The notes under the pieces: model-generated | The model's database searches: none | Told to the model about the DNA's origin: nothing | The model's input: only the letters and a program-made list of their open reading frames with translations | Made by a program: the position numbers and the translations under genes | Part shown: positions 1-64,000 of the stretch, piece after piece | Layout of the letters: each line of letters opens with the position of its first letter | Position numbering within the stretch: position 1 is the stretch's first letter | NCBI RefSeq assembly: GCF_001267885.1 | Contig: NZ_CP012382.1 | Coordinates: forward strand, 5,319,001 to 5,383,000 | From: Streptomyces ambofaciens ATCC 23877 | GTDB lineage: Bacteria > Actinomycetota > Actinomycetes > Streptomycetales > Streptomycetaceae | Reading direction: 5' to 3' | Length of the DNA: 64,000 nt

Positions 1-379
1 GTACGAACGCGGCCGTGCGGTCGGCGATCAGCCCCTCGCGGTGGCCGGTGGCGACCGACTCGGTGAAGGAGGCGACCCCCTGGGAGGCGGCCTCGGCGCG
101 GATGCCGATGGTCAGCAGACGGGCGGCCAGCCTGGAGTAGACGGGGTCCTCCGAGATGAGCCCGGCCGCCGCCTCGGTGGCGAGCTCGCGCAGCTCCGCC
201 TCGTCCGCGCGGGCGGACCGGCCGCGCAGCGCGGCGGCGGCGACCCGGCCGGGGTCGGCGCCCGGGAGGTCGGCGGTCAGCACGGTCAGGGTCCGCAGCA
301 GCGCGGCACCGGGGCCGTCCGGTTCCCCGGTCGCCGTCACCGGGGTCGCTGAAGCCGGATCGGCTGGCGCGATGGTCAC
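1..379 (-). CDS. nrdA: Ribonucleoside-diphosphate reductase, class I large subunit (N-terminal part)
   Basis: Only the first 126 codons are in the window; the gene continues past the left edge. The GTG start at 379 is preceded by GGAG about 11 bases upstream. The N-terminus is an Ala/Pro-rich leader, followed by a helical segment (LLRTLT, GRVAAAALRGRSARADE, then ISEDPVYSRLAARLL and SFTESVATGHREGLI) that I recognise as the start of the Streptomyces class Ia NrdA. The enzyme reduces ribonucleoside diphosphates to deoxyribonucleotides together with the diiron NrdB subunit. The catalytic core lies outside the window, so the call rests on the N-terminal segment, the cobalamin riboswitch upstream and the position near dasR. 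In S. coelicolor the nrdABS operon is known to be shut off by B12, which favours the B12-dependent class II enzyme. Confidence 0.85.
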   Translation of the reverse strand, partial: MTIAPADPASATPVTATGEPDGPGAALLRTLTVLTADLPGADPGRVAAAALRGRSARADEAELRELATEAAAGLISEDPVYSRLAARLLTIGIRAEAASQGVASFTESVATGHREGLIADRTAAFV

Positions 380-508
380 GTGGAGCACTCCCTCGCTCGG
401 CACGGGGCCTGGCGGAGGGCAGGAGGAATCACGAGCGCACACGGCGTCGCGTCCACCGGCCCACTCCACGAGGCCCGGACGTCATGGCACCCGGGCCAAG
501 GCGGCCGG

Positions 509-655
509 GCGCACTGTCGGCAGGTCCTCGGACTCAAGCCCGTGCGCGGACACGTGGAGACGCGAACACGCACAAGTACACCGTTGCGGGACAGTTCCGG
601 ATTCGCACCGGATTCCCCTGCGGCGACAGCGAGCACGAGCATACATCTTGTGCCG
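509..655 (-). promoter_or_regulatory. Cobalamin (B12) riboswitch upstream of nrdA
   Basis: Read on the minus strand, the leader carries the conserved cobalamin-aptamer blocks in order. There is a CAGGGGAATCCGGTGCGAATCC core (its 5' edge is the complement of 610-620), then CCCGCAAC. The block GAGTCCGAGGACCTGCC follows (complement of 519-535), and then the B12-box-like GCCGACAGTGCG (complement of 510-521). A GC-rich inverted repeat at about 490-508 could form the downstream expression-platform hairpin. It lies 130 nt before the nrdA GTG. Known biology: class Ia nrd operons of Streptomyces are repressed by coenzyme B12 through such an element. Confidence 0.92.
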
Positions 656-706
656 GGCACCGCCAGCACCCCCAGATGTTGTGTCCGTGAGCGTGTCGGG
701 AGGGTG

Positions 707-1213
707 TCAGAGCGTCAGTTCATAGGTGAGCAGGGTGAAGTCGTCCAGCTTCGGCAGGGGGTTCCAGTCGCGCTCCGGGGTGCGGGTGAAACCCAGGCGC
801 GCGTAGAGGCGGTGGGCGCCGTGCATGGTGCGCTGGGTGGACAGCACGACCCGCGCGCAGCCCGGCACGGACCGGGCGCGGTCGACGCAGGCCCGCACCA
901 GCGCCTCGCCGGCGCCGCGTCCGCGCGCCTCGCGGGCGACGGCGAGCATGCGTATCTCGGCCTCGCCGGGACGGGCGATGTCGGCCATCGGGCCACCGCG
1001 GGGCACGAAGGTGACGCCACCGAGCACACCGCCGTCCGATGCGGCGACCAGCACCTCGGCGGCGGCCGCCCGTCGGGCCACGGCGCGCAGCTCGTGGAGG
1101 TAGGCGTCGTCCTCCCCGAAGTCGAGGAGGCCGTCGCCCAGGTAGGCGCGCGCGGTGATCTCACCGAGGGTGTCGTACTCCTCGGCCGTGGCACGCCGGA
1201 TCACGAAGTCCAT
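707..1213 (-). CDS. GNAT-family N-acetyltransferase
   Basis: A 168-residue single-domain acetyltransferase. The acetyl-CoA-binding signature is clear in the middle: MLAVAREARGRGAGEALVRAC, about residues 90-110, fits the V-x-x-x-x-R/Q-x-x-G-x-G/A motif A. The C-terminal HRLYARLGF and FTLLTYEL are typical of motif B and the last strand. The N-terminus (IRRATAEEYDTLGEI) begins directly with the first GNAT strand, which supports the ATG at 1213. The substrate cannot be told. It sits between the nrdA leader and the symporter operon, both also on the minus strand, and its stop codon lies about 50 bases from the riboswitch. Confidence 0.85.
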   Translation of the reverse strand: MDFVIRRATAEEYDTLGEITARAYLGDGLLDFGEDDAYLHELRAVARRAAAAEVLVAASDGGVLGGVTFVPRGGPMADIARPGEAEIRMLAVAREARGRGAGEALVRACVDRARSVPGCARVVLSTQRTMHGAHRLYARLGFTRTPERDWNPLPKLDDFTLLTYELTL

Positions 1214-1285
1214 GCCCCCGAGTGTGCCCGACGGGTACGACAGCGGGCCGCCGGATTTCTCCGACGGCCCGCCTGAGGGAGGGGG

Positions 1286-2896
1286 TCAGTGCGAGGTGCC
1301 CGCCGTGGCCGGCGGCAGCTCCACCTCGACGCCCGGGTCGCCCGCGTCCGCGGTGTAGTCGCCGGGCTTGGTCTCGTCGATGCCCTCGGGCGCCTTGAGC
1401 GCCCTCATGACGAAGGTCAGGACCACGGTGACCAGCACGTTCAGCACGAAGGCGGTGAGGCCGATGTAGCCGATCTCACCGATGCCGGGGATCTCGTCCG
1501 AGGAGCCGCCGAAGTGCTTCTGCGTCGGCGAGGCCACCCCGTACGCGGCGACCGTGCCGTAGACCATGCCGACCGCCCAGCCGCCGAGCAGGGCCCAGCG
1601 GTGGAACCAGCGGGTGAACAGGCCGCCCACCAGGGCCGGGAAGGTCTGCAGGATCCAGATGCCGCCGAGCAGCTGGAAGTTGATGGCGACCGTCTTGTCC
1701 ATGCCGAGGACGAAGACCAGCGCGCCCACCTTCACCAGCAGGGACACCAGCTTGGAGACCTTCGTCTCCTGGGCCGGGGTGGCGTCCGGCTTGATGAAGT
1801 CCTTGTAGATGTTGCGGGTGAAGAGGTTGGCCGCCGCGATCGACATGATCGCCGCCGGAACCAGGGCGCCGATGCCGATCGCCGCGAAGGCCACACCGGC
1901 GAACCAGTCCGGGAACATGTTCTCGAAGAGCTGGGGGATCGCCAGCTGCCCGTTCTCCACCTTCACCCCGGCCGCGATCGCCATGAAGCCGAGCAGCGCG
2001 AGCAGGCCCAGCATCAGCGAGTACAGCGGCAGGATCGTGGTGTTGCGGCGGATCACCTCACGGCTGCGCGAGGACAGCGTCGCGGTGATCGAGTGCGGGT
2101 ACATGAAGAGCGCGAGCGCCGAACCCAGCGCCAGCGTGGCGTACGTCCACTGGCCGCCGTGGTCCGGCGTCAGCGAGCCCTTGCCCGACTCGGTGAACTT
2201 GTCGCCCGCCGCCGCGAAGATGTCGTCGAAACCGCCGAGCTTGATCGGGATGTAGATGATCGCCACCGCGATGACGATGTAGATCAGCGTGTCCTTCACG
2301 AAGGCGATCAGCGCGGGCGCGCGCAGTCCCGACGAGTAGGTGTACGCCGCCAGCACGCCGAAGGCGATCAGCAGGGGCAGGTCCTTGACGAACCAGTTGG
2401 TGTCCTCGCCGCCGCCGAGGCCCATCACGTCCAGGACGGCCTGGATGCCGACCAGCTGGAGCGCGATGTACGGCATGGTGGCGAGGATGCCGGTCACGGC
2501 CACCGCCAGCGACAGCCCCTTCGAGCCGAACCGGCCGCGCACGAAGTCCGAGGTCGTCACGTAGCCGTGCTTGTGGGAGACCGACCACAGCCGGGGCAGG
2601 AAGGTGAAGATCAGCGGGTAGACCAGGATCGTGTACGGCACCGCGAAGAAGCCGGAGGCGCCGGCCGCGTAGATCGCCGCCGGGACGGCCACGAAGGTGT
2701 ACGCCGTGTACAGGTCGCCGCCCAGCAGGAACCAGGTGACCCAGGTGCCGAACGAGCGGCCGCCGAGGCCCCACTCGTCGAGGCTGTGCTCGTTCTCGGC
2801 CCTGCGCCAGCGGGCGGCCAGGAAGCCCATGGCGGTGACGAGCAGGAAGAAGAAGATGAAGACGGCGAGTGCGACGCCGTTCACGCCGTCGTTCAC
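1286..2896 (-). CDS. Sodium:solute symporter (SSS family, MctP-like)
   Basis: 536 residues with about 13 hydrophobic segments spread along the chain and a short hydrophilic C-terminus. The first helix (residues 8-30) is followed by the SSS hallmark LGGRSFGTWVTWFLLGGDLYTAYTF, and the YVTTSDFVRGRFGS motif is also typical. The family imports substrates with Na+ or H+; MctP-type members carry monocarboxylates such as lactate, pyruvate and alanine. That substrate is inferred from overall similarity and from the DUF3311 partner, not seen directly. The start overlaps the stop of the upstream DUF3311 gene by four bases, so the two are translationally coupled. Confidence 0.88.
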   Translation of the reverse strand: MNDGVNGVALAVFIFFFLLVTAMGFLAARWRRAENEHSLDEWGLGGRSFGTWVTWFLLGGDLYTAYTFVAVPAAIYAAGASGFFAVPYTILVYPLIFTFLPRLWSVSHKHGYVTTSDFVRGRFGSKGLSLAVAVTGILATMPYIALQLVGIQAVLDVMGLGGGEDTNWFVKDLPLLIAFGVLAAYTYSSGLRAPALIAFVKDTLIYIVIAVAIIYIPIKLGGFDDIFAAAGDKFTESGKGSLTPDHGGQWTYATLALGSALALFMYPHSITATLSSRSREVIRRNTTILPLYSLMLGLLALLGFMAIAAGVKVENGQLAIPQLFENMFPDWFAGVAFAAIGIGALVPAAIMSIAAANLFTRNIYKDFIKPDATPAQETKVSKLVSLLVKVGALVFVLGMDKTVAINFQLLGGIWILQTFPALVGGLFTRWFHRWALLGGWAVGMVYGTVAAYGVASPTQKHFGGSSDEIPGIGEIGYIGLTAFVLNVLVTVVLTFVMRALKAPEGIDETKPGDYTADAGDPGVEVELPPATAGTSH

Positions 2897-3150
2897 TTGG
2901 CCCCGCCTTCCCGACGGGCGCGCTGGTCACGCTGCCACAGCTTGTAGGCGATCATCGTCAGCGCGGTGGAGATGAGCACCCACGCCATCTGGTACCAGTA
3001 GAAGAACGGGATGCCGATGAAGGCCGGGTCCGTCTTCGCGTAGGAACCGACCCAGAGCATGGCGACGAACGGTGCGACAAGGCAGAGGCCGATGACGACG
3101 CGCACCGGCGTCACCACCGGCCCTCTGCTCACTTCTGGGGCTTGTGACAT
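2893..3150 (-). CDS. DUF3311 small membrane protein, partner of the symporter
   Basis: An 85-residue protein with two predicted transmembrane helices (about residues 15-35 and 47-68), the sequence PFFYWYQMAWV between them, and a basic C-terminal tail. This is the DUF3311 pattern. Genes of this family commonly lie directly upstream of SSS symporters of the MctP type, and here the two overlap by four bases. The small protein is presumably an accessory subunit of the transporter, but its role is not established. The 180-base gap between this gene and dasR holds its promoter; I could not pick convincing boxes there. Confidence 0.85.
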   Translation of the reverse strand: MSQAPEVSRGPVVTPVRVVIGLCLVAPFVAMLWVGSYAKTDPAFIGIPFFYWYQMAWVLISTALTMIAYKLWQRDQRARREGGAK

Positions 3151-3330
3151 ACGGCGGCTCCGTCCCCTCGCTGATCACCTCGTGCAGTGCGCACGAAATG
3201 TAGGTGACGGCGTCGAGAGAGCGGAACCCCTCGTCCGTATATCGGTCCTGAACTGCAACTTCACGGTCCCGGGTGCCGGAATATGTCGGACACGCGCGCC
3301 GCGGGGCAGGCGGGAACGGCCGGACGGGCC

Positions 3331-4436
<1,106 letters not shown>

Positions 4437-4442
4437 CCCCCT

Positions 4443-4458
4443 ACTGGTCTACACCATT
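4443..4458. promoter_or_regulatory. Third dre site before dasA
   Basis: ACTGGTCTACACCATT is a near-consensus dre just downstream of the candidate dasA promoter. A further half-site (ATTGGTCC) overlaps its right end. Together with the site at 4419-4434 it forms a closely spaced operator cluster. Confidence 0.75.
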
Positions 4459-4547
4459 GGTCCAGGTCCCGGCCCCATGGGCGGTCCGCGTCGACGAGCA
4501 ACCGCGGGGAGGCAGGGGGGTTTTGTGGCATCCCTGAGGAGGGTGGC

Positions 4548-5825
4548 GTGAAGCGCAAGCTGATAGCCGCGATCGGTATCGCGGGCATGATGGTCTCGAT
4601 CGCGGCGTGCGGGGGCGACGACGGCGACGACGGCAAGAAGGCCGGGGCGGACGGTTACGCCGGTGAGACGCTCACCGTGTGGGTGATGGACGGGTCCTCG
4701 CCGGACGACTGGCAGGCCGACCTCGCCAAGGAGTTCGAGGCGAAGACCAAGGCCAAGGTCAAGTTCGAGATCCAGAAGTGGAACGGTATCCAGCAGAAGC
4801 TGACCACCGCCCTCTCCGAGGAGAACCCGCCCGACGTCTTCGAGATCGGCAACACCCAGACGCCGGCCTACGCCAAGACCGGCGGCCTCGCCGACCTGGG
4901 CGACCTCAAGAGCGAGATCGGCGCCGACTGGTCCGAGTCCCTCAACAAGTCCGCCGTCTTCGAGGACAAGCAGTACGCCGCCCCGTGGTTCGTGGTGAAC
5001 CGCGTGGTCATCTACAACAAGAAGATCTGGGCGGACGCGGGCATCAAGGGCACGCCCAAGACCCGCGACGAGTTCTACGACGCCCTCAAGACGATCGGCG
5101 AGAAGACCGACGCCGAGCCGATCTACCTGCCCGGCCAGAACTGGTACCACTTCGTGGGCCTGGCCATCGGCGAGGGCGCCGAGCTGGTCAAGAAGGACGG
5201 CGACAAGTACGTCTCCAACCTGGGCGACCCGAAGATCGCCGCCGCCACGGAGACCTACAAGAAGTTCCAGGCCCTCTCCAAGGCGCCCAAGGACAAGGAC
5301 GAGGCCACCCCGCAGCAGGGTGAGATCTTCGCCAAGGGCAAGACCGGCGCCATCATCGGCATGGGCTGGGAGGGCGGCACGGCGATCGCCACCAACCCGG
5401 CGATCGAGAAGGACCTCGGCTACTTCACCATCCCGGGTCCCACGGCCGACAAGCCCGAGGGCGTCTTCCTCGGCGGCTCCAACCTGGCCGTCGCCGCGGG
5501 CAGCAAGAAGCAGGAGCTCGCCAAGGAGTTCCTGAAGATCGCGCTGTCCGACAAGTACGAGGGCGCGCTGGCCAAGGCCAACGGCGTCATCCCGAACAAG
5601 GACGCGCTGCAGAGCAACCTGCAGGGCAACGCCGCCGCCGAGGCGGCCGCGCCGGCCTCCGCGGGCGGTGACACCACGCCGCTGATCCCGGAGTGGGCCG
5701 CGGTCGAGAACGACCCGAACCCGATCAAGACCTACCTGACGGCCGTGCTGAAGGGGAAGTCCCCGGCCGAGGCCGCCGAGCAGGTCGAGGGCGAGTTCAA
5801 CAAGCGCCTGGCGCAGCAGCAGTAA
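4548..5825 (+). CDS. dasA: Chitobiose-binding lipoprotein DasA (ABC transporter)
   Basis: 425 residues. A lipoprotein signal peptide opens the protein, with the lipobox SIAAC followed by GG; the Cys at about residue 20 would be lipid-modified and anchor the protein outside the membrane. The rest is an extracellular solute-binding protein of the sugar (family 1) type, with features such as LTVWVMDGS, PDVFEIGNTQ and GMGWEGG. The GTG start at 4548 follows a strong GAGGAGGGT ribosome site; reading upstream would bury the signal peptide. DasA is the known N,N'-diacetylchitobiose receptor in Streptomyces. It is first in the dasABC operon and is controlled by DasR. Confidence 0.95.
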   Translation: MKRKLIAAIGIAGMMVSIAACGGDDGDDGKKAGADGYAGETLTVWVMDGSSPDDWQADLAKEFEAKTKAKVKFEIQKWNGIQQKLTTALSEENPPDVFEIGNTQTPAYAKTGGLADLGDLKSEIGADWSESLNKSAVFEDKQYAAPWFVVNRVVIYNKKIWADAGIKGTPKTRDEFYDALKTIGEKTDAEPIYLPGQNWYHFVGLAIGEGAELVKKDGDKYVSNLGDPKIAAATETYKKFQALSKAPKDKDEATPQQGEIFAKGKTGAIIGMGWEGGTAIATNPAIEKDLGYFTIPGPTADKPEGVFLGGSNLAVAAGSKKQELAKEFLKIALSDKYEGALAKANGVIPNKDALQSNLQGNAAAEAAAPASAGGDTTPLIPEWAAVENDPNPIKTYLTAVLKGKSPAEAAEQVEGEFNKRLAQQQ

Positions 5826-5913
5826 CACCGGGTGAGCCGGGGTGGGGGCCGGCACGCGACGGCCCCCGCCCCGGCGTCGAGTTGAGCAGGTCGAGAAGAG
5901 AGAGACCGCGAGC

Positions 5914-6900
5914 ATGACCGTGCAGACCGAACGGCCGCCCTCCGGCCCGTCGGACGTCCGCAAGACGGACGGCGAGGGCACCGGCAGGCCGAAACCGAGA
6001 GCCGCGTCGCGCACCGGCGCGCTCGTCCCGTACCTCTTGCTGCTGCCCGCCTGCGCGGCCACTGTGCTACTGCTCGGCTGGCCACTGGTGAAGGACGGCC
6101 TGCTGTCCTTCCAGAACCTCAACATGGCGCAGCTGATCCAGCACGTCACCGAGTGGACCGGCTTCGACAACTACAAGGAGGTCCTCACCGGCGAGGACTT
6201 CTGGCGGGTCACCGTCCGCTCGATCGCCTTCACCGCGGTCAACGTCGCCCTCACCATGGTGGTGGGCGGCCTGATCGGGCTGCTGCTCGCCCGCCTCGGC
6301 AGGGTGATGCGGCTCGTGCTGATGATCGGCCTGGTGCTGGCGTGGGCCATGCCGGTGGTCGCCGCGACCACCGTCTACCAGTGGCTCTTCGCCCAGCGCT
6401 TCGGCGTCGTCAACTGGGTCCTGGACAAGCTCGGCTGGCACTCCATGGCCGACTACAGCTGGACCGGCAGCCAGATGTCGACCTTCTTCGTCGTCACCGT
6501 GCTCATCGTCTGGATGTCCGTCCCGTTCGTCGCCATCAACCTGTACGCGGCGACCACCACCATCTCCGGCGAGCTGTACGAGGCCGCCGCCCTCGACGGG
6601 GCCGGCGCCTGGCGCAGCTTCACCACGGTCACCCTGCCGGTCCTGCGGCCGTTCCTCTACGCGACGACCTTCCTGGAGATCATCTGGATCTTCAAGGCCT
6701 TCGTCCAGGTCTACACGTTCAACGGCGGCGGCCCGGACCGTCTCACCGAGATCCTGCCCGTCTACGCCTACATCGAGGGCGTCGGCAACCAGCACTACGG
6801 CATGGGCGCGGCGATCGCCGTCCTGACCATCCTGATCCTGCTCGGCCTGACCGCCTACTACCTCAGGATCGTGCTCAAGCAAGAGGAGGACGAGCTGTGA
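5914..6900 (+). CDS. dasB: Chitobiose ABC transporter permease DasB
   Basis: 328 residues with six predicted transmembrane helices, the first at residues 37-56 after a hydrophilic N-terminus. The conserved cytoplasmic EAA loop is visible at about 220-235 (ELYEAAALDGAG then TLPVLRPFL); it contacts the ATPase. A purine-rich stretch lies 8-20 bases upstream of the ATG. The gene is 88 bases downstream of dasA and overlaps dasC by four bases. DasB forms the membrane channel with DasC. No ATPase gene lies in this operon; in Streptomyces the shared ATPase MsiK, encoded elsewhere, is known to drive Das transport. Confidence 0.94.
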   Translation: MTVQTERPPSGPSDVRKTDGEGTGRPKPRAASRTGALVPYLLLLPACAATVLLLGWPLVKDGLLSFQNLNMAQLIQHVTEWTGFDNYKEVLTGEDFWRVTVRSIAFTAVNVALTMVVGGLIGLLLARLGRVMRLVLMIGLVLAWAMPVVAATTVYQWLFAQRFGVVNWVLDKLGWHSMADYSWTGSQMSTFFVVTVLIVWMSVPFVAINLYAATTTISGELYEAAALDGAGAWRSFTTVTLPVLRPFLYATTFLEIIWIFKAFVQVYTFNGGGPDRLTEILPVYAYIEGVGNQHYGMGAAIAVLTILILLGLTAYYLRIVLKQEEDEL

Positions 6901-7727
6901 AGCGCTCGCTCTTCGGCCGCCTGTGGCCCAACGTCACGGCCGTCGTCCTGTTCATCGGCCTCGTCTTCCCCGTCTACTGGATGTTCGCCACGGCCTTCAA
7001 GCCGACCGGCGACATCATCTCGGAGGACCCGGTCTGGTTCCCGACCGACGTCACCTTCGACCACTTCAGGACCGCGGTCGAGGCCGACCACTTCTGGACC
7101 TACGTCGGCAACTCGCTCATCGTCACCGTCTGCGCGGTCGTCTTCTCGCTCGTCATCGCGCTGGCCGGGGCGTTCGCCCTGGCGCGGATGCGGTTCAAGG
7201 GGCGGCGCGGCTTCATCGTCGGCTTCATGCTCGCCCAGATGGCGCCCTGGGAAGTGATGGTCATCGCCATCTACATGATCGTGCGCGACGCCTCGATGCT
7301 GAACAGCCTCGTGCCGCTCACCCTCTTCTACATGATGATGATCCTGCCCTTCACCATCTTGACGCTGCGCGGCTTCGTCGCCGCCGTGCCCCGGGAACTG
7401 GAGGAGTCCGCGCTGGTCGACGGCTGCACCCGGGCCCAGGCGTTCCGCCGGATCATCCTGCCGCTGCTCGCGCCGGGCCTGATGTCGACTTCGATGTTCG
7501 GCTTCATCACCGCGTGGAACGAGCTGCCTCTGGTGCTGGTCGTCAACAAGGAGGCGGAGGCCCAGACCCTGCCGCTGTGGCTGACCAGCTTCCAGACCGT
7601 CTTCGGCGACAACTGGGGTGCGACCATGGCAGCCTCGTCGCTCTTCGCCATCCCGATCCTGATCCTCTTCGTCTTCCTGCAGCGCAGGGCCGTCAGCGGC
7701 CTGACCGCCGGCGCCGTGAAGGGATAA
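6897..7727 (+). CDS. dasC: Chitobiose ABC transporter permease DasC
   Basis: 276 residues with six predicted membrane helices and the MalG-type architecture. The EAA loop is at about residues 169-190 (EESALVDGCTRAQAF, then IILPLLAPGL). The GTG start at 6897 lies in a GTGA overlap with the dasB stop and follows a strong AGAGGAGGA ribosome site located inside dasB, so translation is coupled. It pairs with DasB to form the permease for chitobiose. The following dasD starts nine bases after the stop, so it is probably transcribed with dasABC. Confidence 0.94.
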   Translation: MKRSLFGRLWPNVTAVVLFIGLVFPVYWMFATAFKPTGDIISEDPVWFPTDVTFDHFRTAVEADHFWTYVGNSLIVTVCAVVFSLVIALAGAFALARMRFKGRRGFIVGFMLAQMAPWEVMVIAIYMIVRDASMLNSLVPLTLFYMMMILPFTILTLRGFVAAVPRELEESALVDGCTRAQAFRRIILPLLAPGLMSTSMFGFITAWNELPLVLVVNKEAEAQTLPLWLTSFQTVFGDNWGATMAASSLFAIPILILFVFLQRRAVSGLTAGAVKG

Positions 7728-7736
7728 CGCCACCCG

Positions 7737-9233
7737 ATGACGACAATCGCCAGCGGCACCGACACGCTCACGCGCGACGCGCTGACCGTCCTGCAGCCCG
7801 GCTTCACCGGCACCACCGCCCCCGACTGGCTGCTGCGCAGCCTCGGCGAGGGGCTGGCCTCCGTCGGTCTGTTCGGCCGCAACATCGCCTCGGCCGGGCA
7901 ACTGGCCGCCCTGACCGCCCAGCTGCGCGCCGAACGCGGCGACGTGCTGGTCGCCATCGACGAGGAGGGCGGCGATGTCACCCGTCTGGAGGTCCGCACC
8001 GGCTCCTCCTTCCCCGGCAACCTCGCCCTCGGTGCGGTGGACGACGTCGAGCTCACCCGGGAGGTGGCCGCGGAACTGGGCCGCCGGCTCGCGGCCTGCG
8101 GGGTGAACCTCAACTGGGCCCCGTCCGCCGACGTCAACTCCAACCCGGACAACCCGGTCATCGGCGTGCGGTCCTTCGGCGCCGGCACCGACCTGGTCGC
8201 CCGGCACACCGCCGCCTACGTCACCGGCCTCCAGTCGGTGGGCGTGGCCGCCTGCACCAAGCACTTCCCCGGGCACGGCGACACCGCGGTCGACTCCCAC
8301 CACGCGATGCCGCGCATCGACGTGGGCCCCGACGTGCTGGCCGAGCGCGACCTCGCCCCCTTCCGTGCGGCCATCGCCGCCGGCAGCCGCGCGGTGATGA
8401 GCGCCCACATCCTGGTCCCGGCCCTGGACCCGGACCGGCCGGCCACGCTGTCCCGCCGCATCCTGACCGACCTGCTCCGCGGCGAGCTGGGTTACGGCGG
8501 CTTGATCGTCACCGACGGCATGGAGATGCGGGCCATCTCGGGCACCTACGGCATCGAACGCGGCAGCGTCCTTGCCATCGCGGCGGGCGCCGACGCGATC
8601 TGCGTGGGTGGCGGGCTGGCCGACGAGGGGACCGTGCTGCGGCTGCGCGACGCCCTGGTCGAGGCCGTCCGCTCGGGCGAGCTGCCCGAGGACCGGCTCG
8701 CCGACGCGGCGGAACGGGTCCGCGCCCTGGCTCACTGGACCGGCACGCACCACGCCGACACCGCGGCCCGGACCGGGAGCGGCACCGACGGCGACGTGGG
8801 CCTGAGCGCCGCCCGCCGCGCCCTGCGGATCACCGGCGCCGACGGCTTCACCCCCCTCACGGAAGCGCCGTACGTCGCCGCGCTCACCCCCGTGGCGAAC
8901 ATCGCGGTCGGCGACGAGACCCCCTGGGGCGTCGCCGCCGAGCTCTTCCGTCTGCTCCCCGGCACGGAGACCGGCAGCTTCACCGGGCCGGACGCCGGGA
9001 AGGAGGTGCTGGCCGCGGCAGGCCCGCGCCGCATCGTGGCCGTCGTCCGCGACGAGCACCGGCACCCCTGGATGGCGGCCGCACTCGACACGCTGCTGGC
9101 GGACCGCCCCGACACGATCGTCGTCGAGATGGGCGTCCCCCGGGCGGAGCCACGCGGAGCCCTCCACCTGGCCACCCACGGCGCCGCCCGAGTCTGCGGC
9201 CGCGCAGCCGCGGAGGCCCTCACGGGGCTGTAG
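7737..9233 (+). CDS. dasD: Beta-N-acetylglucosaminidase, glycoside hydrolase family 3
   Basis: 498 residues without a signal peptide, so probably cytoplasmic. The GH3 N-acetylhexosaminidase signature KHFPGHGDT is at residues 175-183, with its acid/base His180. The catalytic nucleophile Asp260 sits in VTDGMEM. A C-terminal extension of about 150 residues beyond the NagZ-like barrel resembles a GH3 second domain. It would cleave chitobiose brought in by DasABC to two GlcNAc molecules. The gene lies nine bases downstream of dasC; the corresponding S. coelicolor gene has been called dasD. Role in peptidoglycan recycling (NagZ-like) is an alternative. Confidence 0.88.
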   Translation: MTTIASGTDTLTRDALTVLQPGFTGTTAPDWLLRSLGEGLASVGLFGRNIASAGQLAALTAQLRAERGDVLVAIDEEGGDVTRLEVRTGSSFPGNLALGAVDDVELTREVAAELGRRLAACGVNLNWAPSADVNSNPDNPVIGVRSFGAGTDLVARHTAAYVTGLQSVGVAACTKHFPGHGDTAVDSHHAMPRIDVGPDVLAERDLAPFRAAIAAGSRAVMSAHILVPALDPDRPATLSRRILTDLLRGELGYGGLIVTDGMEMRAISGTYGIERGSVLAIAAGADAICVGGGLADEGTVLRLRDALVEAVRSGELPEDRLADAAERVRALAHWTGTHHADTAARTGSGTDGDVGLSAARRALRITGADGFTPLTEAPYVAALTPVANIAVGDETPWGVAAELFRLLPGTETGSFTGPDAGKEVLAAAGPRRIVAVVRDEHRHPWMAAALDTLLADRPDTIVVEMGVPRAEPRGALHLATHGAARVCGRAAAEALTGL

Positions 9234-9237
9234 CGCA

Positions 9238-9525
9238 CGCTCCGACCGGTACGACCGGGCGCCGGTCCTCCTGTGTGTGGGGGGCCGGCGCCTTCGCCGT
9301 CCTGGCGGGGGTGCAGGGCGTGCCCCGGGCGGCACTACGCGCTGTTCCCGCTCCCTGTGCGGGGGCAGCCGATGCCCTCGCCGTCCCGGTGGGGGTGTGG
9401 CGCGCACCCCGACCGGTGCAAGGCGGGCGCCGTGGCTCCTGTGCGGAGGGCCTGTGCCTTCGGCGTACGGCGGGGGACGGGCGTGCGGCGCGGTGGTTCG
9501 GGGTCCTGCCGGCTCGGGTGTCTGC
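9238..9525. repeat. Degenerate tandem repeat of about 84 bp
   Basis: Three imperfect copies of a GC-rich unit start at about 9268, 9351 and 9436, so the spacing is 83 and 85 bases. Each begins CTCCTGTG or CTCCCTGTG, runs through a G-run and a TTCGCCGT-like segment, and ends in GGNGGGGG. Copies 1 and 3 are both preceded by CCGACCGGT and GGGCGCCG. A weaker fourth copy may begin near 9513. I see no convincing gene on either strand. Confidence 0.5.
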
Positions 9526-9795
9526 CCGGTGGGGTGCCTGGGCGGTGGTGGCAGCGGGCCGGGCGCCGGTGGCTAGGCGTTCACGGGGCCGGCTGTTGGC
9601 CCATGCCTCCACCGGGCGGGGCGCTCGCCTGTACGGAGACGCACCCGGCGGGTTCGCGCAGGGCCGGCCCCGGCGTCCGCGCGGGGGACACGGCGAAGGG
9701 CGCCGCCCCCGGTGACCGGGGATCAGCGCCCTCCCTGTGCGTGCCCGCGTGCCCGCCTGCCCGCCTGCCCGCGCGGCCATGTGGGCCGCGGTGGC
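9526..9795. other. Intergenic remainder between dasD and nagB
   Basis: No gene is supported here. The only structure is a run of short CCCGCNTG repeats at about 9741-9772, directly behind the nagB stop. The region together with the 84-bp repeats gives an unusually long 560-base gap between two genes of one pathway. Confidence 0.5.
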
Positions 9796-10581
9796 TCAGA
9801 TGCCCTGCCAGTCGGGCTTGTGCGCGAACGTGTGCCGGAAGTACTCGGCGAGCTTCAGCTTGGAGGCGGCGGCCTCGTCGACGACGACGGTGGCGTGCGG
9901 GTGGAGCTGGAGCGCGGAGGCCGGGCACACCGCCGCCACCGGACCCTCGACACTCGCGGCGACCGCGTCCGCCTTGCCCTCTCCGGTGGCGAGCAGCACC
10001 ACGTGCCGGGCCTCCAGGATGGTGCCGATGCCCTGCGTGATCACGTGGTGCGGGACCTGCTCGATGTCGCCGTCGAAGAAGCGCGCGTTGTCGACGCGGG
10101 TCTGTTCGGTGAGCGTCTTGATCCGGGTCCGCGACGCGAGCGAGGAACACGGCTCGTTGAAGCCGATGTGCCCGTCGGTCCCGATGCCCAGCAGCTGGAG
10201 GTCGACCCCGCCGGCTCCGCCCAGCGCCTTGTCGTACGCCTCGCACGCCCCCTGCACGTCGTCCGCCGTGCCGTCCGGGCCCATGAACGCGTCCATGCCG
10301 ATCCCCAGTGGTTCGAGCACCTCGCGCCGCAGCACCGAGCGGTACGACTCGGGGTGCTCCGCGGGCAGGCCCACGTACTCGTCGAGCTGGGCGATCCGGG
10401 CCCGCGCGGTGTCCACGGTGCCCGAGCGCACCTTGGCCGCCAGCGCTTCGTACACGGGCAGCGGCGTCGAACCGGTGGCCACCCCGAGCAGGGCGTCGGG
10501 CTTGCGCCGGAGCAGCTGCGCCATGGCTTCGGCTATCAGCTCGCCGCCTGCCCTGGCGTCGGGAACGATGACAACTTCCAC
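9796..10581 (-). CDS. nagB: Glucosamine-6-phosphate deaminase NagB
   Basis: 261 residues, the normal length. The catalytic loop LGIGTDGHIGFNEP is present with Asp136, His138 and Glu143, and VATGSTPLPVY near residue 40 is the phosphate-binding loop. It converts glucosamine-6-phosphate to fructose-6-phosphate and ammonia in the cytoplasm, the last step in feeding GlcNAc into glycolysis. The start is a GTG at 10581. A dre element at 10646-10660 lies 65 bases upstream, so DasR repression is expected. The gene faces the das operon tail to tail. Confidence 0.96.
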   Translation of the reverse strand: MEVVIVPDARAGGELIAEAMAQLLRRKPDALLGVATGSTPLPVYEALAAKVRSGTVDTARARIAQLDEYVGLPAEHPESYRSVLRREVLEPLGIGMDAFMGPDGTADDVQGACEAYDKALGGAGGVDLQLLGIGTDGHIGFNEPCSSLASRTRIKTLTEQTRVDNARFFDGDIEQVPHHVITQGIGTILEARHVVLLATGEGKADAVAASVEGPVAAVCPASALQLHPHATVVVDEAAASKLKLAEYFRHTFAHKPDWQGI

Positions 10582-10645
10582 GCTTGCCTGCCGTTTCGAA
10601 GAGAGGACTCACCCGGGGTCCGGGACTGGCTGTGTGGGGCCCTGT

Positions 10646-10660
10646 GTGGTTTAGACCAAT
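10646..10660. promoter_or_regulatory. DasR operator (dre) upstream of nagB
   Basis: On the nagB strand the sequence reads ATTGGTCTAAACCAC, a close match to the dre palindrome, 65 bases upstream of the nagB start codon. Confidence 0.85.
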
Positions 10661-10720
10661 CTAACAGAGCCGGGCCCCGCGAGCGCGTCGAACCGGCCGC
10701 CGGAACGGCGGTGTCGGACC

Positions 10721-11473
10721 TCACGTCAGCGAACCTCCCGTGGCGTCCACCCAGCTCCCCGTGACCCACCGTCCCCCGTGCGAGGCGAGGAACGCCACCA
10801 CGTCCGCCACCTCGGCCGGCGTGCCGACCCCGCCCAGCGCGGAGAGGGCCGCCGCCCGGTCCCAGCCGTCCGCGCTCCCGTGCAGCAGTTCGGCCGTGTT
10901 GTCGGTCTCGATGATGCCGGGGGCGACCGAGTTCACCGTGATGCCGCGGGCGCCCAGCACCTTGGAGAGGTCGCGTGAGAAGACGTCCAGCGCTCCCTTC
11001 GTCATCGCGTACGCCATGTTGTCCGGCATCACAGCGGTGCGGGCCAGCCCCGAGGAGATGTTGATGACCCGGCCGCCGTCGCGCAGCCGCCCCATGCCGT
11101 GCTTGAGGATGAAGAGCGGCGCCTTCACGTTGACCGCGAAGACCGCGTCGTACTCCGCCTCGCCTATCTCCCCTATCGGGCGCGTGTTCCCTATCCCGGC
11201 GTTGTTCACCAGGACGTCCAGTCCGTCGGCGTACCGGTCGAACTCGTCCCACAGCGCCTCGGCCGCTCCGGGGGCGCTCAGATCCGCCCGGATCGCGAAC
11301 GCCGAACCGCCCGCCGCCTCGATGGCAGCGACCGTCTCCTTCGCCGCCGCCTCGTTCCTCCCGTAGTGCACGGCGACCCGTGCGCCGTCCTGCCCCAGCC
11401 GCTCGGCGATGCCGCGTCCGATGCCCCTGCTCGCCCCTGTGACGAGTGCCGTCCTGCCGGTGAGCACGCCCAT
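10721..11473 (-). CDS. SDR-family NAD(P)-dependent oxidoreductase
   Basis: 250 residues of a classical short-chain dehydrogenase. The cofactor motif TGASRGIG is at about 13-20, NNAG at about 90, and the active site has Ser in NISSG and the YxxxK pair in AYAMTKG. A C-terminal substrate region ends VDATGG. The VHYGRNE sequence after the second strand suggests NADP. It resembles 3-oxoacyl-ACP reductase-like enzymes, but the substrate is unknown. It is divergent from a TetR regulator, and two matching operator-like sequences lie between them, so it is probably that regulator's target. Confidence 0.9.
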   Translation of the reverse strand: MGVLTGRTALVTGASRGIGRGIAERLGQDGARVAVHYGRNEAAAKETVAAIEAAGGSAFAIRADLSAPGAAEALWDEFDRYADGLDVLVNNAGIGNTRPIGEIGEAEYDAVFAVNVKAPLFILKHGMGRLRDGGRVINISSGLARTAVMPDNMAYAMTKGALDVFSRDLSKVLGARGITVNSVAPGIIETDNTAELLHGSADGWDRAAALSALGGVGTPAEVADVVAFLASHGGRWVTGSWVDATGGSLT

Positions 11474-11497
11474 GACGGCGCCCCCCTTCGTATTTCC

Positions 11498-11560
11498 CTA
11501 GTGGTCGCTACAGAAAAGACCGTACAGCACCCCGGCGACATTTCTCTAGTGCCCGCTATA
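11498..11560. promoter_or_regulatory. Twin operator-like repeats between the SDR and TetR genes
   Basis: Two copies of ATTTCYCTAGTGNYCGCTA occur, with CTAGTGGTCGCTA near 11498 and CTAGTGCCCGCTA near 11546, 48 bases apart. Each contains an inverted repeat TAGYG-NN-CGCTA. One copy overlaps the promoter of the TetR gene, and the other lies 25-40 bases upstream of the SDR start, as expected of a TetR-type operator pair. Confidence 0.65.
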
Positions 11561-11562
11561 AA
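11535..11562 (+). promoter_or_regulatory. Promoter of the TetR gene, leaderless transcript likely
   Basis: GCGACA (11535-11540), a 16-base spacer and TATAAA (11557-11562) fit a housekeeping promoter. The expected start of transcription is within a few bases of the ATG at 11571, and no ribosome-binding sequence precedes that ATG. Confidence 0.55.
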
Positions 11563-11570
11563 ATGCGTCC

Positions 11571-12215
11571 ATGGTGAGCAGCGAGAAGAACGGGCAGGCG
11601 GGGGCGCCGGCCGGCAGGAGTGCGGCCAGGACCCGGGGCCGGCCTCGTTCCTTCGACCGGGCCACGGCCCTGGAGAAGGCGCTGATGGCCTTCTGGGAAC
11701 ACGGTTACGAGGCCACGTCCGTCTCCGACCTCACCCGGGTCATGGACATCGGTGCCCCGAGCCTCTACGCCGCCTTCGGCGACAAGCGCTCGCTCTTCGA
11801 GGAGGTCGTCCAGGAGTACGGCGTGCGCTATGGCTCCTTCGGCGCCCGCGCCCTTGACGAGGAGCCGACCGCGCGCGCGGGGACGGAGCGGATGCTGCGC
11901 GAGGCCGCCGCCGAGTACACGGCCCCGGGCCGGCCGCACGGCTGCCTCGTCATCCACGCGGCCGCCAACTGTTCGACGCCCGAGGTCGAGGAGTCCCTCC
12001 GGGAGCGGCGCAACGCCAACATCGCCGCGATCGAGAGCCGGATCGCCGCCGACGTGGACGCGGGCGTGCTCCCGCCGGCCACCGATGCCGCGACCCTGGC
12101 CCGCTACACCGGTGCGATGATCCAGGGCATGTCCCAGCTGGCGCGCGACGGCGCGACCCGGGCGGAACTGGAGGCACTCGTGGAAATTGCCCTGGCTGCC
12201 TGGCCCCGCGTGTGA
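11571..12215 (+). CDS. TetR-family transcriptional regulator
   Basis: 214 residues. A basic, Gly/Ala-rich leader precedes the TetR helix-turn-helix (about residues 28-75: FDRATALEKALMAFWEHGYEATSVSDL, then IGAPSLYAAFGDKRSLF). The C-terminal ligand domain contains a Cys in NCSTPEVEE, a pattern found in the YcdC/AcnR-like branch. It is divergent from the SDR oxidoreductase with shared operator-like repeats between, so autoregulation plus control of the SDR gene is likely. The inducer is unknown. A hairpin at 12234-12267 ends the transcript. Confidence 0.9.
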   Translation: MVSSEKNGQAGAPAGRSAARTRGRPRSFDRATALEKALMAFWEHGYEATSVSDLTRVMDIGAPSLYAAFGDKRSLFEEVVQEYGVRYGSFGARALDEEPTARAGTERMLREAAAEYTAPGRPHGCLVIHAAANCSTPEVEESLRERRNANIAAIESRIAADVDAGVLPPATDAATLARYTGAMIQGMSQLARDGATRAELEALVEIALAAWPRV

Positions 12216-12233
12216 GCCAACAGGGTTAGGCTT

Positions 12234-12267
12234 CTGCCGGGCACTCGGGTGACCGCGTGCCCGGCAG
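12234..12267 (+). terminator. Hairpin downstream of the TetR gene
   Basis: CTGCCGGGCAC and GTGCCCGGCAG form a perfect 11-bp stem with a 12-base loop. There is no U-tract, as is usual for Streptomyces terminators. It separates the TetR gene from the small RNA promoter. Confidence 0.7.
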
Positions 12268-12298
12268 GGCACGACAACGACAAACGGCGTCCATCGCA

Positions 12299-12327
12299 TG
12301 GACACGGTGAGTGGTCTAGTCCACAAT
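12299..12327 (+). promoter_or_regulatory. Small-RNA promoter overlapped by a DasR box
   Basis: TGGACA (12299-12304), a 17-base spacer and CACAAT (12322-12327) form a good promoter. The dre palindrome GTGGTCTAGTCCACAA (12311-12326) fills the spacer and most of the -10, so DasR binding would exclude polymerase. The predicted start of transcription is near 12334. Confidence 0.7.
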
Positions 12328-12333
12328 GGCCAC

Positions 12334-12490
12334 GGATGGCACTTGCCGTGACGCTCACGCAAGGTGATCGCCAGACTTCCGCCTTCCCCGCACAGGAGGG
12401 CGGACCGAGGAACCGGAGCTCTCTGCCCTGACTGCCCCGGCTCCTCATCCTTCGGCCGACCGGGACCGCACACCCCACGGCCGTTGTTGC
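12334..12490 (+). ncRNA. scr5239: Candidate small RNA, scr5239-like
   Basis: No coding frame is supported between the TetR gene and the kinase. Downstream of a good promoter the strand can fold into a series of hairpins. These are CTTGCCGTGA paired with TCACGCAAG (12342-12363), CCGCC with GGGCGG (about 12380-12402), GAGGA-CCGG with CCGG-TCCTC (about 12406-12448), and CGGCCG with CGGCCG (12453-12483) followed by TTGTTGC. The predicted length is about 155 nt. In S. coelicolor a conserved small RNA of about 159 nt, scr5239, is known upstream of the equivalent kinase gene; it represses agarase (dagA) and metE post-transcriptionally. Length, position and the DasR box all fit, though I identify it by locus rather than by alignment. 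Confidence 0.68.
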
Positions 12491-12634
12491 TCCGGGCTGC
12501 GGTGCCGGGAGGGTTGAGGGTCCCTCCCAGGCGCCGCGGCCCGCGGGTGTCTCCGGGGGCTGGTCCCGGGCCCTCCGCCGGTGGGAACCGGCTGGTTCCG
12601 AGCACTGTCCGTACCGCCAGGTACGCTCAGCCAC

Positions 12635-14110
12635 GTGCCCTCCATGAACGAACTCGTACGCCAGCACACAGCGCTCGACGACTCCGACCTCGAGTGGCTC
12701 CACCTGCTGGTCTCGGAGTGGCAGCTCCTCTCCGACCTCTCCTTCGCCGACCTCGTCCTGTGGGTCCCCACCCGCGACGGCACGCGCTACGTCTCGGTCG
12801 CCCAGATGCGCCCGAACACGGGCCCGACCTCGTACCAGGACGACATGGTCGGCCACCTCGTCCCGCGCGGCCGGCGCCCCATGCTGGACGCCGCCCTGGA
12901 CGAGGGCCGGATCGTGCGCGAGGGCGACCCGGAGTGGCGCGAGGAGGTCCCGGTCCGCGTCGAGTCCATCCCCGTGCGACGCCAGGGGCGCGTCCTGGGT
13001 GTCATCGCCCGCAACACGAACCTGCTCACCGTGCGCACGCCGAGCCGTCTGGAACTCACGTACCTCCAGAGCGCCTCCGACCTCGCCCAGATGATCGCGG
13101 CCGGCGCCTTCCCGTTCGAGAACCAGCAGGTCGACATGGACGCCTCACCCCGCGTGGGTGACGGTCTGATCAGGGTCGACGGGGACGGCATCGTCCAGTA
13201 CGCCTCGCCGAACGCGCTGTCGGCCTACCACCGCATGGGCCTCGCCGCCGACCTGGTCGGCCAGCACCTCGGCCGTACCACCGCCGACATCGCCCCCTCC
13301 CGCGGCCCCGTGGACGAGGCGCTCGCCAAGGTGGCCAGCGGCTGGGCGCCCCGCGAGTTCGAGATCGAGGCCCATGACGGGGTGATCCAGTTCCGTGCCA
13401 TCCCCCTCAAACCCAAGGGCACGCGCATCGGTTCCCTGGTGCTCCTCCGCGACGTCACGGAACTGCGTCGCCGGGAACGTGAGTTGATCACGAAGGACGC
13501 CACCATCCGGGAGATCCACCACCGGGTGAAGAACAATCTGCAGACGGTGGCGGCCCTGCTGCGTCTCCAGGCCCGGCGTATCGAGTCCGACCGGGGACGC
13601 GAAGCGCTCGAGGAGGCCGTGCGCCGCGTCGGATCGATCGCGATCGTGCACGAGACGCTCTCCCAGAACCTGGACGAGCGCGTGGAGTTCGACGAGATCG
13701 CCGACCGCGTACTGGCGATGGTGGCGGAGATCTCGCCGGGCAAGGTCACCGGCCGGCGCACCGGACGCTTCGGCATCCTGGACGCCGAGGTGGCGACCCC
13801 GCTGTCGATGGTCCTGACCGAGGTGCTGCAGAACGCCCTGGAGCACGGCTTCCGCGAGGGCGACACCGGCACGGTCGAGGTCTCCGCGGTCCGTGGCGGC
13901 ACGACGAAGGAGGCCCGGCTGCTGGTCACCGTCCAGGACGACGGGGTCGGCCTGCCCGAGGACTTCGACCCGCACCGCTCCGGCAACCTCGGCCTGCAGA
14001 TCGTGCGCACCCTGGTGGAGGGTGAGCTGGGCGGCTCCTTCGACATGGTCCCGGCCCCGAGCCGCGGCACCCGGGTGATCCTCGACATCCCGGTGCCCGC
14101 GGCGAAGTAG
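12635..14110 (+). CDS. pdtaS: Soluble sensor histidine kinase, PdtaS-like (GAF-PAS-HisKA_2)
   Basis: 491 residues with no membrane segment. A GAF domain spans about 1-150, a PAS domain about 165-275, then a HisKA_2 dimerisation domain with IREIHHRVKNNLQTVAALLRL (phospho-acceptor His295 or His296). The HATPase domain shows TEVLQNALEHGF and DDGVGLP. This architecture is that of mycobacterial PdtaS, which phosphorylates an ANTAR-type antiterminator, PdtaR. In M. tuberculosis pdtaS lies beside whiB1, and here the gene faces the whiB1 orthologue wblE, so orthology is likely. No ANTAR partner is in the window. GTG 12635 is chosen as start; ATG 12644 is an alternative three codons later. Confidence 0.88.
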   Translation: MPSMNELVRQHTALDDSDLEWLHLLVSEWQLLSDLSFADLVLWVPTRDGTRYVSVAQMRPNTGPTSYQDDMVGHLVPRGRRPMLDAALDEGRIVREGDPEWREEVPVRVESIPVRRQGRVLGVIARNTNLLTVRTPSRLELTYLQSASDLAQMIAAGAFPFENQQVDMDASPRVGDGLIRVDGDGIVQYASPNALSAYHRMGLAADLVGQHLGRTTADIAPSRGPVDEALAKVASGWAPREFEIEAHDGVIQFRAIPLKPKGTRIGSLVLLRDVTELRRRERELITKDATIREIHHRVKNNLQTVAALLRLQARRIESDRGREALEEAVRRVGSIAIVHETLSQNLDERVEFDEIADRVLAMVAEISPGKVTGRRTGRFGILDAEVATPLSMVLTEVLQNALEHGFREGDTGTVEVSAVRGGTTKEARLLVTVQDDGVGLPEDFDPHRSGNLGLQIVRTLVEGELGGSFDMVPAPSRGTRVILDIPVPAAK

Positions 14111-14217
14111 CGGGGCCGGGGGAGAGGGCGAAGGGAAGGGGCCGCAGGAGGCAGGGCCGGCCCGCCGGGCGCGGGCTCGGCGCGGGTGCCCGGGACGCGG
14201 GAGCCGGGGGCGGACAG

Positions 14218-14250
14218 CAAAAAGCCCCGGACCGGTGAAGGTCCGAGGCC
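14218..14250 (-). terminator. Intrinsic terminator of wblE
   Basis: On the minus strand GCCTCGGACC and GGTCCGGGGC form a 10-bp stem with one G-U pair and a six-base loop, followed by TTTTT. A classical U-tract terminator of this kind is uncommon in such GC-rich DNA. It lies between the convergent kinase and wblE genes. Confidence 0.85.
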
Positions 14251-14371
14251 AGTGCTCGTGCGTTGCATCGTTCGATGCGCATCGGGGGTACTGCGCGCTG
14301 CGGCTCGGGAGCGGGGGTTGCGTACTCGCTGTACGCGCCGCCAAGCTCAGGCTGTCAGCAGGGGTGGATGG

Positions 14372-14629
14372 TCAGGCGGAGGCCTGACGAGCCCGGTTGC
14401 GGGCGGCACGGCGCTTCATTGCGCGGCGCTCGTCCTCGCTGAGACCACCCCAGACGCCGGAGTCCTGGCCGGACTCGAGCGCCCACTGCAGGCACTGCTC
14501 CATGACAGGGCAGCGACGGCAGACGGCCTTGGCTTCCTCGATCTGCAGCAGCGCGGGACCGGTGTTGCCGATGGGGAAGAAGAGCTCGGGGTCTTCCTCG
14601 CGGCAAACGGCGCGGTGACGCCAGTCCAT
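14372..14629 (-). CDS. wblE: WhiB-family iron-sulfur regulator WblE
   Basis: 85 residues with the complete WhiB signature. Cys9, Cys37, Cys40 and Cys46 bind a [4Fe-4S] cluster, and the GVWGG turn with SEDERR precedes a basic C-terminal tail (MKRRAARNRAR) that contacts DNA. Sequence and length match WblE/WhiB1, the essential, NO-sensitive member that binds the housekeeping sigma factor in mycobacteria. The start is preceded by AAGGAGAGG. A CRP-like palindrome and promoter boxes lie immediately upstream, and a U-tract terminator follows. The convergent neighbour is the PdtaS-like kinase, the same arrangement of families as in Mycobacterium. Confidence 0.95.
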   Translation of the reverse strand: MDWRHRAVCREEDPELFFPIGNTGPALLQIEEAKAVCRRCPVMEQCLQWALESGQDSGVWGGLSEDERRAMKRRAARNRARQASA

Positions 14630-14649
14630 GGCTGCTACCTCTCCTTGGT

Positions 14650-14678
14650 ATTACATGCAGGTTGCTTGTGAATGTGAA
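14650..14678 (-). promoter_or_regulatory. Candidate wblE promoter
   Basis: On the minus strand TTCACA (14678-14673), 17 bases and TGTAAT (14655-14650) fit a housekeeping promoter. The transcript would start near 14643, just at the GGAGAGG ribosome site, giving a very short leader. Confidence 0.5.
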
Positions 14679-14688
14679 CGCTTTCACG
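14673..14688. promoter_or_regulatory. CRP-like palindrome at the wblE promoter
   Basis: TGTGA-ACGCTT-TCACG matches the CRP/FNR-type consensus TGTGA-N6-TCACA at nine of ten positions. It overlaps the proposed -35 box of wblE. In M. tuberculosis the whiB1 promoter is known to bind the cAMP receptor protein. Confidence 0.55.
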
Positions 14689-14689
14689 A

Positions 14690-14948
14690 ATCCCTCAACA
14701 AGGGAAGGGCCTACCGCCAGGTTGCCCGGCGTGGTCCTGTGATTTGAAGAGGGGTTCTGGTGATCTGTGGAGGCTGGTGTTGCGGGCCGTCCCGATCGCC
14801 AAGAAGAGACTCGCAAACCTCAGCGGCGGATACAACCCCTTCCGGAAAGTTTTTTTTGATTCTTCGGTGTCGACTAGGTCACAGCCGTACTTCCATGGGG
14901 TGGACCCTGGTCTAAACGTTCGAGTGAAAGGACTTTCGCCCCTTCTGC
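14690..14948. other. AT-rich spacer between the lipid kinase gene and wblE
   Basis: A 260-base non-coding stretch with a T8 run at about 14850-14858 and distinctly lower GC than its surroundings. A minus-strand frame of 85 codons (14695-14952) crosses it but has weak codon bias, and I do not accept it. A dre half-site (CTGGTCTA, near 14907) has no matching right half. The segment from about 14800 to 14860 may be a conserved leader or regulatory element, but I cannot assign a function. Confidence 0.4.
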
Positions 14949-15917
14949 TCACACAATCACACGCAGTGCACGGCGTACGCCTGTGAACGTCACGCTGGTC
15001 CGCAGTCCCAGGTGGTCACCGTCCATCTGGAGGGGGAGCGGGACCTTCGAATGCAAGGTGAACCCGGTCAGATCGTGCAGGGAGACGGCGTGCCGGCCCT
15101 GGGGTCCGCGCTCGGGGGACGAAGTGAGCAACTGGGTGCCATACCGGGCAACCGCACCCGTGGACAGGCGGCTGAGACCGAAGAGGTCGAGCCCGGTATC
15201 GAACGAGGCCTTAGGTGACGCGTAGATCGGGCGATTGCCGAGAAACGTCCAGGGGCACGTGTTCGAGACTATGGAGAGCACGAGATCGTTGATCGGCTCC
15301 TCGCCCGCCCGCTCCAGGGTGATCGTCCCGCTGCGGCGGTGCGGCTCTCCCATGAGCGCCCGCATGACCTGGCGGAGGTAGAGGGCGTGGGTGGATCTCC
15401 TGCCGCGCTCGCGCTGCTGCTCCACACGGCCGACCACGCCGGCGTCGAAGCCCAGCCCTGCGTTGAAGGTGAACCAGCGGGCCGGCACCGACTCGTCCTC
15501 CGAGCCCGGCGTGCCCGAGGCGAGGCCCAGTCCGACGGTCCGCTCGCTGCCCTCGCGCAGGGCGTCCAGCAGGGCGCCGGTGGCCTCCACCGCGTGGTTG
15601 GGCAGGCCGAGGGCGCGGGCGAAGACGTTGGTGGAGCCGCCGGGGACCACCGCGAGGCGGGGCAGGTTCTCCGGGGCGGGGCCGGCGTGCAGCAGACCGT
15701 TGACGACCTCGTTCACCGTGCCGTCGCCGCCGAGGGCGACCACCAGCTCGATGTCGTCGCTCTGCGCCGCCTGCCGGCCGAGGTCGCGCGCGTGGCCGCG
15801 GTACTCGGTGGTGACCGCCTCCAGCTTCATCTCGCTCGCGAGCGCGTGGATGAGCACGTCGCGCGTGCGCGCGCTCGTGGTGGTTGCCGCCGGATTGACC
15901 ACGAGAAGTGCACGCAT
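14949..15917 (-). CDS. Diacylglycerol/lipid kinase (YegS/DagK family)
   Basis: 322 residues. The N-terminus MRALLVVNPAATT and the nucleotide-binding loop GGDGTVNEVVNG (about residues 62-73) define the DagK catalytic domain. PGGSTNVFARALG follows at about 92, as in the family. The C-terminal beta-sandwich contains the dPLQMDGDHLG-type motif. The enzyme phosphorylates diacylglycerol or a related lipid at the membrane; the exact lipid cannot be told. The start codon lies seven bases after a TACCCT -10 box and has no ribosome site, so the mRNA is probably leaderless. It is divergent from a small membrane protein with the same promoter word. Confidence 0.9.
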   Translation of the reverse strand: MRALLVVNPAATTTSARTRDVLIHALASEMKLEAVTTEYRGHARDLGRQAAQSDDIELVVALGGDGTVNEVVNGLLHAGPAPENLPRLAVVPGGSTNVFARALGLPNHAVEATGALLDALREGSERTVGLGLASGTPGSEDESVPARWFTFNAGLGFDAGVVGRVEQQRERGRRSTHALYLRQVMRALMGEPHRRSGTITLERAGEEPINDLVLSIVSNTCPWTFLGNRPIYASPKASFDTGLDLFGLSRLSTGAVARYGTQLLTSSPERGPQGRHAVSLHDLTGFTLHSKVPLPLQMDGDHLGLRTSVTFTGVRRALRVIV

Positions 15918-15924
15918 GGTTTGC

Positions 15925-15930
15925 AGGGTA
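15925..15930 (-). promoter_or_regulatory. -10 box TACCCT of the lipid kinase gene (leaderless)
   Basis: Minus-strand TACCCTGCAA places the -10 seven bases before the ATG at 15917. No Shine-Dalgarno sequence is present. Confidence 0.5.
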
Positions 15931-16033
15931 CCTACTGGGTGGTACCCGGCCCAGACCGAGGGGGAGATCGGGACGGGCGCACGGGCGTGGACGGTGCGCC
16001 GGACGCGCCCGCCGGTTCCCGTGCGCCGGGGGC

Positions 16034-16039
16034 TACCCT
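16034..16039 (+). promoter_or_regulatory. -10 box TACCCT of the divergent membrane protein gene (leaderless)
   Basis: The same decamer TACCCTGCAA as on the opposite side, here six bases before the GTG at 16046. Transcription starting at the GTG would give a leaderless mRNA. Confidence 0.45.
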
Positions 16040-16045
16040 GCAAGG

Positions 16046-16495
16046 GTGAGCAGTGAGCAGAACCCCACCACCCCCGAAACCGCCGAAGAGCGCGGTCCCC
16101 GTCCCGGCCGGCTGACCGCCGCGGCGGCGCTCGCCGCACTGGAGGGGCTGGCGCTCGTCGTGGGCGGCGCCTGGATGCTGGTGGGCGGTCTCACGGGCCA
16201 TCCCGACGACCGGACCTCGGCCCTCACCGGCGGCGTCACCCTGATCGTCCTCGCCCTGCTGCCGCTGCTCGCCGCCCGCGGCCTGATCGCCCGGCGGGGC
16301 TGGAGCCGGGGTCCCGCCGTCATCACGCAGATCATGGCGCTGCCCGTGGCCTACAACCTGCTCCAGGCCGACAGCGTGGCCATCCCGGCGGGCATCGTGC
16401 TCGGTGTCGTCGCCGTCACGGCGCTGGTGCTGCTCGTGAACCCCACGACCACCCAGGCCCTCGGGATCCGGGGGCCCGGCGGCGCGGAGAAGTAG
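16046..16495 (+). CDS. Small integral membrane protein of unknown function
   Basis: 149 residues. A short Pro/Glu-rich N-terminus is followed by four predicted transmembrane helices (about 28-50, 60-80, 90-108 and 115-135) and a short tail ending GPGGAEK. The GTG at 16046 is chosen because it directly precedes the hydrophilic N-terminus and follows a -10-like box. I do not recognise a family beyond a generic actinobacterial integral membrane protein. It is divergent from the lipid kinase gene, with identical promoter decamers, so coexpression is possible. Confidence 0.75.
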   Translation: MSSEQNPTTPETAEERGPRPGRLTAAAALAALEGLALVVGGAWMLVGGLTGHPDDRTSALTGGVTLIVLALLPLLAARGLIARRGWSRGPAVITQIMALPVAYNLLQADSVAIPAGIVLGVVAVTALVLLVNPTTTQALGIRGPGGAEK

Positions 16496-16573
16496 GCCGT
16501 CCCGCCCGGCGGGTGTCCGGGCGCATCCGGCGCCCGGTCATGTCCGGGTCCGGTGGTCCGCGGGCGCGGTCGA

Positions 16574-17656
16574 CTACTCCTCGACCAGCAGCTTCTCCCG
16601 CAGCTGCGCCAGTGTGCGGGCCAGCAGCCGCGACACGTGCATCTGCGAGATACCGACCTCCTGCGCGATCTGCGACTGGGTCATGTTGCCGAAGAAACGC
16701 AGCAGCAGGATCCGCTTCTCCCGCGGCGGCAGGTCCTCCAGCAGCGGCTTGAGCGACTCCCGGTACTCGACGCCCTCCAGGGCCTCGTCCTCCGCTCCCA
16801 GGGTGTCCGCGACCGCCGGGGACTCGTCGTCGGTGTCCGGGACGTCCAGGGACAGCGTGGAGTACGCGTTGGCCGACTCCAGGCCTTCCAGGACCTCCTC
16901 CTCCGAGATCGACAGCCTCTCGGCGAGCTCGTGGACCGTGGGGGAGCGCCCATGCAGCTGCGAGAGCTCCGCCGTGGCCGTGGTCAGGGCCAGCCGCAGC
17001 TCCTGAAGCCGGCGCGGGACCCGCACCGCCCAGCCCTTGTCCCGGAAGTGCCGCTTGATCTCGCCGACGACCGTCGGGGTCGCGTACGTGGAGAACTCCA
17101 CGCCGCGGTCCGGGTCGAAGCGGTCGACCGACTTGATCAGCCCGATGGTCGCGACCTGGGTGAGGTCGTCCAGCGGCTCGCCGCGGTTGCGGAAGCGGCG
17201 CGCGAGGTGCTCCACGAGCGGCAGGTGCATGCGGACCAGCCGGTTGCGCAGCTCCGCGTAGGCGGGGCTGTCCTTTTCCAGGGTGCGCAGCTCGGCGAAC
17301 AGGAGGCGCGCCCCGCTGCGGTCCTGCGGGTCGTGCCGCGTGCCCTGCGGGCCCCGTGCGCCCGGCGCGCCGTCCTCGGAGTGTCGCTCGTGCTCGCTCA
17401 TCGTCCCGCCCGTTGCCCTTTCCCGAGCCCTCGCCTCCGCTCGGACGGGCCGGCCGGGGGTGTCCCCGGTCCGTGGCCCGTCACCCGGGACGACGACCCC
17501 GGGGGAGGTCTCGTCCTCCGGATGCGGCCGGGCCTGCTCGGGGATGCCGTCGATGCCGTCCGCCACGCGTCGGGCCTCGTTCTCAGAACGTGCGCCCTCG
17601 GCCGGCAGCTCCCGTGTGCCGTTCTCGTCCCGCACCGGCCCGTCCCCGTCCCTCAC
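16574..17656 (-). CDS. sigH: SigB/SigF/SigG-family sigma factor SigH
   Basis: 360 residues from the GTG at 17656, which overlaps the anti-sigma stop in a GTGA. The C-terminal 275 residues are a full group 3 sigma factor. Region 2 contains LVRMHLPLVEHLARRF and DDLTQVATIGLIKSVDRFDPDRGVEFSTYA, region 3 follows, and region 4 ends SQIAQEVGISQMHVSRLLARTLAQLR. Ahead of it lies an acidic, Pro-rich extension of about 85 residues. A second strong start is the ATG at 17401, which would make the core sigma alone. In S. coelicolor sigH is known to give several protein forms and to act in stress response and septation. Its anti-sigma factor is encoded just upstream. Confidence 0.9.
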   Translation of the reverse strand: MRDGDGPVRDENGTRELPAEGARSENEARRVADGIDGIPEQARPHPEDETSPGVVVPGDGPRTGDTPGRPVRAEARARERATGGTMSEHERHSEDGAPGARGPQGTRHDPQDRSGARLLFAELRTLEKDSPAYAELRNRLVRMHLPLVEHLARRFRNRGEPLDDLTQVATIGLIKSVDRFDPDRGVEFSTYATPTVVGEIKRHFRDKGWAVRVPRRLQELRLALTTATAELSQLHGRSPTVHELAERLSISEEEVLEGLESANAYSTLSLDVPDTDDESPAVADTLGAEDEALEGVEYRESLKPLLEDLPPREKRILLLRFFGNMTQSQIAQEVGISQMHVSRLLARTLAQLREKLLVEE

Positions 17657-18066
17657 GTCGGCCCGGGTCCCGCGCCGCGCTGTTTGTAGAGGCTGATCGA
17701 AACGGTTTTGTCCTCGTCCACGGCGGAGGAGACCTTGCCCGCCAGGGCGGACAGCACGGTCCACGCGAAGGTGTCGCGCGAGGGCGCGTGGCCGTCCGTG
17801 GTCGGCGCCGAGACGGTGACCTCGAGCGAGTCGTCGACGAGGCGGAAGACACAGCTGAGCACCGAGCCGGGCACGGCCTGCTGAAGCAGGATCGCGCAGG
17901 CCTCGTCGACTGCGATGCGCAGGTCCTCGATCTCGTCGAGGGTGAAGTCCAAACGGGCTGCGAGGCCGGCCGTCGCCGTACGCAGCACCGACAGGTAGGC
18001 ACCCGCGGCCGGCAGCCGGACTTCGACGAAGTCCTGGGTCGCGGGCTCGCCTGCGATCTGGGACAC
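17653..18066 (-). CDS. RsbW-like anti-sigma factor of SigH
   Basis: 137 residues with the HATPase_c fold of the RsbW/SpoIIAB group. The N-box region reads LDEIEDLRIAVDEACAILL, about residues 42-60. The protein binds the sigma factor and keeps it inactive until a partner is released. The GTG at 18066 follows a GGAGGTGAG ribosome site. The stop overlaps the sigH GTG, so sigma and anti-sigma are made in step. Upstream, a minus-strand TACTAT (18206-18201) followed by GAGTGACAGTG may be a -10 box with a BldD-like half-site; this is a weak reading. S. coelicolor names for this gene include prsH, ushX and rshA. Confidence 0.9.
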   Translation of the reverse strand: MSQIAGEPATQDFVEVRLPAAGAYLSVLRTATAGLAARLDFTLDEIEDLRIAVDEACAILLQQAVPGSVLSCVFRLVDDSLEVTVSAPTTDGHAPSRDTFAWTVLSALAGKVSSAVDEDKTVSISLYKQRGAGPGPT

Positions 18067-18315
18067 CCTCACCTCCAAGGTGGTACAAGCGTTACAGGGC
18101 CGAGGATCGACCCCGGGGCAACGCGATACGTGGTTCAGCGGTGACGTTATCGCGCTCCGAACTTTCCTGTCCCCGAGACCCCAACCCCGCACTGTCACTC
18201 ATAGTAAACACATGAACACGCACAGTGGCTAGAGGTTCGGCGGGCCCAAATCGGAAGAGCGCGCGCCGGGTTGACGTACCCAGGCCTCAGACGGTCGAAC
18301 CGTCTCCGGCCGAGG

Positions 18316-18576
18316 TCACACGAGGACGTGGTCGACGAAGCACCAACGCCAGTTCTCGCCCGGTTCGAAGGTGCGCATCACCGGGTGACCGGTCTCGTTG
18401 TGATGTGCCGTGGCGTGCTGCCTCGGCGAGGAGTCGCAGCAGCCGACGTGCCCGCAGTAGAGGCACAGCCGGAGCTGTACCGGGTCCGTGCCCTCCGCCA
18501 GGCACTCCGGACAGGTCTGGCTGCGCGGCTCCGGTTCCGGGTGCGGCAGCGCGTCGGCGTGCGTGCACTGTTTCAT
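18316..18576 (-). CDS. UBP-type zinc finger protein
   Basis: 86 residues forming a single zf-UBP domain. Cys and His ligands are spread as CTHAD at the N-terminus, CPECLAEG, LCLYCGHVGCCDSSPRQHATAHHNETGHPV, then WRWCFVDH. In eukaryotes this domain binds the ubiquitin C-terminus; bacteria lack ubiquitin, and small free-standing copies such as this are common in actinobacteria with unknown role. Start ATG at 18576 matches the first residues of the domain. It is divergent from the antiporter gene 61 bases away. Confidence 0.85.
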   Translation of the reverse strand: MKQCTHADALPHPEPEPRSQTCPECLAEGTDPVQLRLCLYCGHVGCCDSSPRQHATAHHNETGHPVMRTFEPGENWRWCFVDHVLV

Positions 18577-18637
18577 GATTGCCAGGTTACGACGGGCGTG
18601 CGGATGGCCGCGCGGAAAAAGAGGGCGGGCGAGGACG

Positions 18638-20230
18638 ATGGACGTGATGCCGCTGCTGTTGCTGGTCGCGGGCAGTGCCGCGATCGCGGCGGTGGGGCGG
18701 CGGGTGCCGGTGCCCGCGCCACTGCTGCTGGTCGCGGCGGGCCTGGCGGTGAGCTACGTCCCCGGAGTGCCCGACTACACCCTCGACCCGCACATCGTCC
18801 TGCCCCTGCTGCTGCCCCCGCTGCTCCACACGGCGGCCACCGACAGCTCCTACCTGGACCTGCGGGCGCAGGTGCGGCCCGTGGCGCTGCTCTCCGTGGG
18901 CTACGTGCTCTTCGCGACCTTCGTCGTCGGCTGCGCCGCGTACCTGATCGTGCCGGGCCTGCCGCTGACCGCGGCCCTGGTCCTCGGCGCGGTGGTGGCG
19001 CCGCCGGACGCCGTCGCGGCCACGGCGGTCGCCCGCCGGGTGGGTCTGCCGTCCCGGATCACGACGATCCTCCAGGGCGAGTCCCTGGTGAACGACGCCA
19101 CCGCGATCACCGCCTTCAAGGTGGCGCTGGCGGCGGCCGTGGGCGAGGGGGCGACCTGGGCCGGCGGGATCGGGGAGTTCCTGATCGCGGCGGTGGGCGG
19201 CGTGGGCGTGGGCCTGGTGCTGATGGCGCCGATCCACTGGCTGCGCACGCATCTGAAGGAGGCGCTCCTGCAGAACACGCTCTCCCTGCTCGTCCCGTTC
19301 TTCGCCTACGCGGTGGCGGAGCAGGTGCACGCGTCCGGGGTGCTCGCGGTGGTGGTCGTCGCGCTCTTCCTCGGGCACCGCGCGTGGGAGGTCGATTTCG
19401 CCACCCGTCTCCAGGAGGAGGCGGTGTGGAAGATGGTGGCCTTCGTGCTGGAGTCGGCCGTGTTCGCCCTGATCGGACTCCAGCTTCCCGTCGTCCTCAA
19501 GGGACTCGGGGAGTACGAGGGTGCCGACGCCGCCTGGTACGCGGTCGCCGTCTTCCTGGTGGTCGCCGCCGCCCGCTTCGTCTGGGTCTACCCGGCGACC
19601 TTCCTGCCGAGGCTGTCGGCACGCGTCCGCGCGCGCGAGGGGGACCTGTCGTGGAAGGGGCCGTTCGTGATCAGCTGGGCGGGGATGCGCGGGGTCGTCT
19701 CCCTGGCGATCGCCTTCTCCATCCCGCTCACCGTGCACGGCGGCGAGCCCTTCCCCGGACGCAACCTCATCCTGTTCCTCACCTTCACCACGGTCATCGG
19801 CACGCTGGTCGTGCAGGGCGTGAGCCTGCCGCCGCTGATCCGCCTGCTGAAGTTCCCCGCGCGCGACGTACAGGCCGAGACGCTGGCCGAGGCGAACGCC
19901 CAGGCGCAGGCCTCCCGCGCCGCCGAGCAGCGCCTGGACGAGCTTCTCGCGGACGAGCGCAACGCCCTGCCCGCCCCGCTCGCGGACCGTCTCCGTACGG
20001 TCCTGGAACGCCGCCGCAACGCCGTCTGGGAACGGCTCGGACAGGCCAACCCCGTCACCGGGGAGAGCGTGGACGACACCTACCGGCGGCTGTCCCGGGA
20101 GATGATCGGTGCCGAGCGCGAGGTCTTCGTCCGGCTGCGCGACGGCCGCTACATCGACGACGAGATGCTCCGGACGCTGCTGCGCCGGCTGGACCTGGAG
20201 GAGGCGGCGGCGTACCGGGAGACGGCATAG
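18638..20230 (+). CDS. Na+/H+ antiporter, CPA1 (NhaP/NhaK-like) family
   Basis: 530 residues. About 12 membrane helices occupy the first 410 residues, with the CPA1 ion-site motif VVAPPDAVAATAVARRVGLP (about 123-142) and ESLVNDATAITAF (about 148-160) containing the paired acidic residues. WAGMRGVVSLAIAFSIPL lies near 345. A charged cytoplasmic tail of about 120 residues includes a helical, coiled segment (TLAEANAQAQASRAAEQRL). It exchanges Na+ or K+ for protons at the membrane. ATG 18638 with GGGCGAGGAC upstream begins just before the first helix. Confidence 0.9.
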   Translation: MDVMPLLLLVAGSAAIAAVGRRVPVPAPLLLVAAGLAVSYVPGVPDYTLDPHIVLPLLLPPLLHTAATDSSYLDLRAQVRPVALLSVGYVLFATFVVGCAAYLIVPGLPLTAALVLGAVVAPPDAVAATAVARRVGLPSRITTILQGESLVNDATAITAFKVALAAAVGEGATWAGGIGEFLIAAVGGVGVGLVLMAPIHWLRTHLKEALLQNTLSLLVPFFAYAVAEQVHASGVLAVVVVALFLGHRAWEVDFATRLQEEAVWKMVAFVLESAVFALIGLQLPVVLKGLGEYEGADAAWYAVAVFLVVAAARFVWVYPATFLPRLSARVRAREGDLSWKGPFVISWAGMRGVVSLAIAFSIPLTVHGGEPFPGRNLILFLTFTTVIGTLVVQGVSLPPLIRLLKFPARDVQAETLAEANAQAQASRAAEQRLDELLADERNALPAPLADRLRTVLERRRNAVWERLGQANPVTGESVDDTYRRLSREMIGAEREVFVRLRDGRYIDDEMLRTLLRRLDLEEAAAYRETA

Positions 20231-20349
20231 ACGGACCGGCCCGGCAGGGAGCGGCCCGGCATGGACCGTCGGCCGGGAGTGGGCCCGGACCGTCTCGGCC
20301 GGGAGAGGGCGCGGGCGGTGGCCGCCGCCGGTTCGTCGCGCCGCCCGGC

Positions 20350-21258
20350 TCAGGGGAAGGGGCGGCCGGTGATGACCGCCGCCAGGGTCGTCCCGCGGGG
20401 GAAGGCGCCCTCCTGGGTGAGGGCGAGCAGGGCGTGCAGCATCTTGGCGACGTAGATGCGCTCCACGGGCAGGCCGTGGCGGCGTTCGAAGTCCTCGGCG
20501 AAGGAGTCGAGCTCGGGGGTGGTGCGGGCGTAGCCGCCGCAGTGGAAGCGGTCGTCGAGGCTCCAGGCGCCCCGGACCCCGCCGAAGGCCCGGATCTGGA
20601 GGCGCCGTACCTCGTCGGTCAGGAAGCCGCCCTTGAGGACGGGTATGCCGAGCGCCCGTCTCCCCGGGGGGAGGCCGGCGGCCAGCCCCGCGAGCGTGCC
20701 GCCGGTGCCGCAGGCGAGCGCGGCCACGTCGGCGTGCTCGCCCAGTTCCCCGCCGAGGGCCCGGCAGCCGCGGACGGCCTCCGCGTTGCTGCCGCCCTCG
20801 GGGAGGACGACCGCGTCCTCGGCGTCCACCGCGCGCAGGAGGGCGCCCAGGGTCTCCGGATCGGATGTGCGGCGGTACGTCGTGCGGTCGACGAAGTGCA
20901 GTCGCATGCCGTCGGCCGCGCACCGCTCCAGCGACGGGTTGAGCGGCCGGCCGGCCAGCTCCTGGCCGCGCACCACGCCCACCGTGGACAGCCCGAGCAG
21001 GCGGCCGGCGGCGGCCGTCGCGCGCAGGTGGTTCGAGTAGGCGCCGCCGAACGTGACGACCGTGCGATCCGCAGCCATGGCGAGATTCGGTGCCAGTTTG
21101 CGCCATTTGTTGCCGACCACCTCGGGGTGGATCAGGTCGTCCCGCTTGAGGAGCAGCCGGACACCGAGACGCTCGAACCGCCCGTCGACGACCTCCTGCA
21201 AGGGGGAGGGCAGGCGGGGCCGCAGGGCGGTGAGGTCGTGGGGGTCGGTGCCGGTCAC
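20350..21258 (-). CDS. PLP-dependent ACC deaminase / D-cysteine desulfhydrase family protein
   Basis: 302 residues of fold-type II PLP enzyme. The N-terminal RLGVRLLLKRDDLIHPEVVGNKWRKL holds the PLP lysine (GNKxRK, about residue 48), and TFGGAYSNHLRATAAAGRLLG gives the phosphate-side motif. The C-terminus GGYARTTPELDSF fits the family. It is related to 1-aminocyclopropane-1-carboxylate deaminase and D-cysteine desulfhydrase; which substrate is used cannot be decided from sequence alone. The GTG at 21258 is preferred over the ATG at 21294 because it begins the conserved part. The next gene upstream (amidase) ends 37 bases before it on the same strand. Confidence 0.85.
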   Translation of the reverse strand: MTGTDPHDLTALRPRLPSPLQEVVDGRFERLGVRLLLKRDDLIHPEVVGNKWRKLAPNLAMAADRTVVTFGGAYSNHLRATAAAGRLLGLSTVGVVRGQELAGRPLNPSLERCAADGMRLHFVDRTTYRRTSDPETLGALLRAVDAEDAVVLPEGGSNAEAVRGCRALGGELGEHADVAALACGTGGTLAGLAAGLPPGRRALGIPVLKGGFLTDEVRRLQIRAFGGVRGAWSLDDRFHCGGYARTTPELDSFAEDFERRHGLPVERIYVAKMLHALLALTQEGAFPRGTTLAAVITGRPFP

Positions 21259-21295
21259 CCCGTCATTGTCGCGCCGCCGCGCGACGGCGGGCACG

Positions 21296-21901
21296 TCACC
21301 TCAGCCGGTCGCCGATCCGGTTCCGCATCGAGGTCATCGTGAACCCCCGCGGGTCCACCTTGCCCGGCTGCCATTCGAGGTGGCCGATGACGGACCGCTC
21401 GTTCCACCCGTGGTGACGGCAGACCGCGGCGGCGGCCCGTTCGATCGCCTCCAGCTGCGCCGCGGGCCAGGGGTCGTCGCCGTCGCCCAGGTTCTCGCAC
21501 TCGAACCCGTAGAAGTGCCGGTTGCCGTCGGTGTTCGCCTCGTTGTCCCCCGGCAGCCCCCTCTCCGCGATCACCGCGCGCAGGACGTCGTCGTCGCCCA
21601 GCCCCGCGTGGTTGGCCCTGCCGTACCCGACCAGGTGGACTCTGCCGTCCTTGGTGATCACCCCGTGGCACAGCGGCCCCGGCAGGCCCGCGTAGCCCTT
21701 GCGGCAGATGTCCACCGTCCGTGCGCTGCCCTTGGTGACCGTGTGGTGGATCATCACGCCGTGCACGGGCCCCCAGGGGCCCTTGTGGTTGCGGTTGTGG
21801 TCCCGCCAGTCGCCGACCTCGACGACGGTGAGTCCCTCCGCCTTGAGCGCCTTGATGAAACTGCTCGCGGACATGGGTGAGGCCACGCTCGGCTCCTTCA
21901 C
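21296..21901 (-). CDS. N-acetylmuramoyl-L-alanine amidase (Amidase_2, endolysin-like)
   Basis: 201 residues. One Amidase_2/PGRP zinc amidase domain fills the protein: MIHHTVT (first zinc His), HAGLG, IGHLEWQPGKVDP (second His and the acidic ligand). No signal peptide or membrane anchor is seen. The N-terminal SSFIKALKAEGLTVVEVGDWRDHNR segment is like those of phage endolysins. It would cleave the amide bond between N-acetylmuramic acid and L-alanine. How it would reach the wall is unclear. GTG 21901 is the outermost start; ATG 21874 is an alternative. It is divergent from the encapsulin gene. Confidence 0.85.
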   Translation of the reverse strand: MKEPSVASPMSASSFIKALKAEGLTVVEVGDWRDHNRNHKGPWGPVHGVMIHHTVTKGSARTVDICRKGYAGLPGPLCHGVITKDGRVHLVGYGRANHAGLGDDDVLRAVIAERGLPGDNEANTDGNRHFYGFECENLGDGDDPWPAAQLEAIERAAAAVCRHHGWNERSVIGHLEWQPGKVDPRGFTMTSMRNRIGDRLR

Positions 21902-22202
21902 TCTGCGCGACGACCGCCCGGCGCGTTCGCCTCCTACGGTGCTTGTACCGAAACGGAGCGCTCCCTAGTACTTGGTCGGTCCGCGAGCGAGCGGTTTCGG
22001 ACAATCTCATCCCGGCCAACTGCCCTGAACGGGGCCGGACAAGACGCCGAGACGCCGAACAAGCACCCATACCTGCCCGGGTCTCCGGTGATCCATTCCC
22101 GCTCTTTCGGGTAATACCATCAGCACGCTCCGTGAGGAAGGCTGGTCCTCGCACATCGATGCCGGGCGCAGCCGTCCGGCATGACCGGGAGGGCAATTCC
22201 TT
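21902..22202. other. Divergent control region between the amidase gene and eshA
   Basis: 300 bases without a gene. The eshA ribosome site GGGAGGG lies at 22188-22194. A GGGTAA at 22109-22114 resembles a SigB-type -10, but no GTTT sits at the right distance, so I do not call a stress promoter. I find no convincing operator. Confidence 0.4.
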
Positions 22203-23609
22203 ATGTCGGTAGGCGAAGAGGTCCGCACCGAGCAGACCAGGCCGCAGCAGAGCCTCGGCACGGCGGCCGCGCGGAACCTGGCCACCACGACCAAGTCCGT
22301 TCCTCAGATGCAGGAGATCAGCTCGCGCTGGCTGCTGCGCACCCTCCCCTGGGTGGACATCCAGGGCGGTACGTACCGGGTGAACCGGCGCATGACCTTC
22401 GCCGTGGGGGACGGCAGGGTGACGTTCGTGAAGACCGGCGACCGCGTCGAGGTCATCCCGGCGGAGCTGGGCGAGTTGCCGGCCCTGCGCTCGTACGAGG
22501 ACGAAGAGGTCCTCTCGGAGCTCGCGCGCCGCTGCGAGCAGAGGGAGTTCGGCCCTGGTGAGGTGATCGCCTCCTTCGGCGGCCGGGCCGACGAGGTCTA
22601 CCTGCTGGCGCACGGCAAGGTGGAGAAGGTCGGCAGCGGCCCCTACGGTGACGACGCGGTGCTCGGCGTCCTCGCCGACGGCGCCTACTTCGGCGACGAG
22701 GCGCTGCTCGACGGGGACGCCATCTGGGAGTACACCGCCCGGACGGTCACCGCCTGCACGGTGCTCGTCCTGCCGCGCCAGGACGTGGAGCAGGTCGCGG
22801 AGCGTTCGGACTCGCTGCGCACGCACCTGGAGGGGCGGCGCTCGATCCCCGACCAGCCCACCAACAGGCACGGCGAGAAGGCGATCGACCTCTCCGCCGG
22901 GCACAGCGGCGAGCCCGACATCCCGCACACCTTCGTCGACTACGAGGCCCGGCCCCGTGAGTACGAGCTGAGTGTCGCCCAGACCGTGCTGCGCATCCAC
23001 TCGCGCGTGGCCGACCTCTACAACCAGCCGATGAACCAGACGGAGCAGCAGATCCGTCTGACCGTCGAGGCACTGAAGGAGCGCCAGGAGCACGAGCTCG
23101 TCAACAACCGCGAGTTCGGCCTCCTGCACAACTGCGAGTACGACCAGCGCATCCAGCCGCACGACGGGGTTCCCGGCCCGGACGACCTGGACGAGCTGCT
23201 GAGCCGCCGGCGCGGCACCAAGCTGCTGCTCGCCCACCCGCGCGCGATCGCCGCGATCGGCCGCGAGCTCAACAGGCGCGGGCTCGTCCCCGAGACGATC
23301 GACATCGCGGGCAACCGCATCCCGACCTGGCGCGGCGTGCCGATCTACCCGTGCAACAAGATCCCGGTCACCGAAGCCCGTACGACGTCGATCATCGCGA
23401 TGCGTACCGGCGAGCAGGACCAGGGCGTCATCGGTCTGCGGGCCACCGGCATCCCGGACGAGATCGAGCCGAGTCTGTCGGTGCGCTTCATGGGCATCAA
23501 CGAACAGGCCGTCATCAAGTACCTGGTCACGGCCTACTACTCGGCCGCGGTCCTCGTGCCGGACGCGCTCGGAATCCTGGAGAACGTCGAGATCGGCCGC
23601 TGGCAGTGA
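22203..23609 (+). CDS. eshA: Family 2B encapsulin shell protein EshA with inserted cyclic-nucleotide-binding domain
   Basis: 468 residues. Residues 1-90 and about 245-468 correspond to the HK97-type capsid fold of encapsulins (N-arm, E-loop, then P- and A-domain; compare [25 protein letters not shown] near the end). Inserted at about 100-215 is a CAP-type nucleotide-binding domain ([20 protein letters not shown], then [16 protein letters not shown]). This layout is the Family 2B encapsulin. EshA is known in S. griseus and S. coelicolor as a 52-kDa protein forming large multimers, linked to aerial growth and ppGpp level. The next gene is a prenyl diphosphate synthase with a disordered leader, the expected cargo. 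The binding cassette lacks the canonical PRAAT arginine position, so ligand binding is uncertain. Confidence 0.93.
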
Positions 23610-23632
23610 CGCCAGTCTTCCGAACGCCGTGT

Positions 23633-23667
23633 CCCCGCCCTCGCGGGCGGGTACACCCCGGGGGTAC
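23633..23667 (+). terminator. Two hairpins between shell and cargo genes (attenuator-like)
   Basis: CCCGCCC-TCGC-GGGCGGG (about 23634-23651) is followed at once by GTACACCCCGGGGGTAC (23651-23667). No U-tract follows. They lie in the 87-base gap between eshA and the prenyl synthase, and could terminate some transcripts or protect the eshA 3' end, setting shell above cargo. Confidence 0.55.
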
Positions 23668-23696
23668 GGAGGCGGACGTATGGGGGAGGTGAGTCC

Positions 23697-24860
23697 ATGA
23701 CGGAGGCTCCGCTCGGCGTCACCGACCCGCGTCGTCCCACCGGCACGCTGGAAAGGCACGGGGTCATCGGCACGCAGCGGGACAAGGAGCCGGAGACGCC
23801 CGCCGACGGGCAGGGGGAGGAGGCCTCGGCCGAGGGGCACGAGGCGGCGGCGCTCCTGCGGGAGTCACGGGCGTCGGTCGACCCCGAACTGCGGGCCGCC
23901 ATGGCGACGTTGCCCCCCTCGATGCGCCGCACCGCGCTCTACCACTTCGGGTGGCAGCACGCGGACGGCAGCCCCGCGGCCGGTAACGCGGGCAAGGCGA
24001 TCCGGCCCGCACTCGTCCTCACCTCGGCCGCCGCCCTCGGCGGACCCGCGGCCCGGGCGGCGGCGGTGCGGGCCGCGGCCGCGGTGGAACTGGCCCACAA
24101 CTTCACCCTGCTCCACGACGACGTGATGGACCGGGACGTCACCCGCCGTCACCGGCCGACCGCGTGGACCGTCTACGGCGACGCCGACGCGATCCTCGCG
24201 GGGGACGCCCTCCACGCACTGGCCCTGCGGATGCTCGCGGCGGACCCGCACCCGGCGTCCGCCGCGGCGGCCGTCCGGCTCGCCGACTGCGTCATGGAGT
24301 TGTGCGAGGGCCAGCACACGGACACGGCCATGGAACGGCGCGCCCCGGGCGAGGTCACCCTGGACGAGACGCTCGCCATGGCCGAGGCCAAGACGGGCGC
24401 CCTGCTGGGCTGCGCCTGCGCCTTGGGCGCGCTGTACGCCGGCGCTCCGGACGAGGACGTCGAAGCCCTGGACCGCTTCGGCCGCGAGGCCGGGCTGGCC
24501 TTCCAGCTCATCGACGACGTGATCGGCATATGGGGCGATCCGCACCGCACCGGCAAGCCGGCCGGGGCGGATCTCGCCGCCCGCAAGAAGTCGCTGCCCG
24601 TCGTCGCCGCGCTCACCTCGGGCACCCCGGCGGCCGCCGAGCTCGCCGAGCTCTACGCGGCACCGTACGAGGAGGACAAGGAGGATCTGGAGCGCACCGC
24701 ACTGGCCGTGGAGCGGGCGGGCGGCCGGGACTGGGCTCAGGCCCAGGCGGCCGACCACATGGCCAGGGCCATGCAGGAACTGGCCCGAGCCGTGCCCGAC
24801 CCGCAGGCGGCGGGCGGACTGCTCGCGCTGGCCGAGTTCGTGACCCGGCGCAGCACCTGA
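23697..24860 (+). CDS. Polyprenyl (geranylgeranyl-type) diphosphate synthase, probable encapsulin cargo
   Basis: 387 residues. The first 55 are disordered, acidic and low in hydrophobics, opening with a short conserved-looking motif, PLGVTDPRRPTGTLERHG (residues 5-22). Such leaders target Family 2 encapsulin cargo. The catalytic all-helical domain follows: GKAIRP (99-104), first Asp-rich motif DDVMD (141-145), EGQHTD (204-209), second motif DDVIG (273-277) and RKKSLP (296-301). It condenses isopentenyl diphosphate with an allylic diphosphate; product length is not decidable. The second motif ends in Gly rather than Asp, common in actinobacterial members. A strong GGGGGAGGTGA ribosome site precedes the ATG. 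No terpene cyclase is adjacent. Confidence 0.9.
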   Translation: MTEAPLGVTDPRRPTGTLERHGVIGTQRDKEPETPADGQGEEASAEGHEAAALLRESRASVDPELRAAMATLPPSMRRTALYHFGWQHADGSPAAGNAGKAIRPALVLTSAAALGGPAARAAAVRAAAAVELAHNFTLLHDDVMDRDVTRRHRPTAWTVYGDADAILAGDALHALALRMLAADPHPASAAAAVRLADCVMELCEGQHTDTAMERRAPGEVTLDETLAMAEAKTGALLGCACALGALYAGAPDEDVEALDRFGREAGLAFQLIDDVIGIWGDPHRTGKPAGADLAARKKSLPVVAALTSGTPAAAELAELYAAPYEEDKEDLERTALAVERAGGRDWAQAQAADHMARAMQELARAVPDPQAAGGLLALAEFVTRRST

Positions 24861-24994
24861 CCGTCGCGCCGGGCCGCTTCGATCGCCCCGGGCGGGTCAT
24901 CGAGCAGCCCGGCGACCGCGCAGGACCCCGGAGCCCGTGCAGAGCCGTACGGCACCTGACCGACGTACGGCCGCACCGCCGAGGGCTCCGGTCC

Positions 24995-25033
24995 GGCGGG
25001 CCCCGCACTTCCCCACGGTGTGCGGGGCCCGCC
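24995..25033 (+). terminator. Terminator after the prenyl synthase gene
   Basis: GGCGGGCCCCGCA (24995-25007) and TGCGGGGCCCGCC (25021-25033) form a perfect 13-bp stem followed by CCTTCG. It closes the eshA-synthase unit before the GNAT gene. Confidence 0.85.
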
Positions 25034-25143
25034 CCTTCGTCGTACTCCCGGGTCGCTCCCTGCCGGCGGTCCTCCGCCGGCACCGGCCGATAGGCTCAAC
25101 CGCCGTACGCACGAGCGAGGTTGAGACGAGAGGGCGGCGGGAC

Positions 25144-25761
25144 ATGGGCGTGGTGATCCGGAGGGCGGGGGAGGACGACCGGGAGCGGGTCGTCCGGCTG
25201 CTGGACGAGGCCTTCCAGGACGATCCCGTGAGCAGCTGGGTCTTTCCCGACGTGGAGCACCGTCGCCGGACCCACCACCGGCTCATGGCCGCCTTCACCG
25301 ACGCCGTGCTCGCCGACGGGCGCATCGACCTCACCGAGGACGGCGCGGCCTGCGCCCTGTGGCTGCCCGTGCCCGCGGGTGAGCACGCCGGCGGCGGACC
25401 CGAGGGTGACGACGGCCCCGCCCAGGTGCGCGAGGCCGTCGATCCGGAGAACGAGCGCGTCGAGCTGATAGCCCGGCTGACCGAGGGCGTCCATCCGTCG
25501 GACCGGGCCCACGAGTACCTGTGGATGATCGGCGTGGTTCCGCGGCGGCAGGGTGAGGGCCTGGGTACCGCGCTCATCGAGTCGGTTCTGGACCGCTGCG
25601 ACCGTGAGGGGCTGCCCGCCTATCTGGAGGCGAGCAGCGCCCGCGGCCGGGGCCTGTACGAACGTCTCGGCTTCGAGTTCACCGGTCGGGCCCTGGATCT
25701 GCCGGACGGCCCCCGGATGTGGCCGATGTGGCGTGAGCCGAGGACACCGGCGCAGACCTGA
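25144..25761 (+). CDS. GNAT-family N-acetyltransferase
   Basis: 205 residues. Motif A is intact: LWMIGVVPRRQGEGLGTALIESVLDRC (about residues 122-148), and the C-terminus has LEASSARGRGLYERLGFE. The long loop between residues 75 and 110 is acidic. The ATG at 25144 starts one residue before the VIRRAGEDDRERV strand, typical of GNAT proteins. It lies 283 bases behind the prenyl synthase but beyond a strong terminator, so it is probably transcribed on its own. The substrate is unknown. Confidence 0.87.
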   Translation: MGVVIRRAGEDDRERVVRLLDEAFQDDPVSSWVFPDVEHRRRTHHRLMAAFTDAVLADGRIDLTEDGAACALWLPVPAGEHAGGGPEGDDGPAQVREAVDPENERVELIARLTEGVHPSDRAHEYLWMIGVVPRRQGEGLGTALIESVLDRCDREGLPAYLEASSARGRGLYERLGFEFTGRALDLPDGPRMWPMWREPRTPAQT

Positions 25762-26133
25762 CCTCGGCGTCGCCTCCGGTGGCCGGCGCTCGCCGAGCGG
25801 GCGCGGGGCGGCACGGCGTTCTCTCGTGGCCACCCACGAACCCGACCTGGTGGACGCGCGACGGCCGTGTGGAGGCGGGACGACGGCCCGGGGCACCGTG
25901 ACATCGACATCGACACCGACATCGACACCGCTGCCGGCGCCGGTCCGCGCCGTGCGGCAGCGGTACGCGCGCCGCGGCGGCCGGGGCCATGGTGACCGGG
26001 TCGCGGTGACCGGGCCAGGGTGCGCGGGACACGGTGTGCGGCCACGCGTGCGCCGGCAGACAAGACCGCACCCGGGCCGTCATGGACGCCGTGCTCGGCG
26101 GCCTGCGGACCGGGTGCGGAAAGGGAGACACCG
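25762..26133. other. Gene-free spacer between the GNAT gene and sodN
   Basis: 370 bases in which neither strand holds a supported gene. A small hexamer repeat, GACATC/GACACC in five to six copies, lies at about 25900-25932. Nothing else stands out apart from the sodN terminator at its right end. Confidence 0.5.
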
Positions 26134-26155
26134 CGACCCACGCGAACGCGGGTCG
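26134..26155 (-). terminator. UUCG-capped hairpin downstream of sodN
   Basis: On the minus strand CGACCCGCG-TTCG-CGTGGGTCG is a perfect 9-bp stem (one G-U pair) closed by a stable UUCG tetraloop, 17 bases after the sodN stop codon. Confidence 0.85.
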
Positions 26156-26172
26156 AAAGGCGTGATCCGGGA

Positions 26173-26568
26173 TCAGGCCTTCTTGGTCTCCCAGAAGATC
26201 TTGTCGATCTGGGCGATGTAGTCCAGGGCCTTCTGACCGGTCGCCGGGTCGGTCGAACCCTTGGCGGCCGAGAGGGCCTTCAGGGTGTCGTTGACCAGCT
26301 GGTGCAGCTCCGGGTACTTCTCGAAGTGCGGGGGCTTGAAGTAGTCGCTCCACAGCACGGAGACGTGGTGCTTCGCCAGCTCGGCGCGCTGCTCCTTGAT
26401 GACCGTGGCACGCGTCTGGAAGTGCGGGTCGTCGTTACCGGCCATCTTCTCCTGCACGGCCTTCACCGACTCCGCCTCGATGCGGGCCTGGGCAGGGTCG
26501 TACACGCCGCAGGGCAGGTCGCAGTGGGCGCTGACCGTGACCTTGGGGGCAAACAGGCGGGAAAGCAT
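26173..26568 (-). CDS. sodN: Nickel superoxide dismutase SodN
   Basis: 131 residues. The precursor has a 14-residue propeptide (MLSRLFAPKVTVSA) that must be cut so that the mature chain begins HCDLPCG, the nickel hook in which His1, Cys2 and Cys6 bind the metal. The remainder is the four-helix bundle of the Ni-SOD hexamer, and DPAQARIEAESVKAV and DYIAQIDKIFWETKK are recognisable. It dismutates superoxide in the cytoplasm. The start at 26568 follows GGAAGGA; the longer upstream frame is rejected because it would destroy the known propeptide length. The peptidase gene sodX is divergent. Nickel availability controls sodN in Streptomyces (Nur-dependent), but I cannot identify the site. Confidence 0.97.
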   Translation of the reverse strand: MLSRLFAPKVTVSAHCDLPCGVYDPAQARIEAESVKAVQEKMAGNDDPHFQTRATVIKEQRAELAKHHVSVLWSDYFKPPHFEKYPELHQLVNDTLKALSAAKGSTDPATGQKALDYIAQIDKIFWETKKA

Positions 26569-26605
26569 GAAGCGTTCCTTCCTCGTGATCGTCTTCTCAG
26601 GGGGG

Positions 26606-26611
26606 ACATTA
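26606..26611 (-). promoter_or_regulatory. Possible sodN -10 box
   Basis: Minus-strand TAATGT lies 38 bases upstream of the start codon; a matching -35 is not evident. Confidence 0.3.
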
Positions 26612-26713
26612 CTCCCTGCGAGACCCGTTTTCGCGGGTGCCCCCGTGGGCTTAGGACAAAAGTCCGGGGTGAGACTGAGACTGGTGGAGGAAAGACCGGG
26701 GAGGTGCCGGGTG

Positions 26714-27148
26714 ATGCCGGAGTCGTCGCAGGAGCACGAGCGTCCGAGAGGGGCGTTGCCGTTCGGCCCCGCCGAGGTGACCGGGCCGTCGATGGTGCCC
26801 ACGCTGCACCACGGGGACGTGCTGCTCGTGCACTGGGGATCGCGCGTCCGGCCGGGTGACGTGATCGTGCTGCGACACCCCTTCCAGCAGGACCTGCTCG
26901 TGGTCAAGCGGGCCGTCGAGCGGCGCGGAGCCGGCTGGTGGGTGCTCGGGGACAACGCCTTCGCCGGCGGGGACAGCACCGACTACGGGGTGGTCCCCGA
27001 GGAGCTCGTGCTCGGCAGGGTGCGCTTGCGCTACCGGCCGCTCAGGGCCGGTCAGCGCTCGCCCTTCGCCGTGGCCCGCTGGGCACTGGCCGCGCTCAGG
27101 CCGGTGCTCGGCGACCGGTCCGCCTCCAGGCGTTTGCGGGCCCGGTAG
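26714..27148 (+). CDS. sodX: SodX, signal-peptidase-like maturation protease of Ni-SOD
   Basis: 144 residues of a minimal S26-type peptidase. The nucleophile motif GPSMVPTLHHGDVLLVHWG (about residues 24-42) holds Ser at GPSM, and RPGDVIVLRHP plus VVKRAVERRG holds the catalytic Lys. WWVLGDNAFAGGDSTDYG is the Box E equivalent. No membrane segment is seen, consistent with a cytoplasmic role. In Streptomyces SodX-type proteases are encoded beside sodN and remove its propeptide. ATG 26714 is taken, with GGGGAGG upstream; the adjacent GTG at 26711 is equally possible. Its last 97 bases overlap the convergent CGNR gene. Confidence 0.92.
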   Translation: MPESSQEHERPRGALPFGPAEVTGPSMVPTLHHGDVLLVHWGSRVRPGDVIVLRHPFQQDLLVVKRAVERRGAGWWVLGDNAFAGGDSTDYGVVPEELVLGRVRLRYRPLRAGQRSPFAVARWALAALRPVLGDRSASRRLRAR

Positions 27149-27681
27149 GCCGCGACGTTGGCGCGGGTGGCGCAGCGGTCGGAGCAGTACCGCCGGGAGC
27201 GGTTGGTGGAGGTGTCCAGGTAGGCGTTGCGGCAGGGGGCCGCCTCGCACAGGCCCAGGCGGTCCACGCCGTACTCGGTGAGGTGGAAGGCGAGGCCCAT
27301 CGCCGCGATGGCGGCGAAGCCGGCGGTCGCGTTGGACGGGTGGTCCGCCAGGTGCATGTGCCACAGCGGGCTGCCGTCGTCGTCGCGGTGGTCGTGGCCG
27401 GAGATCTGCGGGCTCACCGGGAACTCCAGCAGGAGCGAGTTCAGGAGGTCCACGGCGAGGGTCTCGTCGCCGCCGTCGGCCGCCTCGAAGACCGCGCGCA
27501 GCCGCCCGCGCACCGAGCGGAACCGGGTCACGTCCGTGTCCGTGGCGCGGCGGGCCGCCGACTGGTTGGTGCCGAAGAGCTCCCGGACGGCCTCGACCGA
27601 GGTGAGGGAGTCCTGTCCCCGGGCCGGCTCCTCGGTGTTGACGAGACGGACGGCATAGTCCGAGTAATAGGCCAGTTCCAC
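27052..27681 (-). CDS. CGNR zinc-finger (ABATE-domain) regulator
   Basis: 209 residues. The N-terminal 130 residues form the ABATE (stress-induced regulator) domain, starting LAYYSDYAVRLVNTEEP. A C-terminal CGNR-type zinc finger reads CRNAYLDTSTNRSRRYCSDRCATRANVAAYRARKR, with an Arg replacing the usual Gly of CGN. Such proteins are likely one-component regulators, but targets are unknown. A tail of about 20 residues beyond the finger overlaps the 3' end of sodX by 97 bases, tail to tail. Confidence 0.87.
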   Translation of the reverse strand: MELAYYSDYAVRLVNTEEPARGQDSLTSVEAVRELFGTNQSAARRATDTDVTRFRSVRGRLRAVFEAADGGDETLAVDLLNSLLLEFPVSPQISGHDHRDDDGSPLWHMHLADHPSNATAGFAAIAAMGLAFHLTEYGVDRLGLCEAAPCRNAYLDTSTNRSRRYCSDRCATRANVAAYRARKRLEADRSPSTGLSAASAQRATAKGER

Positions 27682-27781
27682 TTGTAGTCCTTACGGAGGG
27701 GCTCTAGGGTCGTGCCTGCGGTCGGGTAACAGCTGATCGTGCTTCCAGGGTATTACGTGACACGTGCGAGGGAGGGGCTCG

Positions 27782-28561
27782 ATGACGGACGCGGACATCA
27801 CCACCGCGACCACGCCCGCAGCCGACTGGCAGGCCTGGCAGAAGAGCTGGGACCGGCAGCAGGAGTGGTACATGCCCGACCGGGAGGACCGCTTCCGGAT
27901 CATGCTGGACATGGTCGAGGCCCTGGTCGGCCCCGCGCCGCGCGTGCTCGACCTCGCCTGCGGCACCGGGACCATCACGGCCCGGCTGCTGGACCGGTTC
28001 CCGGAGGCCACCAGCACCGGTGTGGACCTCGATCCCGCCCTCCTCGCCATCGCCGAGGGCACCTTCGCGGGCGACGACCGGGTCCGTCTGGTCACCGCCG
28101 ACCTCAAGGACCCCCGCTGGACGGCGGAGCTGCCGTACGACTCCTACGACGCCGTGCTCACCGCCACGGCCCTGCACTGGCTCCACGCCGAACCCCTCGC
28201 GGCCCTCTACGGTCGGATCGCGGAGGTCGTCCGCGACGGCGGTGTCTTCATGAACGCGGACCACATGATCGACGAGACGACGCCCCGGATCAACGCGGCC
28301 GAGCGCGCCCACCGGCACGCGCAGATGGACGCCGCCAAGGCGAGGGGCGCGCTCGACTGGGCCGAGTGGTGGCGGCTCGCCGCCGAGGACCCGGTCCTCG
28401 CCGGGCCCACCGCCCGCCGCTTCGAGATCTACGGCGAGCACGCCGACGGCGACATGCCCTCGGCGGCGTGGCACGCGCGCGTGCTGCGCGAGAAGGGCTT
28501 CGGCGAGGCACGGCCGGTGTGGTGCTCGCCGTCGGACACGCTGCTGCTGGCCCTCAAGTAA
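27782..28561 (+). CDS. SAM-dependent methyltransferase
   Basis: 259 residues. Class I methyltransferase fold: motif I VLDLACGTGTITARLL (about 55-70), motif II acidic end TGVDLDPALL, and motif IV YDAVLTATALHWLH (about 125-138). The N-terminus has a WQKSWDRQQEWYMPDREDRF segment before the fold. Substrate unknown. A GAGGGAGGGG ribosome site precedes the ATG at 27782. It lies between divergent and convergent neighbours, so it is probably monocistronic, ended by the hairpin at 28578-28605. Confidence 0.9.
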   Translation: MTDADITTATTPAADWQAWQKSWDRQQEWYMPDREDRFRIMLDMVEALVGPAPRVLDLACGTGTITARLLDRFPEATSTGVDLDPALLAIAEGTFAGDDRVRLVTADLKDPRWTAELPYDSYDAVLTATALHWLHAEPLAALYGRIAEVVRDGGVFMNADHMIDETTPRINAAERAHRHAQMDAAKARGALDWAEWWRLAAEDPVLAGPTARRFEIYGEHADGDMPSAAWHARVLREKGFGEARPVWCSPSDTLLLALK

Positions 28562-28577
28562 CCGGTGGACAAGCCGA

Positions 28578-28605
28578 GGGGCGGTACGGAGATCCGTACC
28601 GCCCC
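28578..28605. terminator. Bidirectional terminator between the methyltransferase and ABC transporter genes
   Basis: GGGGCGGTACGGA (28578-28590) pairs perfectly with TCCGTACCGCCCC (28593-28605), a 13-bp stem between two convergent genes. Confidence 0.85.
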
Positions 28606-28630
28606 TTCGTCGCGCCGTGGGTGCGGGCGT

Positions 28631-29392
28631 TCAGAGAACCTTGGACAGGAACGCCTTCGTCCGCTCGTGCTGCGGGTCCGTCAGGACATCGCGCGGGTTG
28701 CCCGACTCGACCACCACACCGTCGTCCATGAAGACCAGGCTGTCGCCGACCTCGCGGGCGAAGCCCATCTCGTGGGTGACGACGACCATCGTCATGCCGG
28801 ACTCGGCGAGGTCGCGCATGACGTCGAGGACGTCACCGACCAGCTCCGGGTCGAGCGCCGAGGTGGGCTCGTCGAACAGCATCAGCTTCGGGTCCATGGC
28901 GAGGGCCCGCGCGATGGCGACGCGCTGCTGCTGGCCGCCGGAGAGCTGCGAGGGGTAGTTGCCGGCCTTGTCGCCCAGGCCCACCCGCTCCAGGAGCTGG
29001 CGTGCGCGGTCCCGGGCCTGGCTCCGGCTGACGCCCTTGACCTGGACCGGTGCCTCCATGACGTTCTCGACGGCCGTCATGTGGGGGAACAGGTTGAAGC
29101 GCTGGAAGACCATGCCGATGTCCCGGCGCTTGACGGCGACCTCGCTGTCCTTGAGCTCGTAGAGCTTGTCGCCCTTCTGGCGGTAGCCCACCAGCTCGCC
29201 GTCGACGTACAGCCGCCCGGAGTTGATCTTCTCCAGGTGGTTGATGCAGCGCAGGAAGGTGGACTTTCCCGAGCCGGAGGGGCCGATGAGGCAGAACACC
29301 TCGCCCTGCTCCACCTCCAGGTCGATGCCCTTGAGGACCTCGACCGCGCCGAAGGACTTGTGGACGCCCTCGGCCTTCACCATGGCGGTCAT
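28631..29392 (-). CDS. Polar amino acid ABC transporter, ATP-binding protein
   Basis: 253 residues, standard for GlnQ-type ATPases. Walker [10 protein letters not shown], the Q-loop [13 protein letters not shown], signature LSGGQQQR, Walker [13 protein letters not shown] and switch His in VTHEMGFA are all present. It powers import by the permease encoded just upstream, with which its start codon overlaps in an ATGA. It is last in the binding protein-permease-ATPase operon. The amino acid is not decidable; glutamate-type or other polar amino acids are likely. Confidence 0.95.
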
Positions 29393-30339
29393 GCCGCGCC
29401 TCCCGTCGTCTTGGAGCGGTTCGACAGGGACAGCAGGTTCGCCCTGATCTTCTGCATCGGGGTGGCCGGCAGGCTGCGGCTGGAACCGCGCGCGTAGTAG
29501 CGCTCCAGGTAGTACTGGCCGACGCTGAAGACCGAGGTCAGCAGCAGGTACCAGGCCGCGGCCAGGAACAGCATCTCGGCCGGGGCGCCGGAGGTCTGGC
29601 CGATGTCCTGGGCGACCCGGAACAACTCGGCGTACTGGACGACCGACACCAGTGAGGTCGTCTTCAGCATGTTGATGACCTCGTTGCCGGTCGGCGGCAC
29701 GATCACGCGCATCGCCTGCGGCACCACGATCCGGCGCAGTGTCTTGGTGTGGCTCATGCCGAGCGCGTGCGCCGCCTCGGTCTGGCCCTCGTCGACCGCG
29801 AGCAGACCGGCGCGGCAGATCTCCGCCATGTACGCGGCCTCGTTGAGGCCGAGGCCGAGCAGCGCCGTCAGGAACGGCGTCATGAAGTCCGACCACTCGT
29901 CGCGGTAGAACGGGCCGAGGTTGATGTACTCGAAGACCAGGCCCAGGTTGAACCAGACGACCAGCTGCACCAGGACCGGCGTGCCGCGGAAGAACCAGAT
30001 GTAGAACCACGCGATGGACGAGGTCACCGGGTTCTTCGACAGCCGCATGACGGCGAGCATGATGCCGCCGACGACGCCGATCAGCATCGCCAGGACGGTG
30101 ATCAGGAGCGTCTTGCCCATGCCGGTCAGGACGCGGTCGTCGAAGAAGTAGTCCGGGATCGCACCCCAGTTGATCTTGCCCTGGGAGAACGCGTACACGA
30201 CGGCGGCCAGCAGCGCGATCGCGACGACCGCGGAGATGTACCGCCCGTAGTGCCGGACCGGAATGGCCTTGATGGCTTCCGGTCCGGCCGGCGGGGTGTC
30301 GGCCGGGCCGCCCGCCGTCTTGTCGATGTCAACAGTCAC
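29389..30339 (-). CDS. Polar amino acid ABC transporter permease
   Basis: 316 residues. A cytoplasmic N-terminus of about 32 residues leads into a first helix (33-52), then the HisM/GlnP family helices with [35 protein letters not shown] and the conserved [33 protein letters not shown] loop that binds the ATPase. Only one permease gene is present, so it probably acts as a homodimer. It lies 30 bases downstream of the binding-protein gene. Confidence 0.95.
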
Positions 30340-30369
30340 GGATGTTGCCTTTCAGTGCCCGCCGCGCGG

Positions 30370-31329
30370 TCACTTGCCGCCGTTGATGGTGGCCTCCGTG
30401 ACGGCGCCTTCCGCCACGCCCCACTTGTCCATGATCTTCTTGTACTCGCCGTTGGCGATGACCGCGTCCAGCGCCGCCTTCAGGGCGTCCCGCAGCTGCG
30501 CGTTGTCCTTGGCGACCGCGATGCCGTACGGGGCGGCCTCGACCTGCTCGCCGACGAGCTGGAAGTCGTTGCCGCCGCCGGAGGTCTTCACCGCGTACGC
30601 CGCGACCGGGAAGTCGGAGGAGCCGGCGGCGGCGCCGCCCGCGCGCAGGCGGGTCTGGGCCTGCTGGTCGTTGTCGAAGGCCTCCATGGAGATCTTCTTG
30701 CCGGCCGGGCACTTCTCGTTCTCGGCCTTGGCGAGGTCCTCGGAGACCGTGCCGCGCTGGACCACGAGCTTCTTGCCGCACAGGTCGGACCAGGTCTTGA
30801 TGCCCTGGTCGTCGCCCTTCTTGGTGTAGATCGAGACACCGGCGGTGAAGTAGTCCACGAAGTCGACGCCCTGGCCGACCTTCTTGCCGGTGTCGGAGTC
30901 GACGCCCTCCTGCCGGTCCTTGGTGTCGGTCATCGCGGACATGGCGATGTCGTAGCGCTTGGAGCGCAGACCGGTGATCAGCGTGTCGAAGGTGCCGTTC
31001 TCGAACTCGAACTTCACCCCGAGCTGCTTGCCCATCGCGTCCGCGAGGTCGGGGTCGATGCCGACCGTCTTGCCGGACTTGTCCTTGAACTCGACCGGGG
31101 CGTAGGCGATGTCCGAGCCGACCTTGACGACGCCCTTGTCGCGGATGGACTGGGGGAGCCTGTCGGCCAGCGGAGCGCCCGCGGCGGACTGGCTGTCGCT
31201 GCCGGAGTCGCTCTTCTCGGTCTGGTCGCCGCATCCGGTGAGCAGCAGGGCGCCTGCGACCGCGATCGCACCGACCGCTGCTAGCCGGGACTGCGCGGCG
31301 GTCGTACGACGGGTGGAGCGTGCGGTCAT
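30370..31329 (-). CDS. Extracellular amino acid-binding lipoprotein
   Basis: 319 residues. A signal peptide with the lipobox LLLTGC (Cys at about residue 33) marks it as a lipoprotein. The mature part is a family 3 periplasmic-binding fold: VKVGSDIAYAPVEFKDKSG, IDPDLADAMGKQLGVKFEFENGTFDTLITGL, and RYDIAMSAMTDT. It would capture a polar amino acid and deliver it to the permease. GGAGG seven bases upstream of the ATG at 31329 supports the start. It is the first gene of the operon, behind a 640-base non-coding region. Confidence 0.94.
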   Translation of the reverse strand: MTARSTRRTTAAQSRLAAVGAIAVAGALLLTGCGDQTEKSDSGSDSQSAAGAPLADRLPQSIRDKGVVKVGSDIAYAPVEFKDKSGKTVGIDPDLADAMGKQLGVKFEFENGTFDTLITGLRSKRYDIAMSAMTDTKDRQEGVDSDTGKKVGQGVDFVDYFTAGVSIYTKKGDDQGIKTWSDLCGKKLVVQRGTVSEDLAKAENEKCPAGKKISMEAFDNDQQAQTRLRAGGAAAGSSDFPVAAYAVKTSGGGNDFQLVGEQVEAAPYGIAVAKDNAQLRDALKAALDAVIANGEYKKIMDKWGVAEGAVTEATINGGK

Positions 31330-31970
31330 GGTGGTTCCTCCGGCGGATGAAAGGAGATGCCGATGGGGACGGTGGAATTCCGGTGGGGCTGGGCGCCGTC
31401 CGGGGGACCGGCAGGCGCCGTGGGTCGACGAGTGCACACGCCTTCGAGTGTCGCGACCTCGTGTGATTACGGCATCTTGCCATTCGGACTCGGCCATTCA
31501 GGGGGGACGGCATGTCAAAATCGGATAACGGGTCACCCCCCGAACCGCACCAGGTCGGTACATCCCGTCCGAACCCTTACGGGAATCGGGCCTTCCGGCC
31601 GGAAAATCTTCGGCATTCCGCTGAATGCGGGCACGGTTCGGCAGTGTGCGCGGCTGTTGAAAGCCGGTTCCGCGGGCCTGTCAAGGGCTCGAGGGAAGTT
31701 GTCCTGATCCCCGGCTATGAGCCATGTCACCGGCATGTGGCGTTCGAGGTCCGACATGTGAGCTTGCCCTTATCGGACTCGTCGAGGGGGGCGTCCGTCG
31801 GGTAAGAAGGTTCTTTACACCCCTCATCAGGGGCTCAGGGCGCGTGTGCGGCGCGCCCGTCGCGCAGGGCCCATGTGGCGCGGACAGCCATCTTCCTGCG
31901 CGGTGCCCGCCCATTCCTCACCAGGAGTGGACAAACCCTCAAACCATGAACTCTTAAGGGGTAAGACAAA
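31330..31970. other. Long divergent control region between the ABC operon and malic enzyme
   Basis: 640 bases with lower GC than the flanking genes and no supported gene. A plus-strand frame at 31512-31805 has a fair ribosome site (AGGGGGGA) but weak third-position GC and no recognisable product. Notable structures are the perfect palindrome TTCCGGCCGGAA (31593-31604) and the hairpin GCATTC-CGCT-GAATGC (31613-31628). AAGGGG, nine bases before 31971, is the malic enzyme ribosome site. Confidence 0.45.
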
Positions 31971-33197
31971 GTGGCAGCGGAGATCGTCAATCCTCGCAGC
32001 GACAGCGAAGCCGGTACGGAACAGGAGGCGGGGGAGCCCCTCGACTCCTTCGACCCGGCGTTCGCTCTGCATCGCGGCGGCAAGATGGCCGTGCAGGCCA
32101 CCGTGCCGATCCGTGACAAGGACGACCTGTCCCTGGCGTACACGCCCGGCGTCGCGAAAGTGTGCAGCGCGATCGCCGAGCAGCCCGACCTGGTGCACGA
32201 CTACACCTGGAAGTCGTCGGTCGTGGCGGTCGTGACGGACGGTACGGCCGTCCTCGGGCTCGGGGACATCGGACCCGAGGCCTCCCTTCCGGTGATGGAG
32301 GGGAAGGCGATCCTCTTCAAGCAGTTCGGCGGTGTGGACGCGGTCCCGATCGCGCTGGACTGCACGGACGCCGACGAGATCGTCGAGACCGTGGTGCGGC
32401 TCGCTCCCTCCTTCGGCGGTGTGAACCTGGAGGACATCTCGGCGCCGCGGTGCTTCGAGATCGAGCGCAAGCTCCAGGAGCGCCTCGACATCCCGATCTT
32501 CCACGACGACCAGCACGGCACGGCGGTCGTGACACTGGCGGCGCTGCGCAACGCGGCGCGGCTGAGCGGGCGGACGCTGGGTGAGCTGCGGGCGGTGATC
32601 TCGGGCGCCGGCGCGGCCGGTGTCGCCATCGCCAAGATGCTGGTCGAGGCCGGCATCGGGGACGTGGCGGTCGCCGACCGCAAGGGCGTCGTGTCGGCCG
32701 ACCGGGACGACCTCACCCCGGTCAAGCGGGAGCTGGCCTCCTTCACCAACAAGGCCGGGCTGTCCGGCACGCTGGAGGCGGCCCTGTCGGGCGCCGACGT
32801 CTTCATCGGCGTCTCCGGCGGTACGGTGCCGGAGCCGGCGGTGGCCTCGATGGCCGAGGGCGCGTTCGTCTTCGCGATGGCCAACCCGAACCCCGAGGTG
32901 CATCCGGAGGTCGCGCACAAGTACGCGGCGGTCGTCGCGACGGGGCGCTCGGACTTCCCGAACCAGATCAACAACGTGCTGGCGTTCCCGGGCATCTTCG
33001 CGGGCGCGCTGCAGGTGCGGGCTTCGCGGATCACCGAGGGCATGAAGCTCGCTGCGGCCGAGGCGCTGGCCTCCGTGGTGGGCGACGACCTCGCCGCGGA
33101 CTACGTCATCCCCTCCCCGTTCGACGAGCGGGTCGCCCCGGCCGTCACGGCGGCGGTGGCGGCCGCCGCCCGCGCCGAGGGTGTCGCACGCCGATGA
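31971..33197 (+). CDS. Malic enzyme (malate oxidoreductase, decarboxylating)
   Basis: 408 residues, the short bacterial type. Substrate domain: LSLAYTPGVAKVC (about 53-65), the catalytic Lys in KAILFKQFGGVDAVP, and the metal-binding EDI and HDDQHGTAVV (about 174-183). The Rossmann domain has VISGAGAAGVAIAKML (about 207-222) and ends with ANPNPEVHPE. It converts malate to pyruvate and CO2 with reduction of a nicotinamide cofactor; the S. coelicolor counterpart has been described as the NADP-dependent enzyme supplying reductant for lipid and antibiotic synthesis. The GTG start is used. The strong hairpin at 33221-33250 ends the unit. Confidence 0.94.
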   Translation: MAAEIVNPRSDSEAGTEQEAGEPLDSFDPAFALHRGGKMAVQATVPIRDKDDLSLAYTPGVAKVCSAIAEQPDLVHDYTWKSSVVAVVTDGTAVLGLGDIGPEASLPVMEGKAILFKQFGGVDAVPIALDCTDADEIVETVVRLAPSFGGVNLEDISAPRCFEIERKLQERLDIPIFHDDQHGTAVVTLAALRNAARLSGRTLGELRAVISGAGAAGVAIAKMLVEAGIGDVAVADRKGVVSADRDDLTPVKRELASFTNKAGLSGTLEAALSGADVFIGVSGGTVPEPAVASMAEGAFVFAMANPNPEVHPEVAHKYAAVVATGRSDFPNQINNVLAFPGIFAGALQVRASRITEGMKLAAAEALASVVGDDLAADYVIPSPFDERVAPAVTAAVAAAARAEGVARR

Positions 33198-33220
33198 CGG
33201 TGTGACGCACCGCGGTCCGA

Positions 33221-33250
33221 CGGCCCCGCCCTCACGGGCGGGGCCGTTTC
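33221..33250 (+). terminator. Terminator of the malic enzyme gene
   Basis: CGGCCCCGCCC-TCAC-GGGCGGGGCCG is a perfect 11-bp stem with a four-base loop followed by TTTC. Confidence 0.9.
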
Positions 33251-33378
33251 CGTGGCGGGGAGCGGAGCGGCCGGGCGGTGCGTCGCCGGTCGGCCGGGCG
33301 GGGCACCGCTGACAAGAGGGCGTGTGTCACAGGGCGCCACGGTTCCGGATGGCCGGTGCGGAACCTATCGTCAAGGTC

Positions 33379-34344
33379 ATGTTCGCTGTCTACGCCGCCC
33401 GAATCGACCGCGACCAGCCGCTGACCGGCCTGGAGTTGGGGGAGCGTCCGGCTCCCGAGGCCCGCCCCGGCTGGAGCGTCGTCGATGTCAGGGCCGCTTC
33501 CCTCAACCACCACGACCTGTGGTCCCTGCGCGGTGTCGGCCTCCCCGAGGACCGGCTGCCGATGATCCTCGGCTGCGACGCCGCGGGTGTCGACGAGGAC
33601 GGCAACGAGGTCGTCCTGCACTCCGTGATCGGGCAGACCGGCCACGGCGTCGGCCCCGAGGAGCCCCGCTCGATCCTCACCGAGCGCTACCCGGGGACGT
33701 TCGCCGAGCGGGTCGCCGTGCCCACCTGGAACATCCTGCCCAAGCCGAAGGAGCTCTCCTTCGAGGAGGCGGCCTGTCTGCCGACCGCCTGGCTGACGGC
33801 GTACCGGATGCTGTTCACCAACGCCGGGGTGCGTCCCGGTGACTCCGTGCTGGTGCAGGGCGCCGGCGGTGGGGTCGCCACGGCCGCGATCGTGCTCGGC
33901 AAGGCCGCGGGACTGCGGGTCTTCGCGACCAGCCGGGACGAGGCCAAGCGCAAGCGGGCCGTGGAGCTGGGAGCCGTGGAGGCCGTCGAGCCGGGCGCAC
34001 GGCTGCCGCAGCGGGTCGATGCCGTGATCGAGACGGTGGGCGCCGCCACCTGGTCCCACTCGGTGAAGTCGCTGCGGCCGGGCGGCACGCTGGTCATCTC
34101 CGGCGCGACCAGCGGCGACCGGCCCTCGCACGCCGAGCTGACCCGGGTCTTCTTCCTGGAGCTCAGGATCGTCGGCTCGACGATGGGCACCAAGGACGAG
34201 CTGGAGGATCTGCTGTCCTTCTGCGCCGCCACCGGCGTGCGCCCCGTCATCGACGAGGTGCTCCCGCTGGACCGGGCCCGCGAGGGCTTCGAGCGGATGG
34301 CCTCCGGCGAACAGTTCGGCAAGATCGTGCTCAGCGGATCCTGA
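33379..34344 (+). CDS. Zinc-type alcohol dehydrogenase / quinone oxidoreductase-like protein
   Basis: 321 residues of the MDR superfamily. A GroES-like N-terminal domain contains SLNHHDLWSLRG and ILGCDAAGVDEDGNEV. The nucleotide-binding domain shows VLVQGAGGGVATAAIVLGKAAG (about residues 157-178). The usual structural-zinc cysteine cluster is absent, so it belongs to the zinc-independent quinone-oxidoreductase-like group despite the HH pair. Cofactor is probably NADPH; substrate unknown. The ATG at 33379 starts the first strand directly. It follows the malic enzyme terminator, so it is an independent unit. Confidence 0.88.
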   Translation: MFAVYAARIDRDQPLTGLELGERPAPEARPGWSVVDVRAASLNHHDLWSLRGVGLPEDRLPMILGCDAAGVDEDGNEVVLHSVIGQTGHGVGPEEPRSILTERYPGTFAERVAVPTWNILPKPKELSFEEAACLPTAWLTAYRMLFTNAGVRPGDSVLVQGAGGGVATAAIVLGKAAGLRVFATSRDEAKRKRAVELGAVEAVEPGARLPQRVDAVIETVGAATWSHSVKSLRPGGTLVISGATSGDRPSHAELTRVFFLELRIVGSTMGTKDELEDLLSFCAATGVRPVIDEVLPLDRAREGFERMASGEQFGKIVLSGS

Positions 34345-34440
34345 GCCTGCGGTTCTCCCCTTCCGCCACGGCGGGTCCGGTCTTCCGGGCCCGCCGTTCG
34401 TGTGCTTCGCCCGTCGCCCGGACCTTGTCAGGACGTCTGA

Positions 34441-34485
34441 TGTCAATGTGGGTTGACAGTCGATGCCTGTCAATCTATGTTGACA
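34441..34485 (+). promoter_or_regulatory. Leaderless promoter with two perfect operators for the HTH/Clp_N pair
   Basis: Two copies of TGTCAA-N6-TTGACA lie at 34441-34458 and 34468-34485, 27 bases centre to centre. The TTGACA of the first (34453-34458) also serves as a consensus -35 with TATGTT (34476-34481) as -10 at 17 bases. Transcription would start at or next to the ATG at 34488, and no ribosome site precedes it. Confidence 0.75.
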
Positions 34486-34487
34486 TC

Positions 34488-34697
34488 ATGAGTGAAGCTA
34501 CAGATCTCGCCGCACGTGCGGGTGATCGCGACCCCCGGGTCGGGCTGCGCGCCGTCGCGGCCCTGCGCAGGCTCCTGGAGCAGCTGGAGGCGGTGCAGGT
34601 GCGCGCCGCTCGCCATCAGGGCTGGTCGTGGCAGGAGATCGCCTCGGAGCTCGGGGTCAGCAGGCAGGCCGTGCACAAGAAGTACGGGAGGCATTGA
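34488..34697 (+). CDS. Small helix-turn-helix DNA-binding protein
   Basis: 69 residues. A leading helix (residues 15-40, VGLRAVAALRRLLEQLEAVQVRAARHQ) is followed by a Trp-rich helix-turn-helix, GWSWQEIASELGVSRQAVHKKYGRH, at the C-terminus. The ATG at 34488 is chosen because it is where a leaderless transcript would begin; the longer frame would run through both operators. The stop overlaps the next gene's ATG by one base (TGATG). It is likely to be an autoregulator acting on the twin TGTCAA-N6-TTGACA sites and controlling the Clp_N protein. No effector is known to me. Confidence 0.85.
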   Translation: MSEATDLAARAGDRDPRVGLRAVAALRRLLEQLEAVQVRAARHQGWSWQEIASELGVSRQAVHKKYGRH

Positions 34698-35272
34698 TGT
34701 TCGAGCGGTTCACGAAGGACGCGCGGGCCGTGGTGCAGGGAGCGGCCGAACATGCGGAGGAGGCGCGGGCGCAGACCGTCGAGGCCGAGCACCTGCTGCT
34801 CGCCCTGCTGGACCGCGAGGGCAGTCGTGCCTCCTTCGCGCTGGCGGCCCTCGGGGTCGGTGGGCGCCGGGAGGCGGTACGGCGGGACCTGGCCGAGGCG
34901 CGACGTCGTGCCGGGCTGACACGGGCGGAGACCGAGGCTCTCGCCGGGCTGGGGATCGACGTCTCCGAGATCGTCGCCCGGGTGGAGGAGACGCACGGCG
35001 TCGGTGCGATGTCCGGGCACCAAAGGGGCAGGCGGTGGTGGTCCGGGCACCGGGCCTTCGGCAAGGGCGCCAAGGGGGTGCTGGAACAGTCCTTGCGCGT
35101 CGCCCTCGCCCGGCAGGACCGGCACATCGGCGACGAACACATCCTCCTCGCCCTCACCGTCCGTCCCGGTGTGCCCGCCGAGGTGCTCGCCGACCACGGG
35201 GTGACCCACGAGTCGCTGAGCGCGGTGCTGGGTTCGGGGTCGGGTCGCGGTACGGGGGAGGCGTGCGCCTGA
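34697..35272 (+). CDS. Orphan Clp_N-domain protein
   Basis: 191 residues made of two Clp N-terminal repeats: MFERFTKDARAVVQGAAEHAEEAR with VEAEHLLLALLDREGS (1-45 and on), then FGKGAKGVLEQSLRVALARQDRHIGDEHILLAL (about 115-150). There is no AAA+ ATPase module, so it is not a ClpC unfoldase. Such domains bind adaptors and damaged proteins in ClpC. As a free domain it might sense misfolded protein or modulate ClpC, and, being coupled with the HTH protein, could be that regulator's partner. This role is inference. The TGATG overlap shows translational coupling. Confidence 0.85.
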   Translation: MFERFTKDARAVVQGAAEHAEEARAQTVEAEHLLLALLDREGSRASFALAALGVGGRREAVRRDLAEARRRAGLTRAETEALAGLGIDVSEIVARVEETHGVGAMSGHQRGRRWWSGHRAFGKGAKGVLEQSLRVALARQDRHIGDEHILLALTVRPGVPAEVLADHGVTHESLSAVLGSGSGRGTGEACA

Positions 35273-35374
35273 GCGTGTGCCGGTCGTGTGTGGCACGAGC
35301 GCCCGGACACCCGCAGGGGGTGCCGGGCGTCCGCTCGTTCCCGGGGTGACGCTCCGTACCGGTGCTCGGGACTC

Positions 35375-36478
35375 TCAGGGCTTCGGTGTCCGCAGTATCG
35401 CCCCGATGTGGGCCGCCGCCGTCGACAGGTGCCGGCGGGTGTCGCGGAGCTGGTCGGTCGTGACGCCATGGTCACGGGCCGCGTCGCGGATGTCGTCCCG
35501 GAAGCGGTCCAGCAGCCGGTCCAGGTCGCGGGCCGGGTCGCCGGTGGACTCCGAGGCGTCCTCGTGGGCCCAGGCCGGGGTGTAACCGGCCGGGAAGTCC
35601 TCGGGGGTGGCCGAGTACTCGGGAGCGGGCGCGTGTCCGGGAGCGGTGGGGCGCTCGGGCCGGTGGGTGGCCGTCCCGGTGTCGGTACGGCCGAAGCCCC
35701 AGTCCCTGCCGAGGTCCTTCCCGAAGTCCTTGCCGAAGTCGCCGACCTCCTTGGCCAGTTCGCTCAGGCCCTCGCGCAGTCCTGTCGGCCAGTCGCCGCG
35801 CGAGAAGTGGTCCTGCACCTGTTCCTGGACGCGCTGGGCGATGCGCTGCACCTCCTCCTGCGCCTGTGCCCGGGCCCGCTCCTGGGCCTCCTTGGCCTGG
35901 CGCCGGGCCCGCTGGGCCTCCTCGCGGGCGCGACGGCTCTCGTCCTTGGCGCGACGGGCCTGGTCCTTCCACTCCTGCTTGACGCGCCGCATCTCCTCCT
36001 TGGCCGCGCGCCAGGCCTCGTTCTCGTCGGCGTCCCGCGCATCGGTGGCGGAGCCGTCGCCCCCGTCGGAGGCCGCCGAGCCGGCACCCCGGCGGGCGGC
36101 GCCGGCCGCGGCCCGCATCTCCCGGCGCAGGTCACCCGCCGCCCCGCGGACGTCGGCCCGGATCTCGGCGGCGAGCTCGGCGACCGACTCGCGGATCTCC
36201 AGCTCCAGGTCGGCCAGTTCCCCACTGCGGTCGGACAGCTCGGCGCGGCCGGCGTCCGTGATGGCGTACACCTTGCGGCCGCCCTCGGTGGTGTGGGTGA
36301 CCAGGCCCTCGGCCTCCAGCTTGGCCAGGCGCGGATAGACCGTGCCCGCCGACGGCGCGTACAGGCCCTGGAAACGCTCTTCGAGGAGGCGGATCACCTC
36401 GTAGCCGTGGCGCGGGGCCTCGTCCAGGAGCTTGAGGAGGTACAGGCGCAGGCGGCCGTGGGCGAAGACGGGGGGCAT
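35375..36478 (-). CDS. PadR-family regulator with a long charged C-terminal extension
   Basis: 367 residues. The PadR winged helix occupies residues 1-90 (LYLLKLLDEAPRHGYEVIRLLEERFQG, YPRLAKLEAEGLVTHT, GGRKVYAITDAG). Beyond a normal PadR C-terminus there is a long Lys/Arg/Glu/Ala-rich region (about 100-225) that should form an extended coiled coil, then a Pro-rich linker and a short helical end. The typical family length is 110-190, so this is a notable extension. The ATG at 36478 is one base past the stop of the DUF4097 gene; AAGGTG lies upstream. It probably represses its own operon through the palindrome at 37481-37490. Confidence 0.88.
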   Translation of the reverse strand: MPPVFAHGRLRLYLLKLLDEAPRHGYEVIRLLEERFQGLYAPSAGTVYPRLAKLEAEGLVTHTTEGGRKVYAITDAGRAELSDRSGELADLELEIRESVAELAAEIRADVRGAAGDLRREMRAAAGAARRGAGSAASDGGDGSATDARDADENEAWRAAKEEMRRVKQEWKDQARRAKDESRRAREEAQRARRQAKEAQERARAQAQEEVQRIAQRVQEQVQDHFSRGDWPTGLREGLSELAKEVGDFGKDFGKDLGRDWGFGRTDTGTATHRPERPTAPGHAPAPEYSATPEDFPAGYTPAWAHEDASESTGDPARDLDRLLDRFRDDIRDAARDHGVTTDQLRDTRRHLSTAAAHIGAILRTPKP

Positions 36479-36479
36479 G

Positions 36480-37460
36480 TCAGAGCACCTTCTTGTCGGT
36501 CGTGCCGTCGGCCGGGGCACCGGAGGCGCCGTGGTCCCGGCCGGAAGCGGAATTGTCCCCCGGGTCGTCCTGCGGGTCGCCCACGGGGGCGGTGTCCTGG
36601 GGCTCCCCGTCCCACGGGGGGCCCTCCGTCGTCGGGCGGCGCAACAGGGCGATCGAGCCGGAGACGGTGGTGGCCTTCAGCCGGCCGGTGCCCGCGCCGA
36701 GTCGCCCGGTGATCCGCTTGGCGCCCCACTGTCCGCCCACCCGCAGGTCCTCGAAGGCGCTGGAGACCGATCCGCCGGCCGTGCTGGCCTCCACCCGGGC
36801 GTCGGCCGGCTGCGGCAGCCGGATGGCGATCTCGCCCGAGACGCTGGTCAGGTCGACGGCGGTGGGCGAGCCCGTCGTGGCCAGGTCGACGATCATCGAA
36901 CCGCTGACCGAGTCGGCCCGGACGGAGGAACCCGCCTCGACCACCGTCAGATCGCCGGAGACCGAGTTGAAGCGCAGGTCGCCGGTGAGGGCCTGCGCCT
37001 CCACGTTCCCGGAGACGGTGTCGGCGCGGACCGGGCCGGCGAGGCTCACCAGCGTGGTGTCCCCGGAGACGCCCTTCACCTGGGCACGTCCGTCGAGCCC
37101 CGAGACGACGGCCGCCGCGCTGACCACGCCGACCTCCACGCGGGTGCCGGTCGGCACCGCGAGGGAGACCACCGCGCTGCGCTGCCAGCCCTTGCGGTCG
37201 AGCCACTTGAGGAAGCCCTTCCAGGGCAGATCCTCATAGGCCACCGTGAGCACGCCGTCCTGATGGGTCACGAGCAGGGGCGGCCCCTCGATCTCGGACA
37301 CCTCCAGGCGGGCGGAACCCTCGTCCGTGCCCACGACGTTGACCGTTCCATGGACGATGCGTACGTGGAGTTCGCTCACGGACTCGTCGAAGGTGAGCTT
37401 CCTGGGTTCCGCGACGGACCACTCGGACATGCGGCAGACCTCCTCGACCGAACGCGCCAT
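36480..37460 (-). CDS. DUF4097 beta-helix protein
   Basis: 326 residues. The central part is a series of short strand repeats (VSGDTTLVSLAGPVRADTVSGNVEAQ, LTGDLRFNSVSGDLTVVEAG, SVSGEIAIRLP), the VSG-rich repeats of DUF4097/DUF4098 adhesin-like beta-helices. No signal peptide or membrane segment is seen, and the C-terminal 60 residues are acidic and disordered. PadR regulators are commonly paired with such genes. Its function is unknown. The ATG at 37460 follows GGGAGGACG; an internal ATG at 37430 would also start the conserved part. Confidence 0.85.
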   Translation of the reverse strand: MARSVEEVCRMSEWSVAEPRKLTFDESVSELHVRIVHGTVNVVGTDEGSARLEVSEIEGPPLLVTHQDGVLTVAYEDLPWKGFLKWLDRKGWQRSAVVSLAVPTGTRVEVGVVSAAAVVSGLDGRAQVKGVSGDTTLVSLAGPVRADTVSGNVEAQALTGDLRFNSVSGDLTVVEAGSSVRADSVSGSMIVDLATTGSPTAVDLTSVSGEIAIRLPQPADARVEASTAGGSVSSAFEDLRVGGQWGAKRITGRLGAGTGRLKATTVSGSIALLRRPTTEGPPWDGEPQDTAPVGDPQDDPGDNSASGRDHGASGAPADGTTDKKVL

Positions 37461-37480
37461 ATCGCGTCCTCCCGATTTCA

Positions 37481-37490
37481 CGATATATCG
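37481..37490. promoter_or_regulatory. Candidate PadR operator
   Basis: CGATATATCG is a perfect 10-base palindrome, AT-rich in very GC-rich DNA, 21 bases upstream of the DUF4097 start. A second half, ATATCGCG, overlaps the start codon region. PadR proteins favour such TATA-centred palindromes. Confidence 0.5.
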
Positions 37491-37567
37491 CGGACGGGGA
37501 AAGTCAAGGCGCCCGTTCCGGTGATCTCCGAACGGCCGGGAGGGGGGCATTGCCCTAACTTGTGACC

Positions 37568-38380
37568 ATGTCGACGGAAGAGCCCGTGGCCGCTGCGGCC
37601 GCTGCCGGTGCCCTGCTGCTGTGCCGCGCCGAGCCGGACTCCGTGGCCGCCGTCGCCCCGCTGCTGGGCGAACGCATGCCGCTGGCCAGGGCCGGCGAGG
37701 AATGGAGCGTGCTCGTTCCCGAGGGCGGGCCCTGGCGGCACGGCGGCGAACCCGTCGACCGCGTGCTCAGCGGCTGGGCCGCCGCGCTCGCCGTGGGCGC
37801 CCCCTGGCCCGTACTCGCCCTGTGGTGGGACGCCGACCGGGCCGGCTATGCCCTCGCGTCCGGCTTTCGTCGCCCCGTCGGTTACGTGTGGCTCACGGAC
37901 GGCACCCCGGTGGGCGAGGACGAGGCGATGCGCACCTTCGCCGCCCGTCTCGGCCTGGACCCCGTCCTGGACGTCCAGTCGCTGGACCGGCTGACCCGGC
38001 CCGATCCGGGGGCCGACGCACGGGCCAGGCTGCACGGACTGCTCGCGGTCCTCACGCGCGCGGGTGTCGACCTCCCCGACGGGCTCGACGCCGGTGAACC
38101 CGCCGACCGCCTCGGCGCGGTCGCCCGCGACCTGCCCGCCGCCCGGCGCACCGAGGCTCCCCGGAGGCGGCCCACCGCCGACGAGACCCGCCTCGCGCCG
38201 TGGATGCCCTGGGTGGGCGGCCCGGGGGCGCGCGCCCTGGCGCTGACACAGATGGCGGCGGGCCTGCCGCTCACCGCCTGGGGCCTACGGCGTCACAGCG
38301 GCGGCTGGACGGCGGCGGGGGCACTGCTCATGGCGCACGGCGCCGTGGGAACGGCGTACGGCCTCTCGCGGCGTCCCTGA
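37568..38380 (+). CDS. Conserved hypothetical protein with C-terminal hydrophobic segments
   Basis: 270 residues. An Ala-rich start leads to a globular region with many Trp (EEWSVLVPEGGPW, GAPWPVLALWWDADRAGYALASGFRRPVGYVWLTDG), followed by a linker with basic and Pro residues. Two hydrophobic stretches lie near the C-terminus (about 215-235 and 243-265). I do not recognise a family. TAACTT (37556-37561) is a -10-like box about six bases before the ATG at 37568 and no close ribosome site exists, so the mRNA may be leaderless. A GTG at 37562 is an alternative start. Confidence 0.78.
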   Translation: MSTEEPVAAAAAAGALLLCRAEPDSVAAVAPLLGERMPLARAGEEWSVLVPEGGPWRHGGEPVDRVLSGWAAALAVGAPWPVLALWWDADRAGYALASGFRRPVGYVWLTDGTPVGEDEAMRTFAARLGLDPVLDVQSLDRLTRPDPGADARARLHGLLAVLTRAGVDLPDGLDAGEPADRLGAVARDLPAARRTEAPRRRPTADETRLAPWMPWVGGPGARALALTQMAAGLPLTAWGLRRHSGGWTAAGALLMAHGAVGTAYGLSRRP

Positions 38381-38607
38381 CAGGCGCGGGCCCGCCCCCC
38401 TGACCGGCCGCGCGGCGGCGTTCGGCGTGACGGCCCGGCGGCGGCCGGTGGGGTGGTCCTGCGACGGCGGCGCGAGGAGTGGGTCGACCACGGGGGGCGA
38501 CCCCCATGGGGCGGCGACGTGGGGCGGCCCGGCGACGCGGGTCGGCGAGGGCGGGGCGGCCCGGCGACGGCGGCGCGGGGGTGGCCCGGCGTCGCCGGGC
38601 CGGGTGG

Positions 38608-38793
38608 TCACGCGTCCTCGTCGTCCTCGTCGTCCAGCCGCGCCAGCCACGTCGCCAGCCGCTCCACGGGCACCTCGAAGTCCGGGTTCAGGTCGACGAA
38701 GGTCCGCAGCTGCTCGGCGAGCCACTCGAAGGTGACCTCCTCCTCGCCGCGCCGCTTCGCCAGTTCCTCGATGCCGCGGTCTGTGAAGTACAA
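38608..38793 (-). CDS. DUF6104 family small acidic protein
   Basis: 61 residues, MYFTDRGIEELAKRRGEEE followed by FEWLAEQLRTFVDLNPDFEVPVERLATWLARLDDEDDEDA. It is a compact helical protein with a strongly acidic tail; the pattern fits a family conserved in Streptomyces (I believe DUF6104), without known function. It lies downstream of kgd on the same strand but beyond the duplicated hairpin at 38892-38952. Confidence 0.82.
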   Translation of the reverse strand: MYFTDRGIEELAKRRGEEEVTFEWLAEQLRTFVDLNPDFEVPVERLATWLARLDDEDDEDA

Positions 38794-38891
38794 CGTGTTC
38801 TCCGTCGGATGGGCCGGCCGGACCGGCCGGGTCGAACAGGGGCGGATCCGTCGGAACCGCTGGTCCCAGGATATGCGGTGCCCGGCACGCC

Positions 38892-38952
38892 GAAGGGCCC
38901 GGTCCGCGTTCCGAGGAACGCGGACCGGGCCCGAGGAACGCGGACCGGGCCC
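38892..38952 (-). terminator. Terminator with a duplicated stem arm, downstream of kgd
   Basis: The arm GAAGGGCCCGGTCCGCGTTCC (38892-38912) can pair with either of two identical 20-base direct repeats, starting GAGGAACGCGG, at 38913-38932 and 38933-38952. The outer pairing adds the GAAGGGCCC/GGGCCCTTC extension. The repeat copies sit directly side by side. Confidence 0.8.
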
Positions 38953-38992
38953 TTCGGGACCGCCGTCGGGGCACGTCAGGCCCGTACGAGGA

Positions 38993-41900
38993 TCAGGCCT
39001 CGAACACCTCGCGCACCAGCTGCTCCTGCTCGGCCTGGTGCCGCTTCGCGGAACCCACGGCCGGGGACGAGCCGTGCGGCCGCGAGATGCGGCGCAGACG
39101 CTCGCCGTGCGGCACGTCGGCGCCGACCGCCAGGTCCAGGTGGTCGATCAGGTTGAGCGCGATGAACGGCCAGGCACCCTGGTTCGCCGGCTCCTCCTGG
39201 GCCCACAGGTACTTCTCGGCGTTCGGGTACTTGGCGATCTCCGCCTGGAGCTCGGTACCCGGCAGCGGGTACAGGCGCTCGATGCGGATGATGGCCGTGT
39301 CCGTGACGCCGCGCTTCTTCCGCTCGGCCTCGAGGTCGTAGTAGACCTTGCCCGCGCAGAAGACGACCTTCCTGACCGCGGCGGCGTCGACCGAGTCGTC
39401 GCCGATGACCGGGCGGAACTGGCCCGTCGTGAACTCCTCCGCCTTCGAGGCCGCGGCCTTCAGGCGCAGCATCGACTTCGGGGTGAAGACCACCAGCGGC
39501 TTGTGGTGCGGGTTGTGCACCTGCCACCGCAGGAGGTGGAAGTAGTTCGACGGCAGGGTCGGCATCGCGACCGTCATGTTGTTCTGCGCGCAGAGCTGGA
39601 GGAAGCGCTCCGGGCGGGCCGAGGAGTGGTCCGGGCCCTGGCCCTCGTAGCCGTGCGGGAGCAGGAGCGTGACGCCGCTCGTCTGGTTCCACTTCTGCTC
39701 GGCCGACGAGATGAACTCGTCCACGACCGTCTGCGCGCCGTTGACGAAGTCGCCGAACTGCGCCTCCCACATCACCAGCGCGTCCGGGCGGGCCAGCGAG
39801 TAGCCGTACTCGAAGCCCATCACCGCGTACTCGGAGAGCAGCGAGTTGTAGACGTTGTACCGGGCCTGGTCCTCGGACAGGTACAGCAGCGGCGTGAACT
39901 CGTCACCGGTCTCCCGGTCGATGACGACCGCGTGACGCTGGCCGAAGGTGCCGCGCTGGGAGTCCTGGCCCGTCAGACGGACCGGCACGCCCTCCAGGAG
40001 GAGGGAGCCGACGGCGAGGGTCTCGCCCATGCCCCAGTCGATCGTGCCGTCCTCGACCATCGCCGCGCGGCGCTGCAGCTGCGGCAGCAGACGCGGGTGG
40101 ATGGTGACGTGGTCGGGGATGTTGACCTGGGACTCGGCGATCCGCTTGACGGTCTCGGCGCTGACCGCGGTGTTCACGGCGACCGGGAACTCGGCCTGCG
40201 GGTCCGAGGGCTCCGCGGCGGACGGCTGCGAGACGGCCTCGCGGACCTCGGTGAAGACCTTCTCCAGCTGGCCCTGGTAGTCCTGGAGCGCCTGCTCGGC
40301 CTCCTCCAGGGTGATGTCGCCGCGACCGATGAGGGACTCGGTGTACAGCTTGCGCACCGAGCGCTTCTTGTCGATCAGGTCGTACATCAGCGGCTGGGTG
40401 AAGGCCGGGTTGTCCGACTCGTTGTGACCGCGGCGGCGGTAGCAGATGAGGTCGATCACCACGTCCTTGTTGAACGCCTGGCGGAACTCGAAGGCGAGCC
40501 GCGCGACGCGGACCACGGCCTCCGGGTCGTCGCCGTTCACGTGGAAGATGGGGGCCTCGATCATGCGGGCCACGTCGGTGGCGTACATCGACGAGCGCGA
40601 GGACTCCGGCGCGGCGGTGAAGCCGACCTGGTTGTTGATGACGACGTGGACCGTGCCGCCGGTGCGGTAGCCGCGCAGCTGCGACATGTTCAGGGTCTCG
40701 GCCACCACGCCCTGGCCCGCGAAGGCCGCGTCGCCGTGGATCGCCACCGGCAGGACGGTGAAGTCCGTGCCGCCCTTGTTGATGATGTCCTGCTTGGCGC
40801 GCGCGACGCCCTCCAGGACCGGGTCCACCGCCTCCAGGTGCGAGGGGTTGGCGACCAGCGAGACGTTGATCTGCTCGCCGTCCAGCCCGGTGAAGGTGCC
40901 CTCGGCGCCCAGGTGGTACTTCACGTCACCGGAGCCGTGCATCGACTTCGGGTCGAGGTTGCCCTCGAACTCGCGGAAGATCTGCGCGTACGACTTGCCG
41001 ACGACGTTGGCCAGCACGTTCAGCCGGCCGCGGTGGGCCATGCCGATGACGACCTCGTCCAGCCGGGACTCCGCCGCCGAGTCGATGACCGCGTCCAGCA
41101 GCGGGATGACGGACTCGCCGCCCTCCAGGGAGAAGCGCTTCTGGCCGACGTACTTGGTCTGCAGGAAGGTCTCGAAGGCCTCCGCCGCGTTCAGCCGGCG
41201 CAGGATGCGCAGCTGCTCCTCGCGCTCCGGCTTGGTGTGCGAGCGCTCGATGCGGTCCTGGATCCACTTGCGCTGCTTCGGGTCCTGGATGTGCATGAAC
41301 TCGACGCCGGTGGTGCGGCAGTACGAGTCGCGCAGCACGCCGAGGATGTCGCGCAGCTTCATCAGGGACTTGCCGGCGAAACCGCCGACCGCGAACTCGC
41401 GCTCCAGGTCCCACAGGGTGAGCCCGTGCTCGGTGATGTCCAGGTCGGGGTGCTTGCGCTGCTGGTACTCCAGCGGGTCGGTGTCGGCCATGACGTGGCC
41501 GCGGACCCGGTAGGAGTGGATCAGCTCGAAGACGCGGGCGGCCTTGGTGACGTCGTCGTCGTGCGAGGCGTCGATGTCCTTGAGCCAGCGGACCGGCTCG
41601 TAGGGGATGCGCAGCGCCTCGAAGATCTCGTCGTAGAAGCCGTTCTCGCCGAGGAGGAGGTTGGCGACCTGGCGCAGGAACTCGCCGGAGGCGGCGCCCT
41701 GGATGACCCGGTGGTCGTAGGTCGACGTGAGCGTCATGACCTTCGAGATGCCGAGCTTGTTCAGGGTGTCCTGGGAGGTGCCCTGGAACTCCGCCGGGTA
41801 GTCCATCGAGCCGACGCCCATGATGACCGACTGGCCGGGCATCAGGCGCGGCACCGAGTGGACGGTGCCGAGGCCGCCGGGGTTGGTCAGGGAGACCGTG

Positions 41901-42820
41901 ACGCCGGAGAAGTCGTCCATCGTCAGCTTGCCGTCGCGGGCGCGGCGGACGATGTCCTCGTAGGCCTGCCAGAACTCGAAGAAGTTCAGCGTCTCGGCCT
42001 TCTTGATCGCCGCGACGACGAGCTGGCGGTCGCCGTTGGGCTTGACCAGGTCGATGGCGAGACCGAGGTTGACGTGCGCCGGCTTGACGAGGGTCGGCTT
42101 GCCGTCCTTCTCGCCGAACGAGTAGTTCATCGCCGGCATGGCCTTGATGGCCTGCACCATCGCGTAGCCGATCAGGTGCGTGAAGGAGATCTTCCCGCCC
42201 CGGGCGCGCTTGAGGTGGTTGTTGATGACGATGCGGTTGTCGAACAGCAGCTTCACCGGGACCGCGCGCACGGACGTGGCCGTGGGCAGCTCCAGCGAGG
42301 CGTTCATGTTCTTCGCGACCGCGGCGGCCGGGCCGCGCAGCGTCACCGTCTCGGGGCCCTCGGAGGCCGCGGCGGCGTCCTTCGCGGGGGCGGCCGCCTT
42401 GGCCGCGGGCTTGGCGGCGGGCTGGGCCTGCGCGGGCTTGGCCGCCGGAGCGGCGGCGGGCTGCGCGGCCGGCTTCGCGGCGGGGGCCGGCTGGGGAGCC
42501 GCCGGGGCGGGAGCCGCCGGGGCGGGTGCCGCCTGGGCCTGGGCCGGGGCGGGAGCCTGCGCCGGGGGCGCGGGGGCGGCCTGGGGCGTGCCCGCGCTCT
42601 CGTTCGCGGTACCGGAAGCCGGCTGGGCCGCGGCCGCTCCGGGCTTGTAGTCGGCGAAGAAGTCCCACCAGGCTCGGTCCACGGAATTCGGATCCTGGAG
42701 GTACTGCTGATAAATCTCGTCGACGAGCCACTCATTGGCACCGAACGCGGCAGCGGGGTTCTTGCCCGCTTGGTCGGTGTCGGTCGAGATGCTCGAGTTA
42801 CTGGGGGACTGTGGCGACAC
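38993..42820 (-). CDS. kgd: Multifunctional 2-oxoglutarate decarboxylase/dehydrogenase (KGD, SucA-like E1 fused to E2-type domain)
   Basis: 1275 residues, the actinobacterial fusion type. An N-terminal helix ([19 protein letters not shown]) is followed by a long Ala/Pro linker (about 60-160). Next comes an E2-like succinyltransferase domain with its catalytic [16 protein letters not shown], then the thiamine-diphosphate E1 domain ([34 protein letters not shown]). It lacks a lipoyl domain; in relatives the lipoyl group comes from the shared pyruvate dehydrogenase E2. It oxidises 2-oxoglutarate to succinyl-CoA or decarboxylates it in the TCA cycle. The GTG at 42820 gives the expected length; the longer frame upstream is not conserved-looking. 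The relatives are inhibited by the FHA protein GarA/OdhI. Confidence 0.95.
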
Positions 42821-43101
42821 GGCGAGAACCGCCCTCTTCCGCTTCACAAGATGGTGGACAGCGGGAATCAAGGCTACGCCTCCCCGACCCGGAAGGTCAG
42901 ACCGGGCCCGTTCATCGTCGCGTAAGTCACATTGCAGACCGCGTTTCGGCGCTGGAAATGGCGGGAAACAAGCGAGGTTCTGATGCGTGAGGGAACGGGA
43001 GACCGGGACCCGGCGCCGGTAAAACGCGGGCCTGTGCCTGATCACACGTGTCCGTCGGCGCGGATGCCCGTGGATCTTGGCGCTCCGCTTCGAACCCTAC
43101 G

Positions 43102-44226
43102 TCAACTCGGTACCGAGGGCAGGCCCGGAAGAGTGATGAGAATCCGGCATCCCCGCTCGGATTCGGCCACACCGATCCGGCCGCCGTGCAGATCCACCGC
43201 CCAGCGGGCGATCGCCAGGCCGAGCCCGGTGCCGCCGTCGCTGCCCGGACCGTGCGGCCGGGACACCGAACCCCGGTTGAACCGCTCGAAGACCCGGCGC
43301 CACTCCGAGCGCGGGATGCCGGGGCCCTCGTCGAGGACCTCCAGCTCCAGCGACTCCGGGAGATCGCCGCGCCGCGCCTTGACCGTCACCCGGCCGTGCG
43401 GCGGACTGTGCTTGACCGCGTTGTCGATGAGGTTGGCGACGACCTGGTGGATGCGCTCGGGGTCGGCGTGCGCGGTCAGGTCCGGCGGGAAGACGTCGAG
43501 CGCCAGATGGACGTCGGTGCGGGTGTGGCTGCCGGAGCCGGAGGCGATGCCCGCGCGCGCGGAGGCGACCATGTTGGCCTCCTTCAGCACGCCGGACAGG
43601 TAGGGCCACACCTCGAAACGCCGCTTGCGCAGCGGTATGACGCCGTTGTCCAGGCGGGAGAGGTCCAGCAGCGTCTCCACCAGCCGGCCGAGCCGCTCCG
43701 TCTGCCCGAGGGCCGTCCGCATGGTCTCCGGATCGGCCTCGGTGACCCCGTCGACGATGTTCTCCAGCACCGCCCGCAGGCCCGCGATCGGGGTGCGCAG
43801 CTCGTGCGAGACGTTCGCCACCAGTTCCTTGCGCTGCCGGTCCTGGGCCTCCAGGTCGTCGGCCATGCGGTTGATGGTGACGGCCAGGTCGCCCAGCTCG
43901 TCGCGGCGGTTCTCGCGCACCCGGCGCGTGTAGTCGCCGTGCGAGATCGACCGGGCCACGGCGTTCATCTCGTCCAGCGGAGCGGTGAGCGAGTGGGCCA
44001 CGAACTGCGTGATCAGCAGGGTGGCGATCATCGAGAAGACCGTGATGAAGCGCAGCTCCGTCTTGGTGTGCACCGCGATCACCGACAGGCCCGTGGTGAT
44101 CAGCACCGACGTGACGACCAGCGCGCCCAGCTTGGTCTTGATCGAGAACGGGCGAACACCGCCCCAGGGATCCCCGGTTCTCCGGGGGCCGGGGCTCTTC
44201 CGTGCGGCCTCCCGTCCCCGGCTCAT
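43102..44226 (-). CDS. Two-component sensor histidine kinase
   Basis: 374 residues. Two membrane helices near the N-terminus (about 30-50 and 58-75) with almost no extracellular loop, a HAMP domain (about 75-130), the HisKA segment ELVANVSHELRTPIAGLRAVLENIVDG with phospho-acceptor His at about 145, and a HATPase domain with NLIDNAVKHSPP, DEGPGIP and GTGLGLAIARWAVDLHGG. The short loop suggests membrane or intracellular sensing. It overlaps the response-regulator gene by four bases (ATGA), so the two form a pair. The signal is unknown. Confidence 0.93.
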   Translation of the reverse strand: MSRGREAARKSPGPRRTGDPWGGVRPFSIKTKLGALVVTSVLITTGLSVIAVHTKTELRFITVFSMIATLLITQFVAHSLTAPLDEMNAVARSISHGDYTRRVRENRRDELGDLAVTINRMADDLEAQDRQRKELVANVSHELRTPIAGLRAVLENIVDGVTEADPETMRTALGQTERLGRLVETLLDLSRLDNGVIPLRKRRFEVWPYLSGVLKEANMVASARAGIASGSGSHTRTDVHLALDVFPPDLTAHADPERIHQVVANLIDNAVKHSPPHGRVTVKARRGDLPESLELEVLDEGPGIPRSEWRRVFERFNRGSVSRPHGPGSDGGTGLGLAIARWAVDLHGGRIGVAESERGCRILITLPGLPSVPS

Positions 44227-44963
44227 GGCGTCGGCGTCTCCAGCGCGTAGCCCACGCCGTGCACGGTGCGGATGCGCTCGGCGCCGATCTTGCGGCGCAG
44301 CGCCTTGATGTGGCTGTCCACGGTCCGGGTGCCGGAGGCGTCCGCCCAGTCCCACACCTCGGCCAGCAGCTGCTCGCGGGAGAGCACCGCGCGCGGGGTG
44401 TTCGCGAGGCACACCAGCAGGTCGAACTCGGTGGGGGTGAGGTGGACGTCCTCGCTGCGCACCCGTACCCGGCGCTGCGCGTGGTCGATCTCCAGTTCGC
44501 CGAGGCGCAGGATGCCGCTGCGCGGCGTGGAGGCGGCCACGACGGCCCGCTCCACCCGGCGCAGCAGGACGTGCACGCGCGCGGCGAGCTCACGCATCGA
44601 GAACGGCTTGGTCATGTAGTCGTCGGCGCCGACGCCGAGCCCGACCAGCATGTCCGTCTCGTCGTCGCGCGCGGTGAGCATGAGCACCGGTACCGGGCGG
44701 GAGGCCTGCACGCGGCGGCAGACCTCCAGGCCGTCGAAGCCGGGCAGCATGATGTCGAGGATCAGCAGGTCGGGCTGCCAGGCCTCGGCCGTGTCGACGG
44801 CGGCCGGACCGTCGCCCGCCGTTTGCACCAGGAACCCCTCGGCGCGCAGGCGGGTCGCGATGGCGTCCACGATCGTCTGGTCGTCCTCGACCACCAGCAC
44901 CCGGCGCTGTGCGCCCTGGGTGGCCGTCGCCGTGCCGTTGTGGGAGGTCTGTGTCTGCTCCAT
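44223..44963 (-). CDS. OmpR/PhoB-family response regulator
   Basis: 246 residues. After a 20-residue Thr/Gln-rich leader, the receiver domain has the acidic pair VEDD, phospho-acceptor Asp in LLILDIMLPGFDG (about residue 70), Thr in LMLTARDDE and Lys in DDYMTKPFS. The C-terminal winged helix ends TVDSHIKALRRKIGAERIRTVHGVGYALE. ATG 44963 is chosen with AGGGGCGGG upstream. It is transcribed with and overlaps the kinase gene. Confidence 0.94.
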   Translation of the reverse strand: MEQTQTSHNGTATATQGAQRRVLVVEDDQTIVDAIATRLRAEGFLVQTAGDGPAAVDTAEAWQPDLLILDIMLPGFDGLEVCRRVQASRPVPVLMLTARDDETDMLVGLGVGADDYMTKPFSMRELAARVHVLLRRVERAVVAASTPRSGILRLGELEIDHAQRRVRVRSEDVHLTPTEFDLLVCLANTPRAVLSREQLLAEVWDWADASGTRTVDSHIKALRRKIGAERIRTVHGVGYALETPTP

Positions 44964-45085
44964 CGCCCGCCCCTGAGGTGTGCTTACCGGAATCAGTGGG
45001 GTGATCCCTCGTCTGCGCATGACTGCGATTGACGCTTGAATGACCGCGTCAGGTCAGCAGCGTACGGGGAGTCACGGCGCCTTTG

Positions 45086-45784
45086 CTATCCAGGCCCGAC
45101 GCCGAGGTGGACGACGTCCGGAACGCCCCGGGCAACGGGGATCTCTTCGGTACGCACCTGCTGGAACCCGGCAATACGCAAGGTTTCTTCGAATTCCGGA
45201 GAGGGCTGCGCAGACCATACGGCAAGCACCCCGCCGGGCCTCAACACCCGTGCGCACCCGGCCAGTCCGGCCCCCGAGTACAGCCCGCCGTTGCCGTCGG
45301 TGACGGTCCAGTCGGGGCCGTTGTCGATGTCCAGGCACAGGGCGTCGTACGTGGCGGAAGTCTCATTGACGTGATCGATCAGATCCGCCTCGACGATCTC
45401 CGTGCGCGGATCGGCCAGCGCCTCCGCGGACATCCCGGCCAGCGGTCCGCCGAGGTGCCAGTCGATGACGGCGCGCTCCCGCTCGACGACCGCGATCCGG
45501 CCCCAGCGCGGGTCGGCCGCCGCGTGCGCGAGCGAGAAGCCGACGCCGAGGCCGCCGATGAGCAGGTGCGGCGCGGGCCGCTCGCCGGAGGCGGTGAGCG
45601 CGTCGGCCGCCGCGTCGACCAGCCGCCGCTCCGAGCGTCCGTCGGAGGTGTCCATCAGGAAGCAGCCGTTCGCGATGATCTGGAGCAGTGCCCCGTGCCG
45701 GCGCAGGACCACCTCGCCGTACGGGCCCTCGCGACGGTCCAGCACTTCGGGGAGGTCGTGGGAGTCGTGGGAAGTGACGGGCAT
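45086..45784 (-). CDS. Spermidine synthase-like protein
   Basis: 232 residues with a Rossmann-like fold. The region HLLIGGLGVGFSLAHAAAD (about 73-91) is the nucleotide/SAM-like loop, followed by IAVVERERAVIDWH and YDALCLDIDNGPDWTVTDGNGGLYS. This is the pattern of spermidine synthase-related proteins that lack an N-terminal domain; whether it makes polyamines or methylates something is not clear. The ATG at 45784 starts MPVTSHDSHDLPE. It lies between the two-component pair and lon, divergent from lon. Confidence 0.82.
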   Translation of the reverse strand: MPVTSHDSHDLPEVLDRREGPYGEVVLRRHGALLQIIANGCFLMDTSDGRSERRLVDAAADALTASGERPAPHLLIGGLGVGFSLAHAAADPRWGRIAVVERERAVIDWHLGGPLAGMSAEALADPRTEIVEADLIDHVNETSATYDALCLDIDNGPDWTVTDGNGGLYSGAGLAGCARVLRPGGVLAVWSAQPSPEFEETLRIAGFQQVRTEEIPVARGVPDVVHLGVGPG

Positions 45785-45942
45785 CGGCCCATCCTGGCAG
45801 GGGGAATGCCGAAGGGCCCGGCCTTGCTCCCACTTGGGCGGCTCTCGGGCAGCCGTCGGGGAGGCCCTCGGGCGGCTCTCCGGCGCCTGACCGTGCTCCG
45901 ACGCGCTCCCGGCCAGGCGCACGACCGGCCCTCGGTCTTGAT

Positions 45943-45956
45943 CGCTCACAGCGAAC
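45943..45956. promoter_or_regulatory. ClgR-type operator upstream of lon
   Basis: CGC-TCACA-GCGAAC reads on the opposite strand as GTTCGC-TGTGA-GCG, the GTTCGC-N5-GCG box of ClgR. It lies 75 bases before the lon start. ClgR is known to activate lon and clp genes in Streptomyces. Confidence 0.7.
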
Positions 45957-46030
45957 ACGCCTTGGGGAACAATGCGGGACTCTCTTTCATTGAGTCGATG
46001 TAACTCAACTTGACTGCCGAAGGGGAGATC

Positions 46031-48460
<2,430 letters not shown>

Positions 48461-48477
48461 CGGAACCGCGGCCGGAA

Positions 48478-48506
48478 GGGCGGGGCCCCGCTTCGGGGCC
48501 CCGCCC
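48478..48506. terminator. Bidirectional terminator between lon and the lysozyme gene
   Basis: GGGCGGGGCCCCG (48478-48490) pairs with CGGGGCCCCGCCC (48494-48506) around a three-base loop, between two convergent genes. Confidence 0.88.
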
Positions 48507-48514
48507 TCGCGCGG

Positions 48515-49342
48515 TCAGCCGTTGGCGAGCGCCTGGACACGGTCCAGGGCGCCGTTGAACCTGTTGTGGTCGCCGACCGTCGGCCCGGACGAGGTGTACT
48601 GCCACATCGTGTAGTAGCCCCAGCCGGCCGGCAGGGTGCCCACCGCCGTGGCGTACCGGGCGATCCACAGCGGGTTGTTCGCGGCGAAGCCGCCGTAGTC
48701 GCCGGTGCACTGGGTCCACCAGCTGGTCGCCGTGTAGATCACGGCGTCGCGGCCGGTGCGGGCCTTGTAGGTGTTCAGGAAGTCGCGGATCCAGGTGACC
48801 ATCTGGCTCTGCGTCTTGCCGTAGCAGGTGGCCCCGTACGGGTTCCACTCGATGTCCAGCGCGCCCGGCAGCGTCCGGCCGTCGCGGGACCAGCCGCCGC
48901 CGTGGTCGACGAAGTAGTTGGCCTGGGCGGCGCCGCTCGTCGTGTCCGGGGTGGCGAAGTGGTAGGCGCCGCGGATCATGCCGACGTTGTAGGAGCCGTT
49001 GTACTGCTGGGCGAAGTAGGGGTTGGTGTAGTACGTCCCCTCGGTGGCCTTGGCGTAGGCCCACCTGACCCCGCTGTTCCACAGGGTCGACCAGGCGACG
49101 TTGCCCTGGTGGCTGGAGACGTCGACGCCCTCCGTCTGGGTGGCGCCGCCGGGCACGGGGGTGCCGTGCCGCCCGTCGTGCTCCAGGACGCCCATGCCCA
49201 GGTGGGCGGAGCCGCGGGGCGGGACGTCGGCGGCCGACGCGGAGTGCGCCGGGAGGGTGAACAACAGGGAGAGGGCGGCGAGCAGGATTCCGGTGACGGC
49301 GGAGCGCCGCCGGAAGGCCGATCCGGATCTGTGCACGGGCAT
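48515..49342 (-). CDS. Secreted lysozyme, glycoside hydrolase family 25
   Basis: 275 residues. A signal peptide of about 40 residues ends near HSASAADVPP; the Arg pair at its start and hydrophobic core suit Sec or Tat export. The GH25 barrel follows: GVDVSSHQGNVAW, VRWAYAKATEGTYYTNPYF, GALDIEWNPYG with the catalytic Asp-Glu pair, and WWTQCTGDYGG. It cleaves the glycan strands of peptidoglycan outside the cell and resembles cellosyl-type lysozymes of Streptomyces. ATG 49342 is preceded by GGAGG. The upstream 250 bases carry its promoter; no boxes are clear. Confidence 0.93.
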   Translation of the reverse strand: MPVHRSGSAFRRRSAVTGILLAALSLLFTLPAHSASAADVPPRGSAHLGMGVLEHDGRHGTPVPGGATQTEGVDVSSHQGNVAWSTLWNSGVRWAYAKATEGTYYTNPYFAQQYNGSYNVGMIRGAYHFATPDTTSGAAQANYFVDHGGGWSRDGRTLPGALDIEWNPYGATCYGKTQSQMVTWIRDFLNTYKARTGRDAVIYTATSWWTQCTGDYGGFAANNPLWIARYATAVGTLPAGWGYYTMWQYTSSGPTVGDHNRFNGALDRVQALANG

Positions 49343-49596
49343 GACGTGCCTCCGCGGGCTCGGTGGTGCTCGGTGGGGGCTGCGCTGGGGAGGAGCGGGC
49401 GAGGGTGGCGGAGCATGAGGGTGGCGTGAGCATGCCACCCTTGTTCCGCGGTACGACGCTACGCACGTAGAACGGCGGGTGGAAGAGGGGCCGGGAGCCG
49501 CCGTTGGTCTAAGCCTGCGAAATACTTGCCGAGCTGCGGAGACGGCGCACCGTGGCGGAAACTTTCAGGAACGGGAAATTCTAGGCAGGGGCTGAC

Positions 49597-50091
49597 GTGC
49601 ACGAAGACGGGAACGACGGCGGTCGCGGGGCCGGCTCCGACGTGAACGGCAGTGGTGTGAACCAACCGGAGTTCCTGGCCCTGGAAAGGGAGTTGACCGT
49701 CCTGCTCCGGCGGGCCCGCGCCAACCAGGGCGAGATGGCCCGCGAGGTCCACCCCGACCTGGAATCGTCCGCGTACGGCCTCCTGGTGCGCCTCGGCGAG
49801 AGCGGCGGCCAGCGGGCCACGGAGCTGGCCGCCTACATCGGCGTCGGCAAGGCGACGATGTCCCGCCAGCTGCGCGCCCTGGAGGACCTCGGCCTCGTCG
49901 CCCGGGAGCCCGACCCCGCCGACGGCCGCGCCTGGCTGATCACGCTCACCCCGGAGGGCCAGGCCCGCGTCGGCCGGGTACGGGAGGCCCGCCGCGCCCG
50001 CTACGCCCGCCGGCTCGCCGGCTGGGACCCCCGCGAGGTGACGGAACTGGCCAGGCTGCTGCACGAACTGAACCGGGGAATGGAGAAGTAG
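49597..50091 (+). CDS. MarR-family transcriptional regulator
   Basis: 164 residues. A short Gly/Asp-rich leader is followed by the MarR winged helix: SSAYGLLVRLGESGGQRATELAAYIGVGKATMSRQLRALEDLGLVAREPDPADGRAWLITLTPEG, with the conserved DxR wing at about 107-110. C-terminal helices provide dimerisation. It is divergent from the GH25 gene. GTG 49597 follows GCAGGGG. TTGGTCTAAG at 49504 looks like half of a dre site but has a poor right half. Ligand and targets unknown. Confidence 0.9.
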   Translation: MHEDGNDGGRGAGSDVNGSGVNQPEFLALERELTVLLRRARANQGEMAREVHPDLESSAYGLLVRLGESGGQRATELAAYIGVGKATMSRQLRALEDLGLVAREPDPADGRAWLITLTPEGQARVGRVREARRARYARRLAGWDPREVTELARLLHELNRGMEK

Positions 50092-50156
50092 CCCCGCCGC
50101 CCGCAGGCTTCAGAGCCCCGCCTCCCGGAGGCTTCAGTGCGCCGCCGCCCGGAGGC

Positions 50157-50948
50157 TCAGAGCTCCGCGTAGACCACCGTCGCGTCGTCGTGCGTCTTGC
50201 CCCGCCCCAGGAACTCCCGGGTCCCCGCCGCGTCCGCGCGCTCCAGCTCCCGGACCCGGTCCACCAGGGCCCGCGCGCCCTGCTTCCGCACCAGGGCGAG
50301 GCACTCCGCCCAGTCGCCCTCCCGGAACGTCTCCACCCACCGCGCGGCCCCGTCCGTCAGCGCCGCCAGTGTCCGCACCTCGCCGCGCGGCAGCACTCCC
50401 GTCACCGCCCGTTCCGCCACCGCCGGGTCGGCCGCGGCCGTGAAGAAGCCGCCCTCCCTGTTCCGGAGGTTCGCGTCCACCAGTGCCTCGGTGGCCAGGG
50501 CCGAGCGGGGCAACCGGGCCAGCCGGTCGTCCAGGAGGCCCGTGACGGTGCCGTCGGGGGACTCCACCAGCAGGGCCGAGTCGGACAGGACCAGGTACTC
50601 GACCGAGGCCGGGGACCAGCGGGCCAGCACCACGGTTGCCTGTGGGGTGCGTGGGTGAGAAAGGTCACAGGTTTTCACGTGCGCCGCCGCGGTATGCGCG
50701 ATGGCGCGGGACAGGGCTTCGACGAGGGGAACATCCGGGAGTGAAACGGTCAGTTCGGTCAGTGCGCCGCCGAGGCGTGCGGTGAACCAGGGCACGGAAT
50801 GCAGACACCCCGTCCCACTCCGCGGTGGTGTCACGCCGTCGAGGACGACGATCGAACCGCCCTGCCCCGAGGCCGGAAGTCCGACGCTCGCGAAGTCCTC
50901 GTTGGGGTGGTCGGCCTGACCGGGTTCCGAGACGAGTTCCGTGCGCAT
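50157..50948 (-). CDS. PP2C-like protein phosphatase
   Basis: 263 residues. The N-terminal HPNEDFASV and VVLDGVTPPRSGTGC carry the metal-binding Asp residues of the PP2C fold (motifs GxNEDxx and DGxG, here variant DGVT). VLSDSALLV, LAALTDGAARWV and the C-terminal KTHDDATVVYAEL complete the metal sites. It is a stand-alone phosphatase domain without sensor. The second motif is atypical (DGVTPPRSGTG), so activity may be modified. It is divergent from the conservon and could be linked to it only by position. Confidence 0.82.
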   Translation of the reverse strand: MRTELVSEPGQADHPNEDFASVGLPASGQGGSIVVLDGVTPPRSGTGCLHSVPWFTARLGGALTELTVSLPDVPLVEALSRAIAHTAAAHVKTCDLSHPRTPQATVVLARWSPASVEYLVLSDSALLVESPDGTVTGLLDDRLARLPRSALATEALVDANLRNREGGFFTAAADPAVAERAVTGVLPRGEVRTLAALTDGAARWVETFREGDWAECLALVRKQGARALVDRVRELERADAAGTREFLGRGKTHDDATVVYAEL

Positions 50949-51388
50949 CCGGCCAGTCTGCACGACCCCTTCACAGGCTTCGCAAAAGACCGGCAAGTTG
51001 GCCGGGTGCGACGCGGTGGTGCAGGTCAGGCGCCCAATTTGGGAGGGAATTCGGCACTCCGGCAACGCGTGGCGGCACATAGTGCCACCGCCCGTCACGG
51101 ACGTCCAACCGGCGCGCCGCGTGGGCGTGTCGCGCGCGCCGGGGGAACTTGCTCACCAACTCCCCTCCGGGGTTCACTCCTTCGGGTGGCGGGTCGGACG
51201 ATGCACGCCCACCGCCCACCGGCACTGGGAGGGTCGGGATCCGGTGGGAGGCTTGTCCTGCACACGCGGTCCGCCCGCCCGACGCGCGGTCGGCGGCTGG
51301 GAGACAGCCCAGAGCGCGGCGGCGGGTGCACGCGCCGACCGGCCAGTTGACGGAGCGCCACCCGGACCCCCGGGTACACGAGTCAGGA
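50949..51388. other. Divergent region between the PP2C gene and the conservon
   Basis: 440 bases without a supported gene. An inverted repeat GTGGCGGCAC-ATA-GTGCCACCGC lies at about 51069-51091. TTGACG at 51347-51352 might be a -35 for cvnA but a matching -10 is not evident. Frames across the region lack conserved features. Confidence 0.45.
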
Positions 51389-54300
51389 ATGCGAGCACCG
51401 GTGCAGAAGACGCGGCCTCGTCGCACAGACAAGCAGCCGACCCCCGCGGGGAGCGCGGAACGTACCCCCGGCACCTCCGCCCCGGCGCCACCGGCGGCCC
51501 CCGTCGGCAAGGGCCGCCCGACCCACGTGCGCAACCGCCTCATCGTCGCCGTGGCGGTCGTGGCCGCGGCCATCGCCGCAGCCGGCGCGCCGTCGGTCGT
51601 GGCCGCCTCCGGGGAACTGCACGACTCCCAGGAGCTGGTGACCCTCGCCGAGCAGACCCAGGGCGCGCTGACCCTCGCCCACTCCCTCGCCGACGAGCGC
51701 GACGAGGTCGTCCCCTACATCGCCGCCGGCCGCCCCAAGTCGAAGGCGCCCTCCGAGCAGCGCAGCGCCCGCGTCGACCGGCAGGTGGAGGAACTGCGCG
51801 CCGACACCGACGCGCCCGCCACCCTGCGCGAGGACCTCGACGCCGTCGGGGCGCTGCGCCGGGCGGCGCTCACCGGCAAGAGCACCGCACTTCAGGCGCA
51901 CGACGCGTACTCCGAGGCGATCACCGAACTCCACGCCCTGGCCGAGGAACTGGCCGAGCGGATGCCGCCCCGCGCGGGCGCCGGCGCGTACGCCCTGGCC
52001 GAACTGGACACCGCCGTCCAGCAGGCCGCCGCCACCCGCGGCCTGCTGCTCGCCGCCCTGAACGTGCCGAGCAGCACGCAGACGGTCATCGACCCGGTCA
52101 CGGGCCTGCCGACCGAGACGACCACGTCCTCGGACGCCGACGCCGAGCAGCGCGACGCGCTCGCCGCCGCCGCGCAGCAGGCCCGGGTGCGCTCCGACGC
52201 GGCCCTGGCCGACTTCCGCGAGGGCGCGCCCAAGGAGGCGCGGGACAGCTTCGACACCACGGTCGCCGGCCCCGAGGTCAACTCCGCCGAGAAGTACCTG
52301 GCCGGCCTCACGGACGAGCCGACGCTCTCCGACGGCGACCTCGCCACCAGCACCAAGCGGCTGGACGCCGCGCTCTCCGCCCGCGTCGACGCCATGCGCG
52401 GCGCCGAGTCCGCCCTGTACGAGAAGCGCACGACGGCCCTGGAGAAGCTGCGCGACGACGACGTCACCGCGCTGGAGATCCGCGTCGCCGCCCTCGGTGC
52501 CCTGATCCTGCTCGCCGTCGGCATCGCCACCGCCATGGCCCGCAGCCTCACCCGCCCCCTGTCGGTGCTGCGCCGCGGCTCGGCCCGGCTGGCCGGAGCC
52601 GAGAACCCGGCGGCCGAGGGGCCCGTGGCCTTCACCGGCCGCAACGACGAGTTCGCCCAGGTCGTCCGCTCCGTCAACGCCCTGCACGCGCACGCCGCGA
52701 CCCTCGCCGAGCGCGTCAACACGCTGGAGGCCGACCGCAAGCACCTCGTCGGCCAGCGCCAGAAGATGGCCGACGCCCGCGAGGCGCTGCGGGCCGAACT
52801 CGCCGAGTCGGCCGCCCAGCTGGAGGTGGTCCGCAAGAGCATCGGCGGCACCTTCGTGAACCTCGCGCTGCGCACCCTCGGCCTGGTCGAGCGGCAACTC
52901 GCGGTCATCGAGAGCCTGGAGGAGCGCGAGCAGGACCCGGACCGCCTCGCCACCCTGTTCAAGCTCGACCACTTCGCCACGGTCATGCGCCGGCACAGCG
53001 AGAACCTCCTCGTCCTCGCCGGCACCGAGCACGTCCAGCACAGCGCGGGACCGGTGCCGCTGGTCGACGTGGTCCGGGCCGCGGTCAGCGAGATCGAGCG
53101 GTACGAGCGGGTCCGCATCGCCGCCCTGCCGCCGCACGCGCACGTGGCCGGGTTCGCGGCCGACGACCTCTCGCACCTGCTGGCCGAGCTGATGGAGAAC
53201 GCCACCTCCTTCTCGCCGCCGGACCTGCCCGTCGAGGTCTCCGGCTGGCTGCTGGAGAACGGCGAGGTGATGCTCTCCGTCCAGGACGAGGGCATCGGCA
53301 TGGCGACCGAGCGCCTCCAGCGGCTCAACGCCCGCCTCACCGACTTCGACCCGGAGGCGCCCTACGACCAGGAGGGCGAGGACGGTCTCGGCCTCGGCCT
53401 GTACGTGGTGGCCCGGCTCGCCCACCGGCACGGGGCGCGGGTGCGGCTGCGGGAGCAGAAGCAGGGCGGTGTCGCGGCCGTCGTGGTCCTGCCGAGCCCG
53501 CTGCTCGCACCGGCACCGCCGGCCGCGCTCGCCCCGACCGTGCCGATGACCGACGGCACGGGCTCCTTCTCCCTGCCGGGCGCCGACGCGGAGGCCAACT
53601 CCAACGTCCTGCACGGCCGCGCGGAGAAGAGCGCCCAGCACGGCGTGGACCCGCTGGTGGCCTCCGCCGAACAGGCCGTACGCCGCGCCGAGGCCGCCGG
53701 GTCCGACGAGGCCGCCGAACCGGCCGAACCGGCCGAACCCGACGAGGCGACCGAGGCACCCGGGGCCGTCGCACCGGGCGAGGCGCCCGAGGCCGCCGAG
53801 CGGGACTCGGCTCAGGCGCCGGAGGCGGCCTCCGACCCGGCCCCCGCTCCGGCTCCGCGGGAGCCCGGCCCGGCCGCGGGCCACGACCTCCCCGACGACG
53901 CCACGATGGCCCTCCTGCTCCCGCCGCAGGCACCGGAACAGGAGCCGACGCGCGAGCAGGCACCGGAACGGGATCAGGCGCCGACGCAGGAACAGGCACC
54001 GGCAGAGGCAGAGGCAGAGGCAGAGGCAGAGGCACCGCCAGAGGCAGAGGCACCGGCACAGCTCCAGGCGCCGGCGCCGGAGATGTCCACGCCGGACCCC
54101 GCCCCGCCGGCGCGTACCGCACCGGAGATCCCCGGCCCCCGTTCCGCCGACCCCTACGCCATCGGCCCCGACGCCCACGACCGCACCCCGGACGAGGGCA
54201 CCGCGCGAGCGGCCGACGGCACCGGGAACGCCGAGGCCGCCGCGGGCGTCGAGCCCGTCACCGACAAGGGCCTGCCCAAGCGGACCCCGAAGCTCACCAC

Positions 54301-54514
54301 ACCCGCCGCGGCCCCACGGCCGCGCACGGCGGGCTCCGTGGACGCCGACGCGCTCCGCCGCCGTCTGGGAGGGTTCCGCCGGGGGGCCGAGGCCGGCCGC
54401 CGCGACGTCGAGGCGGAGATCGCCGACCGGACCGGTACGAACCCGGCGCCGGGCGCGGCAGCAGACACAACCGAAGAAGCCACGGGGGGCACTGTCGAGG
54501 AGGCAAGCAGTTGA
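51389..54514 (+). CDS. cvnA: Conservon sensor kinase CvnA
   Basis: 1041 residues. A basic N-terminus and first membrane helix (about 50-70) are followed by a large extracellular NIT-like helical sensor domain (about 75-360), a second helix (about 368-388), a HAMP/coiled segment (about 390-490) and a histidine-kinase-like core. The core shows KLDHFATVMRRHSENLLVLAG (about 525-545), LMENATSFSPPD, QDEGIGMA and GLGLGLYVVARLAH. The last 330 residues are low-complexity Ala/Glu/Pro with EAEAEA repeats. Conservon kinases work with a Roadblock protein, DUF742 protein and small GTPase, encoded next. ATG 51389 is the start with no clear ribosome site; GTG 51401 is an alternative. Confidence 0.93.
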   Translation: MRAPVQKTRPRRTDKQPTPAGSAERTPGTSAPAPPAAPVGKGRPTHVRNRLIVAVAVVAAAIAAAGAPSVVAASGELHDSQELVTLAEQTQGALTLAHSLADERDEVVPYIAAGRPKSKAPSEQRSARVDRQVEELRADTDAPATLREDLDAVGALRRAALTGKSTALQAHDAYSEAITELHALAEELAERMPPRAGAGAYALAELDTAVQQAAATRGLLLAALNVPSSTQTVIDPVTGLPTETTTSSDADAEQRDALAAAAQQARVRSDAALADFREGAPKEARDSFDTTVAGPEVNSAEKYLAGLTDEPTLSDGDLATSTKRLDAALSARVDAMRGAESALYEKRTTALEKLRDDDVTALEIRVAALGALILLAVGIATAMARSLTRPLSVLRRGSARLAGAENPAAEGPVAFTGRNDEFAQVVRSVNALHAHAATLAERVNTLEADRKHLVGQRQKMADAREALRAELAESAAQLEVVRKSIGGTFVNLALRTLGLVERQLAVIESLEEREQDPDRLATLFKLDHFATVMRRHSENLLVLAGTEHVQHSAGPVPLVDVVRAAVSEIERYERVRIAALPPHAHVAGFAADDLSHLLAELMENATSFSPPDLPVEVSGWLLENGEVMLSVQDEGIGMATERLQRLNARLTDFDPEAPYDQEGEDGLGLGLYVVARLAHRHGARVRLREQKQGGVAAVVVLPSPLLAPAPPAALAPTVPMTDGTGSFSLPGADAEANSNVLHGRAEKSAQHGVDPLVASAEQAVRRAEAAGSDEAAEPAEPAEPDEATEAPGAVAPGEAPEAAERDSAQAPEAASDPAPAPAPREPGPAAGHDLPDDATMALLLPPQAPEQEPTREQAPERDQAPTQEQAPAEAEAEAEAEAPPEAEAPAQLQAPAPEMSTPDPAPPARTAPEIPGPRSADPYAIGPDAHDRTPDEGTARAADGTGNAEAAAGVEPVTDKGLPKRTPKLTTPAAAPRPRTAGSVDADALRRRLGGFRRGAEAGRRDVEAEIADRTGTNPAPGAAADTTEEATGGTVEEASS
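54001..54056 (+). repeat. GGCAGA hexamer repeat inside cvnA
   Basis: Five uninterrupted GGCAGA units, then two more after a short break, encoding alternating Ala-Glu. The unit length is a multiple of three, so gain or loss keeps the frame. Confidence 0.8.
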
Positions 54515-55020
54515 CCGCGCCCAGTACCTTCGGACTGAGCAGTGAAGCCCGCAATCTCCACTGGCTGTTGACCAACCTCGTCGAGGAGGTGCCCGGCATC
54601 CTCTCGGTCGCGGTCGTCTCCTCCGACGGCCTGCTGCTGCTCTCCTCCGACCAGGACCGCAACGACGCGGCCCGCGAGGCGCAGACCGTGCGCCGCGCCG
54701 GCCCGCGCGGCTCTGCCGCCGACCTGGCCACCGTCGTGTCCGGTGTCGGCAGCCTGACCATCGGCGCCGCCCGGCTGATGGACTTCGGGGGCGTCAAGCA
54801 CACGATGGTCGCCATGGACGAGGGCAGCCTGTTCGTGATGTCGATCAGCGACGGCTCGCTGCTCGGCGTGCACGGCTCCGCGGACTGCGACATGAGCGTC
54901 ATCGCGTACCACATGGCGCTCTTCGTCGGCCGCGCCGGCCACGTCCTGACTCCCGAACTCCGCAGCGAGCTGCGGAAATCCCTGGAGACCGAGTCGACCT
55001 CGACGGGGAGTACCCGATGA
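54511..55020 (+). CDS. cvnB: Roadblock/LC7-domain protein CvnB
   Basis: 169 residues of a Roadblock/LC7 domain: LHWLLTNLVEEVPGILSVAVVSSDGLLLLSS (about 17-47) and the C-terminal strand region FVMSISDGSLLGVHG. Such proteins modulate small GTPases, as MglB does for MglA, so CvnB is the likely regulator of CvnD. The TTG start at 54511 overlaps the cvnA stop (TTGA) and follows a strong GAGGAGG. The start is a rare codon for this family but is the only one with a ribosome site. Confidence 0.9.
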   Translation: MTAPSTFGLSSEARNLHWLLTNLVEEVPGILSVAVVSSDGLLLLSSDQDRNDAAREAQTVRRAGPRGSAADLATVVSGVGSLTIGAARLMDFGGVKHTMVAMDEGSLFVMSISDGSLLGVHGSADCDMSVIAYHMALFVGRAGHVLTPELRSELRKSLETESTSTGSTR

Positions 55021-55457
55021 GCAGCAGCCCCAGGAAGTCCCCGAAACACCTCCCCGTACGCGGCGCCGACCGCAAGCCCGCCCGCGTACGCCCCTACTCG
55101 CTCACCGGCGGCCGTACCCGCTTCGGCCACGTCCTGCTCGTCGAGACGTTCGTCGGCGCCACGGCCGGCACCGCCGCGCTGGAGGCCGCCGAGGAGCGCA
55201 AGGAACTGACGAACGGCTCCCTCACCTCCCGCGTGATGCCGGAGATGCGGGCCATCGTCGAACTGTGCCGCCGTATGCGTACGGTGGCCGAGATCGCCGC
55301 GCTGCTGAAGATGCCGCTCGGCGTGGTCCGCGTGCTCCTCAGCGACCTGGCGGACCAGGGAAAGATCCGTGTGTACGGCACCGGAACCGGCCACGGCACG
55401 GGCCGCCCGGACCGCGCTCTGCTCGAAAGGGTGCTCAGTGGACTCCGTCGTCTCTGA
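55017..55457 (+). CDS. cvnC: DUF742 protein CvnC
   Basis: 146 residues. The N-terminal half has RVRPYSLTGGRTRFGHVLLVETFV; the C-terminal half is a winged-helix-like region (IVELCRRMRTVAEIAALLKMPLGVVRVLLSDLADQGKIRVYG), the DUF742 signature. In conservons it is part of the membrane-associated complex, possibly as a DNA-binding or adaptor protein. It overlaps cvnB by four bases (ATGA) and cvnD by 20. Confidence 0.93.
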   Translation: MSSSPRKSPKHLPVRGADRKPARVRPYSLTGGRTRFGHVLLVETFVGATAGTAALEAAEERKELTNGSLTSRVMPEMRAIVELCRRMRTVAEIAALLKMPLGVVRVLLSDLADQGKIRVYGTGTGHGTGRPDRALLERVLSGLRRL

Positions 55458-56079
55458 CGCCGCCGCATACGGCGTCTCCCCGCTCGTCGACCCGGACGAG
55501 CCCGTACTGCCCTGGCAGACGGACCGCACCCGCGCGCCCATCGCCACGAAGATCGTGGTGGCGGGCGGCTTCGGTGTCGGCAAGACCACGCTGGTCACCG
55601 CCGTCTCGGAGATCACGCCCCTGCAGACCGAGGCGCTGATGACCGAGGCGAGTGAGGAGACCGACGACCTCACCGCCACCCCGGGCAAGCTCACCACCAC
55701 CGTGGCCATGGACTTCGGGCGCATCACGCTCGACGAGGACCTGGTGCTGTACCTGTTCGGCACGCCGGGCCAGCAGCGCTTCTGGTTCATGTGGGACGAC
55801 CTGGTGCGCGGCGCGATCGGCGCCGTCGTGCTGGCCGACACGCGCCGCCTGAAGGACTGCTTCCCGGCGCTGGACTACTTCGAGAGCTGCGGACTGCCGT
55901 ACGTCGTCGCCGTGAACCACTTCGACGGCAGCGAGCGGTTCGACGCGGAGGACGTACGGGAGGCGTTGACGATCCCCGCGCACATACCTGTAATGATCAT
56001 GGATGCGCGCCGCCGGATCTCGGCCATCGAGACCCTCTTGTCCCTCGTGGGCCACGCGCTCGACGAAACCCCCGAGTAG
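55438..56079 (+). CDS. cvnD: Conservon small GTPase CvnD
   Basis: 213 residues. G1 GGFGVGKTTLV (about 41-51), G3 FGTPGQQRF (about 107-115) and G4 NHFD (about 159-162) are in place, and VMDFG-like switch I region precedes. G4 is NHFD rather than NKxD, normal for this family. It resembles eukaryotic-type Ras/Arf GTPases and acts as a signalling switch with CvnA-C. The GTG at 55438 lies inside cvnC, overlapping by 20 bases; AAGG precedes it. Confidence 0.95.
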   Translation: MDSVVSDAAAYGVSPLVDPDEPVLPWQTDRTRAPIATKIVVAGGFGVGKTTLVTAVSEITPLQTEALMTEASEETDDLTATPGKLTTTVAMDFGRITLDEDLVLYLFGTPGQQRFWFMWDDLVRGAIGAVVLADTRRLKDCFPALDYFESCGLPYVVAVNHFDGSERFDAEDVREALTIPAHIPVMIMDARRRISAIETLLSLVGHALDETPE

Positions 56080-56114
56080 TCCCACCGAGCAGTCCCCTTA
56101 GGAGCGTCCCCCGC

Positions 56115-57377
56115 ATGCGGAAGATACTCGTCGTCGGAGCCGGCCAGTCCGGTCTCCAGCTCGCCCTCGGCCTCCAGTCGCACGGCTACGAGGTCACCCT
56201 GATGTCCAACCGGACCGCGGACGAGATCCGCACCGGCCGGGTCATGTCGACGCAGTGCATGTTCCACACGGCACTCCAGCACGAGCGTGATCTCCAGCTG
56301 AACTTCTGGGAGTCCCAGGCCCCGAGGATCGAGGGCCTCGGCGTCTCGGTCGCGGCCCCCGGCTCCTTCGACCCCGGCCCCTCCCAGCGGGCGATCGACT
56401 GGCTGGGCCGGCTCGACGGCATCGCGCAGTCGGTGGACCAGCGGGTGAAGATGGCGGGCTGGATGGAGACCTTCGCGCAGCGCGGCGGCCAGCTGGTCAT
56501 CCACGGTGCCGCCGTCGGCGACCTGGACTACTTCTCCCGCGCCTACGACCTCGTCCTGGTCTCGGCGGGCAAGGGCGAGCTGGTCCAGATGTTCGGCCGC
56601 GACGCCTCCCGCTCCCCGTACAGCGAGCCGCAGCGGGCCCTCGCCGTCGCCTACGTCCACGGCCTCGGCCCGCGCCCGGAGCACCCGGAGACCGAGGCGG
56701 TCCGCTGCAACCTGGTCCCCGGCGTCGGCGAGATGTTCATCATGCCGACCTTCACCACCTCGGGCCGCGCCGACATCCTGTTCTGGGAGGGCATACCCGG
56801 CGGCCCGCTGGACGCCTTCAAGGACGTCAAGGACCCCGCGGAGCACCTCTCCCTGACCCTCGAACTCATGGAGAAGTTCCTCCCCTGGGAGTACGCGCGG
56901 GCCACCAAGGTCGAACTGACCGACGCCGGCGGCACCCTGGCGGGCCGCTACGCCCCCACCGTCCGCAACCCCATCGGCCGGCTTCCCGGCGGGGGACTGG
57001 TCCTCGGCGTGGCCGACGTGGTCGTCGCCAACGACCCGATCACGGGCCAGGGCTCCAACTCCGCCTCCAAGTGCGCCGCCTCCTACCTCGCCTCCATCCT
57101 GGAACAGGGCGACAAGGAGTTCGACGAGGCCTGGATGCAGCAGACCTTCGACCGCTACTGGCAGACGGCCCAGCACGTCACCAAGTGGACGAACGCCATG
57201 CTCGCCCCGCCGCCGGAGCACATCCTGAACCTGATCGGCGCGGCCGGACAGCTCCAGCCCGTCGCCGACCGCTTCGCCAACGGCTTCAACGACCCGGCCG
57301 ACTTCGAGAACTTCTTCTACGACCCGGCGAAGACCGAGGGCTACCTCATGGAGGTCTCGGGCGCGGCCGGCGCGTAG
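56115..57377 (+). CDS. StyA-like FAD-dependent monooxygenase (styrene/indole monooxygenase family)
   Basis: 420 residues. The N-terminal Rossmann FAD motif reads ILVVGAGQSGLQLALGL (residues 4-20), and TADEIRTGRVMSTQCMFHTALQHERDLQLNFW is the segment typical of styrene monooxygenase oxygenase subunits. GVADVVVANDPITGQGSNSASKCA near the C-terminus is the second FAD contact. StyA enzymes need reduced FAD from a separate reductase (StyB); none is encoded here. It follows cvnD by 35 bases in the same orientation, probably in the conservon operon. In other conservons cytochrome P450 genes occupy such a downstream place. Substrate unknown. Confidence 0.88.
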   Translation: MRKILVVGAGQSGLQLALGLQSHGYEVTLMSNRTADEIRTGRVMSTQCMFHTALQHERDLQLNFWESQAPRIEGLGVSVAAPGSFDPGPSQRAIDWLGRLDGIAQSVDQRVKMAGWMETFAQRGGQLVIHGAAVGDLDYFSRAYDLVLVSAGKGELVQMFGRDASRSPYSEPQRALAVAYVHGLGPRPEHPETEAVRCNLVPGVGEMFIMPTFTTSGRADILFWEGIPGGPLDAFKDVKDPAEHLSLTLELMEKFLPWEYARATKVELTDAGGTLAGRYAPTVRNPIGRLPGGGLVLGVADVVVANDPITGQGSNSASKCAASYLASILEQGDKEFDEAWMQQTFDRYWQTAQHVTKWTNAMLAPPPEHILNLIGAAGQLQPVADRFANGFNDPADFENFFYDPAKTEGYLMEVSGAAGA

Positions 57378-58504
57378 CCGCCCGCGTACCCCTCGTCCGA
57401 TCCGTCCGTCGCCCCCTCGGGGAGCCTCGGTGGCGTGTACCGCCGCACCGGCTCCCCGCCGGGATCGGGCCGTACGGCGCCCAGCACCGGGTTGGCCGCG
57501 ATCGGCGACACCTTGACCTCGGCGCCCGGGCGCGGCGCCTGGACGACCGTCCCGTCGCCGAGGTACATCGCCACATGGGTGGCCTCGGGGAAGTACACGA
57601 CCAGGTCACCGGGCCGCAGCTCGTCCAGCGGTACGCGCTCCAGCCGCGCCCACTGCTCCTGGCTGGTCCGGGGGATCGGCGTCCCGGCCCGCTCCCAGGC
57701 CACGGAGGTCAGGCCCGAGCAGTCGTAGGACGCCGGGCCCTCCGCGCCCCACTCGTACGGCTTGCCGACCTGGTCCACCGCGAAGCGCACCGCCCGGTCC
57801 CCCTCGGCGGAGGGCCTGGCGTCGTCGCCGAGCGCCCCGGACGCCATGAACGCCTCCTGCGCCCGGGTGGTCCCGCTCCGCTCGGCCTCGGCCAGCGCGG
57901 CGAGTTCCTCGGGGGTGAGCGAGGCGAGGAGTTCCTCGACGGCGCTCAGGCGTTCCCGTACGGCGTCCCGCGCCTCCTCCTGCCGCTTCGCCAGGGCGAC
58001 CTGTTCGGCCAGGGCCTCGCGCGCCCGGCCGGCCAGCTCGTCGGCCTTCTTCTCGTGCCCGGTCAGCCGGCCCACCGTGTCGGCCCGGTCCCGGGCCAGC
58101 TGCCCGATCACGTGTCCCTGGTCGAGCGCGTGCTGCGGATCACGGGCCAGCAGCAGCCGCAGGTAGGGGGAGAGGTCGCTGCTGTTCCGGTACTGCTGCC
58201 GGGCCAGCCGGCCCGCCTCGCCGCGGCTGTCGCGCAGGGACAGCCGGGCCCGGGCCAGCTCGGCGTCCAGCCGCTTCACCACGGCACGCTGCGCCGTCAG
58301 GCGCTCCTCGGTGCCGTTGTAGGTCTCGGTGGCCTTCTCCGCGTCCCGGTACAGCCGCTGAAGGTCCGTCAGCAACTCGGCCACGGACCGGCCGGTGCCG
58401 GTGCCGGTGCCGGGTTCGTTGTCGGCCGCGGCGGACACGGGCGCGAGGGCGATCCCGGCCGCCATCGCCGTCGCGCACGCCAGACGCAGAAGCCTTCCTG
58501 ACAC
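57341..58504 (-). CDS. Secreted NlpC/P60 cell-wall peptidase
   Basis: 387 residues. A Sec signal peptide (about 1-28) precedes a long coiled-coil (about 40-215; EDAEKATETYN-like and AREALAEQVALAKRQEEARDAV segments), then the NlpC/P60 domain with catalytic Cys in YDCSGLTSVAW, His in THVAMYLG and a third polar residue in IAANP. It hydrolyses peptide stems of peptidoglycan, as RipA-type hydrolases do, with the coiled coil likely controlling access. GTG 58504 follows GGAGGTGATGG. Its 3' end overlaps the convergent monooxygenase gene by 37 bases. Confidence 0.93.
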   Translation of the reverse strand: MSGRLLRLACATAMAAGIALAPVSAAADNEPGTGTGTGRSVAELLTDLQRLYRDAEKATETYNGTEERLTAQRAVVKRLDAELARARLSLRDSRGEAGRLARQQYRNSSDLSPYLRLLLARDPQHALDQGHVIGQLARDRADTVGRLTGHEKKADELAGRAREALAEQVALAKRQEEARDAVRERLSAVEELLASLTPEELAALAEAERSGTTRAQEAFMASGALGDDARPSAEGDRAVRFAVDQVGKPYEWGAEGPASYDCSGLTSVAWERAGTPIPRTSQEQWARLERVPLDELRPGDLVVYFPEATHVAMYLGDGTVVQAPRPGAEVKVSPIAANPVLGAVRPDPGGEPVRRYTPPRLPEGATDGSDEGYAGGYAPAAPETSMR

Positions 58505-58607
58505 GCCATCACCTCCGGTGCGGGGCGGCTCGTCCGCTCCGCACGGCGAGCATGTGGCGTGTTCCCGGGCTCCGCGCGCCGAGTGTGCGCGGTTCGGCGC
58601 AACGGGG

Positions 58608-58931
58608 TCACCCGTGGGCGTCGTCCGGCTTGCCGCCCGGCGTGGCGTCTGGATCGGTGCCCGCCCCGGCCTTCGGCCGGGACCACGGCCACCTCCGCCC
58701 GGAGCTCGCCGCGCCCTCGGGGTCGTACGCGTACTTCCAGCGGGCGAACCGCAGCCCGCCGCGGGCGTCCCGGGGCACCCGCCGGTACACGAGGACGGTG
58801 GGCGGTCCGCCGTGCGGGTCCGGTACGGGGATGCGGTACGTCTTCGGCGGGTGCCCGGTCACGCCGACCAGGACGGGCAGGACCCGCCCGTCCATGGGGC
58901 CGCCCTCGAAGGGGGTCTCTTCGCTCTTCAC
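58608..58931 (-). CDS. Conserved hypothetical protein
   Basis: 107 residues. The N-terminal 70 residues look folded (VLVGVTGHPPKTYRIPVPDPHGGPPTVLVYRRVPRDARGG), and the last 30 are Gly/Pro/Asp-rich and disordered. No family is recognised and no signal or membrane segment is present. GTG 58931 is used. It lies between the NlpC and TetR genes, in the same direction as both. Confidence 0.65.
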   Translation of the reverse strand: MKSEETPFEGGPMDGRVLPVLVGVTGHPPKTYRIPVPDPHGGPPTVLVYRRVPRDARGGLRFARWKYAYDPEGAASSGRRWPWSRPKAGAGTDPDATPGGKPDDAHG

Positions 58932-58962
58932 GGGACCAGTGTCAGTGATCCGCGCACCCGTG

Positions 58963-59616
58963 TCAGACGTCCGCCGCGAGGGCCTCGACCAGCGCCGCGG
59001 TCTGCGGGTCGCGGCGGGCGGTGACCGTCAGCACGGCCAGGAACTGCTCCACGAGCCAGTCCCGCAGCTCGTCCAGGGGCGGTTGCTTCTCCTCGTCCAG
59101 CCAGATCAGCGAGGCGGCCTCCACCGCCGTGATCCACATCCGGACGGTCATCCGCAGCCGGGGGCCGGGGTCGGCCGCGTCCAGGTGGCTCAGGATGTGC
59201 TCGGCGGCGGCCCGGCGCACGCCGTCCACGATGGAGGAGGTCCGCGAGGTCTCGGCCACGCTGCCGCCGCGCAGCAGGGCGCTGAAACCGGTGTCGTGCT
59301 GGTCGACGAAGGTGAGGTAGCGGTCCAGGGCCCGGGAGAGCCGGGCCAGCAGCGGGCCCTCGCGGGGTTCGTCGAAGCACAGCCGCAGCTCGTCGGCGGC
59401 CGACCTGAGCGCGGCCTCGTACAGCTGCTGCTTGCCGCCCGGGAAGTACCGGTACACCAGTGGCCGCGAGACCCCGGCCTGCTCCGCCACGTCGTCCAGG
59501 GACACCTCCTCCGGCGACCGGTGCGCGAAGAGGACGAGCGCCGCGTCGAGCAGCTGGACGCGGCGCTCCTCGACGCTGAGCCGGCGGTAGGCGGGGGTGG
59601 GGGCCTGCGGGGTCAT
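58963..59616 (-). CDS. TetR-family transcriptional regulator
   Basis: 217 residues. The helix-turn-helix spans about 15-60 (VEERRVQLLDAALVLFAHRSPEEVSLDDVAEQAGVSRPLVYRYFPGGKQQLY). The C-terminal ligand domain has WITAVEAASLIWLDEEKQPP. ATG 59616 is chosen; the longer upstream frame lies in another gene's shadow. It ends 62 bases before the end of the diiron protein gene on the same strand and may regulate that gene through the palindromic promoter region near 60675. Ligand unknown. Confidence 0.9.
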   Translation of the reverse strand: MTPQAPTPAYRRLSVEERRVQLLDAALVLFAHRSPEEVSLDDVAEQAGVSRPLVYRYFPGGKQQLYEAALRSAADELRLCFDEPREGPLLARLSRALDRYLTFVDQHDTGFSALLRGGSVAETSRTSSIVDGVRRAAAEHILSHLDAADPGPRLRMTVRMWITAVEAASLIWLDEEKQPPLDELRDWLVEQFLAVLTVTARRDPQTAALVEALAADV

Positions 59617-59678
59617 GAACCGCAGCGTAACGCGCACACCCCGGTGCCCACCCGGGCGAGCGGAGCGTACCGGCGCGA

Positions 59679-60617
59679 CTAGGCCAGCAGCCCGGACGAC
59701 CTCCACAGCCGCCGGCCGACCCCGCGCAGCACCCCGATGTCGTCCAGGAAGTCGGTGAGGCGCTTCGCGCCGGTCTGCATGATCTCCCTGCGATGGCCGC
59801 TGGCCTTGACCTGGGCCAGGGCCTCGCGCTTGTCGAGACCGACGTTCGTGTACACCTCGGGGTTGATGAAGGCGATGGAGAAGACGCGGGCGAACTCGCC
59901 GGAGGTGACCCGGGTGAACTCCCGCGACCACTTCGGCGCCGTCACCATCTGGCGGCGCAGCTCCTCACGGGCGTAGCGCACGTGGCGGGCCTCCTCCACG
60001 ACGTGGATGCGCGTGACCCCCCGGACCAGCGGCTGCACCCGCTCGTCGGGGAAGGTCAGCCGCTGCATCCAGTCCAGCACCTCCTCGCCGAGGAGCGTGG
60101 CGGTGAAGGAGCCGGGCGTGGTGGAGATCGTCTTGAACAGACGGCCCAGGTTCTGGTGGAGCGGGCTCACCGGGTACCACGGGGTCTCCCCGCGCGATAT
60201 CAGCCGGGCGAACATCTTGGAGTGCCGGCACTCGTCCTCGATCTCGGTCAGCGCGTAGCGCACGTGCGCGCTCGTCGCGGCCTTGTCGTAGATGTGCCGC
60301 ACCAGCAACTGCATGAGGATCAGCTCGAACCAGATGCCGAGCGAGGCGAGGGCCGCGGCCTCGTGCTGGGAGAGCACGATCCGCTGCTCCTCGCCCATCC
60401 GCTTCCATATCGGGGTGTCGTACAGCGACACCAGCTCCGGCGGCCAGAACCACTTCCCCTCCTCGAAGGGGGCGTCCCAGTCCAGCTCCTTGTCCGGGTC
60501 GAAGGAGTGCTTGGCGGAAGAGTCGAGCAGCCGTTCGGCCACCTGCTCCCGGTCCTTGAGCAGGCCGAGCGCGTCGCGCAGGCCCTCGAGCGCGTCGGCT
60601 TCCGTCAGGGTCGTCAT
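59679..60617 (-). CDS. AurF-like diiron oxygenase
   Basis: 312 residues. The diiron ligand set of p-aminobenzoate N-oxygenase AurF can be followed: Glu98, Glu129-xx-His132 in EDECRHS, Glu178 or 179, then His205, Glu209 and His212 in IHVVEEARHVRY. The spacing of the last three matches AurF (H-x3-E-x2-H). Such enzymes oxidise amines or other small molecules with O2. The natural substrate here is unknown, and there is no pathway cluster around it. ATG 60617 lies at the start of MTTLTEADALEGL. A TetR regulator is encoded downstream. Confidence 0.88.
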   Translation of the reverse strand: MTTLTEADALEGLRDALGLLKDREQVAERLLDSSAKHSFDPDKELDWDAPFEEGKWFWPPELVSLYDTPIWKRMGEEQRIVLSQHEAAALASLGIWFELILMQLLVRHIYDKAATSAHVRYALTEIEDECRHSKMFARLISRGETPWYPVSPLHQNLGRLFKTISTTPGSFTATLLGEEVLDWMQRLTFPDERVQPLVRGVTRIHVVEEARHVRYAREELRRQMVTAPKWSREFTRVTSGEFARVFSIAFINPEVYTNVGLDKREALAQVKASGHRREIMQTGAKRLTDFLDDIGVLRGVGRRLWRSSGLLA

Positions 60618-60669
60618 GGCTGTCCCACCTCGTCGTGTCACCCGCGGTCACTCGGACTGGCTTCGTCTT

Positions 60670-60698
60670 ATGAGACTGCGTGTCAGTAAGCCCGTCAA
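60670..60698 (-). promoter_or_regulatory. Candidate promoter of the diiron gene
   Basis: Minus-strand TTGACG (60698-60693), 17 bases and TCTCAT (60675-60670). The spacer contains ACTG-N5-CAGT, a small inverted repeat that could be a TetR operator. Confidence 0.4.
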
Positions 60699-60753
60699 TC
60701 CCCTGGGCGCAACTTGTTGACCGCGAGTAAAGAAGTGAGAGGCGCTCAGGTTC

Positions 60754-61257
60754 CTAGACCGAGCAGCCGAGCCCCTCCGGCACCTCGCCCACGACCGCTA
60801 CGGACGCCCCCGCCGGGAACGAGGTCCGCAGCGTGAAGGCGTACGGCGTCGGTCCGTGCGTCCGCAGGTGCAGCAGCCGCGACTCCGCCTCCGCGACCGT
60901 CGGCCGGTGCCCCGCCGGCACCCACCACAGGGTGGTCACCGCCTCCGCGAGCCGCTCGAACCACTCCCGGCGCCGGGCCAGCATCTCCCGGTGCCGCCCC
61001 TGGTACATGAACGCGGTCAGGGCGTCCGCGTCCCGCCACACCGTCAGGTTGACGATGAGCCAGTCGTCCCCGAAGAACGGCACGTCCGTGGCGTTGCCCG
61101 ACTCGCTCTGCAGGCGCCAGACGAAGCCCTCCGCCGCGTCGGCGGAGGCGTTCACCGGATCGAGCGCGTCGACGAAGTCCTTCAACTGCGGTGAGTCCAG
61201 AGGGGATTTGAGGCGGGAGATGTTGACCTGGGCGAGTTCGTACGCGGCGTCAGTCAT
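60754..61257 (-). CDS. DUF3291 family protein
   Basis: 167 residues. The sequence ELAQVNISRLKSPLDSPQLKDFVDALDPVNASADAAEGFVWRL is the DUF3291 start, followed by LIVNLTVWRDADALTAFMYQGRHREMLARRREWF and WWVPAGHRPTVAEAE. This ferredoxin-like fold resembles small monooxygenase or chlorite dismutase-like domains; no function is established. ATG 61257. It lies between the diiron protein and PBP genes, on its own. Confidence 0.9.
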   Translation of the reverse strand: MTDAAYELAQVNISRLKSPLDSPQLKDFVDALDPVNASADAAEGFVWRLQSESGNATDVPFFGDDWLIVNLTVWRDADALTAFMYQGRHREMLARRREWFERLAEAVTTLWWVPAGHRPTVAEAESRLLHLRTHGPTPYAFTLRTSFPAGASVAVVGEVPEGLGCSV

Positions 61258-61319
61258 GTACCGAACGTTAGGTCGGTGTCCCGTCCCGCGGTACCCCGCG
61301 TCTCACCCGGTGGGCGTCC

Positions 61320-62774
61320 TCACCCGAGCGCGGCCTCCATCACCGCCCGCGCGATCGGCGCCGCCAGCCCGCCGCCGCTGATGTCGTCCCGGTCCGCGGC
61401 CGAGCCCTCGACCACCACCGCGACCGCCACCTTCGGCTCCAGGTCCCGGTCGCCCTGCGCCCAGGAGACGAACCAGGCGTACGGGGTGCCCGAGTTGCCG
61501 ACGCCGTGCTGGGCGGTGCCGGTCTTGCCGCCGACGGTGGCGCCGCGGATCGCGGCGTTCGCGCCGGTGCCCTTCTCGACCACGCCGGTCATCAGTTCCT
61601 TCAGCCGCGCCGCCGTGGCGGGGCGCATGACCTCCCGGGTGGGCCGCGACCCGGCCGTCGCCACCAGGCTGCCGCCCGCCCGCAGGGTCCGTTCCACCAG
61701 GTACGGCGACCGCACCCGCCCGCCGCCTGCCACGGCCGCCGCCACCATCGCCATCTGGAGCGGCGTCGCCCGGGTGTTGTACTGCCCGATCGACGACAGC
61801 CCGAGCTGGGCCCGGTCCACCGAGGTGTCGAAGGTGCTCCGCGAGACGGCGAAGGGAACGCGCAGCCCGGCGTCGTTGAAGCCGAAGGCCTCCGCCGTGG
61901 CCGCCATGCCGCGCACGCCCACGTCGACGCCGAGCTTGGCGAACACCGTGTTGCAGGACCGCTCGAACGCCTCCCGCAGCGAGGCGTTCCGGCACCCCTC
62001 GGCCTCGTTCGTCAGCCTGGTCCGCGTCCCGGGGAGCGTGTACGGGTCGGGGGAGCGGGTCGGCGCGTCGAGATCCCGGACCACGCCCGCGTCCAGCGCC
62101 GCCGCCGCGGTGACCACCTTGAAGGTCGACCCCGGGGGATAGGTGCGGCGCACGGCCCGGTTGAGCATCGGCTTGTCCGGGTCGCCGTTCAGCCGGTCCC
62201 AGGTCCGGGAGGCCGCCGCGCCGTTCCCGGACAGCGACTGGGGGTCGTACGACGGTGTGGAGACCAGTGCCAGGACGCGGCCGGTCGACGGCTCGATCGC
62301 GGCCACCGCCCCCTTGCGCCGGCCGAGCCCCTCGAACGCCGCCCGCTGCGCGGCCCCGTCGATCGTGGTCACGACGTCGCCGCCCGGGTTGTGGGCGCCC
62401 GTGACGTCGTTCCACAGGGGGAGCGGCGCGAGCAGCGGGTCGGCCCCGGACAGCAGGCCGTCCTCGGCGTGCTCCAACAGGGTCGTGCCGTAGGCCTGCG
62501 AGGCGAAGCCGGTGATCGGCGCGTACATCGGCCCGTCCGCGTACGTCCGCTCGAAGCGCAGATGCTCGCCGGTGTCCCGGGAACCGGTGACCGGCTCGCC
62601 GCCGACCAGGATGTCGCCGCGCGGCTGCTGGTAGCGGGCGATGTCGGGGCGGCGGTTGGCCGGGTTGTCGTCGTACTCCGGGGCCTGGACGATCTGCACC
62701 CGGGCGGCGTTCACCACCAGCGCGACCAGCAGCAGGGCGCAGAAGACGGCGGCGTGCCGGATGTGCCGGGTCAC
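61320..62774 (-). CDS. Class B penicillin-binding protein (PBP2/PbpA-type)
   Basis: 484 residues. One N-terminal membrane helix (about 7-23, AAVFCALLLVALVVNAARVQIV) anchors the protein. A dimerisation domain precedes the transpeptidase, which has catalytic Ser216-T-F-Lys219 in PPGSTFKVV, SCN in the second motif and KTGTA in the third. It cross-links peptidoglycan outside the membrane. The GTG at 62774 is 16 bases after the FtsW/RodA stop, so both are in one operon. This pairing is the usual polymerase/transpeptidase couple. It is shorter than division PBP3 and lacks a PASTA domain. Confidence 0.93.
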   Translation of the reverse strand: MTRHIRHAAVFCALLLVALVVNAARVQIVQAPEYDDNPANRRPDIARYQQPRGDILVGGEPVTGSRDTGEHLRFERTYADGPMYAPITGFASQAYGTTLLEHAEDGLLSGADPLLAPLPLWNDVTGAHNPGGDVVTTIDGAAQRAAFEGLGRRKGAVAAIEPSTGRVLALVSTPSYDPQSLSGNGAAASRTWDRLNGDPDKPMLNRAVRRTYPPGSTFKVVTAAAALDAGVVRDLDAPTRSPDPYTLPGTRTRLTNEAEGCRNASLREAFERSCNTVFAKLGVDVGVRGMAATAEAFGFNDAGLRVPFAVSRSTFDTSVDRAQLGLSSIGQYNTRATPLQMAMVAAAVAGGGRVRSPYLVERTLRAGGSLVATAGSRPTREVMRPATAARLKELMTGVVEKGTGANAAIRGATVGGKTGTAQHGVGNSGTPYAWFVSWAQGDRDLEPKVAVAVVVEGSAADRDDISGGGLAAPIARAVMEAALG

Positions 62775-62790
62775 CGGAGTCGCTCCGTGC

Positions 62791-64000
62791 TCACGGGACC
62801 ACCCGCCCGTCGGCCTGGCTGCGGGCCGCGTGGCTGACCCGGATGAGCAGCGCCACGATCGCCCAGTTGGTGACGACCGACGACCCGCCCTGGGCCAGGA
62901 ACGGCATCGCCATGCCGGTCAGCGGGATCAGCCCGGTCACCCCGCCCGCGATGACGAAGACCTGGAGCGCCACGATCGAGGAGAGGCCGACCGCCAGCAG
63001 CCGGCCGAAGGGGTCGCGCGCGCCGAGCCCCGCCCGGTAGCCGCGCTCCACCAGCAGGGCGTACAGCAGGAAGATCGCGGTCAGGCCGAGGAAGCCCAGC
63101 TCCTCACCGGCGGTCGCGAGGATGAAGTCCGACTTGACGGCGAAGCCGATCAGCACGGAGTGCCCGAGGCCGAGGCCCGTCCCGGTCACGCCGCCCGCCG
63201 CGAAGGCGAACAGCGACTGGGCCAGCTGGTTGGGCCCGTCGCCCGCCTCGATGGACGCGAAGGGGCGCAGCCAGTCCTCCACCCGGCTGTGCACGTGCGG
63301 CTCCAGCCAGCCGACGGCGACCGCGCCCAGCGAGGCCAGCAGCAGACCGACGGCGATCCAGCCGGTGCGGCCGGTGGCGACGTAGAGCAGGACGACGAAG
63401 AGGCCGAAGAACAGCAGTGAGGTGCCGAGGTCGCGTTCCAGGACCAGGACGCCGACGCTGACCAGCCACACCGCGACGATCGGGCCGAGGACCCGGCCGG
63501 TGGGGAGCTGGAGCCGCCACACCCGGCGGCCCGCGTACGCCAGCGCGCTGCGGTTCGCGGCCAGGTAGGAGGCGAAGAACACCGCGAGGAGCACCTTGGC
63601 GAACTCGCCGGGCTGGATGGAGAAGCTGTCGATCCGGATCCAGATGCGGGCGCCGTTCACGGCCGGGAAGAAGATCGGCACGGTGAGCAGGACGAGCGCG
63701 GCGGCGACGCAGACGTAGGCGTAGCGCTGGAGTACGCGGTGGTCGCGCAGGAGCAGGACCACCACGATGAACAGCGCCACGCCCAGCGTCGACCACACCA
63801 GCTGGGCGGGGGCCGCCCGGTCGCCCGGGGTCTCCAGGTCGAGGCGGTAGATCAGCACCAGACCGAGGCCGTTGAGCAGCACGCCGATCGGCAGCAGCAG
63901 CGGGTCCGCCCAGGGGGCGCGCAGCCGTACCGCCAGGTGGGCGAGGAGGGCCAGGACGCCGAGCCCGGCGCCGTAGCCCGCGGCGCCGGGCGGGAGGGTG
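62791..64000 (-). CDS. FtsW/RodA/SpoVE-family glycosyltransferase (5' end missing)
   Basis: 402 visible residues; the frame stays open to the right edge, so the start is outside the window. About ten membrane helices are present. SEDS hallmarks are seen: FPAVNGARIWIRIDSFSIQPGEFAKVLLAVFFASYLA, the catalytic Asp region LVLERDLGTSLLFFG, and ATAGEELGFLGLTAIFLL near the C-terminus with LPLTGMAMPFLAQGGSS. SEDS proteins polymerise glycan strands from lipid II, working with a class B PBP such as the next gene. An internal GTG at 63882 is not the true start, since coding sequence continues upstream. Confidence 0.95.
   Translation of the reverse strand, partial: TLPPGAAGYGAGLGVLALLAHLAVRLRAPWADPLLLPIGVLLNGLGLVLIYRLDLETPGDRAAPAQLVWSTLGVALFIVVVLLLRDHRVLQRYAYVCVAAALVLLTVPIFFPAVNGARIWIRIDSFSIQPGEFAKVLLAVFFASYLAANRSALAYAGRRVWRLQLPTGRVLGPIVAVWLVSVGVLVLERDLGTSLLFFGLFVVLLYVATGRTGWIAVGLLLASLGAVAVGWLEPHVHSRVEDWLRPFASIEAGDGPNQLAQSLFAFAAGGVTGTGLGLGHSVLIGFAVKSDFILATAGEELGFLGLTAIFLLYALLVERGYRAGLGARDPFGRLLAVGLSSIVALQVFVIAGGVTGLIPLTGMAMPFLAQGGSSVVTNWAIVALLIRVSHAARSQADGRVVP

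Follow-up and report, generated by a model that had tools for sequence, protein, structure and literature searches.

Does the shell gene and prenyl synthase gene pair of Streptomyces ambofaciens ATCC 23877 encode a protein compartment with its own enzyme, and if so, what would hold the enzyme inside and control access to it? We addressed this question in a stretch of 64,000 nucleotides (hereafter, the window; NZ_CP012382.1, positions 5,319,001 to 5,383,000). Open reading frames of 468 and 387 codons were found where a preliminary description of the same DNA had placed the two genes. They are separated by 87 nucleotides, and GGAGGTGA lies 4 nucleotides upstream of the synthase ATG. The pair is laid out as follows:

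22203..23609, + strand: family 2B encapsulin shell protein of the eshB type, 468 aa (NF041163, 767 bits, cut-off 400; PDB 9bhu, 9bix and 9bje near full length; PF19307)
23685..23692, + strand: ribosome-binding site of the synthase, GGAGGTGA, read from the sequence
23697..24860, + strand: encapsulin-associated polyprenyl (probably geranylgeranyl) diphosphate synthase, 387 aa (NF041169, 486 bits, cut-off 450; PF00348)

Fold assignments for both proteins are based on sequence homology. In a profile search, shell residues 17-466 matched the family 2B encapsulin shell model NF041163 far above its cut-off, and residues 217-466 matched PF19307 (454 bits), the HK97-fold shell domain related to SrpI. 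Three solved shells of the same kind (9bhu, 9bix, and 9bje) align with the window's shell almost end to end; we take 9bix and 9bje to be the two-component 2B shell of S. lydicus. The presence of a polyprenyl diphosphate synthase next to the shell was confirmed by matches to the encapsulin cargo polyprenyl transferase model NF041169 (residues 51-386, 485.9 bits, curated cut-off 450) and to PF00348 (residues 97-332). Judged by these matches, the pair is a member of a catalogued class in which a family 2B shell is partnered by a polyprenyl transferase. Andreas and Giessen counted 900 such PT operons in 2021, and polyprenyl diphosphate synthases were reported in the same year as the commonest neighbors of 2b shells (available portions of PMC8346489 and PMC8049743). 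The window's pair shares the gene families, order, domain plan, and adjacency described there, and exceeds both curated cut-offs (NF041163 and NF041169).

The synthase carries the Asp-rich metal-binding motifs of short-chain prenyl diphosphate synthases:

24117..24131, + strand: first Asp-rich motif DDVMD, residues 141-145, with Phe at -5
24513..24527, + strand: second Asp-rich motif DDVIG, residues 273-277

Across 32 synthases, D141, D142, M144, D145, and F136 were invariant, as were D273, D274, I276, and G277, the Gly occupying the place where the second motif normally ends in Asp. A Phe five positions ahead of DDVMD goes by rule with a C20 product, and C20 is the most likely product as read from these residues. 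The geranylgeranyl diphosphate synthase IdsB model (NF045549) scored 361.8 bits, below its equivalog cut-off of 475.

The preliminary description had envisaged a nucleotide-gated compartment for isoprenoid synthesis, with a CAP-like domain inserted at about residues 100-215 of a family 2B shell. Given that PF00027 matched residues 114-201 (63.9 bits, cut-off 27.5) and PF19307 begins at residue 217, the domain sits where it had been claimed. It is a CAP/cNMP-fold domain within the E-loop, colinear with those of 9bhu, 9bix, and 9bje:

22542..22805, + strand: CAP-fold insert, residues 114-201, in which Trp175 replaces the phosphate-binding Arg (PF00027; Trp in 92/92 shells; alignment to PKG)

We compared this site among the 92 shells, of 109 adjacent to a synthase, that had sufficient length in the retrieved DNA. 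The position of the phosphate-binding Arg was Trp in all 92, with the register checked by alignment to PKG, and the next residue was Glu in 80. Hence, the phosphate-binding cassette with Arg that marks a functional cyclic-nucleotide-binding domain was found in none of them. The other shell of the window's genome has His at this position, as assigned by eye. According to the available part of PMC12407261, CAP-fold domains lie above the two-fold pores in solved homologues, and the insertion domains of family 2B bind no cyclic nucleotide. The S. lydicus system in that source shares with the window's shell its fold, its CAP insert in the E-loop, and a divergent nucleotide site, but combines two shell proteins with a xylulose kinase partner, whereas the window has one shell and a prenyl synthase.

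Synteny of the pair is strongly conserved. Shell and synthase were adjacent in 112 of 114 Streptomyces genomes having the synthase (109 of 111 loci, and a further 3 of 3 judged by their coordinates), and at those 109 loci the shell was directly upstream on the same strand. The neighbor relation was also kept at 79 of 80 named loci, whose genomes are partly shared with the 111-locus set. These counts bear out the expectation that the genes would remain neighbors in other Streptomyces. In the shell tree, one supported branch split the shells according to which of two identity groups their synthases belong to (43 and 49 rows), and the split in the synthase tree was nearly identical. As the preliminary description also stated, no terpene cyclase is adjacent: none was seen among the scanned neighbors in the window or, for 80 related loci, among the 40 largest neighbor clusters, which were judged by eye and showed no other terpene partner gene either. 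By this count the pair lacks the adjoining cyclase of a terpene-cyclase type 2B operon; the other shell locus of the same genome has a terpene cyclase beside it.

Each gene of the pair can be lost separately, so the pair is not obligate. Three shells (L220, L221, and L224) were intact even though the synthase gene was absent or a remnant. Since these shells persist with dN/dS similar to that of paired shells, the shell seems useful without the synthase. A possible fourth case, L222 (G082), was left out of the count, since the adjoining GNAT gene is likewise broken into separate frames and sequencing error is the likelier cause.

The available part of PMC8346489 describes the PT leader as 50-100 residues long, disordered, and lacking any conserved motif. 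In the window's synthase, similarity to the closest solved synthase begins at residue 50, leaving about 49 leader residues outside the fold, which we infer to be disordered. In contrast to the published description, about half of the Streptomyces synthases are almost leaderless, and in the window's clade 16 leader residues form an island under constraint:

23697..23843, + strand: N-terminal leader of the synthase (residues 1-49), not part of the enzyme fold (homology to the closest solved synthase begins at residue 50)
23733..23780, + strand: the island itself, RPTGTLERHGVIGTQR (residues 13-28), a candidate targeting peptide in that clade (dN/dS; column shuffle)

Within the window's clade, in which the test was run, dN/dS was 0.50 in the island versus 0.94 and 0.80 in its flanks, and the column-shuffle p-value for the 16-residue interval was ~0.0007. 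The preliminary description was right that the leader holds a motif, but the segment it chose, PLGVTDPRRPTGTLERHG, overlaps the conserved residues 13-28 (RPTGTLERHGVIGTQR) only in part. Residues 13-28 are thus a candidate targeting peptide, proposed from sequence constraint, in a cargo class for which the available literature reports none so far.

Leader lengths contradict the leader as a general packaging device of the pair. The 109 synthases with an upstream shell divide into 58 of the window's lineage, with a median leader of 39 residues, and 51 others, with a median of 14, while synteny is the same in both. The shorter median is near the 4-12 residues found in 8 of 10 synthases having no shell gene nearby; for L218 and L219, also without a nearby shell, the assigned leaders were 26 and 77 residues long. 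Five synthases with shells have short leaders as well. A rule based on ribosome-binding sites fixed the leader starts, some of which are likely to be misplaced (e.g., L010, L065, and L207). At 8 of the 109 loci, a leader longer than 20 residues is impossible unless the start lies more than 10 nucleotides inside the shell gene, and in eight loci a start overlapping the shell's stop is the sole start ahead of the fold.

A motif general to the leaders was sought and rejected. From 188 leaders, 124 had at least 25 residues, of which 70 were non-redundant. The terpene-cyclase consensus GPTGLGT occurred in none of the 70, PTG occurred in 12 where shuffles gave 6.8, and 14 leaders, in related lineages, contained [DE]R[RHQ][GSR].[IV] where shuffles gave 0.11. 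None of the 109 synthases contained a motif resembling the shell N-arm above the 99.9% level of shuffles.

We assign a probability of roughly 60% to the reading that this locus encodes an eshB-type family 2B shell with the adjacent prenyl synthase as its cargo, held via leader residues 13-28 in the window's lineage. By analogy with published homologues, the shell protein would assemble into small T=1 particles of the HK97 fold, with CAP-fold domains on the exterior above the two-fold pores. These domains would sense no cyclic nucleotides, and may instead determine the form of the pores or bind some other ligand. The trans-prenyl diphosphate synthase would be kept in the lumen by its leader, of which residues 13-28 may be the working part. 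As the leader is absent in other lineages, the synthase there would be held another way or lie outside the shell. This reading draws on profile matches over cut-off, solved 2B homologues, synteny, matching tree splits, constraint on the island, and the short leaders of synthases without a shell. Against it stand the 51 of 109 synthases in the short-leader group, the 8 loci with little room for a leader, the exceptions in leader length both with and without a shell, and the shells that persist without an intact synthase gene, and we found no demonstration of a PT inside a 2B shell in the portions of the literature available. The pair itself was already catalogued; what the comparison adds is testable content for a class so far described loosely as PT cargo with a disordered, motif-free leader. 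A lineage whose leader holds a candidate targeting peptide can be contrasted with another that has the same synteny and is almost leaderless, and the three synthase losses with an intact shell are natural test cases.

From context, we take the window's shell to be the orthologue of EshB (SCO5249) of S. coelicolor, and the shell at L008, beside a 2-MIB-type cyclase, to be that of EshA (SCO7699). In S. coelicolor, the promoter of eshB becomes more active as development proceeds (available part of PMC3878966). This regulation, together with the separate losses and the unchanged synteny of almost leaderless synthases, would fit a shell that is a regulator or storage particle, linked solely by shared regulation to a synthase working in the cytosol. 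We consider this unlikely, because the immediate gene order in 112 of 114 genomes, the start/stop overlap in eight loci, and the constrained island point to a physical association of the two proteins in the window's lineage. Nucleotide gating is far less probable still: the CAP fold and its place above the pores agree with it, but the loss of the Arg from every shell compared speaks against it, and for homologues it is contradicted outright.

In the shell N-arm, almost every position was invariant among 25 shells:

22242..22298, + strand: shell N-arm, residues 14-32, resembling the LGTSAAR motif of terpene-cyclase cargo (near-invariant in 25 shells; N-arm profile scan of cyclases)

The two-domain cyclase matching NF041168 is presumably geosmin synthase, a name based on this domain plan. 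The eshB shell could be primarily its compartment, with the cyclase loaded in trans by LGTSAAR-type tags and the adjacent prenyl synthase a substrate supplier that may or may not enter. Outside Streptomyces, a geosmin-synthase-like match (E ≤ 1e-150) was accompanied by a 2B shell match (E ≤ 1e-60) in all 52 such genomes of the class, compared with 23 of 302 others, although shared ancestry confounds this co-occurrence. By coordinates, the two genes were within 1.5 kb in 33 of the 52 and within 2.5 kb in 35. Among Streptomyces, a cyclase match (E ≤ 1e-100) is nearly universal anyway (98 of 101), and only 8 of 101 reached the model's own cut-off. In 51 of 150 Streptomyces, the sole 2B shell match is the one beside the prenyl synthase; all 33 of these that fell within the searched subset have the cyclase. 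G051 has a shell with 80% identity to the window's, and the gene immediately after it encodes a geosmin-synthase-like cyclase.

The enzyme of the window's genome retains the inter-domain motif LTGPGTSAADV, but the pattern written for this region found no match in 4 of 34 members of one group and 17 of 38 of the other, and the available literature proposes rather than demonstrates a loading function for such motifs. In geoA-cnb clusters of cyanobacteria and deltaproteobacteria (available part of PMC7251104), cnb proteins of 469-471 aa, which look to us like 2B shells, adjoin geosmin synthase. Unlike in those clusters, the cyclase gene lies ~0.93 Mb from the shell in the window's genome and is distant in most Streptomyces seen. 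On balance, geosmin synthase as the primary client is a tentative possibility. It would matter as a possible second client found in nearly every Streptomyces examined; if true, production of the soil smell would be compartmentalized throughout the genus.

A more specific version is doubtful. In it, the eshB shell would be a geosmin biosynthesis compartment, its distant synthase loaded in trans by an LGTSAAR-type tag copying the shell N-arm, with or instead of the prenyl synthase. Half of the genus would have gained the leader and lost the cyclase's C-terminal tag, and the other half would lack the leader and keep the tag, so that one loading tag was traded for the other. In the comparison, 33 genomes had a long leader without the tag and 33 a short leader with it, against 4 short without and 1 long with (G078 dropped for want of a frame; G059 and G076 without a leader value). 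However, the tag changes once on the tree and only 1 of 5 independent pairs differs in tag, so the pattern reflects one old split that is not significant, and we rejected a cargo swap as a statistical result. When the N-arm profile was scanned against the MIBS-like set, with shuffles and control cyclases included, 12 of 30 sequences scored above the 95% shuffle level and 5 above 99% (one being the fusion L309); 11 of the 30 frames lacked the pattern used to choose the strand.

Both open reading frames claimed in the preliminary description are present in the window:

22203-23609, + strand, family 2B encapsulin shell (model NF041163)
22242-22298, + strand, N-terminal arm of that shell (N-arm, residues 14-32)
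23697-24860, + strand, encapsulin-associated polyprenyl transferase (PT, the synthase; model NF041169)

A profile search placed the first nearly two to one over the curated cut-off for a family 2B encapsulin shell, and three solved shells of the same kind matched it near full length. The second exceeded the cut-off of NCBI's encapsulin-associated polyprenyl transferase model. Fold statements on both proteins derive from sequence homology. The pair is an ordinary, correctly recognised member of an already published class. New and useful are two leader classes, a candidate targeting island, natural separations of the two genes, and a link to geosmin synthase.

The genome (8.39 Mb; window at C1:5319001-5383000) encodes two family 2B shells. 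Downstream of the second, at locus L008 (9069-10523), come a terpene synthase, scoring 504 bits against a cut-off of 400 with the encapsulin terpene-cyclase cargo model, and a methyltransferase; we take this locus to be a 2-MIB-type operon. From context, we presume that the window shell is eshB (SCO5249) and the L008 shell eshA (SCO7699) in S. coelicolor terms. PMC3878966 names both genes and reports each to be up-regulated in development. The neighbourhood of the pair looks like core chromosome, with neighbour clusters at 81 loci comprising an antiporter (76), an ACC-deaminase-like protein (62), an amidase (52), a GNAT protein (50), and nickel superoxide dismutase (34). The antiporter and ACC-deaminase-like clusters were identified by eye and the others by profile within the window. 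No terpene gene was seen by eye near the pair among the 40 largest neighbour clusters of these loci.

The CAP-like domain said to be inserted in the shell was borne out by a profile match at residues 114-201. Describing the compartment as nucleotide-gated was wrong, given that the phosphate-binding Arg position is Trp in 92/92 aligned shells (those of 109 with sufficient length) and that, according to Dutcher et al. (PMC12407261), 2B insertion domains have been found not to bind cyclic nucleotides. The residue after Trp is Glu in 80 of these shells; at the acidic position of the cassette, 60 have Asp and 32 have Glu. The register matches that of an alignment to cGMP-dependent protein kinase, and Trp is likewise present in the three solved 2B shells. 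This Trp is not universal, because the L008 shell has His there by eye.

Among 150 Streptomyces, 147 have a 2B shell and 114 a synthase over its cut-off. As predicted, the genes stay neighbours: the shell lies directly upstream on the same strand at 109 of 111 synthase loci analysed, and adjacency reaches 112 of 114 synthase genomes when the three outside that set (G045, G059, and G133) are added from match coordinates. One exception (L061) is at a contig end, and its genome carries the shell close to the end of a different contig; the other (L052) kept the synthase and lost the shell. The shell was upstream in 79 of 80 named loci, which partly overlap the 111, and the remaining locus (L143) lies at a contig end, with only 27 nt available ahead of the match. 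At eight loci (L041, L083, L089, L098, L101, L108, L113, and L116), the sole start codon before the synthase fold overlaps the shell stop codon.

Pairing is not obligate. Of the 36 genomes in which no synthase passed the cut-off, five had a shell with ≥ 77% identity to that of the window and a sixth had one at 71%. The orthologous locus has a shell and no synthase in L220 and L224, and a shell with a 47-residue synthase remnant in L221. Of 226 near-invariant shell positions, L220, L221, and L224 kept 226, 224, and 224, respectively; dN/dS of these shells against three nearest relatives was 0.09-0.19, versus 0.14-0.16 for paired shells. Two of the three losses may be too recent for shell decay to show. 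Locus L222 (G082), where the prenyl synthase and neighbouring GNAT gene are both in split frames, probably from sequencing errors, was left out of the loss count because the neighbouring gene is broken too. At L223 (G051; L223:4230-8282), the gene immediately after a shell of 80% identity to the window's encodes a two-domain terpene synthase in place of the prenyl synthase; the best model for this terpene synthase was the geosmin-synthase-like one, scoring below that model's cut-off. The 71% shell (L225) adjoins another two-domain terpene synthase, its frame cut short.

The closest solved synthase aligns only from residue 50 of the window's, which puts 49 leader residues beyond the fold. We divided the 109 synthases having an upstream shell by identity to the window's: median leader length was 39 residues (range 9-159) for the 58 at ≥ 76% and 14 (range 7-44) for the 51 at < 76%. 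For any start codon reaching at most 10 nt into the shell gene, the maximum possible leader was ≤ 20 residues in 8/109 and ≤ 30 in 13/109. With a 22-residue limit, the synthase tree contained a supported group of 46 rows, 45 of them short; the other 63 comprised 55 long and 8 short leaders, and the short/long label required 9 changes. One supported branch of the shell tree separates the same identity groups (43 and 49 rows). Outside Streptomyces, 20 loci were inspected. Ten synthases without a nearby shell, a count that leaves aside L205 at a contig end, had leaders of 4-12 residues in eight cases and assigned leaders of 26 and 77 in two. Shell-adjacent leaders there were long at four loci (L202, L203, L204, and L206) and short at five (L207, L208, L210, L211, and L212). 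Long leaders thus tend to accompany shells, yet synteny does not require them. Leaders reach ~159 residues in L090 and ~270 in L168; the former consists of degenerate repeats, which suggests rapid repeat growth.

Within the leader, residues 13-28 (RPTGTLERHGVIGTQR) form a candidate targeting peptide, judging by sequence constraint. Across 25 synthases with cores ≥ 85% identical, dN/dS was 0.50 in this island, a segment picked after the motif was seen, compared with 0.94 (residues 1-12) and 0.80 (residues 29-49) in its flanks; the core gave 0.25 and 0.17. When residues 4-46 were scanned, the constrained stretches overlapped and all fell between residues 13 and 32; column-shuffle p-values were 0.06, 0.011, 0.0008, 0.0007, and 0.0007 for windows of 10, 12, 14, 16, and 18. 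In contrast to this constraint in the window's clade, Andreas and Giessen state, where PT leaders are discussed, that a conserved motif could not be identified (PMC8346489).

By geosmin synthase we mean a match to NF041168, NCBI's encapsulin cargo terpene cyclase model, a name we assume from the two-domain plan. PMC8346489 calls these geosmin-synthase-like cyclases. Such matches (E ≤ 1e-100) occur in 98/101 Streptomyces, only 8 exceeding the model's cut-off. In 51/150 Streptomyces, the only 2B match is the shell that adjoins the prenyl synthase, and all 33 single-shell genomes searched have the cyclase, against that base rate of 98/101. We surveyed the class in 394 genomes, comparing the 354 not listed as Streptomyces (40 were). 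At E ≤ 1e-150, 52/354 had the cyclase, and the 2B shell model (E ≤ 1e-60) matched in 52/52 of these versus 23/302 others; Fisher values for this co-occurrence are descriptive only because of shared ancestry. Three of the 52 (G298, G374, and G545) had shell matches of only E 1e-74 to 1e-108, below cut-off level, the G374 shell being cut by a contig end. Shell and cyclase lie within 1.5 kb in at least 33/52 genomes and within 2.5 kb in at least 35/52, measured by hand from coordinates of the matches listed. The prenyl synthase sits between them in G348, G374, and G455. These genomes (loci L211, L212, and L210) belong to another actinomycete genus, where that synthase is short-leadered, and two 2B shell genes were seen beside it in G455 and G348. 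A passage of PMC7251104 places geoA and cnb adjacent in cyanobacteria and deltaproteobacteria. Judging by titles and passages inspected in an open-licence library, no listed paper tested whether PT is loaded or whether a Streptomyces shell contains geosmin synthase.

LGTSAAR-like motifs occur in geosmin-synthase-like cyclases; PMC8346489 gives the sequence as GPTGLGTSAAR and proposes a targeting role for it. The cyclase motif resembles the shell's own N-arm, a likeness spotted after the fact. In an N-arm profile scan of related sequences, 27/30 geosmin-synthase-like cyclases exceeded the 95% level of shuffled sequences and 12/30 the 99% level, as did 0/7 control cyclases; of the MIBS-like frames, several of uncertain strand, 12/30 exceeded the 95% level. 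Possibly, N-arm and cyclase tag compete for one groove. Among 71 genomes with both data, 33 combined a long leader with no C-terminal tag, 33 a short leader with a tag, 4 a short leader with no tag, and 1 a long leader with a tag. A trade of tags between prenyl synthase and geosmin synthase is a lead only, because the tree gives a single informative independent pair. At L309 (G041, contig C124), one reading frame joins a 2-MIB-synthase-like cyclase to a truncated eshA-type shell that runs from the N-arm to roughly residue 330; either this fusion of shell and cargo is natural or the assembly has a deletion here.
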